The translations under genes were made by a program, and so were the position numbers. A DNA stretch of 51,762 nucleotides from Bacteroidales bacterium (GTDB lineage Bacteria > Bacteroidota > Bacteroidia > Bacteroidales > P3), in assembly GCA_017439185.1 (NCBI GenBank), contig JAFRTM010000011.1, positions 1 through 51,762 of the forward strand, written 5' to 3'. Of this stretch, positions 1-51,762 are shown piece by piece. The stretch's first letter is position 1, and each line of letters starts with the position of its first letter. The notes beneath the pieces are model-generated. The model was not told where the DNA came from. It ran no database searches and saw only the letters and a list, made by a program, of their open reading frames with translations.

Positions 1-1
1 G

Positions 2-2863
2 CAGATAGTGGCACCGATAGTGCCCAACGGCGACACGGTGGCATGCTTCTCGGATGCGGTGGAGCCTTCACAGCTGCCCACGGTTGTGGACATCTGCGGC
101 GACACCATATCCGACACCGTCCACGGACACGGCTCGATAGACATAAGCTATGTTGACCACAACGACACGCCGTGTACAGGCAGCAGGGTTTATACCTACA
201 CCTATACCGACTGTACGGGTAGGCTTTCCACTCAGTGGCAGTACACTTACACCATAGAGCATCCTGCCTTGCAGCCGTTGGCCGACACGGTGAAGCAGAC
301 AGCATGCCTCAACGAGGCAACCACGCCTGCCATTACGCCAACGGCACCGGCATTGGTGAATGCTTGCGGTGACACGATAGTGGGAGTGATGACACCTGCC
401 ACGCCCGACCTTTCGGGTATCGACGCCCACGACTCGGGTAGGGTGGTCTATCACTTCGTATATACCGACTGCGACGGCACTGAAACCACGTGGGAATACA
501 TCTACGAGGTAGATCCCGACGAGTTCCAACCGCCTGCCGACTCGGCACAGGTGGTGGCTTGCATAGGTCAGGTAAGTGCCCCTGCGGTAGCCACGATGCC
601 TGAGATAGCGGTGTGCAACGAGACGATACCTTATACCGACCTTACAACCCCGACGGTTACTTCTACGGGCAACGACAGTTGCGGTACGGTGACTTACACC
701 TACCACTACACCGTGATGGGCCGCGACTACACGTGGTCGTTTACCGACACCATACGTCCTGAGCCGTTCGTGGTACCTGCAAGTGTGGTGGATACTATAG
801 AATGCTACAACGTGGCTACCAACGTGCCCACGTTGCCGGTGGTGTCGAACTCTTGCGGCGATGTCATAGAATACAGTTCTGTGGACATAGACAGCAGCGA
901 CTACAACGGATGTTCGGGAGAGATAGTCTATACCTACACTTACCATGACTGTGCGGGCTATACGGCACAGTGGCAGTTCACTTATGTGATACACCACACC
1001 ACTCAGCCCTATATCATACAAGGTGCCGACTATACGACCGATTCCACTGTGGCATGTGTCGAGGATGCGGTGCCGGGCTTCCGAGTGCCTGTGATGAGCG
1101 ATGTGTGCGGACGTGTGCTTGACGCTCCTGTATTCGAAATCATAGAGCCTTGCGAGGCTACCAACTGCCAAGGGCAGCGCACCTATCGCTATTACTACTA
1201 CGACTGCGACGGCGTCAACACTATATGGAACTTTATGTATAGTATCCATGACACGGTTCCGCCGACCATAGATCCGATAGATCCGCAGGATGCTGTGCTA
1301 ACAGGTACGGGTTGCCATTACCAAGTTCCCGACCTCTCGTTCGAGGCACTCAACAACTCGTACGACAACTGTGGCGGCACTGTGGTGTTCGACGGGCAGA
1401 CCCCCTCGGCAAGCGAGTTGTTCGACCAACCGCTCACCGACGGCACGGTGACAGTCACCGTGAGGGTGAGGGACGAGTGCGGCAATGTGCAGACGAGAGA
1501 TGTGGAGGTGTCGGTACCGGGTAGCGGCATATCGGTGACGCTCACCGACGGCAACGGCTACGAGCATTCCACCGCGATATGCAGTGGCGACACGGTGCAG
1601 TTGTCGGCTGCGGCTACTACCAACAACGGCAACCCGACCTATCGTTGGACTCCTGCCACGGCACTCTCGTCCACTACGGCTGCCAACGTGTCGGCATGGC
1701 CCACACAGGACATCGCCTACACCGTGACGGTTACCGACAACAATGGTTGCTCGCAGTCGGCCAATATGGTGGTGACGGTTCATCAGTTGACCTCTACCGC
1801 CTTCCGTCAGAGCGTGTGCGACACCTATACTTGGTATTCTCATAACGGAGACATCGCCTATACGCAGTCGGGTACTTATTACGACAACTACCTCACCGCC
1901 GACGGATGTCCTTCGACCGATACGCTGTATCTCACGGTCAACTATAACGTCTATGCTGACGAATATGACACCATCTGTACGGGAGAGACGATAATCTTTG
2001 CGGGACGTCAGTACAACACAAGTGGCGACTACGACGGCACCTTCTTGGCTTCCAACGGGTGCGACAGCATAGTGACGCTGCACCTGACGGTGGCACCTAA
2101 TCCTTCGGTAAGGATACAGTCGGACTACAGTTGCGACGACGGTTCCTACACCCTCGTGGCCAACACTCAGGCTCCGATAGTGGAGTGGCAGTCGATACCG
2201 CCTATGGCGGAGTTCAATCAGCAGGCTCATCAGCAGCAGGTGGTCTTTGTACCATACGCCACCACCTTCGTGACACTCTATGCCGGATATCCCGGAATGA
2301 TGCAGTGTGCGGTGAGGGACACCACCACGCTCATACCTGTAACGCTTACCGATGCGGCCATCGAGGTGACACCGGAAGTGCTCAACCGCGACTATCCCGA
2401 CTGGACCGCTATAGACCGAAGCAAGAATGTGGATTGGCGTCAGTGGTACGTGGATGGCATGTACTACGGTGTCGACGAGAATATTGGCGCCCGTGCTGAC
2501 GAGGCGGTCGATTCGGTGGTCATAATCCTCATCGTGGGCAACGCCATGTGTACCGACACCGCCGAGGTGGTGCTGCCGATGCTGAGAGAGGGCGTCTATG
2601 TGCCTAACGTCTTCACCCCCGAACTTGCCATCAACCGTCAGTTTGGCGCCTCGGGAGTGGGAATCATCGAGTATCATCTCGACATCTACAACCGCAACGG
2701 ACTCCACGTTTTCCATTCCGACGACCTGAACGACCAATGGAAGGGCGACCACAACGGAGTGGAGTGCCCGACGGGCAGTTATGTGTGGCACATAGTTTAC
2801 AGGACAGAGGTCTATCCCGATGTGAGGAAAGAGATAGTGGGACAGGTGCTGTTGCTGAGGTAG
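2..2863 (+). CDS. Large secreted repeat protein with type B T9SS C-terminal domain (5' end outside window)
   Basis: The frame is open to the left edge, so the true start is upstream; the first possible start inside, GTG at 8, is only a codon within the gene. The visible 953 or so residues begin with five modules of roughly 85-95 residues. Each starts near a D-T/S-x-x-A-C motif, has an inner C-G-D-T/V, and ends in aromatic strands such as YTYTDC and WQYTY. Then come an HYR-like module (about 425-500), a PKD-like module (about 505-590), and two short modules ending in GC-x-S-x-x-TL-x-LTV. The last 85 or so residues, from VPNVFTPE to GQVLLLR with a GS/GDHNG-x-x-CPTGSYVW core, match the gliding-motility/type B sorting domain of type IX secretion. 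I infer a surface or released adhesin-like protein. A terminator follows. Confidence 0.85.
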   Translation, partial: QIVAPIVPNGDTVACFSDAVEPSQLPTVVDICGDTISDTVHGHGSIDISYVDHNDTPCTGSRVYTYTYTDCTGRLSTQWQYTYTIEHPALQPLADTVKQTACLNEATTPAITPTAPALVNACGDTIVGVMTPATPDLSGIDAHDSGRVVYHFVYTDCDGTETTWEYIYEVDPDEFQPPADSAQVVACIGQVSAPAVATMPEIAVCNETIPYTDLTTPTVTSTGNDSCGTVTYTYHYTVMGRDYTWSFTDTIRPEPFVVPASVVDTIECYNVATNVPTLPVVSNSCGDVIEYSSVDIDSSDYNGCSGEIVYTYTYHDCAGYTAQWQFTYVIHHTTQPYIIQGADYTTDSTVACVEDAVPGFRVPVMSDVCGRVLDAPVFEIIEPCEATNCQGQRTYRYYYYDCDGVNTIWNFMYSIHDTVPPTIDPIDPQDAVLTGTGCHYQVPDLSFEALNNSYDNCGGTVVFDGQTPSASELFDQPLTDGTVTVTVRVRDECGNVQTRDVEVSVPGSGISVTLTDGNGYEHSTAICSGDTVQLSAAATTNNGNPTYRWTPATALSSTTAANVSAWPTQDIAYTVTVTDNNGCSQSANMVVTVHQLTSTAFRQSVCDTYTWYSHNGDIAYTQSGTYYDNYLTADGCPSTDTLYLTVNYNVYADEYDTICTGETIIFAGRQYNTSGDYDGTFLASNGCDSIVTLHLTVAPNPSVRIQSDYSCDDGSYTLVANTQAPIVEWQSIPPMAEFNQQAHQQQVVFVPYATTFVTLYAGYPGMMQCAVRDTTTLIPVTLTDAAIEVTPEVLNRDYPDWTAIDRSKNVDWRQWYVDGMYYGVDENIGARADEAVDSVVIILIVGNAMCTDTAEVVLPMLREGVYVPNVFTPELAINRQFGASGVGIIEYHLDIYNRNGLHVFHSDDLNDQWKGDHNGVECPTGSYVWHIVYRTEVYPDVRKEIVGQVLLLR

Positions 2864-2876
2864 AGGAAGGGAAAAG

Positions 2877-2917
2877 TCTCCAACTTGTCAGGCATTTGGC
2901 AAATTGGAGATTTTTTT
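2877..2917 (+). terminator. Rho-independent terminator
   Basis: An 11-bp stem with one mismatch (TCTCCAACTTG against CAAATTGGAGA) is followed by seven T. It sits 14 bases after the stop of the T9SS cargo gene. Confidence 0.8.
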
Positions 2918-2949
2918 AACTATAATAATTTAACATCAGAAAATTGAAT

Positions 2950-3396
2950 ATGATTAAAACGGTAAAAAACATTGTCATTGCATTGGCGGCAGTTATGATG
3001 CTGTCGTTTTGCGGATGTTCGTCAAATCCCAAAGAGGTGAACACGGAAGAAAGTGAGAACACGGAACAGACCGTCACCAACGAGGAGAAAGGAGCAGTTG
3101 AGGAGTATGCGTTGGCGGGAACCTATAAGATGTTTGAGCAGCCTGAAGAGTGGTTCAGCATCTCGGGTGTGGTGAAAATCGGGAACGACAAGAAGTGGAC
3201 GGCGGAGGTGCAAGGACTCGAAGCGTCTTTTACTTATACCGGATATGTGAACGAAAAGGGCGAGCTTATCATAGAGAGTGCTTTTGTTGACGACTCCGAG
3301 GGGCATAACGAGTATGAAGGTGTAGGCAGTTCGTTCGGAACGTGTGACGGGAAGAAGATAGAAGCGGAATACCATACATACAATAGGGAGAACTAA
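2950..3396 (+). CDS. Small lipoprotein of unknown function
   Basis: ATG at 2950 gives 148 residues; a TTG two codons upstream is less likely. The N-terminus has basic residues, a hydrophobic stretch (IVIALAAVMMLSF) and a Cys pair FCGCSS, so a lipoprotein signal with the second Cys modified is likely. An acidic linker (about residues 30-50, EESENTEQ) follows. The rest has alternating beta-type sequence (KWTAEVQGLEASFTYTGYV) and ends acidic. I do not recognise the family. The fold suggests a small beta-sandwich or lipocalin-like protein that would sit in the periplasm or outer membrane. It stands alone between two terminators. Confidence 0.75.
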   Translation: MIKTVKNIVIALAAVMMLSFCGCSSNPKEVNTEESENTEQTVTNEEKGAVEEYALAGTYKMFEQPEEWFSISGVVKIGNDKKWTAEVQGLEASFTYTGYVNEKGELIIESAFVDDSEGHNEYEGVGSSFGTCDGKKIEAEYHTYNREN

Positions 3397-3466
3397 GGAG
3401 TGAGAGTGGCGGAATAATGCTGACGCTGGCTTTTATTTGCGTCACGATAATGGATTTTTATAGCTT

Positions 3467-3498
3467 AATCGGCGAGGCGATGCTCCGCCGATTTTTTT
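3467..3498 (+). terminator. Rho-independent terminator
   Basis: The 8-bp stem AATCGGCG / CGCCGATT leads into an unbroken T run. It lies about 70 bases after the lipoprotein stop. Confidence 0.75.
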
Positions 3499-3531
3499 GT
3501 CAGTGGTGGGTTATATAAAAGTAATACCAAA

Positions 3532-3561
3532 CATGGTTCAACCATGGCTCAACCATGTAGG
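3532..3561. repeat. Intergenic tandem repeat, 11-bp unit
   Basis: CATGGTTCAAC and CATGGCTCAAC are adjacent 11-mers, followed by a third partial CATG. It is one of several intergenic arrays in this window with an 11-bp period but a different word. Confidence 0.7.
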
Positions 3562-3649
3562 AAGTATGGTAAGTGGGTGATAATTAGTGGTTTATGATTT
3601 TAGTATTATTGTAACTTACTTATTTACAGTTGTTTGTGTTTGTTTACCC

Positions 3650-3693
3650 GAGGCACATAGGAGGCACATTCGATGCATATTCGACTTAAGTGT
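3650..3693. repeat. Intergenic tandem repeat, four degenerate 11-bp units
   Basis: Units read GAGGCACATAG, GAGGCACATTC, GATGCATATTC, GACTTAAGTGT. All start with GA and the step is exactly 11 bp. The 28 bases at 3659-3686 recur with three changes at 39912-39939. Confidence 0.75.
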
Positions 3694-3743
3694 TACATTA
3701 ATTCGGAATCGGTTGGGGTGTTGAAAAAAATATTGGAAAAAAT

Positions 3744-3774
3744 TTTGTGGTATCAAATATTATTTGTATATTTG
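3744..3774 (+). promoter_or_regulatory. Bacteroidota-type promoter for arginine deiminase
   Basis: TTTG at 3744-3747 and TATATTTG at 3767-3774 are separated by 19 bases, which fits the Bacteroidota -33/-7 pattern. The leader to the chosen start would be about 80 bases and contains a palindrome. Confidence 0.65.
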
Positions 3775-3811
3775 CAAAATCTACTGATTATGGGCGTTTT
3801 GTATAAAACGG

Positions 3812-3824
3812 ACTGAAAGTCAGT
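3812..3824. repeat. Palindrome ACTGA-N3-TCAGT in the arcA leader
   Basis: The inverted repeat ACTGA-AAG-TCAGT has flanks ATAAAACG on the left and GATA on the right. A near-identical copy with the same flanks occurs at 51580-51603. It lies between promoter and start codon, so it could be an operator or an RNA hairpin; this is inference. Confidence 0.55.
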
Positions 3825-3861
3825 GATATTAATAAATTTTTTAACAAATAAAATAAGGATA

Positions 3862-5112
3862 GTGCAATATAATAACGACGAAATAAAGGTAAATGTGAGC
3901 TCGGAGACGGGTCGGCTGAGGGCTGTGCTGCTGCATAGACCGGGGGTGGAGATAGAGAGGATGACGCCACAAAATGCGAACAGTGCGCTGTACAGTGACA
4001 TACTGAACAAAGCGGTTGTGGATGAGGAATATGCGGATTTCAGCGGAGTGTTGGAGAGGTGGACGAAGGTATATTATGTGGAGGATGTGTTGGCGAAGGT
4101 GTTGGAGGACGAAGGGGTGAAGAGGGAGATAGTGACGGAGAGTTGCAGGTTGGACGGCTGTGGGGGATTGGTGCAGAGGTTGCTCGGACATGAGCCTCGT
4201 GTACTTGCGAAGGAGCTGATAGAGGGTGTACAGAACGGGGATTGGGATTATGAGCACGGGAAGGATGATGACCGCTATGACCTGAAGCCGCTTTATAACC
4301 TGTTTTTCACGAGGGATGCGAGCAGCACGGTGTATGACCGGGTGCTGATTAACTCGATGTCGTTTGACGTGAGGAGGAGGGAGACGCTGATATACAAGGC
4401 GATATTCGAGAAGTTCTTCGGAGTGGAGACGCTGAATGCGCAGGAATGGAGCAGCCATGCGAGGACGGAAGGGGGCGACGTGCAGATAGCGAGAAGCAAC
4501 ATGCTGTGTATCGGTACGGGCATCAGAACGAACAAGAAGGGTATAGAATATTTGGCGCACAAGATGGCGGAGAAGCACGAGCAGTTTGCGATATTGGTGC
4601 AGGAGCTGCCGCACAAGCCCGAGAGTTTCATACACTTGGACATGGTGTTCACGTTCCTGAGCCAGAACGAGTGCATGATGTTTGAACCGATGGTGAAGAA
4701 GTCGGGTGTGTTCACGGGAATGGACACGACGATAATCACGATAGATAACGGAAACATAAAGTATAACAGTTGTTCGAACATACTGCAGGGACTGAAGCTG
4801 ACGGGATGGGACATGAAGCCTATACTGTGCGGCGGGGAGGAGCCGTGGGACCAGATGAGGGAGCAGTGGCATTCGGGTGCGAACTTCTTCGCTTTGGGGG
4901 AGGGCAAGGTGCTCGGATACCGGAGGAATGTGCACACGATGGAGGCGTTGGACAGGGCTGGCTTTGCAATACTGAAGGCGGAGGATATCTGCAGCGGCAA
5001 GGTGAAGATGGAGGACTACGACAAGTTTGTGGCGGCCTTCAAGGGCAGCGAGTTGCCGAGAGGCGGAGGGGGAGCGAGATGTATGACGATGCCGATTATG
5101 AGAGAAGGTTGA
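3862..5112 (+). CDS. arcA: Arginine deiminase
   Basis: Hydrolyses arginine to citrulline and ammonia in the cytoplasm. From GTG 3862 it has 416 residues, usual for the family. Landmarks: the N-terminal GRLRAVLLHRPG, FTRDAS with the substrate-binding Asp152, EGGDV (Glu203, Asp206), HLDMVF with His258, and the C-terminal nucleophile Cys407 in GGGGARCMTMP. There is no suitable ATG. GTG 3862 is preferred because AAGGA lies just upstream and the conserved N-terminus follows; GTG 3823 would add 13 unconserved residues. No ornithine carbamoyltransferase or carbamate kinase lies within the window, so a complete deiminase pathway is not shown here. Its role may be ammonia production or arginine depletion. 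Confidence 0.93.
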   Translation: MQYNNDEIKVNVSSETGRLRAVLLHRPGVEIERMTPQNANSALYSDILNKAVVDEEYADFSGVLERWTKVYYVEDVLAKVLEDEGVKREIVTESCRLDGCGGLVQRLLGHEPRVLAKELIEGVQNGDWDYEHGKDDDRYDLKPLYNLFFTRDASSTVYDRVLINSMSFDVRRRETLIYKAIFEKFFGVETLNAQEWSSHARTEGGDVQIARSNMLCIGTGIRTNKKGIEYLAHKMAEKHEQFAILVQELPHKPESFIHLDMVFTFLSQNECMMFEPMVKKSGVFTGMDTTIITIDNGNIKYNSCSNILQGLKLTGWDMKPILCGGEEPWDQMREQWHSGANFFALGEGKVLGYRRNVHTMEALDRAGFAILKAEDICSGKVKMEDYDKFVAAFKGSELPRGGGGARCMTMPIMREG

Positions 5113-5200
5113 TAAGTTGAATGTTGATAGGTTGATAAGTTGGATGTTGATAGGTTGGATGTTGATAAGTTGAATGTTGATAGGTTGATAGGTTTATAAG
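5108..5200. repeat. Intergenic tandem repeat of GTTGATAAGTTGAAT-like words
   Basis: Words GTTGATAA/G (8) and GTTGAAT/GTTGGAT (7) alternate, making 15-bp composites with some extra 8-mers. The first word overlaps the arcA stop codon (TGA inside GTTGATAAG), so the array starts within the gene end. It has no spacers and is not a CRISPR. Confidence 0.85.
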
Positions 5201-5232
5201 TTAAAATTGAAAGTTGAGAATTATATAATAAA

Positions 5233-8200
5233 ATGAAAAAATATCACATAGTAAACAATATCATCGGATGGGTAGTGGGAATCGCTGCCTGTTTGGTGTA
5301 TGTGCTGACCGCAGAGGCTACGGCGAGTTGGTGGGATTGTGGCGAGTATATAGCCACGGCGTATAAGTTGCAGGTGGGGCACCCTCCCGGAGCACCTACT
5401 TTCCAACTGTTGGGAAGGCTGTTCTCGATGTTTGGGGACCCGTCGTCGGCCGCACACGCGATAAATATAATGTCGGCATTGTGCAGCGGTTTCACCATAC
5501 TGTTCCTTTTTTGGAGCATCACGCTGTTGGGCAAGCACTTGCTGCCCGACCCGAAGAATCCGAGCCTGAAAGACCCGAGGACATGGGGAGTTTGGGCAGC
5601 GGGCATAGTGGGAGCGTTGGCATACACGTTCAGCGACACATTTTGGTTTTCGGCAGTAGAGGGTGAGGTGTATGCGATGAGCAGTTTCTTCACCTCGGTG
5701 GTGTTTTGGGCGATACTGAAATGGGAGGAGCAAGCCGACGACAGCAGCCGCTCGATGAGATGGATATTGCTGATAAGCCTGTTGGTGGGAGTGGCCATCG
5801 GAGTGCACTTGCTGAACTTGCTGACGATACCGGCGATAGTGTATGTGGTGTATTTCAAGAAGACCAAGAAGGTGAGCCTGAAAGGTTTCCTGCTGAGTGG
5901 AGTGCTGAGTGTGGTGCTGTTGGCGGTGGTGCTGTGGGGAGTGATACCGGGAGTGGTGAACATGGACAGTGCCTTCGACGTGTTCTTTGTGAACAAGCTG
6001 CACGCCCACTTCAACACGGGCACGATAGTCTATTTCGTGCTGTTGGCGGTGTTGGTGGCAGTCGGAGTGTTCTTTACGCACAGGAAGAAGAGCCGTGTGT
6101 CGCAGGTGGTGAACACGGGACTGCTGTCGTTCGTGATGCTGCTAATAGGATACAGCACGTTCTTTGTACTCGTAATCAGAGCCAACACCAATACGCCGCT
6201 GAACGAGAACGCGCCGAAGGACGCAGTGGCGCTGAGGGCATACTTGGGACGAGAGCAGTACGGCGACACGCCGCTGTTCAAAGGGCAGTATTTCACGGCC
6301 AAGAACCCCAACGGAGTGGAGAAAGGCTATACTAAATATATAAGAGGTGTAGATAAAGAGGGACGTGACTGCTACATACCGGCAGCATACGCCCAAAAAT
6401 ATACCTACGACAAGCGCCACACGGGAGCGTTCCCGAGGATGTGGAGTTCGGACGAGAGCCGCCGTCACCCGCAGTTCTACCAATATTGGGCGGGCAAGGT
6501 GCGCGGCAATCAGAAGCCTTCGGGCTCGCAGAACTTCAAGTTCATGACGAGGTATCAGTTCAATTGGATGTATTGGCGCTACTTTATGTGGAACTTTGCC
6601 GGAAGGCAGAACGACATACAGGGACACCACTTCAACGACGACGGCACGATAGACTACCTGAGCGGCAATTGGCTGTCGGGTATCAAGTTTATCGACGAAG
6701 CCCGTTTGGGACCGCAGGACAACCTGCCCGACCACATGAAGGACAACAAGGCGAGGAACCGCTACTATATGTTGCCGCTGCTGCTCGGACTGATAGGATT
6801 GGTGTACCATTCGATGAAGAACAAGAAGGACGCCTTCGTGGTGTTGGTGATGTTCGTCATGACCGGCTTGGCAATTGCCTTCTACCTGAACATGCCTCCC
6901 CGTCAGCCAAGGGAGAGGGACTATGCGTTCGTGGGTTCGTTCAGTTTCTTTGCAATATGGATAGGATTGGGCGTGATGGCGTTGGCTGAATGGATTAGCA
7001 AGTTGCTGAAGAAAGAGAAGGTGTACAAGATAGTGTTGCCCGTGGTGTTTGTGGTGACGATGGCAGCGGTGCCTGTGCTTATGGCGTCGGAGAACTGGGA
7101 CGACCACGACCGCTCGCACAAGTATGCCGCCCGCGACTTTGCGGAGAACTACCTGAAGTCGATAAAGAAGAACGGTGTGTTGGTGACTTTCGGCGACAAC
7201 GACACCTTCCCGTTGTGGTACGCCCAAGAGGTGGAAGGGGTGAGAACCGACGTGAGAATCCTGAACTACACCCTCTCGGGCATGCATTGGTATGTGGAGC
7301 AGTTGTTCAACAAGCTCTATGAGTCGGATGCACTGCCGTTTACCCTGCCGAAGGAGTTCTACGGCTTGGGGAAGGACATGGTGTATCTGCAAGATGCGTC
7401 GAGAGGCGAATATATGGAGGTTACCGACGTGCTCGGAATGGTGCGTGACCATCCGGAGAAATACATCATGCACGACCGCCGAGGAGACGAGGACATAGTG
7501 GTAATACCCACCAAGCGTTTCAAGATAACCCTCGACAAGGCCAGACTGGTGGAGCTCGGAGTGGTCACACAAGTCCAAGCCGACTCGATGCCGGGCGAAC
7601 TGAAATGGGAGCTGAAGAGAGACGCATTGTTCCGTCACCAGCTGATGATGCTCGACATTATCGGTACCAACAAGTTTGAACGCGACCTCAACATAATGAG
7701 CCCCAGCTATATTAAGGAAGAATATCCGTTGGCTATGGCTTATTCGATGCAGGACGGCATGAACTACAAACTGTTGCCCTATCCCGCCAAGATGTTCTCG
7801 ACGGTGCAGATAGGGGAGGAGGAAGGCAGAAAAGTGCTCCTCGACCGCCATTTCACCGACAATTCGGCCGACTACTTCATCAACGGAGCCAAGAAGGACG
7901 ACGGCAGTTACGAGCCATTGGAATGGGGCAACCTGAACGCCGACATCTATGTGGACCCCGTGAGCGTAAACATGGCGTTGGTGCAGACTCAGAATTTTGT
8001 GTCGCTTGCCGACGAACTCAACCGCATGGGACGCAAAGAGGAGGCAAAGAAACTGCTCGACATCTGCGAGGAGAACTTCCCGGCGAAGAACTTCCCGAGA
8101 GACAAGTACAGCATACAGATGCTTGGCGTGTACAAGGATGTCTATGGAGCGGAGAAAGCTAAGGAGCTGTGGAAGCAGATAGAAGAGTACTACATGCAGC

Positions 8201-8367
8201 AATATATCTACCTCTCGCAGTTCCGCGGCACTAAGGCCAAAGGAGTTCGCTATGACCTCGAAGAGTGTATCTACGTCTTCGCGGAATTGGCAAAAAGAGC
8301 CCATGAGATCCTCGGTGACGACGCCTTGGCGAAAGACCTGCAACCGATATTAAGCTCAGTAAGATAA
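5233..8367 (+). CDS. DUF2723 family multi-pass membrane protein (glycosyltransferase 117 / TMEM260-like)
   Basis: 1044 residues. The N-terminal DUF2723 domain has a signature loop after the first membrane helix: WWDCGEYI (Asp35, Glu38) and GHPPGAPTF (His50). Such acidic loops are typical of GT-C type, lipid-linked-sugar transferases. About ten or more membrane segments lie between residues 10 and 640, with an extracytoplasmic insertion near 330-500. A soluble C-terminal part (650-1044) includes FGDNDTFPLWYAQEVEGVRTD and ends in TPR-like helices (LADELNRMGRKEEAKKLLD). The human relative TMEM260 is a protein O-mannosyltransferase, so protein glycosylation is the likely role by family knowledge; the acceptor is unknown. 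ATG start. It leads a run of seven genes with gaps of 4-22 bases. Confidence 0.88.
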   Translation: MKKYHIVNNIIGWVVGIAACLVYVLTAEATASWWDCGEYIATAYKLQVGHPPGAPTFQLLGRLFSMFGDPSSAAHAINIMSALCSGFTILFLFWSITLLGKHLLPDPKNPSLKDPRTWGVWAAGIVGALAYTFSDTFWFSAVEGEVYAMSSFFTSVVFWAILKWEEQADDSSRSMRWILLISLLVGVAIGVHLLNLLTIPAIVYVVYFKKTKKVSLKGFLLSGVLSVVLLAVVLWGVIPGVVNMDSAFDVFFVNKLHAHFNTGTIVYFVLLAVLVAVGVFFTHRKKSRVSQVVNTGLLSFVMLLIGYSTFFVLVIRANTNTPLNENAPKDAVALRAYLGREQYGDTPLFKGQYFTAKNPNGVEKGYTKYIRGVDKEGRDCYIPAAYAQKYTYDKRHTGAFPRMWSSDESRRHPQFYQYWAGKVRGNQKPSGSQNFKFMTRYQFNWMYWRYFMWNFAGRQNDIQGHHFNDDGTIDYLSGNWLSGIKFIDEARLGPQDNLPDHMKDNKARNRYYMLPLLLGLIGLVYHSMKNKKDAFVVLVMFVMTGLAIAFYLNMPPRQPRERDYAFVGSFSFFAIWIGLGVMALAEWISKLLKKEKVYKIVLPVVFVVTMAAVPVLMASENWDDHDRSHKYAARDFAENYLKSIKKNGVLVTFGDNDTFPLWYAQEVEGVRTDVRILNYTLSGMHWYVEQLFNKLYESDALPFTLPKEFYGLGKDMVYLQDASRGEYMEVTDVLGMVRDHPEKYIMHDRRGDEDIVVIPTKRFKITLDKARLVELGVVTQVQADSMPGELKWELKRDALFRHQLMMLDIIGTNKFERDLNIMSPSYIKEEYPLAMAYSMQDGMNYKLLPYPAKMFSTVQIGEEEGRKVLLDRHFTDNSADYFINGAKKDDGSYEPLEWGNLNADIYVDPVSVNMALVQTQNFVSLADELNRMGRKEEAKKLLDICEENFPAKNFPRDKYSIQMLGVYKDVYGAEKAKELWKQIEEYYMQQYIYLSQFRGTKAKGVRYDLEECIYVFAELAKRAHEILGDDALAKDLQPILSSVR

Positions 8368-8380
8368 ATAAAGGCAGTAG

Positions 8381-8608
8381 ATGAAACCCAAAGTACAGCA
8401 AACGACCAAAAGGATGAGCTTCGAGCTCTCACTGCGAGACAGTCGCAAGCTTATGGTTTATGCCAAGTCCAAAGGCATCACCCGTCCCGAGGCGGTGAAG
8501 CGCATAGTGCGTAACTTCCTCGCCAACGAGGTGGCTGACCAACCCGACACGGCAAAGAACCAATTGGGACTCTTCGACTGCACACAAATGGACATATTCG
8601 GCAAATAA
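8381..8608 (+). CDS. Small basic protein, unknown function
   Basis: 75 residues, 13 bases after the DUF2723 gene and 13 before atpB, ATG with AAAGGCAG upstream. The middle (SFELSLRDSRKLMVYAKSKGI) looks like a strand followed by helices (RPEAVKRIVRNFLAN), resembling a ribbon-helix-helix DNA-binding layout. The tail LGLFDCTQMDIFGK is a short motif of the kind seen as a partner-binding peptide. No family is recognised; the DNA-binding suggestion is weak inference from shape. Confidence 0.65.
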   Translation: MKPKVQQTTKRMSFELSLRDSRKLMVYAKSKGITRPEAVKRIVRNFLANEVADQPDTAKNQLGLFDCTQMDIFGK

Positions 8609-8621
8609 ATAACATTATATA

Positions 8622-9785
8622 ATGAAAAAAATCGCATTATTCCTGACGTTGGCTCTCCTTACCCTGCCGTTCCTCGGCAAGGCGGAAGAGGCTGACACCG
8701 TTGTGGCGACAGCCGCGGTGTCAGAGTCTCAGACCGAGAGCGAAGAAGAAAATCCGGGCGACATCATTATCGGACACGTGACCGATGCCCATTCGTGGCA
8801 CATGTTCGATATCAAGAAGAAAGACGGTACGGTGCACGCAGTGGCGATACCGTTGCCTATCATCTTGATAAACGACGGGCATCTTGATGTGTTTATGAGC
8901 TCGAAATTTCCTCACGAGAAAGACGCAGAGGGCAACAAGATATACAAAAACTACAATCTTAAAGGAGGCGGATTGGAAAGGGAGCAGATAGTGTGTGTGG
9001 AAGTTGACGCGGCCGGCAATGTGGTAAGAGACGAAGCCGGAAAAGTCATAGAGGGCAAAGCCCCGATAGACCTCTCCATCACCAAGACGGCTGCCGCTAT
9101 CATCATTGCGGTGGTACTCCTGATAGTTATCCTTATGGTGGTGAAGAACCAATACAAGAAACGCGAAGGGAAAGAGCCCAAAGGAATGCAGACACTCATT
9201 GAGTTGCTCATCCTCCACGTGAGAAACGATATAGCAGGACCGATGCTCGGTGCCAAGACCGACAAGTTTTTGCCGTATCTCCTGACGCTCTTCTTCTTCA
9301 TTATATTCTGTAACGTTCTCGGTCTTATACCGTTCTTCCCCGCAGGTGCCAATATCACAGGAAATATTGCGGTAACAGCCATATTGGCGTTCATAACTTT
9401 CTTTATCACCAACCTCTCGGGCAACCGTCACTATTGGAAGGACATCTTCAACACACCGGGAGTGCCTGCATGGTTGAAGATATTCCCTTTGATGCCTGTG
9501 GTGGAGTTGGTTGGAGTGTTTACCAAACCCATAGTTCTCATGATCCGACTTTTCGCCAATATGACAGCAGGTCATATCGTGATACTCGGATTTGTGGTGA
9601 TTATCTTCATCCTCAGCAATCTGTTTGGAACAATGGTAGGAGGAGCGGTGTCGGTGATGAGTGTGCTGTTTAGTGTATTCATCAGTTTGTTGGAGTGCTT
9701 GGTTGCATACATCCAGGCTTATGTATTCACGATGCTGTCGGCTCTCTACATAGGAATGGCAGTGGAAACTCCCGAACACGAATAA
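8622..9785 (+). CDS. atpB: F1Fo ATP synthase subunit a
   Basis: Membrane subunit carrying the proton (or sodium) half-channels of ATP synthase. 387 residues with a signal peptide (MKKIALFLTLALLTLPFLG) and an extracytoplasmic N-terminal region of about 150 residues, usual in Bacteroidota. Then follow about six membrane helices. The essential Arg309 is in MIRLFANMTAGH, and VAYIQAYVFTMLSALYI forms the last helix. The neighbours are unusual: subunit c, b, delta, alpha and gamma genes do not follow. The next genes are a small secreted protein and pgk, so this gene is separated from the rest of the usual atp cluster. Confidence 0.96.
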   Translation: MKKIALFLTLALLTLPFLGKAEEADTVVATAAVSESQTESEEENPGDIIIGHVTDAHSWHMFDIKKKDGTVHAVAIPLPIILINDGHLDVFMSSKFPHEKDAEGNKIYKNYNLKGGGLEREQIVCVEVDAAGNVVRDEAGKVIEGKAPIDLSITKTAAAIIIAVVLLIVILMVVKNQYKKREGKEPKGMQTLIELLILHVRNDIAGPMLGAKTDKFLPYLLTLFFFIIFCNVLGLIPFFPAGANITGNIAVTAILAFITFFITNLSGNRHYWKDIFNTPGVPAWLKIFPLMPVVELVGVFTKPIVLMIRLFANMTAGHIVILGFVVIIFILSNLFGTMVGGAVSVMSVLFSVFISLLECLVAYIQAYVFTMLSALYIGMAVETPEHE

Positions 9786-9807
9786 TAATCAGAAAATAAT
9801 CTGCAAG

Positions 9808-10308
9808 ATGAAAAGGAACATAATAATATTGATATTGATGGTTGCGGTTGTATCGGTAGCCGTAGCGCAGCGTCCCAACCGAAAGGCAGAGCCGGTGACG
9901 GTGAGCAACAACCGTTTTGCAAGTACCGAGCTGATAAAGAAGAACAAGGACTTTATGGGGGATAAGACTAAAAATGAAAAGGACAACGCAACGACAGGAG
10001 CTCAGCGTCATTTCGTGTATATAATAGAAAGTCTCGAAGTAGACGAGAGTGAGGCAATCGATGTGAACATACTTGTAACGGTCAATCCGTCTAACAACAA
10101 GTTGACGGTGAAGGTCACGCCCAGTGAGTCGGGAATGCTGTATGAGTTGATTGATGGCACGCAGGCTTGTTTGGAACACAAACCGCTTCGTGGGCAGAAT
10201 ACCAATATCTCCTTCTCCCGTTACCACGAAGGGGAATATGTGCTGAAGGTGCAGAACGCGGAAGGGAAATATAGCAAATTCAAAATAGTAAAAACAATTA
10301 ATAACTAA
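9808..10308 (+). CDS. Small secreted protein, DUF3244-like
   Basis: 166 residues with a clear signal peptide (IIILILMVAVVSVAVAQ). The C-terminal 80 or so residues form a beta-sandwich-like stretch ending in HEGEYVLKVQNAEGKYSKF. This pattern (G-x-Y-x-L-x-V, then a gap, then F-x-I-V-K) resembles DUF3244 or a reduced T9SS type A end, but the YPNP start of a sorting domain is missing. It is 22 bases after atpB and 11 before pgk, so probably co-transcribed. Function unknown. Confidence 0.7.
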   Translation: MKRNIIILILMVAVVSVAVAQRPNRKAEPVTVSNNRFASTELIKKNKDFMGDKTKNEKDNATTGAQRHFVYIIESLEVDESEAIDVNILVTVNPSNNKLTVKVTPSESGMLYELIDGTQACLEHKPLRGQNTNISFSRYHEGEYVLKVQNAEGKYSKFKIVKTINN

Positions 10309-10319
10309 TATATAGAGCT

Positions 10320-11510
10320 ATGAAGTCGATAAAAGATGTAAATTTTGCCGGAAAAAAGGTTCTGTTGAGAGTGGATTTCAACGTGCCTACCGACGAGTAC
10401 CGGACAATCACCGACGACACTCGTATACGCGAGTCACTCCCTACAATTAAAAAACTTCTTTCAGACGGAGCATCGGTAATACTGATCGCCCACATGGGAC
10501 GTCCGAAGAACGGAGTAGATCCCAAACTCAGTCTCGACCACGTGGCTCAATATCTTGGTTTGTTGCTCAAGCAACAGGTTCTTTTCACTCACGACTTGTT
10601 GGGCGACAAGGTTACCGAGATGGTTAACGCCATGAAGCCGGGCGAGATAATGCTGCTCGAAAACATAAGGTTCTACGAGGGAGAAACCAAAGGCGATGTG
10701 GCACTTGCCGAGCAGTTGGCTAAGTTGGGCGACTGCTATGTGAATGACGCATTTGGAGCAGCTCACCGTGAACACAGTTCCACGGCTGTTATAGCCCGTT
10801 TCTTCCCCAACGACAAATATTTCGGTTTCCTGATGGAGAACGAGATAAAGAATCTGCAGTACCTGCTTGACAAACCCGAGCATCCGTTTACCGCTATCAT
10901 CGGAGGCTCTAAGATTAGCTCTAAGATAGATATATTGTATAACCTTATCCCGAAGGTCGACAATATGATCATCATCGGAGGTATGCGTTATACTTTCACC
11001 AAGGCCATGGGAGGCAAGATAGGAAACAGCATACACGAAGATGACAAGTTGGACACTGCTTTGGAACTTATAAAGAAAATGGACGAGGCAGGCGTGAAAT
11101 ATTACTTGCCTATCGACTGCGTGGTAGTTGACCGTTTTGCCAACGACGCCAATCGTATGATAACCAAAGGAGACGAGATTCCCGATGGTTGGGAGGCAGT
11201 GGACTGCGGTCCCAAGAGCAGCGAACTTTTCCGTGAGGTGATTCTGCAGAGCAAGACTATTCTGTGGAACGGTCCTGCCGGTGTGTTCGAGATGCACAAT
11301 TTTGCCAAAGGTACTAACAATATAGCAAAAGACGTGGCTGAGGCTTGCGGTCACGGTGCATTTGCAGCCATAGGCGGTGGCGACTCTGTCGCTGCAGTCA
11401 AACAGATGCACTTGGCAGACCGTATGAGTTACGTCTCCACAGGTGGCGGAGCAATGCTCGAATACCTGGAAGGCAAACAGCTGCCGGGTATCAAGGCGAT
11501 AATGGAATAG
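10320..11510 (+). CDS. pgk: Phosphoglycerate kinase
   Basis: Glycolytic enzyme: 1,3-bisphosphoglycerate + ADP to 3-phosphoglycerate + ATP. 396 residues, normal length. Landmarks: LRVDFNVPTD at the N-terminus, HMGRP, LENIRFYEGE, AFGAAHREHSS, IIGGSKISSK, NGPAGVFE and GGGDSVAAVKQ near the C-terminus. ATG start. The following radical-SAM gene begins 4 bases after the stop, suggesting one transcript. Confidence 0.98.
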   Translation: MKSIKDVNFAGKKVLLRVDFNVPTDEYRTITDDTRIRESLPTIKKLLSDGASVILIAHMGRPKNGVDPKLSLDHVAQYLGLLLKQQVLFTHDLLGDKVTEMVNAMKPGEIMLLENIRFYEGETKGDVALAEQLAKLGDCYVNDAFGAAHREHSSTAVIARFFPNDKYFGFLMENEIKNLQYLLDKPEHPFTAIIGGSKISSKIDILYNLIPKVDNMIIIGGMRYTFTKAMGGKIGNSIHEDDKLDTALELIKKMDEAGVKYYLPIDCVVVDRFANDANRMITKGDEIPDGWEAVDCGPKSSELFREVILQSKTILWNGPAGVFEMHNFAKGTNNIAKDVAEACGHGAFAAIGGGDSVAAVKQMHLADRMSYVSTGGGAMLEYLEGKQLPGIKAIME

Positions 11511-11514
11511 GGCA

Positions 11515-13329
11515 ATGGCTCATTTCCTGCCAATAACAGCAGACGAGGTTAAACGCCTCGGATGGGACATGGTCGATATAGTGGTCGTTTCGGGCGATGC
11601 CTATATCGACCATCCTTCATTTGGTACGGCTGTGATAGGCAGGGTTTTGGAAGCCGACGGCTTTCGGGTGGCTATATTGCCACAGCCTAATTGGCGTGAC
11701 GATCTGCGTGACTTCCGCAAGTTCGGGAAACCGAGACTGTTCTTCGGTGTTACATCGGGTGTTATGGACTCGATGGTGAACCATTACACTGCAGCCCGTC
11801 GTTTACGGCATGACGATGCATATACGCCGGGAGGTGCTTATGGATTCAGACCCGACTATGCAACATACGTGTATGCCCGTATATTGAAGGAGATTTATCC
11901 CGAAACTTCCGTGGTGATAGGTGGAATAGAAGCTTCGATGAGAAGGTTGGCTCATTATGACTATTGGTCAGACACTCTGAAGCCGTCGATACTTGCCGAA
12001 TGTTCTGCCGACTTGTTAGTATATGGTATGGCAGAACGGACGATGTTGCAGATAGCGCAAATGCTTGACGGGGGAGCCTCTGTCGAGGATTTAAGGGAAC
12101 TTCCGCAAGTGGCATATATCACAAAGGATTATATTCCAACCAAAGACGCTATAGGATTGCATCCCTATGAAGAGTGTAAGCGTTCCAAGCGCAGTCAGGC
12201 AGAGAACTTTCATATAGTGGAGACCGAGTCCAACATAGTGGAACAACATGTGCTGTTTCAGCGTCACGGTGACAGGACTGTGGTGGTTAATCCCTCGTTG
12301 GAACCTATGACAACCGAGGAGTTGGACCATAGCTTTGATTTACCGTACATGAGACAGCCTCATCCGAAGTACAAAAAGCGTGGGACTATTCCGGCGTTTG
12401 AGATGATACGCAATTCGGTGAATATTCATCGGGGCTGCTTTGGCGGTTGCTCGTTCTGTACGATATCGGCGCATCAGGGCAAACAGGTGGTAAGCCGTAG
12501 CGAGGAGTCTATAATTCAAGAAGTCCGTCAAGTGGTGGAGGCTCCCGATTTCAACGGAACTATAACCGATCTAGGAGGTCCGTCGGCAAATATGTATGGT
12601 ATGAGCGGCAAAGACAAAACCATTTGCCGCAAGTGCAAACGTTTCAGTTGTATCTATCCCTCGCGATGCAAGAATCTGCAGTGCGACCATCGCAGACTTC
12701 TTGATTTGTATAAGAAAGTGGAGGCTCTACCCGGGGTAAAACATCTCTATATTGGCAGCGGAATACGCTGTGACCTTTTCTATGACGACAATCACGGGTA
12801 TGACTATTTCCGCCAAGTGGTGCTGCGCCATGCCAGTGGACGTCTGAAGGTAGCTCCCGAACATACTTCTGATAAGGTGTTGAAACTGATGCGCAAGCCT
12901 TCCTTCGACTTGTTTGTGAAGACCAAGCGAGACTTCTCCAAGATATGTGCAGATGCAGGGGTTCGTTATCAGTTGATACCTTATTTTATATCAAGCCATC
13001 CGGGATGTACGGTGGCGGATATGGCTGATCTGGCGGTGCAGATGAAACGCTTGGGTTACCGTCTTGAGCAGATACAGGACTTCACGCCTACTCCGATGAC
13101 CCTTTCTACCGAGATGTACTACACAGGCATAAATCCCGACACGATGGAACCTGTGTTTGTGGAGACTGACCCTAGGCGAAAAAAAGAACAAAACCTTATG
13201 TTTTTTGCCTACAAGCCCGAGAACCGTCAGCCTATAACCCAGATTCTGCGCCGTACTCATAACGAGCGTTATTTGTCTGAACTTTTCGATAAGGTTCCGT
13301 TCCGCTCTACGCCCAAACGAAAATATTAA
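11515..13329 (+). CDS. YgiQ family radical SAM protein
   Basis: 604 residues, typical of YgiQ (UPF0313). The radical-SAM cluster motif is C-x3-C-x2-C: Cys308, Cys312 and Cys315 in RGCFGGCSFCTIS. The N-terminal half has the family's cobalamin-binding-like fold (VSGDAYIDHPSFGTAVIGR), and a second Cys set (CRKCKRFSCIYPSRCKNLQC) follows at about 365-385. The C-terminus contains LKVAPEHTSDKVL and the QDFTPTPMTLST motif. The substrate of YgiQ proteins is not firmly known. ATG start, 4 bases after pgk. Confidence 0.95.
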   Translation: MAHFLPITADEVKRLGWDMVDIVVVSGDAYIDHPSFGTAVIGRVLEADGFRVAILPQPNWRDDLRDFRKFGKPRLFFGVTSGVMDSMVNHYTAARRLRHDDAYTPGGAYGFRPDYATYVYARILKEIYPETSVVIGGIEASMRRLAHYDYWSDTLKPSILAECSADLLVYGMAERTMLQIAQMLDGGASVEDLRELPQVAYITKDYIPTKDAIGLHPYEECKRSKRSQAENFHIVETESNIVEQHVLFQRHGDRTVVVNPSLEPMTTEELDHSFDLPYMRQPHPKYKKRGTIPAFEMIRNSVNIHRGCFGGCSFCTISAHQGKQVVSRSEESIIQEVRQVVEAPDFNGTITDLGGPSANMYGMSGKDKTICRKCKRFSCIYPSRCKNLQCDHRRLLDLYKKVEALPGVKHLYIGSGIRCDLFYDDNHGYDYFRQVVLRHASGRLKVAPEHTSDKVLKLMRKPSFDLFVKTKRDFSKICADAGVRYQLIPYFISSHPGCTVADMADLAVQMKRLGYRLEQIQDFTPTPMTLSTEMYYTGINPDTMEPVFVETDPRRKKEQNLMFFAYKPENRQPITQILRRTHNERYLSELFDKVPFRSTPKRKY

Positions 13330-13347
13330 CATTTAACACATAAAATT

Positions 13348-13746
13348 ATGAACGAACAACAGCAAGATCCTCAAGGTTCCAATCAGCAGCAGGAACAGGT
13401 GAAATTCGAACTCTACCAGAAACATTATAACGAGCAGGATTTCTGGTCCAAGATGAAGCGTTATGCAAAAATAGCAGGATACAAGGTAGCCGAATTGGCC
13501 CTTCAGCTCTACTATGCTATGCAAAGTCCAAATACTCCGGCTTGGGCCAAAGGGGTAATCGCAGGAGCTCTTGGCTATTTTATCTTGCCGGTGGACCTTG
13601 TGCCCGATGTGGCTCCTGCTGTAGGATTCCTCGATGATTTCGGCGTGCTCACGGCTGCAGTAATAACTATTGCAGCCCAGATTACTCCCGAAATCAAAAA
13701 GCGTGCGGCTGAGAAATTGGCTGAGTGGTTCAAAAAACCCGAATAA
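13348..13746 (+). CDS. DUF1232 (YkvA-like) small membrane protein
   Basis: 132 residues. A Gln-rich N-terminus (QQQDPQGSNQQQEQ) is followed by a helix and the DUF1232 core LGYFILPVDLVPDVAPAVGF plus LDDFGVLTAAV, about residues 75-110. This is probably two short membrane helices joined by an acidic turn. Function of the family is unknown. It ends the + run and faces the feo genes convergently, with only 24 bases between the stops. Confidence 0.88.
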   Translation: MNEQQQDPQGSNQQQEQVKFELYQKHYNEQDFWSKMKRYAKIAGYKVAELALQLYYAMQSPNTPAWAKGVIAGALGYFILPVDLVPDVAPAVGFLDDFGVLTAAVITIAAQITPEIKKRAAEKLAEWFKKPE

Positions 13747-13770
13747 ACGATTCGACTTCGTTAGGGGCGA

Positions 13771-13959
13771 TTACCTATCGAAGTTGTGCATTTTATCAGA
13801 ACGGCTGTGACAATGATTGTTGCAGCATGAACAATTGCCCTTGATTTGGCAGTTTGTGCATTCGTTGTCTTTGTTGCGTAGGGTGTGTAAAAGTGCGCGA
13901 AGCGAGACACTTACCGCAACGGCAATTATCAGAACCACTATTGCCAATTGTACGGTCAT
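13771..13959 (-). CDS. FeoB-associated Cys-rich membrane protein
   Basis: 62 residues from ATG 13959. One N-terminal membrane helix (VQLAIVVLIIAVAVSVSL) is followed by a cytoplasmic Cys/His tail: C-x2-C near residue 34, CSCC near 43, then HCH. This matches the small Cys-rich proteins encoded after feoB. Its ATG overlaps the feoB stop by four bases (ATGA, 13956-13959), so translation is probably coupled. Longer in-frame starts upstream lie inside feoB and are not credible. Confidence 0.85.
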   Translation of the reverse strand: MTVQLAIVVLIIAVAVSVSLRALLHTLRNKDNECTNCQIKGNCSCCNNHCHSRSDKMHNFDR

Positions 13960-16379
13960 ATTATTAGCGTTGCTATTTGGTAGAACAGGGTGCTTGCGAT
14001 CCAGGCTAGTGTGATGGTGTAACCCACTGTGAATAACGCCCATTTCCATTTTCCGCTCTCGTTCTTTATGGCCACTATTGTGCTTATGCACGGCATGTAG
14101 AGCAGTATGAATATAAGCATGGAAGCGGCAGAGAGGGGAGTCATATTGTTGGATACCAGTTTCGCAATATGCAACTCGGAATCGTCATCGTCGCTTATTT
14201 CGTCTGCCGATGAGGCGTACATTACTCCCATTGTGCTTGCTACAATCTCTTTGGCGGTAATGCCTGCAAGGAGCGACACACTTTGCCTCCAGTCAAATCC
14301 ACAAGGTTTCATCACGGGTTCAATGGTTTTTCCAACCACGCCGAGGCAGGAGTGCTCCAACTGCTCTTGGGAGGTGGAATATTTTTCGTTGTGGGGGAAA
14401 TAGCCCAAGGCCCATACTATGACGCTGGCGGCGAGAATGATAGTGGCCATCTTGCGAAGGTATTCTTTGCCTTTCTCCCATGTGTGGCGTAACACCGACT
14501 TGGCAGTGGGTAGCCGATAGGGTGGGAGTTCCATCACAAACGGCAGGCTGTCGCCTTTTACTATCCAGCGGCTGAAGAGTTTGGCCAGCAATATCGCCAT
14601 TATCAGTCCTCCGACATAGAGTCCCATCAATATCAAGGCAGCGTAACGGTTGAAAAAAGCCGAGATAAGTATCACGTATGTGGGAATCCTTGCCGAGCAA
14701 CTCATCATAGGTATCACCAACATGGTGAGCAGTCGGCTTTTGCGGTCTTCGATGGTGCGGGTTGCCATGATGGCAGGTACATTGCAGCCAAATCCCATAA
14801 TCATGGGAATGAAACTCTTGCCGTGAAGCCCCATACGGTGCATCATCTTGTCCATGATGAAAGCGGCTCGAGCCATATATCCGCTGTCTTCCATAAGTGA
14901 TATGAAAAGGTAGAGGATCAGTATATTGGGCAGAAAGACTATCACACTGCCTACTCCGCTGATTATGCCATCAACCAAGAGGCTGCGTAATGGACCTTCG
15001 TCCATGGCGTTGGTTACCAAGTCTCCGAACCATGCGAATAGGCTGTCGATCCAGTCCATTGGGTATTGTCCAAGTGCGAAGGTGCAGAAGAAGGTGACGA
15101 ACATGAGCAGAAGGAAGATAGGATAACCCAACCAGCGATGAGTCACAATTGCGTCTATTCGGTCTGTGGCGTGGTGAAGTGATTTCTTGCTGTTTTTCTT
15201 ATAGCATTCGGCAAGGGCTCCACGAATGTATGCGTATTTTGCATCGGTGATGGCGCTTTCTATGTCTTCGGCGTCTTGGGCTATGTCAACTTTATGCCCT
15301 TTGTCGTCGCTTTCAACAAGGCGTTTCCCGCAGTTCTTTTTGTATTCTTCGGCAATCGTGTTGCGCATCTTGATGACGCTCCCGTCAGGGTCGTGGAGGT
15401 TTGCATAGCCCTCAAACAGTTTGTCGTTTTCGAGCAATTTGATGCTGAGGAATCGCGTCGAAAGTTGGTCGCTGAATCCGTGGTTGTATAGTTCTGTGCG
15501 TAATTGTGCAATATAGTGCTCGAGTTTGGGGCCATGGTTTACGTGTATGTGGCGAGTCTTCTTGTCTGTGCCTTCAAATACCGATATTATGGTGTTGAAC
15601 AGGTTGTCGATACCATCGCCGTTACGTCCGGTGGTAGGCACTATGTGCATTCCCAAAAGGGTGCTGAGTTGCTCTATGTCGAGGGTGTCCCCACTTCGTT
15701 GCACCTCGTCGTACATGTTCAGAGCCATCACCATCGTGATGTCCATGTCTATGAGCTGAGTGGTGAGGTAGAGGTTGCGCTGCAGGTTGGTGCCGTCCAC
15801 CACGTTGAGTATAATGTCAGGATTCTTCTCTATTATGTGTTTGCGCACATAGAGTTCCTCGGGCGAGTATGCACTGAGGGAATATGTCCCCGGCAAATCT
15901 ACCAGGTTGAAGGTGTATCCTCCAAATGTGAATGTCCCTACCTTCTCATCTACGGTTACTCCGCTGTAGTTCCCTACTCGCTCGTGGGCATGAGCAGCTA
16001 CGTTGAATATGGTGGTTTTTCCGCAGTTGGGATTTCCCACTAACGCCACATTGATTACCCTGCCACGCTCTTCGGCTATATGGTGCATTGCGTCGCAGTC
16101 GGGGACGTCAATGCTGCGGTAGTCGTCGTGGTTCACGATTTCCTCTTCGGCTTCGTCTTCACCTACGATTTCTATTCTTGAGGCATCGCTGCGTCGTAGC
16201 GATACTTCAAAGTTCATTATCCGGTATTTTATGGGGTCGTTGAGTGGGGCGTTCATTACGGCTTCGACCGACACTCCTTTTATGAATCCCATCTCTATTA
16301 TGCGCTTGCGGAAGGCTCCGTGTCCGCAAACTCTTACCACTACACCAGTCTTACCTGTTTGTAAATCAGATAATAGCAT
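13956..16379 (-). CDS. feoB: Ferrous iron transporter, FeoA-FeoB fusion
   Basis: Inner-membrane GTPase-coupled Fe(II) importer. 807 residues: a FeoA SH3-like domain at 1-75 (GHGAFRKRIIEMGFIKG), then a G domain with GNPNCGKT at 115-122, a switch II DLPG at 161-164 and NMYD as the G4 motif. A helical GDI region and the membrane part follow, with FIPMIMGFGCNVPAIMATR and SARIPTYVIL (the conserved Cys and gate motifs). The FeoA fusion is usual in Bacteroidota, so a separate feoA is not needed. ATG 16379 follows a TACTTTTG box at short distance. The Cys-rich partner overlaps at the 3' end. Confidence 0.97.
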   Translation of the reverse strand: MLLSDLQTGKTGVVVRVCGHGAFRKRIIEMGFIKGVSVEAVMNAPLNDPIKYRIMNFEVSLRRSDASRIEIVGEDEAEEEIVNHDDYRSIDVPDCDAMHHIAEERGRVINVALVGNPNCGKTTIFNVAAHAHERVGNYSGVTVDEKVGTFTFGGYTFNLVDLPGTYSLSAYSPEELYVRKHIIEKNPDIILNVVDGTNLQRNLYLTTQLIDMDITMVMALNMYDEVQRSGDTLDIEQLSTLLGMHIVPTTGRNGDGIDNLFNTIISVFEGTDKKTRHIHVNHGPKLEHYIAQLRTELYNHGFSDQLSTRFLSIKLLENDKLFEGYANLHDPDGSVIKMRNTIAEEYKKNCGKRLVESDDKGHKVDIAQDAEDIESAITDAKYAYIRGALAECYKKNSKKSLHHATDRIDAIVTHRWLGYPIFLLLMFVTFFCTFALGQYPMDWIDSLFAWFGDLVTNAMDEGPLRSLLVDGIISGVGSVIVFLPNILILYLFISLMEDSGYMARAAFIMDKMMHRMGLHGKSFIPMIMGFGCNVPAIMATRTIEDRKSRLLTMLVIPMMSCSARIPTYVILISAFFNRYAALILMGLYVGGLIMAILLAKLFSRWIVKGDSLPFVMELPPYRLPTAKSVLRHTWEKGKEYLRKMATIILAASVIVWALGYFPHNEKYSTSQEQLEHSCLGVVGKTIEPVMKPCGFDWRQSVSLLAGITAKEIVASTMGVMYASSADEISDDDDSELHIAKLVSNNMTPLSAASMLIFILLYMPCISTIVAIKNESGKWKWALFTVGYTITLAWIASTLFYQIATLII

Positions 16380-16406
16380 GTTTCTTTATGAGAATATTCC
16401 AATTTG

Positions 16407-16414
16407 CAAAAGTA
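16407..16414 (-). promoter_or_regulatory. -7 box for feoAB
   Basis: TACTTTTG read on the minus strand, 28 bases before the feoB ATG, matches TAnnTTTG. I did not find a convincing -33 element. No obvious iron-box palindrome was seen. Confidence 0.45.
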
Positions 16415-16465
16415 GTAACATTTTTTATTCCCCGCAATCACTAATACTAGGTATTTATATATAAT

Positions 16466-16499
16466 AACAAAAGCATCGCAACACAATTGCTGCGATGCT
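16466..16499 (-). terminator. Terminator of the outer-membrane barrel gene
   Basis: A perfect 9-bp stem AGCATCGCA / TGCGATGCT is followed on the minus strand by TTTTGTTATT. It lies 23 bases after the barrel gene stop and in front of feoAB. Confidence 0.75.
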
Positions 16500-16521
16500 C
16501 TCTATCTTTCAACCTTTAAGG

Positions 16522-17316
16522 TTACCTTCTTCTGTAGCTGCTGCGGTTGTAGCGTGCCTTCTCGTTGATGGGGATGTTGAATCCAGCCGAAAGCATCACG
16601 GTCATTAGATTACCGCCTGGGACTTCGATTTTATAGTTCGAGTTTCCTGTTTGTTCTTGTTCTATCTTTCTTATAGCATCTTCTTCTGGTCTCAACGGTA
16701 TAAATCCATAGTCGAACACCAAGTCAAGCATCAAGTGGCGGTAGTGGTATCCAACCGATACTAAAAGGTTGGCATCGAAACGGTTTACAAACGAGAAAGA
16801 GTTGCGGGCACTTTTGTCGTCGGTGCCATAGTTGTCGTTGTTGGCGTTAACTTGAGGATTGTACGGAGTAATAGTACGCCAGCGGTATTTTCCATATACG
16901 CCAGCGCTGAATGCCGGTCCGAACAAAATGTTCACATAGTGTCCCGCGTGTTTTACCGGCATTTCGAATTTGAATCCCAGCAACACAGGCACTTGAGCAT
17001 AGTAGTTATGGTAAAATCCTTCCCTGATTGACAGTTCGTTCTCGTATTTAAATAGTTCCTGGAAGTTTCCGCCTCTGCGGGTAAAATTAACCCCAAATTG
17101 GAGGTAGAGATTTGTGTTCCATGCAATTTTTGCATTTTCAAAACCGTAATCAACATAGATTCCGGCAAAGCCTCCGAGTATGGGTGAGGTGCTGCTGATA
17201 TCGTCGTGAATCATGGATACTCCGGCACCTGCTTTGGCTCCCCAGCGGGCCCATTGGGCATTGGCCACACCGATTGTGGCTGTGAGGAGGGTCAATATGA
17301 GAAGTATTTTCTTCAT
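16522..17316 (-). CDS. Outer-membrane beta-barrel protein, PorT-like
   Basis: 264 residues with a signal peptide (KKILLILTLLTATIGVANAQ). Alternating aromatic strands follow: WGAKAGAGVSMI, LYLQFGVNFTRRGG, YYAQVPVLLGFKFEMP, VNILFGPAFSAGVYG and VMLSAGFNIPI. This is the pattern of the PorT/OMP_b-brl_2 families. The motif YYAQVPVLLGFK is characteristic of these small eight-strand barrels. It ends basic (RYNRSSYRRR) rather than in an aromatic beta-signal, which is slightly odd. Specific function unknown; true PorT is a type IX secretion component, but this cannot be claimed from sequence alone. Confidence 0.82.
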   Translation of the reverse strand: MKKILLILTLLTATIGVANAQWARWGAKAGAGVSMIHDDISSTSPILGGFAGIYVDYGFENAKIAWNTNLYLQFGVNFTRRGGNFQELFKYENELSIREGFYHNYYAQVPVLLGFKFEMPVKHAGHYVNILFGPAFSAGVYGKYRWRTITPYNPQVNANNDNYGTDDKSARNSFSFVNRFDANLLVSVGYHYRHLMLDLVFDYGFIPLRPEEDAIRKIEQEQTGNSNYKIEVPGGNLMTVMLSAGFNIPINEKARYNRSSYRRR

Positions 17317-17375
17317 TAATTTTCAGTTAATTCTGTCATCTTTTGCTAAGATGCATTATATGCAGAAAGAATATG

Positions 17376-17383
17376 CAAAGATA
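17376..17383 (-). promoter_or_regulatory. -7 box for the outer-membrane barrel gene
   Basis: TATCTTTG read on the minus strand, 60 bases before the barrel ATG at 17316. The -33 element is not clear. Confidence 0.5.
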
Positions 17384-17461
17384 CGAACTTTTCTTTAATA
17401 CGGGCTAATTTTTGTGTAATATTTTTTAACATCTATTGTTAAGATGTTATATATTAGTATT

Positions 17462-19666
17462 TTATAATTTTCTTAAAATGTAGTCTGTCATCAGTTGATA
17501 GAGGTTCAAACGGGTGTTTCCTCCGTAGATTGAGTGATTTTTGTTAGGGTAGAGACGGAACTCAAACTGCTTGCCCGCCTTCTCCAACGCCGACAACATA
17601 TCCAGTGAGTTTTGTACATGTACATTGTCGTCGCCTGTGCCGTGTATCAGGAGGTAGTTACCTTGCAGCCGGTCGGCGAAGTTCAGTGGCGAGTTCTCGT
17701 CATATCCCTTGGCGTTGTCTTGGGGCAAGGCCAGGAATCGCTCGGTGTAGATATTGTCATAGTAGCGCCAGGTTATGACCGGTGCCACTGCTATGGCGGT
17801 CTTGAACACGTCGTTGCCTTTCAGTATGGCAAGTGACGACAGGTATCCGCCGAAGCTCCATCCCCAGATGCCTATCCTCTCGGAGTCCACCCAACTCTGC
17901 TTGCCCAGCCATCTGGCGGCCTCTATGGCGTCTTCACACTCCATCCGTCCCAAGTCTTTGTAGGTCTGCTTCTTGAACTCCGCTCCGCGTCCTCCGGTGC
18001 CTCTGCCGTCAAAGCACATCACCACATAGCCTTTCTGTGCCAACATGTGGTACCAATAGTAGTCGTTGTAGCCGTAACTGTTCGTCACCTGCTGGTTGCC
18101 GGGACCTCCATACACGTACACCAATACCGGGTATTTCTTGTTCTCGTCGAAGTCGGCAGGTTTGATGGTGTAGTAGTTGAGTTCGGTGCCGTTGCTTGTG
18201 GCAAAGGTGCCGAATTGCTTATGTCCTGTGCCGTATTCTTTCATCTTGGATTGCAGCGCTGCGTTGTCAACGAGTGTCTTGACAAGCTTGCCTTGGGCGT
18301 TGTACAGCGAATAGGTTGGAGCGGCATTGGCGTTGCTATATACCGAGATGTAATATTTGCAGCCGTTGCTGAACGTTGCGCTATAGGTGCCTAAGCCGCT
18401 ATGGTTCAGGCATTGTTTCTTCTTCCCGTCGACCCCAATCTTGTAAAGGTCGGTGTTCACTGAATTGCTCTCCTTCGAGGTGTAATAAATCGTGTTGTTC
18501 TTCTCGTCAACGCCGCACACTGCCTTCACCTCCCATTGGCCGCTGGTCACTTGCTTGACGAGTTTTCCGTCTATGCTGTACAGATAGATGTGTCTGTAGC
18601 CGTCCTTCTCGCTGGTGATAAGCATCTGCTCCTTGGCGTTCTTGCCTTTGCCTACGGTGATGAATCGCCAGGTGTCGGGCACTTCCACGTAGGTATCGCA
18701 TCTCTCGCCATAGAGCCCGTAGAAATGGTTCGAGCCGTTAGCCACATCGTCCATCACTAGAATCTCCATACTGTTCTGCAGCCTGTTCATCCTCATCACG
18801 GCCAGCCGGTTGGCGTCGTTTGTCCATTGGAAGCGTGGGATATATTCCCATGTCTTGTCGGTGGAGAGCAGCCGTGTCGCCTTCCCTTTGTCGAGATTAT
18901 ACACCCACATCTCCACCTTGGAGTTGTCTTCCCCGGCTTTCGGATACTTGTACTTGTAGTTCTCGGGATAAAGGTCGCCCCACATCTGCATCGTGTATTC
19001 CCTCACTCCGCTCTCGTCGAATCGCATGTAGGCAATCTTCTTCGAGTCGGGGCTCCACTGGAATCCTTGGGTGATGGCGAATTCCTCTTCATACACCCAG
19101 TCGGTAGTGCCGTTGATTATCTCGTTCACCTTGCCGTCGCTCGTGATGGCGTGCTCCTCCAGCGTCGCCAGGTCCATCCAGTACAGGTTGTTGTCCCTCA
19201 CGAAGGCCACCTTCGTACCGTCGGGGCTTAGCGTCGTCAGCCTCTGCTTCCCCTCCTGGGTGATTCGCTTCATGTTCTTCGCTGCCACGTCGTACACATA
19301 GTATGTAGATACTCCGCTGTGGCGGTACAGAGGCTCAAACTCTGCCGACAGCAGTATTTTCTTCTCGTCCTTCGAGAACTCGTAGCTCTCTATCGGAGGC
19401 ATCGGCTTCGCCAGCTTCTTCATGTCGGGCGAACTGAAAAGACACACGCTTTCCTCCTTCTCGCCGGTCTTGTAGCTGTACTTGTCTATCCCCGTACGCG
19501 TCAGCACCGTGTAGTGCTCCCCGTCGTTCATCGAGCGTATATTGCTGATCCCTTCCGGGTAGAACACATAGTTCTGCCAGATGTCTTCAAGGGTTATCTC
19601 TTTAGTCTGCGCCAGCATAGTTGAAGCCACTGTGGCGAGGGCTAGGATTGTAAGGACTTTCTTCAT
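17462..19666 (-). CDS. Dipeptidyl peptidase IV (S9 family)
   Basis: Secreted or periplasmic serine exopeptidase removing X-Pro/X-Ala dipeptides. 734 residues from ATG 19666, which begins a good signal peptide (KKVLTILALATVASTMLAQ). Starting at 19780 would put 38 unrelated residues and the promoter inside the gene. A beta-propeller (about 25-500) carries the double-Glu motif DWVYEEEF that fixes the substrate N-terminus. The hydrolase domain has Ser604 in GWSFGG, Asp in GDDNVH and His711 in KNHSIYGG. In Bacteroidales such enzymes feed on host or dietary proline-rich peptides. Its 3' end is followed by AT-rich sequence without a clear terminator. Confidence 0.96.
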   Translation of the reverse strand: MKKVLTILALATVASTMLAQTKEITLEDIWQNYVFYPEGISNIRSMNDGEHYTVLTRTGIDKYSYKTGEKEESVCLFSSPDMKKLAKPMPPIESYEFSKDEKKILLSAEFEPLYRHSGVSTYYVYDVAAKNMKRITQEGKQRLTTLSPDGTKVAFVRDNNLYWMDLATLEEHAITSDGKVNEIINGTTDWVYEEEFAITQGFQWSPDSKKIAYMRFDESGVREYTMQMWGDLYPENYKYKYPKAGEDNSKVEMWVYNLDKGKATRLLSTDKTWEYIPRFQWTNDANRLAVMRMNRLQNSMEILVMDDVANGSNHFYGLYGERCDTYVEVPDTWRFITVGKGKNAKEQMLITSEKDGYRHIYLYSIDGKLVKQVTSGQWEVKAVCGVDEKNNTIYYTSKESNSVNTDLYKIGVDGKKKQCLNHSGLGTYSATFSNGCKYYISVYSNANAAPTYSLYNAQGKLVKTLVDNAALQSKMKEYGTGHKQFGTFATSNGTELNYYTIKPADFDENKKYPVLVYVYGGPGNQQVTNSYGYNDYYWYHMLAQKGYVVMCFDGRGTGGRGAEFKKQTYKDLGRMECEDAIEAARWLGKQSWVDSERIGIWGWSFGGYLSSLAILKGNDVFKTAIAVAPVITWRYYDNIYTERFLALPQDNAKGYDENSPLNFADRLQGNYLLIHGTGDDNVHVQNSLDMLSALEKAGKQFEFRLYPNKNHSIYGGNTRLNLYQLMTDYILRKL

Positions 19667-19723
19667 GTTCAGATGATTGGTAAACAGTGAATAGCGATTA
19701 TAAAATATCGTCGTTTGAAACTG

Positions 19724-19757
19724 CAAAAATACGAAAGTTTTTCTAACTGACAACAAA
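19724..19757 (-). promoter_or_regulatory. Promoter of the DPP-IV gene
   Basis: On the minus strand TATTTTTG (19724-19731) is preceded by TTTG (19754-19757) at 22 bases, slightly longer than ideal. The leader is about 50 bases. It supports ATG 19666 as the start. Confidence 0.5.
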
Positions 19758-19882
19758 TAATCCAAAAAACTTTTCCACAATCCTAGTCACGTTCCCTATA
19801 CCTTATATTATATCTATAAATTTTATGGATTCTATAAATTATGCCCCAAAAATCGACAAGACCTTTCCCTCGGCTTTAGGTG

Positions 19883-19937
19883 CTCTTTAAGTCCTCTTTA
19901 AGTCCTAGTTGCCTCCTAGTTGCCTCCTATGTGAACT
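19883..19937. repeat. Intergenic tandem repeat, five 11-bp units of three kinds
   Basis: Units are CTCTTTAAGTC twice, CTAGTTGCCTC twice, then CTATGTGAACT, all in one 11-bp phase. Read on the other strand they become GAGGCAACTAG and GACTTAAAGAG, close to the units at 3650-3693. Confidence 0.8.
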
Positions 19938-19953
19938 CATGCCGTTCAGGCAA

Positions 19954-19984
19954 TAAAAAAAGAGTGCCATGCAAGCACTCTTTT
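19954..19984 (-). terminator. Terminator of tRNA-Ser
   Basis: On the minus strand the stem AAGAGTGC / GCACTCTT closes a short loop and is followed by a run of T. It lies 8 bases after the tRNA 3' end. Confidence 0.75.
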
Positions 19985-19991
19985 CTTTCAG

Positions 19992-20079
19992 CGGAGAGAA
20001 AGGGATTCGAACCCTTGGACCCCCAAAAGAGGTCAACGGTTTTCGAGACCGCCCCGTTCGACCACTCCGGCATCTCTCC
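19992..20079 (-). tRNA. tRNA-Ser (anticodon CGA)
   Basis: 88 bases with acceptor stem GGAGAGA / TCTCTCC and discriminator G. The anticodon stem is GCGGT / ACCGT around loop CTCGAAA, giving CGA. A long variable arm follows (class II), and the T arm carries GGTTCGAATCC. CCA is not encoded. A TACTTTTG promoter lies upstream and a terminator downstream, so it is a single-gene transcript. Confidence 0.95.
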
Positions 20080-20131
20080 GTTTGTCTTTCGGCAAGGCTT
20101 TTTTGCCTCCCCTCTGTCCCGAAAACTTTTG

Positions 20132-20161
20132 CAAAAGTACTAATTTTTTTTTCATTTACAA
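20132..20161 (-). promoter_or_regulatory. Promoter of tRNA-Ser
   Basis: On the minus strand TTG (20159-20161), a 19-base spacer, then TACTTTTG (20132-20139). It lies about 50 bases before the tRNA. Confidence 0.55.
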
Positions 20162-20181
20162 GAAAAAATAAAAAAAAGTTG

Positions 20182-20189
20182 TATCTTTG
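20182..20189 (+). promoter_or_regulatory. -7 box for the Ser-rich repeat protein
   Basis: TATCTTTG, 24 bases before ATG 20214, divergent to the tRNA promoter. The very short leader rules out the upstream start at 20187. The -33 region is only A-rich. Confidence 0.5.
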
Positions 20190-20213
20190 CAGCGCAAATT
20201 AAACATTATCAAT

Positions 20214-21524
20214 ATGAAAAAAATCTTTCTAATTGTTGCAATATTAGCACTTTCGCACTCGCTTTTTGCAAATTCGGTACGTTATTTTACCTATTCGCAG
20301 GCCGAAAGAACCGTCCGTCACCTCAATGCGCAGGACGAGTTGATGATCTATTGTGGCTATTCCGATGAGATTGAAACCTACGTACTCGTCAACGAGGTAT
20401 GGGCCGAACGTGTCAACTCCCAGTTCTATGAGATTTGGCTCTACGGCTACGATGCCTACACCGGCGACGAAATCTATATGCCCATCGACCTGGGTTGCAT
20501 CTGGCTCTACAACCGTACCGGCATGCGTATGTACAACGCTGCCACCGTGTTGCGTTTCCGCCACTCCCACAGGACTCCCACATGGAGCTGGGTGATGCCG
20601 CCCTATCGCCCCTTCCATCGTAGGTTCCACGCCCCCGGATTCCTCTATACCTACCACTATGACATCCATCAGCCGGGTTGGTGCCATCCTTATCACGGTC
20701 ACAACCCCTATAACTATCCTCCTTATTATATGCGTCATCGTCATGATCCCGTGCCGATGCATCGTGAGCCCTTCACGCCCGGTATCGAGATGCCGCGCAC
20801 TATGACTCCCGACGGACATGGCTATCTGGGCAACACCCGAGGCAACAATACCACCCGTACCACCAGCGATCCTACGAGATACCAGACCTCCTCTACGGCA
20901 AGCACTTCGAGAACAACCTCGACCAAAGACTCGCCCAACACTATAGTGGTAAGTCGTGGCTCTTCTACCTCGGCCAATACCAGCAGTAGCAACAGCCGTG
21001 GCAGCAGTTCCTCTAACACAGTCAACCAGGGCAGCAGCAACTCACGCGGCTCCAGCTCCTCGTCCTCCACACAGACCAGCAGCTCCAACAGCCGTGGCTC
21101 CAGCAGTTCCTCTTCCGTGAACACTGGCAGCAGCAACTCCCGTGGTTCCAGCTCCTCGTCCTCCACACAGAGCAGCAGCTCTAACAGCCGTGGCTCCAGC
21201 AGTTCCTCTTCCGTGAACACTGGCAGCAGCAGTTCACGTGGTTCCAGCTCTTCGTCTTCCACGCAGAGCAGCAGCTCCAGCAGCCGTGGTTCCAGCTCTT
21301 CGTCGTCGGTCAACAACGGCAGCAGCAGTTCACGCGGTTCCAGCAGCTCGTCTTCCACACAGAGCAGCAGCTCCAGCAGCCGTGGTTCCAGCACCACCTC
21401 TACCAACACCGGTAGCAGCAGCTCACGCGGTACCAGCACCTCTTCCTCCACTTCCTCCAGTAGCCGTGGTTCCTCTACCACTACCAATTCCCGTAGCAGC
21501 AACAGCGCCACTCGTACCAGATAA
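20214..21524 (+). CDS. Secreted protein with Ser-rich 16-residue repeats
   Basis: 436 residues from ATG 20214; signal peptide IFLIVAILALSHSLFA. Residues 20-120 form a compact domain with YFTYSQAERTVRHLNAQDEL and YDAYTGDEIYMPIDLG. Residues 120-205 are rich in Pro, Tyr, His and Arg (PPYRPFHRRFHAPGFLYTYH). From residue 247 to near the end there are about twelve units starting SRGSSSSSS, mostly 16 residues, alternating between a TQSSSS type and a VNTGSS type. No family is recognised. The tail could be an extended, glycosylated or matrix-like linker; that is inference. A reverse-strand reading frame through the repeats is a Leu/Glu shadow. Confidence 0.75.
   Translation: MKKIFLIVAILALSHSLFANSVRYFTYSQAERTVRHLNAQDELMIYCGYSDEIETYVLVNEVWAERVNSQFYEIWLYGYDAYTGDEIYMPIDLGCIWLYNRTGMRMYNAATVLRFRHSHRTPTWSWVMPPYRPFHRRFHAPGFLYTYHYDIHQPGWCHPYHGHNPYNYPPYYMRHRHDPVPMHREPFTPGIEMPRTMTPDGHGYLGNTRGNNTTRTTSDPTRYQTSSTASTSRTTSTKDSPNTIVVSRGSSTSANTSSSNSRGSSSSNTVNQGSSNSRGSSSSSSTQTSSSNSRGSSSSSSVNTGSSNSRGSSSSSSTQSSSSNSRGSSSSSSVNTGSSSSRGSSSSSSTQSSSSSSRGSSSSSSVNNGSSSSRGSSSSSSTQSSSSSSRGSSTTSTNTGSSSSRGTSTSSSTSSSSRGSSTTTNSRSSNSATRTR
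20952..21506 (+). repeat. In-gene tandem repeat, 48-bp units in 96-bp pairs
   Basis: Each unit encodes SRG-Ser-rich 16-mers. Units alternate TQ and VN variants, giving a 96-bp higher-order period for the central six or so units. The first and last units are degenerate (14-15 residues). Copy number is a likely site of slippage between strains. Confidence 0.85.
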
Positions 21525-21551
21525 GCAATTGTTATATATAATATAATGTAT

Positions 21552-21581
21552 ATAGAGGGAAGTCCATCGATGGGCTTCCCT
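21552..21581 (+). terminator. Strong hairpin after the Ser-rich gene
   Basis: A 12-bp stem (AGAGGGAAGTCC / GGGCTTCCCTCT, one G-T pair) closes a six-base ATCGAT loop. It lies 27 bases after the stop and 22 before the next ATG. There is no T run, so it may be a weak terminator or an RNA 3' stabiliser. Confidence 0.5.
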
Positions 21582-21603
21582 CTCTTGAAAAAAACAGTCA
21601 GTT

Positions 21604-22470
21604 ATGATAAAAGACAGCGAATTGGTTCTCTCTCCCGACGGTACCCTCTACCATATCCATCTTACCGCCGATACGCTGGCGGACAACGTGGTCCTCGTGG
21701 GCGATCCCGGCAGGGTGGAGATGTTCAAGCCCATGATGGACGCCATAACCTACGAGTCCTACAACCGTGAGATGCACGCCGTAACCGGCACCTATCACGG
21801 AAGTCCGCTGACGGTGCTCTCTACCGGTATGGGGTGCGACAATATAGACATAGTGATGTCGGAGCTCGACGCAGCCGCCAATATCGACCTCCAGAGCCGT
21901 CAGCCCCGGCAGGAGCACCGCTCGCTGCGAATAGTGCGTATCGGCACCTGCGGCTCTCTGCAGGCCGAGGTGGGAGTGGGTTCCCTGGTGGCTTCCCGTT
22001 ATGTGGTAGGCCTTGACGGACTGTTGAACTATTATGCCCACGAGGCAAGCCAGCTTGAAGAAGGTATGGCACAGGCGTTCGCCGGGCATGTCCGCTTTCC
22101 CGGCAACTGGGCCAAGCCCTATTGCGCATCGGCTTCCAAGGAACTTTTCGACAGGGTGGGAGAGGGAATGGCCCCCGTGATTACCGCCACTGCGCCGGGC
22201 TTCTATGCTCCCCAGGGGCGTCACCTGCGCATTGCTCCGGCTGTCGCCGACCTCAACGAGCAGTTGTCTTCCTTTGCGTGGGACGGCCTCAAACTGGTGA
22301 ATCTCGAGATGGAGACTTCCGCCATCTACGGTCTCTCCTCGGTCATGGGCCATCAGGCTCTCACCGTGTGCCTGGTCATAGCCAACCGTCCTACCGGCAC
22401 TTTCCTCAACGACTACCACGACCAGATGAGAGGAGCCATCACAAGAGTACTCGATGCTTTGTGCCGTTAA
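21604..22470 (+). CDS. Nucleoside phosphorylase (uridine phosphorylase-like)
   Basis: 288 residues, PNP/UDP family. Phosphate-binding and active-site landmarks: VGDPGRVEMF near 32, STGMGCDNIDI near 80, RIGTCGSLQ near 115, and NLEMETSAIYGLS near 233-245 (the ribose-binding Met-Glu pair). It splits nucleosides with phosphate to free base and ribose-1-phosphate for salvage. Uridine is the most likely substrate by family, but specificity is not certain. The xerD-like gene starts 9 bases after the stop. Confidence 0.88.
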   Translation: MIKDSELVLSPDGTLYHIHLTADTLADNVVLVGDPGRVEMFKPMMDAITYESYNREMHAVTGTYHGSPLTVLSTGMGCDNIDIVMSELDAAANIDLQSRQPRQEHRSLRIVRIGTCGSLQAEVGVGSLVASRYVVGLDGLLNYYAHEASQLEEGMAQAFAGHVRFPGNWAKPYCASASKELFDRVGEGMAPVITATAPGFYAPQGRHLRIAPAVADLNEQLSSFAWDGLKLVNLEMETSAIYGLSSVMGHQALTVCLVIANRPTGTFLNDYHDQMRGAITRVLDALCR

Positions 22471-22479
22471 TGATACCCT

Positions 22480-23379
22480 ATGACCTGGCAATCGGCAATA
22501 GAAGAGTATAAAGCCCATCTGAAGCTGGAGAGGCACCTGTCGGACAACACGTTGGTATCCTATATCAACGATGTCACCCACCTGCGCCGATATGCCGAAG
22601 AGCGCCATATCGCTCCCGAGCAGGTGACCGTCGAGGACCTTCAGCTGCTGCTCTCCCAGCTCAACGAGCTGGACATCGCCATCACCACCCAGTGCCGTTT
22701 CATCTCGGCTCTGCGGTCGTTCTACAAGATGATGCTCATCGACGACCTGGTGTCCGACAATCCTGCCGATCTGCTGGAGATGCCCTCGCGTCCCAAACAC
22801 CTGCCCGACGTGCTCAGCGACAGCGACATCACGGCGATACAGGCCACCTTCGACCGTTCGCTTCCCGACCAGGAGCGCAACTATGTGATCATCGAGGTGC
22901 TCTACGGCTGTGGCTTGCGGGTGTCGGAACTGGTGAACCTGAAGCTTGCCGACATCTACGCCGAAGAGCAGTGCCTCATGGTCACCGGCAAGGGCGACAA
23001 GCAGCGGTGGGTGCCTATCAACGAGCGGGCTCTCAGCCTTATGCTGACTTATATACACCAGATTCGCAGCCATCAGACCCCCAAGGCGGGCAACGAGAAA
23101 TATGTGTTTCTCAACCGCTTTGGGACTCGTCTGTCGCGCAATTATGTCTTTATGTTCCTGAAAGAGGCGGTGCGGCGTTCGGGAATCAACAAGCACGTGA
23201 GTCCCCACAGCCTGCGCCACAGCTTTGCCACCGAGCTGGTGCAGAACGGAGCCGATCTGAGGGCGGTGCAGGAGATGCTCGGCCACGAGTGTATCTCCAC
23301 TACCGAGATCTACACCCACCTCTCGCGGCAGTTCCTGCGCGACACCATCGAGGCTTACCATCCCCATTACAGGAAATAA
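22480..23379 (+). CDS. xerD: Tyrosine recombinase XerD
   Basis: 299 residues, the standard length of the chromosome-dimer recombinase. An N-terminal SAM-like core-binding domain (1-90) is followed by the catalytic domain with Arg147 (GLRVSEL), Lys in TGKGDKQRW, His243 and Arg246 (HSLRHSFAT), His269 (LGHE) and nucleophile Tyr278 (IYTHLS). Housekeeping role: resolves chromosome dimers at dif with a partner recombinase and FtsK. Length and a complete motif set argue against a phage or island integrase. It is flanked 9 bases on either side by co-directional genes. Confidence 0.93.
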   Translation: MTWQSAIEEYKAHLKLERHLSDNTLVSYINDVTHLRRYAEERHIAPEQVTVEDLQLLLSQLNELDIAITTQCRFISALRSFYKMMLIDDLVSDNPADLLEMPSRPKHLPDVLSDSDITAIQATFDRSLPDQERNYVIIEVLYGCGLRVSELVNLKLADIYAEEQCLMVTGKGDKQRWVPINERALSLMLTYIHQIRSHQTPKAGNEKYVFLNRFGTRLSRNYVFMFLKEAVRRSGINKHVSPHSLRHSFATELVQNGADLRAVQEMLGHECISTTEIYTHLSRQFLRDTIEAYHPHYRK

Positions 23380-23388
23380 CACCACGGT

Positions 23389-25491
23389 ATGGCGACTCTC
23401 GGCTTGAAGTGGCGTTTTGTTTTCTATGTGCTGTTCTTTGGAGTAGGCTGTTGGGTGGGCACGTTGGAATCCGGCCATCATCTGTCGCCGTTCCTGCTGG
23501 CAGCCGTGCTGGCGTTTATGCTCCTGTTCGGCGTGGCCTTTGTGGCCAAGCCTTTGGCGTTCCTGCACCGGAAGGGTGTGGCTGTGCCGCTGTTTGCGGC
23601 GAGTGCACTGCTGTTGGGCTTCTCGGCAGGGGAGGTGCGCAACCCGTTGAATTCGCCATCCCATTTCGCACGGTTCATAGAGTCGGGCGAGCCGTCGGTG
23701 GTGAAGGTGACGGTGAGTGACCGGCCCCATCCGACAGGGCCCTATAACCGTGTGGAGGCAAGGGTCGATAACGTCCTTGTGGGCGACAGCAGTGTGGCCA
23801 CTTCGGGCATGATGTTGCTGTATGTCGATACCGCTACGGCCTTGTCCCAGGGCGAGTTGTTCCTGCTGTGTGCCAAAATCTACGAGCTGCAGCCTCCGCG
23901 TAATCCCCACGCCTTCGACACCTGCCGCTATTGGCTCTCGCGCAACATCTGCCACAGAGCCTGGGTTAACGGCGGCGAGCTGTTCAGCCTCAAAAACGAC
24001 AGGAAAGGTCTTCCCCAGAGGGTTGCCGACTACCGCGAACATCTTATCTCGAAGGTCCAGGCCACCGGCCTTTCCCCGTCGCAGAAGGGTCTGATGCAGG
24101 CGCTTGTGCTCGGGGACCGTTCGGCTCCCGGCGAGGCCACCGAGGAGGCTTTCCGTCGGTCGGGAATCACCCATCTCCTTTGTGTGTCGGGCCTTCATGT
24201 GGGCATCGTGGCTCTTTTGCTGCTGTTGCTGTTGAAGCCTTTGAGGGCGTTGAAGGGAGGGCGTCAGGCTGCTGCAATCCTTACGGTCGCTGGAGTGTGG
24301 GTGTTTGTGGCTGTCACCGGTATGGCGCCGTCCACCCTGCGAGCAGGCGTCATGTTCTCCTTTATGATTCTCACCCGCCTGTGGCACCGTCGGCCGCCGA
24401 TGCTCAACGCCATAGTGTTCTCGGCGTTGGTGCTGCTGATGGTCCGTCCTGCCATGGTCCACGAGATGGGGTTCCAGCTCTCCTACGCGGCGGTGTCGGC
24501 CCTGGTGCTGTTCACCTCTCCCATACGGCGGAAGATACCGGTGGAGGTGTGGGTCGAGAAGGTCTGGAATCCGCTGAGGGTCGATGATCCCAAGGCCCGT
24601 CAGTTTGTCATCTATCCCTACCTGCTGTTCCAGTGGCTGTGTGTTCGGCTGGTGGACTGCACCATAGCCGCCCTGGTGGCGCAGCTTGCCACGCTACCGC
24701 TCTCGCTCTACTATTTCCATCAGTTTCCGGTCTATTTCTTGCTTGCCAATGTGATGGTGGTGCCGTTTGCCTCGTTGATGTTGGGAGCCATGGCGTTGCT
24801 GCTGGTGCTGCTGTGCTGTGGCCTGAGGCCGTTGTTCTTGGAGCGTGCGGTAGGCGAGATGCTTTCGTGGCTCCAGGGCTTTGCCGACTGGGTCTCCTCC
24901 CTTCCGGGAGCGGTGGTGCAAGGCATCTATTTCGACCGTCCGATGCTGCTGGTGGGCGTCGGGGTGGTGGTGAGCTGCTGTGTGCTGCTCTACCGGCGCC
25001 GGTGGCAGTGGGGAGCTCTCGCGGCAGCCTTGCTGGTGATGCTTGTGGCCTACGACCTCCTGAACCTCCGCCAGGCCTCGCGCCAGCACCTCTGGACCGT
25101 CTATTTCCACCGTCGTCCCACCGTCGAGATATTCTCGGGCAACCGGAGCCTGGTGCTCTACGACGCTGCCCACGGAGCCGACTATCTGGACTACCTGGTG
25201 AAAGACAACGACATCGCCCACCGCATAAGCTCGCGTACTCTTCAGCGTATAGACCTGCCGCTTACCTTGACTTCCTCTTCTGGTGGCAAATACCTTGTGG
25301 TGGCAGGCCATCATGACTATTACCGTTACGATGCCACGATACTGCAAGATGTGGACACCCTTGTGCTGGTGAGTCCCAGCAGGCGAGGGGAGGAGAGTTG
25401 GAGAGATATGGCAGAGGAGGCCAACGTTAGAGTATATAATATAAAAACCGAAGGGTCGCTTACAAGAGATTTCATACCGATAGAGAAATAG
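23389..25491 (+). CDS. comEC: ComEC/Rec2 family DNA uptake channel
   Basis: 700 residues. N-terminal hydrophobic segment and DUF4131-like region (PHPTGPYNRVEARVDN), then the competence domain. The signature is ALVLGDRSAPGEATEEAFRR followed by SGITHLLCVSGLHVGIVALL, then multiple membrane helices to about residue 570. The C-terminal 130 residues are soluble, but the metallo-beta-lactamase domain (HxHxDH) of some ComEC proteins is absent, which is common in Bacteroidota. Predicted role: single-stranded DNA passage across the inner membrane in natural transformation. Whether this strain is competent cannot be told. Confidence 0.9.
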   Translation: MATLGLKWRFVFYVLFFGVGCWVGTLESGHHLSPFLLAAVLAFMLLFGVAFVAKPLAFLHRKGVAVPLFAASALLLGFSAGEVRNPLNSPSHFARFIESGEPSVVKVTVSDRPHPTGPYNRVEARVDNVLVGDSSVATSGMMLLYVDTATALSQGELFLLCAKIYELQPPRNPHAFDTCRYWLSRNICHRAWVNGGELFSLKNDRKGLPQRVADYREHLISKVQATGLSPSQKGLMQALVLGDRSAPGEATEEAFRRSGITHLLCVSGLHVGIVALLLLLLLKPLRALKGGRQAAAILTVAGVWVFVAVTGMAPSTLRAGVMFSFMILTRLWHRRPPMLNAIVFSALVLLMVRPAMVHEMGFQLSYAAVSALVLFTSPIRRKIPVEVWVEKVWNPLRVDDPKARQFVIYPYLLFQWLCVRLVDCTIAALVAQLATLPLSLYYFHQFPVYFLLANVMVVPFASLMLGAMALLLVLLCCGLRPLFLERAVGEMLSWLQGFADWVSSLPGAVVQGIYFDRPMLLVGVGVVVSCCVLLYRRRWQWGALAAALLVMLVAYDLLNLRQASRQHLWTVYFHRRPTVEIFSGNRSLVLYDAAHGADYLDYLVKDNDIAHRISSRTLQRIDLPLTLTSSSGGKYLVVAGHHDYYRYDATILQDVDTLVLVSPSRRGEESWRDMAEEANVRVYNIKTEGSLTRDFIPIEK

Positions 25492-25910
25492 AACGAAGTT
25501 TTCTATTAATAAAGACCTCAAAAGCCGTTTTTGAAATCCAATCCAGTCCACATTTTCTTGTTGATATTGGTTAAGTGGGTGTGTTATAGCTGGTTGCTTG
25601 TCTTCGTTTTTAGGGATGAGGTGCTATACATAGTACACATATAGTACACACATAGTACACACATTTGACTTTTGTCTTACTTATATATTACTTTGGTATT
25701 ACTTTGATATTACCTGTGTTTTTCTGAAAATGGTTGACAGTTTTTGTCTTTCGGCGGATGTTGGTTGACGGGTTATTTTTTTTAGACTGTTTTTTGTTGT
25801 CGGATATGACTAAATAGAGTGGTGATAACTGCGATTAACAAACTTTAACATTTTTGTAATAAATTAACTACTAAGGTATTATGGAGGGTGTTGATTGAGG
25901 GCTAAAGAAA
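25492..25910. other. AT-rich gap between comEC and the LysM remnant
   Basis: No gene is supported. The only structure I see is the 11-bp array at 25630-25662. This gap marks the left edge of the accessory island. Confidence 0.6.
25630..25662. repeat. Intergenic tandem repeat, three 11-bp units
   Basis: ATAGTACACAT, ATAGTACACAC, ATAGTACACAC in direct succession. Same period as the arrays at 3532, 3650, 19883 and 39839 but a different word. Confidence 0.85.
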
Positions 25911-26219
25911 ATGGCTGTTTTAAAAGGGGATATTTTCGTCTATAATAGTGAGAGGGTGTATTTTGCGGGAGCCAAAAACGACAGTCGAGAGACAGGCAGA
26001 TGAGCCATCGAGGTGGAGAGAACATAACGGTGCGTGGCAGACCCATACAGAAGACAGGGAGCGACATATTATGTCGTAAGAGACACGCACGAGGACATAT
26101 CAGAGACGAAGGATGGATGCCAAGTTGGAGTTGGCGTCCCTTGCCGGGGAAGGGTGTCGGCGAAGGAAACCGATGCCCCCGGCTTGAAAATGAGAAGGTT
26201 ACAGCGTAGCTGTCGGTGA
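25911..26219 (+). pseudogene. Decayed fragment of a LysM-repeat protein
   Basis: One reading frame, interrupted by TGA at 26001 and a TAA soon after, reads like the C-terminus of a two-LysM protein. Near the end VVRDTHEDISE resembles the LysM start (V-x-x-GDT-x-x-DIA) and APGLKMRRLQR resembles the LysM end (PG-x-x-L-x-L). Earlier IFVYNSERVYFAGAKNDSRE and AIEVER resemble a preceding LysM and its helix. In Bacteroidales such repeats close glucosaminidase-type cell-wall enzymes. No upstream catalytic part is seen, so this is a remnant. The LysM assignment rests on my reading alone. A long reverse frame over the same DNA has no family features. Confidence 0.42.
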
Positions 26220-26278
26220 GGTGGATATTTTGTTGAAAAAAATACCAGCTATGGCACCACGAAATGAAAAATAAAGCA

Positions 26279-26286
26279 TATCTTTG
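26279..26286 (+). promoter_or_regulatory. -7 box for the restriction-modification operon
   Basis: TATCTTTG lies 23 bases before ATG 26310. The -33 position has no TTTG, so the box is a weak or regulated candidate. Confidence 0.45.
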
Positions 26287-26309
26287 CAAATTGAAATGTT
26301 ATATTGAAA

Positions 26310-29183
26310 ATGTTCTACCAACTTATAAAGAACAAGCGAGACCAGTGGAGTCAATCGCCATCGTGTCCAGTCAAGACGCTTGTTGACTACATCGAGAGCC
26401 GAGGCATGATGCGTGATGCTCAAATTGAGGCAATAAAGACATATCTCTTCTTGAAGATTGCCTGTGGCAACAGACCTCTCTGGGAGTTGTTTTATAAAGG
26501 CATCCTTTCTTCTCCCGAAACGATAGCCATCACTGGTACAGAACGGGATATCCTTGGCAACAACATACCGGCATTGGCCTTGATGGAATATGCCACTCTG
26601 CCGAACAGAAAGGGCAACCCTTTGGCTCCTGAACTTGTCAAAAACATCAAGTCCAACCCTACTGCCATCAACTATGAACAGGTGTTCCGCCAACTCTTCT
26701 ATAATGTTAGTTATCCTGACTATCTCTTTAGCCTCCCGATGGGCGCAGGCAAGACCTATCTGATGGCGGCATTCATATATCTCGACCTTTATTTTGCACA
26801 GAACGAGCCAGACAATCCCGTCTTTGCCCACAACTTCATAATTCTGGCTCCATCAGGCCTGAAATCATCCATTATACCATCGCTTCGCAAGATACAGAAT
26901 TTCGATCCCTCATGGGTGTTGCCAGAGCCCGCAGCCGGCAATATCAAGAGGCTTATCAAGTTTGAAATCCTTGATGAGCAGAAAAGTGCCAAGAAAAGCA
27001 ACCGCACCAAGAATCCCAATGCTCAAAAGTTAAACATGCACCTTGGATGTGAGGGTGAAGGACTTATGGGTCTTGTGGCAGTTACAAACGCTGAAAAAGT
27101 AATTCTCAACCGTTGGGACAAAGACAAAGATGCTAAACTTTTTGACTCAGAAGACATCATCGCCAACGAACTCCGCCAAATCATTGGCAAGATACCACAA
27201 ATGGCGGTATTTATCGATGAGGTACACCACGCTGCTGACAGCGAAATCAGACTTCGCCAAGTAGTAACCTACTGGGCTGAAGGGAATAACTTCAACTGTA
27301 TGCTGGGTTTCTCAGGCACTCCTTATCTGGAACATGCCGAAAGAGTTCAGATAAATGACTCTATCACCGTCAGCAACACCGATCTGTCCAATGTGGTCTA
27401 TCATTATCCGTTGATTGATGGCATCGGTAATTTCCTGAAATATCCTGATATCCGCACTGCCGATGCCGATAGCGAGACAATCATCCGCAATGGTTTAACC
27501 CACTTCCTCGACAGGTTCAAAGACAAAGTCTATGCCGGTGGCTTATGTGCCAAGATGGCAATCTATTGCGGGAAAATTGAGACGCTTGAAGAAAAGGTCT
27601 ATCCTCTTGTGGCCGAAGTGTTGCAGTCCCATGGCATCAACCCGGCCGAAGCAGTGTTGAAATACCACGACGGTAACAAGCAGTATTCAGCCCCTGAAGG
27701 TGCAGAATCGGCTTTCGCTGCGCTCGATACCTCTCTTTCGATGATTCGAGTTGTTTTACTGGTACAGATTGGCAAGGAAGGGTGGGATTGCCGCAGCTTG
27801 GCTGGAGTCATACTCTCGCAACAGGGCGACTGTCCAAAGAACATGGTGCTGCAAACCAGCTGCCGTTGTCTGCGTCAAGTGGAACGAGGCAAAACAGAAG
27901 AGGCCGTAATCTGGCTCAACAAGTACAACGCCGACACTCTGAACACCCAGCTAAGCAAGACCCAGAACACCTCTGTCAAGGAAATCAATGCCAAGCATCA
28001 GGCCGAGCCGGTGATGATTAAACGGTATTCCCGAATGGAGGTGCAAAAAGTGCCGCCGATTGACTTCTACCAACTAAAGGTTGTCTATAACACCTTGTTG
28101 ATCGAGGAAACTCCCGACACGAAAAACAGATTACAAACCAAGTGCATTGAAAAGAATCATCACACACTTGTCAATGTGCAAGACTTGTCAGGAAAAGTAA
28201 CCAAAACCTATGCTCTCGACACCCAAACAGGAGAACGAATTACCTATACCGACTGGCTCCATACCATCGCTAAAGAGAGTTTTGATACTCTTTCTGTTCA
28301 AGAGATGAAAATATATGATGCAGATTTGCGCAGCATCTTTTCCAAAATCACCGTTGAAAAAGAGGGTACTCGCTTCACTGACGAGCAATACAATCAGCAA
28401 CGCATCAGGTCACTTATCCGCCAAGCCTTTGTGCCTCGGCGCGACTTTGAAACCCAGGAAGAAGTTATTTCCACTGAGGCAAGTCTGCTCCAGATTGAAA
28501 AACTAACTTCGCCAGTGGAGTCTTATGTCGGAGACAAACGCTACTACCCAGATCAACAGACTGTACAAGAGATTACCGATGACGACAAGCAGCCCAACGT
28601 TATTACCCCCGAGATGCAGAAGGCGATAGATACGCTCAAGGCCGCCGGGATGCCAATCCCCGACTATATGCGAGGCAAGGAGCATCATCCTGAGCGCAAC
28701 CACACCTATCATTATATGCCTTACCGTTTCGACAGCTCGTTGGAACGTGAATATCTTGAACAGGCTTTGGCTTGCATCAAAGACCAAAACATAGAAGTGT
28801 ACTACAATGGGGATGACCAGCTCACCAACTTCAAGATAGACTGCTTCAAGCGGAGTGGTCGGCATTGGGTGCGCATAGGCAAGTATGTGCCCGACTTTCT
28901 TGTCCTCAGTCGCAATGCCAAAGGTGGCATCCACAAGGTGATTATTGTAGAGACCAAAGGCGAAGGATTTGCCGCCAAGTTCGCCGACCGCCGCCACTTT
29001 ATGGAGTCCCAATTCATCAAGCAGAACAATGAAAAGTTCGGCTACCGCCGTTTTGAATTCCTGTATATTGAAGACACGCTCAAACCTGCGCTACGGCAAC
29101 AGAAAATATTTGAGTCCATTAACAGTTTCTTTAATGAAAAAGCAGTTACCGAGGAATCCTCGGTAGTTGGACCTAAACAATAG
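26310..29183 (+). CDS. res: Type III restriction enzyme, helicase-nuclease subunit (Res)
   Basis: 957 residues from ATG 26310 (a TTG two codons earlier is possible). It is a superfamily 2 translocase-nuclease: Walker A LPMGAGKT about 142-149, DEAH-like box FIDEVHH about 300, motif III GFSGTPYLE about 332, and motif VI QTSCRCLRQVERGK about 512. The C-terminus carries a PD-(D/E)XK nuclease: YVPDFLVL near 859 and VETKGEG near 880. Type III Res proteins bind Mod, translocate or diffuse on DNA, and cut when two unmodified sites face each other. The order res then mod is the reverse of the usual mod then res. The mod gene follows after 50 bases. Confidence 0.9.
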   Translation: MFYQLIKNKRDQWSQSPSCPVKTLVDYIESRGMMRDAQIEAIKTYLFLKIACGNRPLWELFYKGILSSPETIAITGTERDILGNNIPALALMEYATLPNRKGNPLAPELVKNIKSNPTAINYEQVFRQLFYNVSYPDYLFSLPMGAGKTYLMAAFIYLDLYFAQNEPDNPVFAHNFIILAPSGLKSSIIPSLRKIQNFDPSWVLPEPAAGNIKRLIKFEILDEQKSAKKSNRTKNPNAQKLNMHLGCEGEGLMGLVAVTNAEKVILNRWDKDKDAKLFDSEDIIANELRQIIGKIPQMAVFIDEVHHAADSEIRLRQVVTYWAEGNNFNCMLGFSGTPYLEHAERVQINDSITVSNTDLSNVVYHYPLIDGIGNFLKYPDIRTADADSETIIRNGLTHFLDRFKDKVYAGGLCAKMAIYCGKIETLEEKVYPLVAEVLQSHGINPAEAVLKYHDGNKQYSAPEGAESAFAALDTSLSMIRVVLLVQIGKEGWDCRSLAGVILSQQGDCPKNMVLQTSCRCLRQVERGKTEEAVIWLNKYNADTLNTQLSKTQNTSVKEINAKHQAEPVMIKRYSRMEVQKVPPIDFYQLKVVYNTLLIEETPDTKNRLQTKCIEKNHHTLVNVQDLSGKVTKTYALDTQTGERITYTDWLHTIAKESFDTLSVQEMKIYDADLRSIFSKITVEKEGTRFTDEQYNQQRIRSLIRQAFVPRRDFETQEEVISTEASLLQIEKLTSPVESYVGDKRYYPDQQTVQEITDDDKQPNVITPEMQKAIDTLKAAGMPIPDYMRGKEHHPERNHTYHYMPYRFDSSLEREYLEQALACIKDQNIEVYYNGDDQLTNFKIDCFKRSGRHWVRIGKYVPDFLVLSRNAKGGIHKVIIVETKGEGFAAKFADRRHFMESQFIKQNNEKFGYRRFEFLYIEDTLKPALRQQKIFESINSFFNEKAVTEESSVVGPKQ

Positions 29184-29233
29184 AATAATAACAACTTGTT
29201 CCATTTTGGAATAGGTTCAATATACGATGACCT

Positions 29234-31114
29234 ATGGCAATAAAATACATACCTTATTATCCCAATACCCTTGAGGGGCAAGCGTTGCTGGACAATTTTG
29301 TGCGGACGCGGAGGATGCTTTCTTATCGGGACAACAATGTGGTGGTGGAGCATATACAAAGGGGGATGCCGTTGTATGAAGTGCAGCAGGTGGAACATGT
29401 GGGTGCAGAGAGCAATGGAAATATGCTACTGCGGGGCGAATGTCTGTCGGCATGCGCCTACCTGAAGGAGCAGGGCATTGAGGTGGACTTGGTCTATATC
29501 GACCCACCATTTGCATCGGGTGCCGACTATGCCAAGAAGGTGTATGTGCGTCGCAACCCCAAGGTGGCAGAGGCTATACAGCAAGCGGAAAGCGAATTGG
29601 ATGTAGAGGAGCTGAAAGCCTTTGAGGAAAAGATGTATGGCGACGTGTGGGACAAAGAACGTTATCTTAACTGGATGTATGAGAACCTGATGTCCATCAA
29701 AAGTGTGATGAGTGAGCATGCCAGCATCTATGTACATCTTGACTACCATATTGGACATTATGTCAAGATTCTTATGGATGAGATATTTGGGGAGGATAAT
29801 TTCAGAAATGAAATAATATGGCACTATACTAATAAAATGAGTGGTACAACAAGCCCTCACGATTTCGTATGCGAACATGATACGATTTTTCGTTATTCTA
29901 AAAGTGAAGGTTATTTATACAATGTCATTACAGAGGGAAGGGACGAGCCTGTCAAACAGAGTAAACGAGTTAAAGTAGATGGAAAAAACATGAGGGCTCG
30001 TGATGAAGCGGGTAATATTATTTATGAGATTTCCGTAGATAAGAAAGTTAAAGATGTATGGGAAATACCCTATATAGCTTCCACTGACTCTCAGCGTGTT
30101 GACTATGCCACCCAAAAACCAGAAGCCTTATTAGAACGTATTATCAAAGCCAGTAGCGATGAGGAAATGCTGGTGGCAGACTTCTTTGGCGGCAGCGGGG
30201 TGACTGCTGCTGTCGCTCAAAAACTGGGACGACGCTTTATCCACAACGACATTGGGATTAACAGCATCCAAACCACCCGCGACCGCCTACAGGCTCTCGG
30301 TGCCAGCTTCGACATCAAGGAGGTGCGCGATGGTGTGTCGCTCTACCGCAATCCCGTGCAGACAATGGAGAAACTGCGCAGCCTTATCCTTGGCTTGCGT
30401 AATGAGGACAAACTTGACAAGTTCTGGGAGGGTAGCATCCACGACAGCCAGTGCGGTATGATGCCAGTTTACCTGCCAAACCTGATGGATAGCACCACTC
30501 GCTTGCTCGACCGTCCGCTGATGAATCGAATAATTCACGAGGCAATGCCCGATTTGCCCGATGATGTGCGTAAGGTAATTGTCTACTACATCGACATTAC
30601 TGACCGGCAGGATATAGAAGCCTTCATACACGAAAACAACGATGTGTCTATGGCAGAGATAGAACTGCGCGACCTGAAACAAGTGCTCGACAATGTGGTG
30701 GTGGAAGACGAAGCCGAGTTCAATTTGAGCCAGGTGCAGGATGGCATTCTCGAAAAATGGCAGGTAAGCATTGAGCGATTCCATAGTGACCGCGTGAAGC
30801 GCAAGATTGATGACTACAACATCAACGGCCAGACACAGGCCTCAGCCAAAGGGAAAGAGTTCAAGCCCATTCTCATCAGCGAAGAAGGCTTGGAAACCAT
30901 CGAGTGGCTTTCTGTTGACTGTTCGACGGCCGAAAAGACAGCCCCCTGGCACAGCGACGCAGAAATCAAAATAGACCGCCTCGGCTACGTCATTGAGAAC
31001 GGCAAGAAAACCACCCGTTTCTGGGACGGCACCATCCGCACCGACAACCCTCCCCTCCGCCTCAAAATCCGCAACATCTGCGGCGATGAAAGTGTATTTA
31101 TACATGGAGAATAA
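29234..31114 (+). CDS. mod: Type III DNA methyltransferase (Mod), beta class
   Basis: 626 residues. Catalytic motif IV DPPF at 90-93 (in [16 protein letters not shown]) comes before the AdoMet motif [12 protein letters not shown] at about 314-324. [12 protein letters not shown] precedes motif I, as in beta-class N6-adenine methyltransferases of type III systems. The region between motif IV and motif I, where the target-recognition domain lies in this class, is coded by AT-rich DNA (29800-30090, about 30-40% GC by line). The flanking parts of the same gene reach about 60%, a sign of domain exchange. The C-terminal 280 residues probably contact Res. The target sequence cannot be predicted. Confidence 0.9.
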
Positions 31115-31144
31115 AGACAATCATCACTTTTATTTATTCAAAAA

Positions 31145-31930
31145 ATGAGTTCGAAAGGTAAACACAGTACTAATAAGCCATTCCATTCTGGAGTTAGAGA
31201 GGCTCAGATAAAAGTATTGGAACGTAAGATAGATAATCTTGGCAATTTGATTAAAAGTCATCAAATCGCTTATGAGTCATACATCCAAATGCTCTCTTCG
31301 ATGGTTGGTCACGATATGAAAAATTGTTTGATTACAATTGATGGATTACTTTACAATAAAAAGAATAATGAAAATTGGACTCCTGATGAAATGCAAGCAT
31401 TAGAACAATCATTAAAGATGATGCATGATTCAATTCTACAATTTCAAAATGTCTCTATGGTTTCAGATACTACAAAATTTGAACTAAAAAAATTAGTATC
31501 GGCTATTACCTCTATACATAGAAATGTTTTTCAGAAGGAGAAGATTGATTTTGTCACACACTATAGTGATAATAACATTGTAATAGAACAGCCATACCAT
31601 ACTATACAGATAATAATAAACAATCTAATAATAAATGCTGTAAAGGCAATGTCCAATGTTGATCAAAAGAAGCTGGCTCTAGATATTGATATAAAGGAAG
31701 GACTATGTCATTTAAAAGTCCGAGATAATGGCTGTATTATTGATGAAAATATTTCCCGTAATATATTCAAATATGGATTCTCAACAACAGGAGGTTCAGG
31801 TATAGGTCTATTTCAGGTCAATGAATGTTTAAAGCGAATGAATGGTGGGATATCTGTTGTTAATGAGCCCGAAGATTCAGAATATGTAAAATCATTCGCT
31901 ATATATTTCCCTCTCAATTCAAAGATTTAA
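31145..31930 (+). CDS. Soluble histidine kinase
   Basis: 261 residues with no signal peptide or membrane helix. Residues 18-50 form a likely coiled coil (AQIKVLERKIDNLGNLIKSH). The phosphoacceptor is His56 in VGHDMKN. The ATPase domain has the N box NNLIINAVKAM (159-169), G1 DNG (194-196), an F-box-like FKYGFST (208-214) and G2 GGSGIGLF (216-223). With no dedicated sensor domain, the signal must come through the coiled coil, a partner protein or DNA. It sits 30 bases after mod and 13 before the response regulator. Sampled lines are about one third GC, well below the flanks. Confidence 0.88.
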   Translation: MSSKGKHSTNKPFHSGVREAQIKVLERKIDNLGNLIKSHQIAYESYIQMLSSMVGHDMKNCLITIDGLLYNKKNNENWTPDEMQALEQSLKMMHDSILQFQNVSMVSDTTKFELKKLVSAITSIHRNVFQKEKIDFVTHYSDNNIVIEQPYHTIQIIINNLIINAVKAMSNVDQKKLALDIDIKEGLCHLKVRDNGCIIDENISRNIFKYGFSTTGGSGIGLFQVNECLKRMNGGISVVNEPEDSEYVKSFAIYFPLNSKI

Positions 31931-31943
31931 AAAAGAAAGCAAT

Positions 31944-32852
31944 ATGTATAAAAGTATTTTAATTATTGATGATGAAGAACAACAGGCAAAAAACCTAAAA
32001 GAAGCATTGTCAAAAAGTCTTCCTGATTGTAAATTCGAAATTGCATCTTCCGAAGAAGAGATTGAGTCTAAAATCAATCATTACTTTTTTCTCATTGCCA
32101 TCGTTGACCTTCGAATGGATGGCCGACAAACAGATGGCATTGGTATAATACAGGAGATTAATGAACGCAATCCTATCGCAAAAGTAATAGCTGTATCTGC
32201 ATATTCATCAGAATATGCAGAGGCATTAAAAAAATTAATTGACGGCCGGAATATTTTTAGATTCAGTTCCAAATCATCATTTAGTACTTGGTTGCCTGAA
32301 CTTGAAGAAATAATCAAGGATTGTTTTTTGCAGTTTGAAGACAACCACTATATTGGACAACGTGCGTTATTGTCGTATTATAATGATGCCAAAAATGAAA
32401 CTGATACATTTAAAAAAGGGCAAAGTTTCGAGTATTTTATATCTACTTTATTCAGCAATATGGGGTATAGTAGGATTCGAATGAGGGTGAAAGACCGTAG
32501 TTCCAATGAGGTCGATTTGATAGTACGAAACGAAACGACAGATTTATTTCTTAACAAATTTGGAAAATATTTTTTAGTGGAATGTAAAAACAAACCCAAT
32601 GAAGCTGTTGGTAAAAATGATTTTATAGTATTTTACAACAAACTGCGTAATGCATCTTCAATGTCTGAACTGGGAATTCTTTGTACATCAGGATACATTG
32701 CAAGAACCACCTATTTAGAGGCCATGAGAGAAAGCCAAGGTGAGAAAAAAGTTATTTTTCTATCAAATCCAGAGATTGTCAGAATGATTACTTCAGACAA
32801 CATCCGAGAAGAATTCAAGAACATTCTTGATGAGCAAGTAAAAGACAACTAA
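31944..32852 (+). CDS. Response regulator fused to an Mrr-like nuclease domain
   Basis: 302 residues. Receiver domain 1-125: acidic pocket Asp9/Asp10 (LIIDDEE), phosphoacceptor Asp55 (AIVDLRMDG), Ser85 (VIAVSAYS) and Lys110 (FSSKSS). The output domain, 155-290, is not a DNA-binding helix-turn-helix. It reads as an Mrr_cat-type PD-(D/E)XK fold: GQSFEYFISTLFSNMGY (Glu163), NEVDLIV (Asp191), YFLVECKN (Glu213, Lys215), then ELGILCTSGYIARTTYLEA and VIFLSNPEIV. All expected metal-binding residues are present, so it should be an active endonuclease if folded. Paired with the kinase upstream, phosphorylation could switch cutting on or off. About 27% GC in one sampled line, so probably acquired. Confidence 0.87.
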   Translation: MYKSILIIDDEEQQAKNLKEALSKSLPDCKFEIASSEEEIESKINHYFFLIAIVDLRMDGRQTDGIGIIQEINERNPIAKVIAVSAYSSEYAEALKKLIDGRNIFRFSSKSSFSTWLPELEEIIKDCFLQFEDNHYIGQRALLSYYNDAKNETDTFKKGQSFEYFISTLFSNMGYSRIRMRVKDRSSNEVDLIVRNETTDLFLNKFGKYFLVECKNKPNEAVGKNDFIVFYNKLRNASSMSELGILCTSGYIARTTYLEAMRESQGEKKVIFLSNPEIVRMITSDNIREEFKNILDEQVKDN

Positions 32853-32942
32853 AATAATCCAGCCTTTCTCCTATGCACTATTCTGCTCCAACAGAATAAC
32901 CATAAATAATTCATACTGAACATACCGATGCCGTCTATAAGT

Positions 32943-32993
32943 GAGCACGTAAATGAGTATGTAAATGAGCATGTAAATGAGCATGTAAATGAG
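32943..32993. repeat. Intergenic tandem repeat, four 12-bp units
   Basis: GAGCACGTAAAT, GAGTATGTAAAT, GAGCATGTAAAT twice, then GAG. The 12-bp step differs from the 11-bp arrays elsewhere. Confidence 0.85.
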
Positions 32994-33371
32994 TGATGCC
33001 GATAAATGCTGGAGCAAATACATAACATAATGTTCAAGTAGACCAAAAAGTGGACTATAAGGAAGCACAGAAAGTGGTACAGAAAATGAATTGAAAAAAA
33101 CTACAAACAATGAAGAATATTCGCCGTATGGGGCCAGATAAAGGCAGCCATTGGTAAGTAATAAATAAGGACACAAACGGATGGTTAGAATCTGTTAGAA
33201 ATGAGTGGTTGAGAAAAAAAAACAGAAAACGAGACCGGAGGAAAACCGCGATACAACAAATCTAGCATAGTAATATCCGATATCCGTAAGAGAGGAAATC
33301 GACTTACTTTCTTCCCTATGGACATAAGATACGATATCGTAAAGATAAATTTTGTTATTATTAAAAATAAT

Positions 33372-33402
33372 AGTATCTTTTTTCCTACGGAAAGAAGATA
33401 CT
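33372..33402. other. 14-bp perfect-stem hairpin
   Basis: AGTATCTTTTTTCC and GGAAAGAAGATACT pair over all 14 positions (one G-T) around a TAC loop. A looser copy of the same words (ACTTTCTTCC, then AAGATAC) lies about 70 bases upstream. There is no T run on either side. Role unknown. Confidence 0.65.
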
Positions 33403-33439
33403 GCGTCTCGGGAATCCAATAAAAAAATTGCTTTTTTTC

Positions 33440-33469
33440 TTGCTATTCCGCTCGACTTTTGTATCTTTG
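33440..33469 (+). promoter_or_regulatory. Promoter of the alpha-2-macroglobulin-like gene
   Basis: TTG (33440-33442), 19 bases, TATCTTTG (33462-33469), giving a leader of about 20 bases before ATG 33497. Confidence 0.6.
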
Positions 33470-33496
33470 TACCTATTAATATAAACAGTTTTGACT

Positions 33497-36400
33497 ATGA
33501 AGAAGGTGTTTTCTTTGCTGATTGTCAGTTTGTTGATATCATCGGCTATGGCACAGGTGAACTATGAAAAGTCTTGGAAAGCGGTGGATTCGCTCTACAA
33601 GGAGCGGCAGTACAACTCGGCCTACGGGAAATGCAAGCCGCTGTATGAGGCGGCGGTGAAGGCGGGTGACTCGCCCAACATGCTGAGGGGTGCCTATCTG
33701 CTTTCCCGCATAGAGGGTGCCTACCGCGAAGGGGCGGCCGACTCGGCGGAAATCCGCTACAGGGCGCTGATTCCGAAGCTGGCACCGGTGGAGAAGGCTC
33801 TGGCCGAGGTATTCCTGGCCAAGTTCTACCACGACTATATGATGCACAACCGTTGGAGGATAAGGGACAACAGCAACACCGACGAGAGCGGCCTGGACTA
33901 CAAGCTGTGGTCGGAGGAGAGGTTCAGGAACGAGGTGGAGAAGCATGTGGCGTTGGCCCTGGAGGGTGAGCGGCTGCTGAAGAGCACCAAGGTGGAGGAT
34001 CAGAAAAGCTACTGCGAGAGGAGCTACCGGGGAAGCACCAACGTGACGCCGACGCTCTACGACGTGGTGATGAACTACGCGGTGGACTGCGCGTCGGACT
34101 ACGGCAAGAGGGTGGAGCTGATAAAGAAGCTCATAGACTTCCACAAGGGTGATGCCGACGAGTTGAGGATATACTACGACCTGAGGCTGCTGGACGAGCT
34201 GGCGAGAACTCCGAACGGGGAGAAGCCTACGGACAAGACCTACCGCAGGTATATAGAGAAATACAGGGGTACGAAATGCGAGTGGATAGTGTCGTTCTAT
34301 GAGGAGGCGGCACGGTGGCTGCTGGGCGAGGGACGCCGGGTGGAGGCCAAGGCGATATGCGACGAGGCGATAGCGCGCTACGGCGAGAGCACGCTGATAG
34401 GTGGCTGCAAGACCATGTCGGCGGACATTGCCCATCCCAACATAAAGCTGGAGATGCTGGGAAGCGAGATGGAGGGTCACGACCTGCTGGCGAGGGTGAC
34501 GGTGAGGAATATCGACCAGCTGTATTTCCGCGTGATAAAGAAGGATAAAGCCTACGAAAAGATATATTCGAGCGACCAGCTGCAGGCGGTCTACAGGAAG
34601 GCCAAGGTGGAGAAGGAGTGGAGCCAGAAGCTGCCCCACCGCACCGACTACGGCGAGCAGAAGGCCTACGTGTATATCCCGCCGATGGAGCATGGGAAAT
34701 GGATACTGCTGGTGTCGTCGAGCAAAGACTTCCAGGAGAACGGCATGGTGGCGAAGCAGTTTGACTGCTGCGAGGCACAGATAGTGTCGGCGGCTCCGGG
34801 GTGGAGCAACTATATGGAAGGCTATGTGGTGACCCGCACCGACGGCAAGGCGTTATCGGGGGTGAAGGTGGAGATGGAAGCCTACGACTACAACAAGGAC
34901 ACCCGCACGACGGTGGCGCAGACGACCACCGACAGCAAGGGCTACTACCACTTCGACAACCCCAAGGGACTTTACCGCAACTACAGGGTGATAGCCACCT
35001 ATAAGGGCTACACGATGGACCGCAGCGCCGAGACGATACAGCAGGAGAGCCTCTCGAGCGGACGGGGCCTGCACTGCGTGATAGACAGGCCGGTCTATAA
35101 GCTGGGCGAGGAGGTGAGCTTCGCCTACGTGTGCTACGAGACCAACCACCGCACCGAAGGCAAGACGCTGAAAGGATGCCATATAACGGTGGAGCTCTAC
35201 GACGTGAACAGGAAGGTGCTGGACAGCGTGAAGCTGGTGAGCGACGAGTTCGGCATGTGCCACGGCAGTTTCCGTCTGCCGACCGACGCCTTGCCGGGCA
35301 ACTTCTCGCTGAAGGGCAGGATAAAAGACTCCTACGTGACCGAGAGCACCACGCTGAACGTGCAGGAATACAAGCAGCCCAAGTTTGTGGTGACGATGGA
35401 GGGGGACGGCGGCAAGCACGTCTTCGGCAAGTCTATGACGGTGAAGGGACGGGCGGCGAGCTACAGCCAGGTGCCGATATCGGGCGCCAAGGTGAAATAT
35501 ACCGTGACCCGCAGGGAGATGTACCGCCCCTGGCGATGGTGGTTCAACCCGAGACCGGTGGTCACCACGGTGGCGACCGGCGAGACGGAGAGCGCAAGCG
35601 ACGGCACGTTCGACGTGACTTTCGTGCCGATGCCCGACTCGGCAGTGGAGCTCAGCAGGAAGCCCTGCTTCATATATACGGTGAAAGTTGACGTCACCGA
35701 CATCAACGGCGAGACCCATGACAAATATTTCACCACGCGGGTGGGATACGAGAACAGCTACCTCTCGCTCGGGGTAGGGGAGGAAGAGGAGAACCTCTCG
35801 AGCCTGAGCGTGGGCCACTACAACCTGGACGGCGCACCGCTGGAGGGCAAGATATATGTGAGCATAGAGAAGCTCAAGTCACCCGCCAAACCCCATCTGA
35901 AACACGACCTGTTCGACGCCGACGCCTACCAGGGCATCAGCCAGGCCGAGTTCGAGAAGCGCTATACGCTGATGGGATACGACAACACATACTTCGACCC
36001 CGCGGGATGGGCAGTGGAGCGCAAGGTGCTGAGCACGCAGGTGACGATAGCCAAAGGCGAAGAGGACAACGAGATAGACTTCTACGAGCTGGCCACCGGC
36101 GCCTATAGAATCAAGGCGTGGACCACCGACAGCGAAGGCAACCGCGTGGAGACCGAGCGCATCACCATGGTGACCAACACGTCCGACGACATGCCGCAGA
36201 CCCAGAACCTCCTGTGGTCGAAGCTCGACAGGAGCAAATACCAGGCAGGCGACAAGGCAGTGCTCAGGTTCGGCTCGCGCTATACGGGACTGAAGGTCTA
36301 TTACTGCCTCTCGATGGGCAAAAAGATACTCGACCGCAGGATAGTGGACATCAACAACGAGGTGAAGGAGATAGAGATACCCGTCACCGAGGAGAGCGTA

Positions 36401-39337
36401 GGCGACATGAGGGTTGACCTCTTTGTGATGAAAGAGAACCAGACAGCCCACAAGAGCCATATAGTGAACGTGCCGTATGTGGACAAAGGACTCGACATAA
36501 AGCTGGAGACCTTCCGCGACAAGCTGAAACCCGGCGAGAAAGAGACCTGGACGCTCAGCGTGAAGACCGACGACAGCCACAAGGGAGTGCCGGCCAACAT
36601 GGTGCTGACGATGTACGACGCAGCGTTGAACACCTACGGCTCGCTGAGCTACTACATGAGCGGCATCTGGCAGTATAGGAGCTCCATCAACCTCTTCTCG
36701 ACAAGCAACGAGAGCTACTACACCTCGGACTATCAGAAGAACAGCCCCTATTACAGCAGCTACTCCTACCGCGACCGCGCCGACGTGTGGAGCGTGGCAA
36801 GGGGCATATTCAACTATGTGGCCCCACGGCACGAGGTGTACAAGTCGATGGGAGGAGCCAGAGGCCGTGCGAGGGGCGAAGATGGCATGGTGGAGCAGGA
36901 AGTGATGCTGGCGGCACCGGTGATGGAGCAGGAAGAGGCGGCCCTAGATGATGAGATTCTTACCATAAGAGGGAACGCGGTAATGGCCGAAAAGGCCGAA
37001 GAGGGAGGAGCGGAAGAGACGCAGGTTCGCGAGAACCTCAATACCCTGGCATTCTTCAAGCCGACGCTGAGGACCTCCGACGACGGCATGCTGAGCGTGA
37101 CGTTCGAGGTGCCGGAGCTGCTCACCGAGTGGACCATCAAAGGACTCGCCCACACCCGCGCGCTGCAGCACGGCGAGGTGGAAGCCAGCCTGGTGACGCA
37201 GAAAGAGCTGATGGTGCAGCCCAATGTGCCGCGGTTCCTGCGTCAGGGCGACAAGATAGACTTTCTGGCCAAGGTGTCGAACCTGACCGGCGATGCCGAG
37301 CAGGTGGAGGTGATGTTTGAACTCAGTGACATGGCCACCGGCAAGATAATCACAAGCCAGACGAAGAAGATAGAGGTCAAGGGCAAGAACAGCGAGGCGG
37401 TGAGCTTCGCCATAGAGGTGCCCGACTATGTGTTCCTGGCACAATACAAGATAGTGGCGCGTGGCGACAAACACAGCGACGGCGAGCAAGGGCCTCTGCC
37501 GGTGGTGACCAATAGGCAGCTGGTCACGGTGTCGCAGGCCATGTACATCAACGGCAAAGGTAGCAAGACCTACAACCTGGGCGGACTGACGCAGACCCTC
37601 GCCACCTCCAACACCCATCAGCCGAACCTGATGAAGGTGGAGTTCACCTCCAACCCGATATGGTATGCCGTGCAGTCGCTGCCGTATGTGGTGGACCACG
37701 AGAACCCGTCGAACCTGTTCCTCATAAACAAAATATACACCAACAGTCTCGCCTCGCAGATAGTGAAGGAGAACCCGAATATCAAGAGTGTCTTCGCCCA
37801 GTGGGAGAAAGACACGGTGAACCCGCTGGTGTCGCAGCTGGAGAAGAACGCCGACGTGAAGCAGACCATCCTCGACGAGACGCCGTGGCTGAGAGACGGC
37901 AACGCCGAGACAGAGAGGATGCAGCGCATCTCGGCCTATTTTGACCAGGCAGCCCTGCAGAAGTCGCTGGCGGTGGACGTGGACAAGCTGTTCAAGGCCC
38001 AGCACAACAACGGAGGCTGGAGCTGGATTGCAGGCGGAGAACGGGCAAGCGCGTATGTGACACAGTATATCCTGCGCGAATTCGGCGAACTGGAACGGCT
38101 CGGAGTAAAGCCGTCGGCCAAGAAGGCGGACCTCGACAAGGCCATAGACTACGTCGATCGCGAGGAATACGAATTCTATCGCACATTCCTCAAGAACACC
38201 CACTTCGAGGCAGTGAATATCGACTACCTCTACATGCGCAGCTTCTATCCCGGCAACAGCCTCAGCAAGAAACAGAAAGAGGCCTACGACTACTTCTACA
38301 AGAACGCGCTGAAATACTATAAAGACTACACCTCGCTCTACACCCAGGCCGAGCTGGCTCTCATTTTCAACCGGGCAGGCAACAAGAAACAGGCTCGCGA
38401 GATAGTCAACACCATCAAAGAGTCGGCCCTCTACAACGACGAGATGGGAATGTACTGGAGAGACAACGTGTCGGGCTACTACTGGTACAGCCGTCCCATA
38501 GAGACGCAGTCCATGCTGATACAGGCTTTCGCCGAGGTTACTCCCGAAGACCACAACTCCATAGCCCTGATGCAGCAGTGGCTGCTGAAACAGAAGCAGA
38601 CCACCAGCTGGAGCACCGACGTGGCTACAGTCAACGCGGTGACCGCCCTCCTCTCGCCAGTGTCGGGCAGCGACGGCATGGCCCTCGACACAGCGGTCTC
38701 GACCCTGACGCTTGCCGGAACTCCCATCGTGGCACCCTCGCAGGCCGGCACGGGATATATGTCGCAGAGCTGGAGAGGCGACGACCTGAAGGCTTTGACG
38801 GGTAAGATAAAGAAAGACCCGACGCTGACCATCGACAAGCCCAACGACGGCATAGCATGGGGTGCGGCCTACTACCAGTATTTCGAGGATATGGACAAGA
38901 TTCCCGCCAACGACATGGGAGTCAAGCTGCAGAAGACCCTCTACAAGGTGAACACCGACGGCTCCTACTCGGTGCTCAACACCGCCGAGGCCAAGGCATC
39001 GCTGAAGGTGGGCGACCGCCTCAGGGTGAGAATCGTCATCGACTGCGACAGAAACCTCGAGTATGTGGAACTCAAGGACGGCAGAGCCTCATGCCTCGAG
39101 CCGGTATCGACAGAGAGCGGATGGCACCGCAACGGAGGTCTCAGCTACTACATCGCCGTGCGCAACGCCTCGACGAGCTTCTTCATCGACCGACTGAACA
39201 AGGGCAAATATGTGGTGGAATACGACCAGTTTGTCACCAACAGCGGAAGCTTCACCCTCGGCCTGGCCACAATACAGTGCATGTACGCTCCCGAGTTCAG
39301 GGCCAACACCAAGGGCGAGAAAATAGAAGTGAAGTAG
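33497..39337 (+). CDS. Alpha-2-macroglobulin family protein without thioester
   Basis: 1946 residues from ATG 33497; cleavable signal peptide KKVFSLLIVSLLISSAMAQ with no lipobox. The N-terminal third includes helical TPR-like sequence, then MG-type beta domains (CnaB-like VVTRTDGKALSGVKVEMEAY near 440; VIDRPVYKLGEEVSFAYV near 530, the MG2 signature). A flexible acidic/Ala bait-like region lies near 1115-1170 (MVEQEVMLAAPVMEQEEAA), followed by the A2M core (FEVPELLTEWTIKGLAH). The terpenoid-cyclase-like domain follows, but at the thioester site (CxEQ) the sequence reads PSNLF: Ser1405 for Cys and Phe1408 for Gln. Such proteins trap proteases in the periplasm or at the outer membrane; this one cannot form the covalent bond. 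It overlaps the next gene by one base. Confidence 0.92.
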   Translation: MKKVFSLLIVSLLISSAMAQVNYEKSWKAVDSLYKERQYNSAYGKCKPLYEAAVKAGDSPNMLRGAYLLSRIEGAYREGAADSAEIRYRALIPKLAPVEKALAEVFLAKFYHDYMMHNRWRIRDNSNTDESGLDYKLWSEERFRNEVEKHVALALEGERLLKSTKVEDQKSYCERSYRGSTNVTPTLYDVVMNYAVDCASDYGKRVELIKKLIDFHKGDADELRIYYDLRLLDELARTPNGEKPTDKTYRRYIEKYRGTKCEWIVSFYEEAARWLLGEGRRVEAKAICDEAIARYGESTLIGGCKTMSADIAHPNIKLEMLGSEMEGHDLLARVTVRNIDQLYFRVIKKDKAYEKIYSSDQLQAVYRKAKVEKEWSQKLPHRTDYGEQKAYVYIPPMEHGKWILLVSSSKDFQENGMVAKQFDCCEAQIVSAAPGWSNYMEGYVVTRTDGKALSGVKVEMEAYDYNKDTRTTVAQTTTDSKGYYHFDNPKGLYRNYRVIATYKGYTMDRSAETIQQESLSSGRGLHCVIDRPVYKLGEEVSFAYVCYETNHRTEGKTLKGCHITVELYDVNRKVLDSVKLVSDEFGMCHGSFRLPTDALPGNFSLKGRIKDSYVTESTTLNVQEYKQPKFVVTMEGDGGKHVFGKSMTVKGRAASYSQVPISGAKVKYTVTRREMYRPWRWWFNPRPVVTTVATGETESASDGTFDVTFVPMPDSAVELSRKPCFIYTVKVDVTDINGETHDKYFTTRVGYENSYLSLGVGEEEENLSSLSVGHYNLDGAPLEGKIYVSIEKLKSPAKPHLKHDLFDADAYQGISQAEFEKRYTLMGYDNTYFDPAGWAVERKVLSTQVTIAKGEEDNEIDFYELATGAYRIKAWTTDSEGNRVETERITMVTNTSDDMPQTQNLLWSKLDRSKYQAGDKAVLRFGSRYTGLKVYYCLSMGKKILDRRIVDINNEVKEIEIPVTEESVGDMRVDLFVMKENQTAHKSHIVNVPYVDKGLDIKLETFRDKLKPGEKETWTLSVKTDDSHKGVPANMVLTMYDAALNTYGSLSYYMSGIWQYRSSINLFSTSNESYYTSDYQKNSPYYSSYSYRDRADVWSVARGIFNYVAPRHEVYKSMGGARGRARGEDGMVEQEVMLAAPVMEQEEAALDDEILTIRGNAVMAEKAEEGGAEETQVRENLNTLAFFKPTLRTSDDGMLSVTFEVPELLTEWTIKGLAHTRALQHGEVEASLVTQKELMVQPNVPRFLRQGDKIDFLAKVSNLTGDAEQVEVMFELSDMATGKIITSQTKKIEVKGKNSEAVSFAIEVPDYVFLAQYKIVARGDKHSDGEQGPLPVVTNRQLVTVSQAMYINGKGSKTYNLGGLTQTLATSNTHQPNLMKVEFTSNPIWYAVQSLPYVVDHENPSNLFLINKIYTNSLASQIVKENPNIKSVFAQWEKDTVNPLVSQLEKNADVKQTILDETPWLRDGNAETERMQRISAYFDQAALQKSLAVDVDKLFKAQHNNGGWSWIAGGERASAYVTQYILREFGELERLGVKPSAKKADLDKAIDYVDREEYEFYRTFLKNTHFEAVNIDYLYMRSFYPGNSLSKKQKEAYDYFYKNALKYYKDYTSLYTQAELALIFNRAGNKKQAREIVNTIKESALYNDEMGMYWRDNVSGYYWYSRPIETQSMLIQAFAEVTPEDHNSIALMQQWLLKQKQTTSWSTDVATVNAVTALLSPVSGSDGMALDTAVSTLTLAGTPIVAPSQAGTGYMSQSWRGDDLKALTGKIKKDPTLTIDKPNDGIAWGAAYYQYFEDMDKIPANDMGVKLQKTLYKVNTDGSYSVLNTAEAKASLKVGDRLRVRIVIDCDRNLEYVELKDGRASCLEPVSTESGWHRNGGLSYYIAVRNASTSFFIDRLNKGKYVVEYDQFVTNSGSFTLGLATIQCMYAPEFRANTKGEKIEVK

Positions 39338-39801
39338 TGGACAAGGTCAAGATAATCTTCGTGTGCCTCGGCAACATCTGCCGCAGCGCCATGGCAGAAT
39401 ACATGTTCCGTCACCTCGTAGAACAACACGGGGTGGCGGAGCAATTTGAGGTGGCCTCGGCAGGCACCAGCCGCGAGGAGCAGGGCAACCCCATATACCC
39501 GCCTGCAAGGGCCATGCTGCTGCAGCACGGCATCAATCCGTCGGCCCACAGAGCCCATCAGATTACCGCCGAGGAATATGAAGAATACGACTATGTGATA
39601 GTGATGGAGCGGGCCAACATAAGGCAGCTGCAGTGGCGACTGTCCGACACCTCCAAGGCACAGATGCTTATGGATTACGTGGACGGGCCGCACCACGGCA
39701 AGGACATCGCCGACCCGTGGTACACGGGCAATTTCCAGGACACTTGGGACGATCTGGAGGAAGGGCTTGAGGCGTTTCTCGACCAACTGATTGAGAGGTA
39801 A
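39337..39801 (+). CDS. Low-molecular-weight protein tyrosine phosphatase
   Basis: 154 residues. The P-loop CLGNICRS (Cys10 to Arg16) lies at the N-terminus, and the general acid Asp126 is in DPWYTG. GTG 39337 is chosen because it overlaps the previous stop (TAGTG) and places the P-loop at the usual position; a much longer frame upstream is a shadow of the macroglobulin gene. Family role: removes phosphate from tyrosine in proteins, often controlling polysaccharide export kinases. No such kinase is nearby, and the overlap with a macroglobulin gene gives no clear functional link. Confidence 0.92.
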   Translation: MDKVKIIFVCLGNICRSAMAEYMFRHLVEQHGVAEQFEVASAGTSREEQGNPIYPPARAMLLQHGINPSAHRAHQITAEEYEEYDYVIVMERANIRQLQWRLSDTSKAQMLMDYVDGPHHGKDIADPWYTGNFQDTWDDLEEGLEAFLDQLIER

Positions 39802-39838
39802 AAGAGAGCCAGGTCAAAGTCGAACCAAACACGGCCTT

Positions 39839-39946
39839 GATACGGAGGGGATACGGCGGGGAGAAGTCGAAGGAAAGTCAAATGAACCATTAATGTGAGT
39901 TAAATGGAAGTAGGAGGCAAATTCGATGTAAATTCGACTCACATTC
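39839..39946. repeat. Intergenic repeat tract in 11-bp phase, about ten units
   Basis: GATACGGAGGG, GATACGGCGGG, GAGAAGTCGAA, GGAAAGTCAAA, TGAACCATTAA and TGTGAGTTAAA follow at 11-bp steps. After a 9-base remainder come GAGGCAAATTC, GATGTAAATTC, GACTCACATTC. The last three match the array at 3650. Confidence 0.75.
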
Positions 39947-39963
39947 GTCCCCGTTCAAAATAA

Positions 39964-39995
39964 AAGAAACGGCAAACATCAGCTTGCCGTTTCTT
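39964..39995 (-). terminator. Terminator of the minus-strand lipoprotein gene
   Basis: A 12-bp perfect stem AAGAAACGGCAA / TTGCCGTTTCTT. On the minus strand the stem is followed by TTTTATTTT. It may act on both strands. Confidence 0.75.
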
Positions 39996-40017
39996 AAAGT
40001 CTGATATTCGGGACCGC

Positions 40018-40449
40018 TTATTGCAGCAGCGAGAGTATCGAGGTCAGGGTTCCTGCCGCCGAAGAGATGTTGCTCCGTGTGGTGCTGCTCAGTCCGGTTG
40101 CGTTGGCTATACGGCTGGTGATGCTGCTGGCGTTGTTGCTGGTGATGATGCCGGCTCCGCCGAGAACCAGGCCGCTAGTGAATGCCTTGCGGTAGTTGCT
40201 GTCCTTGGCGTTCTGTTTGAGCTGTACGGAAGCGGTGACGATAGACATGGCATAGGTGATGTTGGAAGCGTTGGTGAGGTCGAGTTTCTTGGTGGCCTTG
40301 TAGTTATTGTAGAGACCTATGAGAGCCTGTCCGCAAGCGGTGCCGTTGGCAGTGGCAACCGAGTTGGAGGAGGCCAGATTGTTCATAGAGCCGCACGAAA
40401 CAAATGCCAAAGCGGCAAAACACATCATGAGAATACCTAATTTTTTCAT
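40018..40449 (-). CDS. Small lipoprotein, unknown function
   Basis: 143 residues. Lipoprotein signal KKLGILMMCFAALAFVSCGS with Cys19 as the likely lipid site. The mature part is Ala/Ser/Asn/Thr-rich: a helix GQALIGLYNNYKATKKLDLT, then SNITYAMSIVTASVQLKQN, a Gly stretch (SGLVLGGAGIITSNNASSI) and a C-terminal helix. The composition suggests a membrane-associated or assembly-prone protein. No family recognised. It has its own promoter and terminator. Confidence 0.8.
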   Translation of the reverse strand: MKKLGILMMCFAALAFVSCGSMNNLASSNSVATANGTACGQALIGLYNNYKATKKLDLTNASNITYAMSIVTASVQLKQNAKDSNYRKAFTSGLVLGGAGIITSNNASSITSRIANATGLSSTTRSNISSAAGTLTSILSLLQ

Positions 40450-40551
40450 CTTTTTTATCGTTTTTAGGGTTATTATTTTTCTTTGTTTATTACTATGATT
40501 GATAGCGCGTTAGTACGATATTAACACTCTTGTGGTAGTAATTTTATTTTG

Positions 40552-40559
40552 CAAAAGTA
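40552..40559 (-). promoter_or_regulatory. -7 box for the minus-strand lipoprotein
   Basis: TACTTTTG on the minus strand, about 100 bases before ATG 40449, back to back with the P5C dehydrogenase promoter. No clear -33 element. Confidence 0.45.
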
Positions 40560-40568
40560 CAAACTTTT

Positions 40569-40600
40569 TTTGAATTGTAAGAAAAAAATATGTATTTTTG
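40569..40600 (+). promoter_or_regulatory. Promoter of P5C dehydrogenase
   Basis: TTTG (40569-40572), 20 bases, TATTTTTG (40593-40600). The leader to ATG 40667 is about 60 bases. Confidence 0.65.
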
Positions 40601-40666
40601 CACTTTGAAATTTTCAAAAACAGTGTATTCAAATAAAAAGTAATAACATAAAACAATAACAAAATT

Positions 40667-42310
40667 ATGAACAACACACTTTTCTCATTCCCGAAACCCG
40701 AAAACGAGCCCGTTCTCGGTTACAAACCCGGCAGTCCCGAGCGTAAAGAGATACGCAAGGCCCTCGAGGAACTCTACAAGAAAACGACCACCATCTACCC
40801 CATCATCGGCGGTAAAGAGGTGAAGACAAAAGATATGGGGCAGATAGTGATGCCCACCGACAACAAGCACGTGCTGGCCAAATACTACAAGGTGACCGAC
40901 AAAGAGGTGAAAGCCGCTATAGCAGCTTCGATGAAGGCTCACGAGGAATGGGCCAATACCCCGTGGATTGAGCGTGCAAGCGTGATGCAGAAAATCGCCA
41001 CCCTCATAAGCGGCAAATACCGTTGGCTCATCAACGCAGCCACCATGCTCGGCCAGGGCAAGACGACGATGCAGGCTGAAATCGACTCGGCTTGCGAGCT
41101 CGTGGACTTCCTCCGCTACAACGCCTACTACGCTTCGCAGATCTACAGCGACCAGCCCTGCAGCGACAAAGGTACTCTGAACTATGTCACCTATCGTCCT
41201 CTCGAAGGATTCGTTTTCGCCATCACCCCGTTCAACTTCACCTCCATCGCCTCCAACCTCTGCCTCAGCCCTGTGCTGATGGGTAACGTGTGCATCTGGA
41301 AGCCCTCGACGACCGCCATGCTGTCGAACTACCTTCTGATGAAGATATACAAGGAAGCCGGACTTCCCGACGGAGTTGTGAACTTCCTGCCCGGCAGCGG
41401 CTCGCTGATCGGCAAGGTGGCTTTTGCCGACGAGAACCTCGCCGGAGTCCACTTCACAGGCTCCACCGGCACGTTCAACAGTTTCTGGAAATCTATCGGA
41501 AACAATATCGAGCATTACCGCACCTATCCTAAGATTGTAGGAGAGACCGGTGGCAAGGACTTCATCTTCGTCCACAAGAGTGCCGATGCCGACCAGGTGG
41601 CTACCGCCATCGTGCGTGGCGCTTTCGAGTTCCAGGGCCAGAAATGCTCGGCTGCCAGCCGTGCCTACGTCCCCAAGAGCCTCTGGGAAGGTAAGGGTAA
41701 GGTGAAAGAGCTCGTAGGAAAGATGATTAAAGAGATAAAGGTTGGCGACGTGCGCGACTTCAGCGCTTTTGTCAACGCCGTTATCGACGAGGCTTCGTTC
41801 GACAACTGCATGCGCTATATCGACCACGCCAAGAAGAGCAAGGATGCCGAGATAGTGTTCGGCGGCAAGGGCGACAAGAAGAAAGGCTGGTTCATCCAAC
41901 CGACCGTCATTCTCGCCAAGACTCCGAAATATAAATCGATGTGCGAAGAGATCTTCGGACCTATCATCACCATTTTCGTCTATGACGACAAAGACTATGA
42001 GAAGACTCTCCACCTCTGCGACGAGACTTCGCCCTACGCTCTCACCGGTGCTATCTTCGCCAACGACCGCAAAGCTCTGCGTCTCGGTGCCGAGATACTG
42101 AAATATGCCGCCGGCAACATCTACTACAACGACAAGCCCACGGGAGCAGTGGTAGGCCAGCAGCCCTTCGGCGGTGCCCGCGCTTCCGGCACCAACGACA
42201 AGGCAGGTTCCTATCTCAACCTCATCCGTTGGACCTCGCCGCAGGCTATCAAGGAGACCTTCGACCCGGCTCACGACTACAAGTATCCCTTCATAAGCAA
42301 GGAAGACTAA
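40667..42310 (+). CDS. pruA: L-glutamate gamma-semialdehyde (1-pyrroline-5-carboxylate) dehydrogenase
   Basis: Oxidises glutamate semialdehyde to glutamate with NAD, the second step of proline (and an arginine/ornithine) breakdown. 547 residues, matching the stand-alone class of about 540. Landmarks: AITPFNFTSIASNL (NAD-binding Asn), WKPSTTAMLSNY, FTGSTGTFNSFW, GETGGKDF with the general-base Glu, catalytic Cys327 in GQKCSAASR, and EEIFGPIITIFVYD near the end. No proline dehydrogenase lies within the window. Single-gene transcript with its own promoter and terminator. Confidence 0.96.
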   Translation: MNNTLFSFPKPENEPVLGYKPGSPERKEIRKALEELYKKTTTIYPIIGGKEVKTKDMGQIVMPTDNKHVLAKYYKVTDKEVKAAIAASMKAHEEWANTPWIERASVMQKIATLISGKYRWLINAATMLGQGKTTMQAEIDSACELVDFLRYNAYYASQIYSDQPCSDKGTLNYVTYRPLEGFVFAITPFNFTSIASNLCLSPVLMGNVCIWKPSTTAMLSNYLLMKIYKEAGLPDGVVNFLPGSGSLIGKVAFADENLAGVHFTGSTGTFNSFWKSIGNNIEHYRTYPKIVGETGGKDFIFVHKSADADQVATAIVRGAFEFQGQKCSAASRAYVPKSLWEGKGKVKELVGKMIKEIKVGDVRDFSAFVNAVIDEASFDNCMRYIDHAKKSKDAEIVFGGKGDKKKGWFIQPTVILAKTPKYKSMCEEIFGPIITIFVYDDKDYEKTLHLCDETSPYALTGAIFANDRKALRLGAEILKYAAGNIYYNDKPTGAVVGQQPFGGARASGTNDKAGSYLNLIRWTSPQAIKETFDPAHDYKYPFISKED

Positions 42311-42344
42311 TCGGAAATTCTAAAGTACAGAATTTATAGTCGCC

Positions 42345-42384
42345 ACAACGGGGCAGCCGAAACAACGGTTGCCCCGTTGTTTTG
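42345..42384 (+). terminator. Terminator of pruA
   Basis: A stem of about 11 bp, ACAACGGGGCA / TGCCCCGTTGT, followed by TTTTG, 34 bases after the stop. Confidence 0.75.
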
Positions 42385-42429
42385 TCCACTTAAGAGGTGC
42401 CGCCGGAGAAAAAAAAACGGCCTCAAAAC

Positions 42430-42459
42430 TTGCACAGTTAAAAATTAAGTGTATCTTTG
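42430..42459 (+). promoter_or_regulatory. Promoter of the 42550-45659 gene pair
   Basis: TTG (42430-42432), 19 bases, TATCTTTG (42452-42459), about 90 bases before ATG 42550. Confidence 0.6.
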
Positions 42460-42549
42460 TAGTTCTCAAAAGAAAAGGGCTTGTTTACGCAAGTCTCTGA
42501 TAATTATAATGATACTATAACTAATAACAAAAATAAAAAGTACAAAAAG

Positions 42550-43026
42550 ATGAAAACTATCGTTCGTAGTGCCTTGTTCGCAGTACTGCTCTTAGGGGGG
42601 GCGGCAGCGCATGCACAGGCAACGGTAACAGTGGTGCGGACCAATGGTTCGACGTCCACCATCGGAGTAGCAGAAAATGGCGGTGTGACTTTCGCCGGCG
42701 ACTATGTGATAATCACCGAGTCGGCAGGCGGCAACACCCAGTCGTTTCCGATGGCGGCGGTCAGGAAGCTGCTTTTTGGAACCAACGGCATAGCTGACGT
42801 GGCCAACGCCACCCAGCTGGCGCTGTATCCCAATCCTGCTCACGACTATTGCGTGGTCAGCGGAATAGGGGAGGAGCGGCAGTCCGTCACCGTATATACG
42901 GCGACCGGTAGCAAAGTCATAGAGACAACCGTCGGCGACGGCGAGCGTCTCGACCTCAGCGCCTTGCAGAAAGGGTTCTACATAGTGAGAATTAACGGAG
43001 TAGCCACCAAACTCAGCAAATGGTAA
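42550..43026 (+). CDS. Small secreted protein with T9SS type A sorting domain
   Basis: 158 residues from ATG 42550, which starts a signal peptide (ALFAVLLLGGAAAHAQ); the frame extends 23 codons upstream but without signal-like sequence. Residues 23-75 form a short beta module (GSTSTIGVAENGGVTFAGDY). The C-terminal 70 or so residues are a type A sorting domain: LYPNPAHDYCVV, VTVYTATGSKVIE, LDLSALQKGFYIVRI, ending TKLSKW. It is probably exported by type IX secretion and left on the surface. The next gene begins 5 bases after the stop and shares a similar N-terminal module, so the two may work together. Confidence 0.82.
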   Translation: MKTIVRSALFAVLLLGGAAAHAQATVTVVRTNGSTSTIGVAENGGVTFAGDYVIITESAGGNTQSFPMAAVRKLLFGTNGIADVANATQLALYPNPAHDYCVVSGIGEERQSVTVYTATGSKVIETTVGDGERLDLSALQKGFYIVRINGVATKLSKW

Positions 43027-43031
43027 GCCTT

Positions 43032-45659
43032 ATGAAAAAGTTATTGTTTGCAATAGTTATGGTAGCCTTCGCTACCTCGCTGATGGCTCAGACCTATCAG
43101 GTAAAAGTCCACAAAAACGGTGAGGTGATATTCAACCAGGCCACCTCCGTGGTGGACAGCATCACCTTCCACAGCGGCAACGCCAACTTCAACTACAACG
43201 GCAGCAGCCTCTTCCAGCGCACGTTTGCCCAGATAGACAGCGTTACCTTCTATAACCCTAACGGTGGCGGCGGAAACACCGACCCCGACGATCCCGACAC
43301 CATTCCGACCCACGACACCACGGAGGTGGACCACGAGAGCGGCATCCACATCACGTGGAATAACGGCGGAGCGGTAACCATAGTCAACGAATACAGTGGT
43401 CAGGGAGTCGATATCGTGGCCGACGGCGAAAATGTCACGGTGACGGCGACAGCAGGCCTCGACGACCTCACCTACGTCCTCGACGGCACCGCCATCGACG
43501 GCAGCCTGCAGATAAACACCGACAAGAGCCTCATCCTCCTGATGCAGGGTCTCCACCTGCATTCCACTACCGGTCCTGCCCTTTGGGTGGTTACCGACCA
43601 CAGGGCTACAATACATCTCGCACAAAACACCGTCAACTTCATATCCGACACCACCAATATCTCCAACACAAGCCACAAGGCAGCCATGCAGAGCCAGGGC
43701 AAGTTCGAGATACAGGGTGACGGCTCCCTGACGGTGAAAGGCTACACCAAGCACGCCATCCAGAGCAGCGGCAAGACCTCCGTGCTGGGCGGCACCGTCA
43801 TGGTCAACGGCCTCAGCACCACGGGCGACGCCATGAACGTTGATGACCTGCTGATGCAGGCAGGCTCCCTCACCGTCACCAGCCTCGGCGACGGCATCGA
43901 CGGCGACCAGGGCCACATACAGGTCAGCGGCGGTACCATCAACATCACCTGCTCCTCCGCGGGAGTGAAAGGTATGGGCTGCGACAGCACCATCAACATC
44001 GCCGGTGGCGAGATTACCATCAATATGTCCGGTGCCGACTCCAAAGGAATCTCCGGCAACGAGAACATCTTTATCTCCGGCGGTAACCACAATATCACCG
44101 TGAGCGGCAACCAGTCGAAAGGCATCAAGGCCGACGGAGCCTTCGTATTTAACGACGGAACCCTGACGGTCAACGCCAACGGCACCTACGTCCTCACCAA
44201 TAGAGACATGTCATACTGTACCGGTATCAAAGCCGATGGCTTGGTCAACATCAACGGCGGCAACGTCACTGTGACCTGCGGCACCTCCAACAACGGCGGC
44301 AAATGTATCTCTGCCGACGGCGACATCAACATCAACGCCGGCACGGTGAACCTCACCGCTAACGGCGGCAGCGGCTCCTATACCGCTACTACCGGCACCA
44401 AGAGCTATACCACCGCAGGACTCAAAAGCAACGGAAGTGTCAGCATCAATGGAGGCACGGTGACCATGAATGTAGGCGGTAAGGGAGTGAGTGCAGACTA
44501 CAACTTCAATATGACCGGTGGCAATGTGTCCATAACCACATCCTCCAATGGAGCAGTGATAAGCGGTAGTGGCACGTCGGCAACCGACGGCTATTGTTCG
44601 GCCGGAGTGAGTACCGATGGCAACATCAATCTCTATGCCGGCACACTCTCATGCATAAGCACCGGCAAAGGAGGTAGAGGATTGAAGGCAGACGGGGCCC
44701 TGACTGTTGGAATAGCGGGAGCCAGCGACGACATCTTGCACGTATATGTCAAGACCTCGGGAACAGCAGTGAACACGACGAGTAGTGGTGGAGGAATGCC
44801 AGGTGGCGGAAGTTCCAGCGACTATTGGAAAGGATTGCCCAAGGGAGTCAAATGTGCTGGCAATATAGTTGTGAACAGTGGCCATCTCTGTTCGTTCTGT
44901 GCCCAGACCTCAGGCGACCCCTCGGGAGAAGCTATAGAGAGTAAAGATTCTATAATCATCAATGGTGGATATGTAGAAGCCAATGCATACGACGATGCCA
45001 TCAACGCGGCCAATTTTATAAAAATCACTGGCGGTTATGTGTGGGCATACGCACGAGGCAACGATGCCATCGACTGTAACGGAGCCGAGAACTCGGGTAG
45101 CAGTCAATGGGGAGGATCAAGCAACTCGGTCAATACAATAAACATCACAGGAGGCACCGTCATAGCCAGCGGCACCGAGGTGGCCGTAGATGACTGCGGC
45201 GACCGTGGCGGATACATTTCAGCCACCAACTGCACCTTCGTGCTCATCGGCGGCAATATGGGAATCTGCGAGGCTACTCCTCAACTCACCGGTCAGAAGC
45301 TTATCAACATCAGCTCCAGCTCGAGCGGCGGCGGATATCCTGGTGGCGGTGGCGGCGGTGGGCTCTCCACGGCTCAAAGCGGCTTCACCGTGAAGAACAG
45401 CAGCGGCACCGAGATTATGACCTTCAAGTGGCCCACCATCTCTACAGGACAGAGCGGTTTCGAAGACACCACGGCGGGTGCCAAACCCGGCCCTGGCGGC
45501 AGCAGCAGTAGCGGCATATATATCACCACCCCCAACGTGCAGGCGGGCGCCTACACCGTCTATAAGTCGCCCACCATCACCGGCGGCACCAGCTGGCACG
45601 GACTCTACTCGGGAGCCACATCGACCGGCGGCACCAGCTCTACCGTATCGGCCCAATAA
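43032..45659 (+). CDS. Carbohydrate-binding domain-containing surface protein (Cthe_2159-like)
   Basis: 875 residues from ATG 43032; ATG 43020 lies before the upstream stop and would spoil the signal peptide KKLLFAIVMVAFATSLMAQ. After a module ending IDSVTFYNPNGG and an acidic Pro/Asp linker (DPDDPDTIPTHD) comes a long right-handed beta-helix-like region. Its repeats take the form ADG-x-x-x-INGG-x-V and GDGIDGDQGHIQVSGGTINI. This is the pattern of the Cthe_2159 family, known for binding acidic polysaccharides and calcium. The Gly-rich stretch GGYPGGGGGGG and a Ser/Thr-Gly tail follow. No sorting domain is seen at the C-terminus. A terminator follows. Confidence 0.85.
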   Translation: MKKLLFAIVMVAFATSLMAQTYQVKVHKNGEVIFNQATSVVDSITFHSGNANFNYNGSSLFQRTFAQIDSVTFYNPNGGGGNTDPDDPDTIPTHDTTEVDHESGIHITWNNGGAVTIVNEYSGQGVDIVADGENVTVTATAGLDDLTYVLDGTAIDGSLQINTDKSLILLMQGLHLHSTTGPALWVVTDHRATIHLAQNTVNFISDTTNISNTSHKAAMQSQGKFEIQGDGSLTVKGYTKHAIQSSGKTSVLGGTVMVNGLSTTGDAMNVDDLLMQAGSLTVTSLGDGIDGDQGHIQVSGGTINITCSSAGVKGMGCDSTINIAGGEITINMSGADSKGISGNENIFISGGNHNITVSGNQSKGIKADGAFVFNDGTLTVNANGTYVLTNRDMSYCTGIKADGLVNINGGNVTVTCGTSNNGGKCISADGDININAGTVNLTANGGSGSYTATTGTKSYTTAGLKSNGSVSINGGTVTMNVGGKGVSADYNFNMTGGNVSITTSSNGAVISGSGTSATDGYCSAGVSTDGNINLYAGTLSCISTGKGGRGLKADGALTVGIAGASDDILHVYVKTSGTAVNTTSSGGGMPGGGSSSDYWKGLPKGVKCAGNIVVNSGHLCSFCAQTSGDPSGEAIESKDSIIINGGYVEANAYDDAINAANFIKITGGYVWAYARGNDAIDCNGAENSGSSQWGGSSNSVNTINITGGTVIASGTEVAVDDCGDRGGYISATNCTFVLIGGNMGICEATPQLTGQKLINISSSSSGGGYPGGGGGGGLSTAQSGFTVKNSSGTEIMTFKWPTISTGQSGFEDTTAGAKPGPGGSSSSGIYITTPNVQAGAYTVYKSPTITGGTSWHGLYSGATSTGGTSSTVSAQ

Positions 45660-45674
45660 CGATTAACGATAAAG

Positions 45675-45724
45675 AAAGTGATTTGTGAGCGAATCCACAG
45701 AGTAACCCGCAAATCACTTTTTTT
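45675..45724 (+). terminator. Terminator of the surface-protein pair
   Basis: AAAGTGATTTG and CAAATCACTTT pair across a 24-base or so loop, then TTTT. It lies 15 bases after the stop. Confidence 0.75.
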
Positions 45725-45742
45725 AACCAAGAAAAGCAATAG

Positions 45743-46447
45743 ATGAAGAAACTCACGACAATAGCGGTTATATTTGTGGCCTTGTCGGTCTTGCTCTCCT
45801 GCACCAAGGAGGGCGAAGGGGGAACCGGCACCATCCAGGGCAAAGTCTTCAAGGTGCTCCACGACGACGACAACTTCACCCTTTCCGCCGACACGATGGT
45901 TGCAGCGAAGCAGGACGTCTTTATCGTCTATGGCGACGACGTCATCTACGGCGACGACACCGAGACGGGCGACGACGGCCTCTACCGCTTCCAGTACCTC
46001 ATGCCGGGCGAATATACCGTATATGCCTACAGTGAACTCCCGTCGGGCGAGAAGGTGGCGGTGAAGCAGGAGGTGACCCTTAAGAGGGGCGAAACCCTCA
46101 ACGTCGCCGACATCTATGTCCACGACGGCAAAGCCTATGGCACCTCTATGATCAGGGGCCAGGTGTGGGCAACCTATTTCGACAAGAACGGCGACCTCGG
46201 CACCCAGGAAGCCTACGAGCAGCGCGTCTATCTTATGAGACTCGGCGAACAATACCACATTGACGACACCCGTGTGGGCTACAACAGCTACTACTATTTC
46301 CAGAAGCTCCAGCCCGACACCTACGTGGTCGTCACCTACGGACAGGACGCCAACGAGCTTCCCGTGCCGGTCTATGACACCGTCGTGGTCGACGAGGCGG
46401 GCAGAATCTACGACGCCGCACCCCTTTCCATAAGACTCAAAGCATAA
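45743..46447 (+). CDS. Lipoprotein with two carboxypeptidase-regulatory-like modules
   Basis: 234 residues. Lipoprotein signal with LLSCTKEG (Cys20). Two similar beta-sandwich modules follow: GTIQGKVFKVL to GLYRFQYLMPGEYTVYAYS, and SMIRGQVWATYF to YYYFQKLQPDTYVVVTYG. Each has the Y-x-F-x-x-L-x-P-x-x-Y-x-V pattern of carboxypeptidase-regulatory-like/SdrD-B folds. I infer a structural surface or periplasmic protein. It heads the run that leads into the VTC-DUF4956 genes. Confidence 0.8.
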   Translation: MKKLTTIAVIFVALSVLLSCTKEGEGGTGTIQGKVFKVLHDDDNFTLSADTMVAAKQDVFIVYGDDVIYGDDTETGDDGLYRFQYLMPGEYTVYAYSELPSGEKVAVKQEVTLKRGETLNVADIYVHDGKAYGTSMIRGQVWATYFDKNGDLGTQEAYEQRVYLMRLGEQYHIDDTRVGYNSYYYFQKLQPDTYVVVTYGQDANELPVPVYDTVVVDEAGRIYDAAPLSIRLKA

Positions 46448-46473
46448 TTAACGATAACAAATACGAATTGAAT

Positions 46474-46887
46474 ATGAAAAAAATCTTGGCAGTAGCACTG
46501 ATGGTCGGCGTCCTGGTCCCCCTGATGGCTCAAAACACGGGAAGCAAGAAAGAACGCAAGAAGAACCTCGTCGTCAAAGAGTGGAACCTCAAGGCGGGCT
46601 CTCAGACTCCTTTCCTCGACAACGTGGTCACCTACGACGAGATGGGCCGCAAGGTGGAAGAGATAGAGTATGCATCATACGGGCAGAAATACCGCATCGT
46701 TTTCGAGTATGAAGGTAAGAACACCAAATGCTCCCGAGAGGTAGAATATAACGACAAGAATAAAGTGGTGAGTATCAAAAAGTTCGAGTACAACGCCGAC
46801 GGCACCAAGAGCAAGCAGTACACCTACCTGCCCAACGGAAAGCTGAAAAGCACCAAGATCTACGAGCGCATCACTCGCGAGCAGTAA
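46474..46887 (+). CDS. Small exported YD/MORN-like repeat protein
   Basis: 137 residues from ATG 46474; signal peptide ILAVALMVGVLVPLMAQ. The mature part is made of short strand repeats with Asn/Asp-Gly-Lys turns (YDEMGRKVEEIEY, YNDKNKVVSIKKFEY, LPNGKLKSTKIYE), similar to YD or MORN-variant repeats. The stop overlaps the start of the VTC gene (TAATG), so the two are probably translated together. Function unknown. Confidence 0.78.
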   Translation: MKKILAVALMVGVLVPLMAQNTGSKKERKKNLVVKEWNLKAGSQTPFLDNVVTYDEMGRKVEEIEYASYGQKYRIVFEYEGKNTKCSREVEYNDKNKVVSIKKFEYNADGTKSKQYTYLPNGKLKSTKIYERITREQ

Positions 46888-47666
46888 TGGACGGGTACAA
46901 CGCCATACTAGACACCATGACGCCCATATCCTTGCAGGAGATGAAGGCGGTAAGGCTTATGAACCGGGTTGACGACAAGTACCTCCTCTCGCGGGTCTCC
47001 CTCGCCCAGCTCCTCGAGCGCATCGCCCCGTCGTACTTCGTACAGCGTATCGACGGCGACGCCCTCGCTCCCTACCACACCCTCTATTTCGACACGGCCG
47101 ACTTGGCTATGTACACAGCCCACCACAACCGCAAGCTCCACCGACAGAAACTCCGTGTTCGCTGCTATCGCAGCAACATGACCACCTTCTTCGAAATCAA
47201 GAACAAGAACAACAAGGGCAAGACTTCGAAAATCCGTATTCCCATCGAGGCGTCGCTTTTCGACCATTGCCTCGAAGTGCCGGAGGTGCAGGAGTTCCTG
47301 GCCAAGGAAAGCCCTTATCCCATAGATACCTTGCGAGACCAGCTCGAAAACTCTTTCCGCCGCATCACCTTGGTCGATAAAGGCATGCACGAGCGGGTCA
47401 CCATCGACAGCGAGATTCGCTTCGCCAACCACTCGTCCGCACTCTCCTACGACCTCTCGCCACTCGTGGTGATGGAGGTGAAACGGGAGGTGGGGGCACC
47501 CTCTACGGCCATCGACCTGGCTCTTCGCGACATGCGCATCCACCCGAAGCGCATGAGCAAATACTGCATCGGCACGGCTCTCACGGCCCCTTCAGCCAAG
47601 ACAAACCGCTTCAAGGATAAACTGCGCTATATAGACAAGATTGTCAAGGCTGAGCCTATCAATTAA
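46887..47666 (+). CDS. VTC domain protein (polyphosphate polymerase-like)
   Basis: 259 residues, VTC/CYTH-type tunnel fold. Conserved basic and acidic residues expected for phosphate polymer synthesis are present: NRVDDKYLL, YFDTADL, RQKLRVRCYR, FFEIKNKNNKGKTSKIR and VVMEVKRE. By family knowledge these domains make polyphosphate from ATP; bacterial versions pair with DUF4956 membrane proteins. The next gene is exactly such a protein. Activity on the membrane is inferred, as this protein has no membrane helix. ATG start overlaps the upstream stop. Confidence 0.88.
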   Translation: MDGYNAILDTMTPISLQEMKAVRLMNRVDDKYLLSRVSLAQLLERIAPSYFVQRIDGDALAPYHTLYFDTADLAMYTAHHNRKLHRQKLRVRCYRSNMTTFFEIKNKNNKGKTSKIRIPIEASLFDHCLEVPEVQEFLAKESPYPIDTLRDQLENSFRRITLVDKGMHERVTIDSEIRFANHSSALSYDLSPLVVMEVKREVGAPSTAIDLALRDMRIHPKRMSKYCIGTALTAPSAKTNRFKDKLRYIDKIVKAEPIN

Positions 47667-47691
47667 TTAGCAACAACGAAACAGAAAACTT

Positions 47692-48495
47692 ATGAATCCT
47701 TTACAAATTTATACCGGTACTCCTTTGGCAGACACCACCCCGATGGATGGTGACTTGTTGGCCGAAACCCTTAGCACACAGGCTTCCCATGCCACCGATA
47801 CCATCATCAGCCACCAGTTCGGCACCGAAGAGGCGGTGATGGACATGCTCGGCATTCCGCTCTTCGACGGACCGGGCCTCATCAAGCTCCTATGCCTCTT
47901 CGCCTTCAACCTCCTGGTGTGTTGGATTATAGTCCATTTCTTCTATTACCGCAAGTCGCGCCGCAAGGACTACTACTTCACCTATATGCTCTTCGGCGTC
48001 ACCATCTTCGCCCTGCTCTTTATGCTCAAGAACCTGAGCATCGAGATAGGCTTCGGACTTGGTCTGTTCGCCATCTTCGGACTTCTGCGCTACCGTACCG
48101 ACACGGTGCCCATCCGTGAGATGACCTACCTCTTCGTCATCATCGGCGTCTCCATCATCAACGGCTTCGGCATGGCGGCGAGCAGCTATGCCGCCCTCCT
48201 GGCTACCAACGTACTCGTCATCCTTATGACCTGGCTGATGGAATACGGCACCAAGTCGAAGAACTCGCAGGCCACCAAGATGATACTCTACGAGAAGATC
48301 GAACTCATCAAGCCCGAACGCTACGACGAGATGATCGCCGACCTCAAAGAGCGCACCGGTCTCGACATAGTGCGTGCCGAGGTGGGCTACATCAACTTCC
48401 TCAAGGACACCGCCTACGTCAAAGTGTTTTACAAGCCTCACAACGGCCAGGGCAACTCCATCGATATGGTAACGAAATATAAAGGCACGGTTTGA
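47692..48495 (+). CDS. DUF4956 membrane protein
   Basis: 267 residues. A polar N-terminus of about 60 residues is followed by at least four membrane segments: LLCLFAFNLLVCWIIVHFFY, YMLFGVTIFALLFML, FGLGLFAIFGLLRY, and TYLFVIIGVSIINGFGMAA continuing into LLATNVLVILMTWLM. The C-terminal 80 residues are a soluble alpha-beta domain (RYDEMIADLKERTGLDIVRA). DUF4956 proteins are regular neighbours of VTC proteins; a role in polymer channel or anchoring is inferred. 25 bases after the VTC gene, 4 before the next. Confidence 0.87.
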   Translation: MNPLQIYTGTPLADTTPMDGDLLAETLSTQASHATDTIISHQFGTEEAVMDMLGIPLFDGPGLIKLLCLFAFNLLVCWIIVHFFYYRKSRRKDYYFTYMLFGVTIFALLFMLKNLSIEIGFGLGLFAIFGLLRYRTDTVPIREMTYLFVIIGVSIINGFGMAASSYAALLATNVLVILMTWLMEYGTKSKNSQATKMILYEKIELIKPERYDEMIADLKERTGLDIVRAEVGYINFLKDTAYVKVFYKPHNGQGNSIDMVTKYKGTV

Positions 48496-48499
48496 TCTG

Positions 48500-49201
48500 G
48501 TGAACAATCGTTTACCCATAATCCTGGCGTCAGTTTTGTTTATGCTTCCTCTCGTGGCGGTAAAAGGCCAGTCGTTCGACTTCGGCACCGAGTGGGAGGC
48601 CAAATATTCGCACAACATAGTGAAAGGGACTTCGATATCGGTAGGGGAGGAGCTGCGCCTCAAGCGCTACAGCACGCGGCTCACCAAGAGCGAGACCACT
48701 CTGGCGCTCTCCCAGGCCCTTTTCCGCAAGACGCTGAAACAGCACGATGTCAAGTTGCGTTTAGGAGTCTCCTATGCCTTTATATATAGATACAACAAAA
48801 ACGACTACTACGAACCACAGCACCGGCTCAACGTGCAGATGACCTCTTCCAAGCGCTGGGGCGACTGGTCGTTGGCCACCCGAGTGCGCTACCAGACCAC
48901 GTTTCGTGACACCCACAGAGGCTCTTACAAGTATAACCCTCAGATGTATATGCGTTACAAGCTTTCGCTTGCCTATACAATCCCCTCCAAGCCATGGAAA
49001 CTCACTCTTTCGGAGGAATGTTTTCAGAGACTCAACCATCCCTCACACAAGGTGGTCGACGAGTTCCGCACCGTCATCGAGGCCCAATACCGCATAGACC
49101 GTCACAACACCATCGCCATCCATCTCAAAGCCTCCAATGAGATGTTGGTCAAAAATCCCGACCACTTCTTCGCCATAGGCGCAGCATACGAATTCGATTA
49201 A
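48500..49201 (+). CDS. DUF2490 outer-membrane beta-barrel protein
   Basis: 233 residues starting with GTG 48500, 4 bases after the DUF4956 stop. Signal peptide LPIILASVLFMLPLVAVKGQ. Amphipathic strands with aromatic edges follow (FGTEWEAKYSHNIVKGTSIS, LRLGVSYAFIYRYNKNDYYE, HRLNVQMTSSKRWGDWSLAT), ending in IGAAYEFD, an outer-membrane insertion signal. This matches DUF2490. In this place it may be the outer-membrane element of the polyphosphate-type cluster, which is inference. Confidence 0.85.
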   Translation: MNNRLPIILASVLFMLPLVAVKGQSFDFGTEWEAKYSHNIVKGTSISVGEELRLKRYSTRLTKSETTLALSQALFRKTLKQHDVKLRLGVSYAFIYRYNKNDYYEPQHRLNVQMTSSKRWGDWSLATRVRYQTTFRDTHRGSYKYNPQMYMRYKLSLAYTIPSKPWKLTLSEECFQRLNHPSHKVVDEFRTVIEAQYRIDRHNTIAIHLKASNEMLVKNPDHFFAIGAAYEFD

Positions 49202-49214
49202 AACATATAGGACT

Positions 49215-49916
49215 ATGAATAAAAAAGTTATATCCACACTCATTGCAGGCCTTCTTCTTCTTCTTCTTACCGCCTGCCAACCCCAAGTTCAGGACGTGGT
49301 GAAAGCCTCCTTCCCCGACGGCTCGCCTCAGTTGGTCTATCACATAAAAGGCTCCCTGGAAAAAGGCTCCAAGGTGGGAGAGACCCGCTATTACAGCAAC
49401 GGCAAGACCCAGAGCGAGAAGTCCTATCAGGGCAAGGCCGAGACCCCGTCGGGCGTATGGCAATACTATTACCCCACCGGTTCTACCTTCGCCACTGCCG
49501 ACTACTCTGTCGCAATACCCGTTTGGCGTTTCTTCGACCGCGAGGGCAACGACTATGTCACCACTTGCGACTCGGTAGTTGTAGAGGAATATGGTGAGTG
49601 TGACATGCCTGCCACGGTTCTCTTTATACAGGATTCCATGAGTCTCCGCTATCAGTTCTATTCCAACTGCCTCCTCCGCTCCACCGGCACACTCGTGGAG
49701 GGGCGCAAAGAGGGCCGGTGGCTCTTCTACCACCCCAACGGCACCATACAGACAGACGCATCCTTCGCACATGGTCGCGAGAACGGCCCTTATACAGTCT
49801 ATCGCGAGAACGGTGTGCCCTATTATGCCGGCACCTACGAAGGCGGCCGTCGTGTGGGCAAGTGGGAGTTCTATGACGAAGAGGGTAGACTTCAACATAC
49901 ACAGGAGTTTAAGTAA
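49215..49916 (+). CDS. Lipoprotein with MORN-variant repeats
   Basis: 233 residues. Lipoprotein signal LLLLLLTACQPQ (Cys21 or so). The mature protein is built from short repeats of the form G-x-W-x-x-Y-x-x-N/T-G (VGETRYYSNGKTQSEKSYQG, SGVWQYYYPTGS, EGRWLFYHPNGTIQTDASF, VGKWEFYDEEGR), the YwqK/MORN-variant pattern. Probably periplasm-facing or surface. It closes the VTC cluster. Function unknown. Confidence 0.82.
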   Translation: MNKKVISTLIAGLLLLLLTACQPQVQDVVKASFPDGSPQLVYHIKGSLEKGSKVGETRYYSNGKTQSEKSYQGKAETPSGVWQYYYPTGSTFATADYSVAIPVWRFFDREGNDYVTTCDSVVVEEYGECDMPATVLFIQDSMSLRYQFYSNCLLRSTGTLVEGRKEGRWLFYHPNGTIQTDASFAHGRENGPYTVYRENGVPYYAGTYEGGRRVGKWEFYDEEGRLQHTQEFK

Positions 49917-49923
49917 TTGAGAA

Positions 49924-51363
49924 TTGAAAGTTGTGGACGTAAACCTTGATAATCCCATCTATCGTGCCATCGGACGCCAGGCCGACCGTCTCGGCGTGCG
50001 TGCCTTTGCCGTGGGCGGCGTGGTGAGGGACTACTTCCTCCAGCGCCCTTGCACCGACATTGACGTCGTGTGCCTCGGCAGCGGCATCGACCTCGCCCAT
50101 GCCGTAGCCGACAGCCTCTCGCCGTCGCCCAAAGTGTCGGTGTTCAAGAACTTCGGCACCGCCGCCTTCAACTACCGTCAGGGCGGCGAGATGTGGCAGG
50201 TGGAGTTCGTCGGGGCACGTAAGGAGTCCTACCGCTCAGACAGCCGCAAGCCTATCGTCGAGAACGGCACCCTCGAAGACGACCAGAACCGCCGTGACTT
50301 CACCGTCAACGCGCTCGCCGTCTCCCTCAACGACGACTCCTTCGGTACTCTCCTCGACCCCTTCGGCGGCATCCGCGACCTCAACAACGGCATCCTCCGC
50401 ACTCCTCTCGACCCCGACATCACCTTCTCCGACGACCCTCTGCGCATGATGCGTGCCGTACGCTTCGCCTCACAGCTGGGTTTCCGCATCGAGGACAACA
50501 CCTTCGAAGCCATAAAACGTAACGCCAAACGCCTCGAGATAGTCTCCAAAGAGCGCATCACCACCGAGCTCAACAAGATAATACTCTCGCCCAAGCCTTC
50601 CGTAGGCCTCAAGCTCCTCGACCTCACAGGTCTCCTGCCGCTCTTCTTCCCCGAACTTGCCAACCTCAAAGGAGTCGAGAAACGCGACGGCCGGGCCCAT
50701 AAGGACAACTTCTACCACACCCTCGAAGTCCTCGACCACGTGGCCCAGAAAAGCGACAACCTGTGGCTCCGCTGGGCGGCTCTGCTCCACGACATCGGCA
50801 AGCCCGCCACCAAACGCTTCGACCCACGCCTCGGATGGACCTTCCACGGCCACGAGGTGCGCGGATCCAAGATGGTAAAACGCATATTCTCCAACCTGCG
50901 ACTTCCGCTCGACAACAAGCTCCACTACGTCGAGAAACTCGTGCTCCTGCACCTCCGCCCCATCATACTCGCCGAAGACATCGTCACCGACTCCGCCGTC
51001 CGACGCCTCCTCTTCGACGCCTCCGACGACATCGACGACCTGATGCTACTCTGCGAAGCCGACATCACTTCCAAGAACGAGGAGAAGGTGCGCCGCTATC
51101 TCGACAACTTCGCCCTGGTGCGCCACAAACTCGTGGAACTCGAGGAGCGCGACCGCATACGCAACTTCCAGCCTCCCGTGGGCGGCGAGGAGATCATGGC
51201 CACCTTCGGCCTCCAGCCCTGCAGGGAAGTGGGCATCATAAAAGACTCCATAAAAGACGCCATCCTCGACGGCAAGATTCCCAACGACCGCCAGGCGGCC
51301 CTACAGCTGATGTACAGCCTCGCCCAGGAACTCGGCCTGAAGCCGGTGGGCAAGGATGAGTGA
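49924..51363 (+). CDS. cca: CCA-adding tRNA nucleotidyltransferase with HD domain
   Basis: Adds or repairs the CCA end of tRNAs; useful here as the tRNA-Ser gene lacks an encoded CCA. 479 residues: the polymerase-beta head AFAVGGVVRDYFLQR with the metal-binding pair DIDVV, RRDFTVNALAV, DDPLRMMRAVRFASQLGF, and a C-terminal HD domain (LRWAALLHDIGKPATK, TFHGHEV). The start is uncertain. TTG 49924 gives MKVVDVNLDNP, but the bases before it (TTGAGAATTGAAAGTTG) look like the intergenic repeat words near 5210, so GTG 49933 is a real alternative. Confidence 0.93.
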   Translation: MKVVDVNLDNPIYRAIGRQADRLGVRAFAVGGVVRDYFLQRPCTDIDVVCLGSGIDLAHAVADSLSPSPKVSVFKNFGTAAFNYRQGGEMWQVEFVGARKESYRSDSRKPIVENGTLEDDQNRRDFTVNALAVSLNDDSFGTLLDPFGGIRDLNNGILRTPLDPDITFSDDPLRMMRAVRFASQLGFRIEDNTFEAIKRNAKRLEIVSKERITTELNKIILSPKPSVGLKLLDLTGLLPLFFPELANLKGVEKRDGRAHKDNFYHTLEVLDHVAQKSDNLWLRWAALLHDIGKPATKRFDPRLGWTFHGHEVRGSKMVKRIFSNLRLPLDNKLHYVEKLVLLHLRPIILAEDIVTDSAVRRLLFDASDDIDDLMLLCEADITSKNEEKVRRYLDNFALVRHKLVELEERDRIRNFQPPVGGEEIMATFGLQPCREVGIIKDSIKDAILDGKIPNDRQAALQLMYSLAQELGLKPVGKDE

Positions 51364-51586
51364 TATGTGTGCTCCGTTATTTTGAACTGCAACGCTGCAA
51401 TTTGACTGTTACGCATGTTTTTGCCCTTTCTTTGATTTTTGTGTTCGATTGTATTTGTTTGATTTTGATTGACTTGACCCTCGAGCGGTGCGCGCTTTTC
51501 GCTCTCGAAATATTTTGCAAAGGTACGATGGCCGGAGTGCGCTCTGCAAATTCCATGGCAACTTTTTTCAAATTATTTTATAAACG

Positions 51587-51599
51587 ACTGAGTGTCAGT
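51587..51599. repeat. Palindrome ACTGA-N3-TCAGT, second copy
   Basis: ACTGA-GTG-TCAGT with ATAAACG to the left and GATA to the right, as at 3803-3828. Confidence 0.55.
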
Positions 51600-51637
51600 G
51601 ATAGTGCCGCTGTGTTATAAACAAGGACCACTTGTCT

Positions 51638-51663
51638 GCTACAGTGCTACAGTTGCTACAGTT
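51638..51663. repeat. Intergenic tandem repeat GCTACAGT(T), three units
   Basis: GCTACAGT, GCTACAGTT, GCTACAGTT, followed by a T run. Step 8 then 9 bp. Confidence 0.8.
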
Positions 51664-51721
51664 GTTTTTTACGCTATGCAAAAGCGAAAAAGAAATTTTA
51701 TATAATATATATTATAATTAA

Positions 51722-51762
51722 ATGTCAGACGATAAAAGAAAAGACAAATTAAAAAAATTGAA
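51722..51762 (+). CDS. Start of a gene cut by the window edge
   Basis: ATG 51722 opens 13 codons (MSDDKRKDKLKKL) to the edge, after AT-rich leader sequence. The Lys/Asp-rich start would suit many cytoplasmic proteins, RecA among them, but too little is visible to name it. Confidence 0.4.
   Translation, partial: MSDDKRKDKLKKL

Follow-up and report, generated by a model that had tools for sequence, protein, structure and literature searches.

In the defensive two-component system Detocs, a histidine kinase signals to a response regulator that carries a cell-damaging enzyme (available text of PMC11249213 and PMC11728103), with DtcB as a separate, receiver-only buffer protein (available text of PMC11728103); the best-described Detocs type uses a PNP effector (glossary of PMC11249213, as accessible). 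Enzymatic output from a response regulator is also described for PorX, a receiver with a phosphodiesterase output which dimerises on phosphorylation (PMC10951265, in its accessible part), whilst receiver-like domains also occur within restriction or conflict systems or next to them, as with CnuA of the type I-B CoCoNuTs (PMC11090510, accessible part) and the Response_reg_2/HEF_HK elements (PMC8011034, accessible part). CnuA and the Response_reg_2/HEF_HK elements involve other genes and families, and no receiver–Mrr fusion is described for them in those portions of text. A figure legend of the DefensePredictor study, covering predicted, unvalidated defence systems, labels TPR, HATPase and REC, and the study's text, as available, nowhere uses the word ‘Mrr’ outside supplementary material or figures (PMC13092281). 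Likewise, no description of a receiver–Mrr fusion was found in the accessible text of the open-licence literature on Detocs, Shedu, Mrr, anti-phage two-component systems and response-regulator outputs. By analogy, Detocs, PorX and the receiver-bearing CoCoNuTs can be taken as precedents for the gene pair described here.

The pair lies in a window (the whole stretch of DNA that was analysed) of 51,762 nucleotides, directly downstream of a type III restriction-modification operon, which the preliminary description of this DNA did not mention. The relevant features are:

26304..29183, + strand: type III restriction subunit Res (ResIII, 32.5 bits against a cut-off of 22.5)
29234..31114, + strand: type III methyltransferase Mod (N6_N4_Mtase by Pfam; MTase_III by PADLOC)
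31145..31930, + strand: histidine kinase (HK) gene, intact ORF of 261 aa
31310-31312, + strand: codon of HK residue His56 (assigned by conservation in the alignment)
31944..32852, + strand: receiver–nuclease effector gene, intact ORF of 302 aa
31944..32309, + strand: receiver domain, residues 1 to about 122 (Pfam Response_reg, alignment, full-length model)
within the receiver, + strand: Asp9, Asp10, phospho-acceptor Asp55 (32106-32108), Ser85 and Lys110 (Pfam, alignment)
32400..32849, + strand: Mrr_cat PD-(D/E)XK nuclease domain, residues 153-302 (Pfam, alignments, AlphaFold2)
within the nuclease domain, + strand: Glu163 (32430-32432), Glu189, Asp191 (32514-32516) and Glu213-Cys-Lys215 (32580-32588) (alignments)

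The two ORFs of the pair are separated by 13 bases, and their positions and spacing agree with those first assigned. Adjacent genes thus encode a kinase and a receiver with the phospho-residues intact in both (ORFs, Pfam, alignments), which is the arrangement required of a two-component system.

The receiver–nuclease matches both Pfam Response_reg (E = 1.6e-10; 41.6 bits against a cut-off of 30.2) and Mrr_cat (E = 6.5e-8; 33.1 bits against 21); Mrr_cat also scores above its cut-off in seven of eight relatives, the exception being L015 (19.0 against 21). These relatives, which are 25–50% identical to the window protein, were aligned with it in nine rows (window, L033, L034, L040, L046, L011, L013, L014 and L015). 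Asp9, Asp10, Asp55, Lys110, Glu163, Asp191, Glu213 and Lys215 are invariant in all nine, as are Glu189 and Cys214; position 85 is Ser in eight, with L015 misaligned there and carrying Thr in another alignment. Only 33 of the 302 positions are invariant and these include all eight of the named catalytic residues of the two domains, for which the chance probability is about 9e-9, a value that is indicative only because the aligned rows are related. A wider, eight-row alignment adds a Kozakia plasmid gene, the IMG/VR gene L060 and L018 from the order of the window, in each of which Pfam finds Mrr_cat and no receiver; Glu163, Asp191, Glu213 and Lys215 are kept in 8/8 rows, but Glu189 is not. The complete receiver and the C-terminal Mrr_cat core proposed in the preliminary description are therefore both borne out by domain matches and conserved residues, and free variation of the catalytic residues among homologues, which it named as one of two observations that would count against its reading, is not seen in either alignment.

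AlphaFold2 modelling of residues 131-302 from a four-row alignment gave a mean pLDDT of 84.8 and a pTM of 0.83. The predicted elements follow one another as helix 155-172 (bearing Glu163), strand 178-184, strand 189-195 (Asp191), strand 209-215 (Glu213 and Lys215), helix 224-235 and strand 241-248, an order which, from general knowledge, we take to be that of the PD-(D/E)XK core. Comparison of this C-terminal model with solved structures returned 769 matches, all weak, with none at E ≤ 0.001. The best 50 of the 769, sorted by hand, comprise 18 eukaryotic RNA polymerase subunit-5 chains, 10 nucleases or nuclease-bearing proteins (among them R.BspD6I, Avs4, Can2, Shedu and EcoO109I, all at E > 0.001) and 22 others. 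RNA polymerase subunit 5 has a nuclease-like fold without activity. Against viral predicted structures, four matches reached E ≤ 0.001, two of which are named restriction endonuclease. A sequence search of the PDB gave one match, at E = 0.17, taken as chance. The structure comparison suggested earlier for this domain therefore gave a predicted PD-(D/E)XK topology and no other fold, whilst the matches to solved structures are too weak to serve as proof; the fold comparison is only consistent with a nuclease domain.

These structural matches bear on one alternative, in which the protein is a transcriptional response regulator whose inactive nuclease fold merely binds DNA. Most response regulators are transcription factors, and the best solved-structure matches are the RNA polymerase subunit 5 chains rather than nucleases, both of which would suit such a regulator. 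The core catalytic residues are, however, invariant in 9/9 receiver–nucleases, with Glu163, Asp191, Glu213 and Lys215 retained in 8/8 wider rows, and on the ground of this invariance we rejected the inactive fold, a DNA-binding regulator of this kind being very unlikely.

The full-length model (pLDDT 85.0, pTM 0.69) matches solved receivers well, including PorX chains, presumably through the receiver. PorX resembles the window protein as a response regulator with an enzymatic output and provides a precedent for activation by phosphorylation; its output is the alkaline-phosphatase-like PglZ and PorX, of the two-component system PorXY, has a role in type IX secretion, whereas the window output is PD-(D/E)XK. 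With the type IV restriction enzyme Mrr, the window protein shares the catalytic domain family Mrr_cat (PF04471). Mrr has an N-terminal DNA-recognition domain, in place of which the window protein carries a receiver, with a kinase gene attached. Shedu (SduA) is likewise a PD-(D/E)XK defence nuclease, encoded by a single gene, and the Shedu nuclease 8ti9 is among the solved-structure matches (E = 0.038); one of the PADLOC SduA models weakly matches the receiver part of the L033 protein (3.2e-4; positions 7-99 of 323 of the model), which hints at receiver-bearing Shedu proteins. DUF4263 (Shedu) gave no Pfam match in the window protein or its eight relatives, which match Mrr_cat instead.

The kinase matches HATPase_c (Pfam, 2.8e-15), with an N-box at Asn164, a G1 box at Asp194/Gly196 and a G2 box at Gly217/219/221. 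The assignment of His56 rests on conservation, since no Pfam phosphoacceptor (HisKA-type) model matches at E ≤ 0.1. His56, Asn164, Asp194, Gly196 and Gly217/219/221 are invariant in all six aligned kinases and in 5/5 rows of a second alignment that includes L013. The highest mean hydropathy over 19 residues is 1.18, with no strongly hydrophobic segment; the soluble kinase with His56, N, G1 and G2 boxes described previously is thus confirmed in these respects. Pfam found no recognisable sensor domain, and no TPR match at E ≤ 0.1. The N-terminus is short and basic, and the net charge of the first 25 residues is +4 to +8 in six soluble kinases and the L043 fragment, to be read against a background in which 32 of 180 ORFs (a set containing spurious ORFs) reach +4, and with the kinases being mutually related. 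The L013 kinase, also at +4, differs in having a strongly hydrophobic stretch at its N-terminus, and L014 resembles it by eye. As a speculation, the basic tail might attach the kinase to nucleic acid or to a membrane. Overall, the two-component reading with a nuclease domain is, on the evidence of sequence, well supported.

A kinase gene with an intact HK frame stands directly 5′ of the effector at seven loci (window, L011, L013, L033, L034, L040 and L046). The same order is found in L014, where the HK carries one in-frame stop, and this copy may therefore be decaying. Spacing between the two genes, with starts as listed, ranges from an overlap of 4 to 37 bases to a gap of 1 to 13. Where the pair is intact (seven loci), identity is 20–41% between kinases and 41–59% between receiver–nucleases, and the two distance matrices are weakly correlated (Mantel r 0.47, with 196 of 5040 permutations as high), which indicates that the sensor side diverges faster and does not show strict co-evolution. 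An all-against-all BLAST of ORFs of at least 40 aa from ten loci, on contigs of differing size and with the window represented by 25000-34000 and L014 by its first 9 kb, found no third gene common to the two-gene loci; beyond kinase and effector, sharing was confined to the portal and head genes, common to L040 and L043, and to a further, unrelated kinase in L046. In the loci compared, the pair is an autonomous cassette. Its GC content is below that of its flanks in 7/7 loci (0.23-0.38 against 0.30-0.60).

In the window, the GC content is about 0.40-0.52 in Res/Mod, 0.30-0.35 in the pair and 0.57-0.59 over the beginning of the downstream alpha-2-macroglobulin gene, and the contrast between the pair and Res/Mod points to separate arrival. 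RE_endonuc in Res scores just below its cut-off (21.0 against 23.4; Pfam). The kinase starts 30 bases after the end of Mod on the same strand, with no terminator-like site on the + strand between them by a consensus scan, an arrangement that would also be expected if the pair were an accessory or regulator of the operon, such as a second nuclease that can be induced or a control on restriction. Two-component-like Response_reg_2/HEF_HK genes do cluster with restriction-modification genes (PMC8011034, accessible part), but PF19192 (Response_reg_2) and PF19191 (HEF_HK) are matched by neither protein of the pair, which match PF00072 Response_reg and HATPase_c instead. Moreover, BLAST with the Res/Mod ORFs found nothing at E ≤ 1e-4 in the compared stretches, some of them short, of the nine other loci, so that the link is probably one of defence neighbourhood and not of function. 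With no Res/Mod match near other copies and a different GC content, we rejected the regulator of restriction-modification, which we regard as most improbable. A search for empty sites through the flanking genes matched only the alpha-2-macroglobulin gene, in three relatives, and PADLOC matched no named system in the window pair.

The pair is rare. In genome samples that overlap one another, matches were found in two of 99 genomes in the genus-level search (its own included; 0/58 other genomes of the genus), and in 10 of 393 in the order-level search at E ≤ 1e-5, five of these full-length, again including its own. G354, G388, G192, G322 and G122 were set aside, having weak matches to one half of the protein only. 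The nuclease profile found two of 395 genomes across the phylum, the window's own included, and the class search only the window's own (1/395); searches of the families of G232, G676 and G172 (2/2, 1/149 and 1/1, respectively) recovered only genomes already known. In a scan of genome contigs, all 12 loci among the matches listed aligned with the receiver part only (residues up to 119) and were discarded as ordinary response regulators.

Amongst IMG/VR phage contigs, at least three (L033, L034 and L040) carry the full pair, and a fourth, L043, holds only the start of the kinase at the contig end, in the same slot as in L040. The viral scans also returned L035, L036 and L037 (receiver only), L059 (ATPase part of the kinase only) and L060 (nuclease only), none of which was counted as a pair. 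PHROGs matched eight of ten chosen neighbour proteins of the phage-borne copies, the two without a match being from L033: tape measure and terminase in L033, a CI-like repressor and DnaB helicase in L034, portal and head morphogenesis in L040, and portal in L043. The L033 pair is encoded on the other strand from the phage genes that flank it on either side, the L034 pair follows the CI-like repressor gene by 1.4 kb on the same strand, and the L040 pair follows the head-morphogenesis gene by 0.3 kb. L040 and L043 are Mu-like phages, both with the kinase after the head gene; their portal proteins are 30% identical and their kinases 62% over 110 residues. No match to the window or L034 effector was found among the INPHARED phages. 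The plasmid search gave only the nuclease part of the Kozakia gene, with a weak Halorussus match added when L015 was the query; the Kozakia relative, which is without a receiver, adjoins SIR2 and HerA defence genes.

Of the copies elsewhere, that in L014 is one ORF away from PtuA-like and PtuB-like (Septu-like) genes, and the L013 nuclease domain matches the candidate defence family PDC-S02 (6e-9; PADLOC). By eye, the pairs of L013 and of L046, a single-contig genome of 4.5 Mb, stand between housekeeping-looking genes. No PADLOC model matched the six immediate neighbours scanned (one in L011, three in L013, two in L046), and the sole PADLOC match in the vicinity of these three pairs is to PDC-S02, in a nuclease some 5.5 kb from the L011 pair.

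Carriage by phages, together with the position of the L034 copy after a repressor gene, could also fit a device of phage lifestyle or stress (lysogeny control, induction or DNA processing) which does not exclude other phages. Against this, the copies of L046 and L013 lie between the housekeeping-looking genes noted above, that of L014 is near Septu-like genes, and in the compared stretches nothing else is common to any of the four phage contigs save the head genes of L040 and L043; we therefore consider a lifestyle device unlikely. Since the pair also occurs within phage genomes that are otherwise unrelated, phages and bacteria probably trade it as a weapon against viruses. Carriage by several different phages and the proximity of Septu-like or restriction-modification genes in two loci make exclusion of other phages its most likely use. 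The support that the phage-borne copies, the Septu-like neighbours of L014 and the type III operon of the window lend to the anti-phage part is circumstantial, and an anti-phage function is likely but unproven.

Membership of Detocs itself, with a nuclease effector replacing the nucleosidase, has to be weighed separately, as the logic of a kinase signalling to a receiver–effector is the same in both. The glossary that names PNP does so for the best-described type only (PMC11249213, as accessible), which leaves room for others, so that a non-PNP effector alone would not exclude membership. A distant relative, L015, encodes a kinase of 1,802 aa that contains propeller repeats and GAF domains, then a receiver-only gene, then the receiver–nuclease, and this layout may bridge Detocs-like and two-gene layouts. 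DefenseFinder reportedly lists Detocs variants, including one with a restriction-endonuclease effector, which speaks for a true Detocs system and lowers the novelty of the pair. Detocs consists of three genes, DtcA, DtcB and DtcC, with an ATP nucleosidase (PNP) as effector; the window has two, without a DtcB-like buffer, and the effector is an Mrr_cat nuclease. DtcA, the Detocs kinase, bears TPR repeats, whereas Pfam finds none in the window kinase. No receiver-only ORF adjoins the window pair, so that the absence of both TPR repeats and a third, receiver-only protein holds as originally described; nor is there a third common gene among the two-gene loci, and PADLOC PDC-M60 matches are weak and confined to the receiver. 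Lacking a receiver-only gene and a TPR kinase and having another effector, the pair was not filed under Detocs, and we judge a true Detocs system decidedly improbable.

We favour, as reasonably probable, a two-gene mobile anti-phage cassette in which the kinase acts on a phosphorelay-gated nuclease. In this cassette, the kinase would sense some sign of infection or of a competing phage, autophosphorylate on His56 and pass the phosphate to Asp55 of the receiver–nuclease. The phosphorylated receiver would then dimerise or free the C-terminal PD-(D/E)XK domain, which would cut nucleic acid, most likely DNA, and the incoming phage would be stopped, perhaps with loss of the cell itself. We infer what is sensed, the passage of phosphate between the two proteins, the switching-on of the nuclease by it, the choice of DNA as target and the resulting defence. 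More tentatively, the pair could represent a phage-carried two-gene phosphorelay immunity distinct from Detocs, in which a fast-diverging kinase would signal to a conserved receiver-gated Mrr nuclease and the His–Asp relay would serve as an interchangeable switch for destroying DNA when phages compete. In most copies this kinase would be a soluble protein with a basic N-terminal tail, and in others one with membrane segments.

If the proposed function is correct, histidine-kinase phosphorylation, which is very common in bacterial signalling, would control a DNA-cutting enzyme directly, bypassing transcription, and defensive two-component signalling would extend beyond ATP destruction. The pair would also offer a compact two-protein system for asking which infection cue a soluble kinase senses, and would add a further cargo weapon to those carried by phages of different kinds.

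Two tandem repeats lie in the window:
Window 32938-32993, 4.7 copies of a 12-base unit, TAAATGAGCATG
Window 21030-21451, 4.4 copies of a 96-base unit
The first is located a short distance 3' of the receiver-nuclease stop codon; the second falls within an ORF (20187-21524) which gave no match in a Pfam scan.

Two of the compared loci place the kinase and receiver-nuclease pair near putative defence genes:
L014 3-4927 (genome G128), pair with Septu-like neighbours
L011 146-1234 (genome G093), PDC-S02 family protein
The PtuA-like and PtuB-like (Septu) genes of L014 are one ORF away from the pair, which may be undergoing decay, since an in-frame stop was found within its kinase frame. The L011 protein, approximately 5.5 kb from the pair, strongly matches PDC-S02 (3e-141), a candidate defence nuclease family.

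Relatives of the Mrr_cat nuclease lacking a receiver were seen at three loci:
L012 2331-6413 (Kozakia baliensis plasmid NZ_CP014682.1), Mrr_cat gene followed by SIR2 and HerA genes
L018 6393-7831 (genome G192), two neighbouring Mrr_cat genes
L060 9989-10450 (IMG/VR contig), stand-alone relative, 153 aa
The plasmid SIR2 and HerA genes match PADLOC models, and this locus resembles a SIR2-HerA defence operon to which a further nuclease gene has been added. In L018, the first gene fuses Mrr_cat to a nucleoside deoxyribosyltransferase-like domain (25.6 bits, below the cut-off), and the second encodes a stand-alone nuclease (177 aa) of the same Mrr_cat family as the receiver-nuclease of the window.

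The kinase also occurs in two divergent Mu-like phages (IMG/VR contigs):
L040 3693-5440, kinase-bearing stretch
L043 7905-8240, kinase-bearing stretch
In both it occupies the same position, 3' of the head gene, a site which is possibly a cargo slot.

One relative has three genes:
L015 155-6919 (genome G172), kinase, then receiver-only gene, then receiver-nuclease
The kinase (1,802 aa) carries two-component propeller repeats and GAF domains, the middle gene encodes a 143-aa receiver-only protein (Response_reg 27.1 bits, below the cut-off), and the receiver-nuclease comprises 298 aa. This layout is a possible bridge from the two-gene pair to Detocs, the defensive DtcA/DtcB/DtcC two-component system with its receiver-only DtcB.
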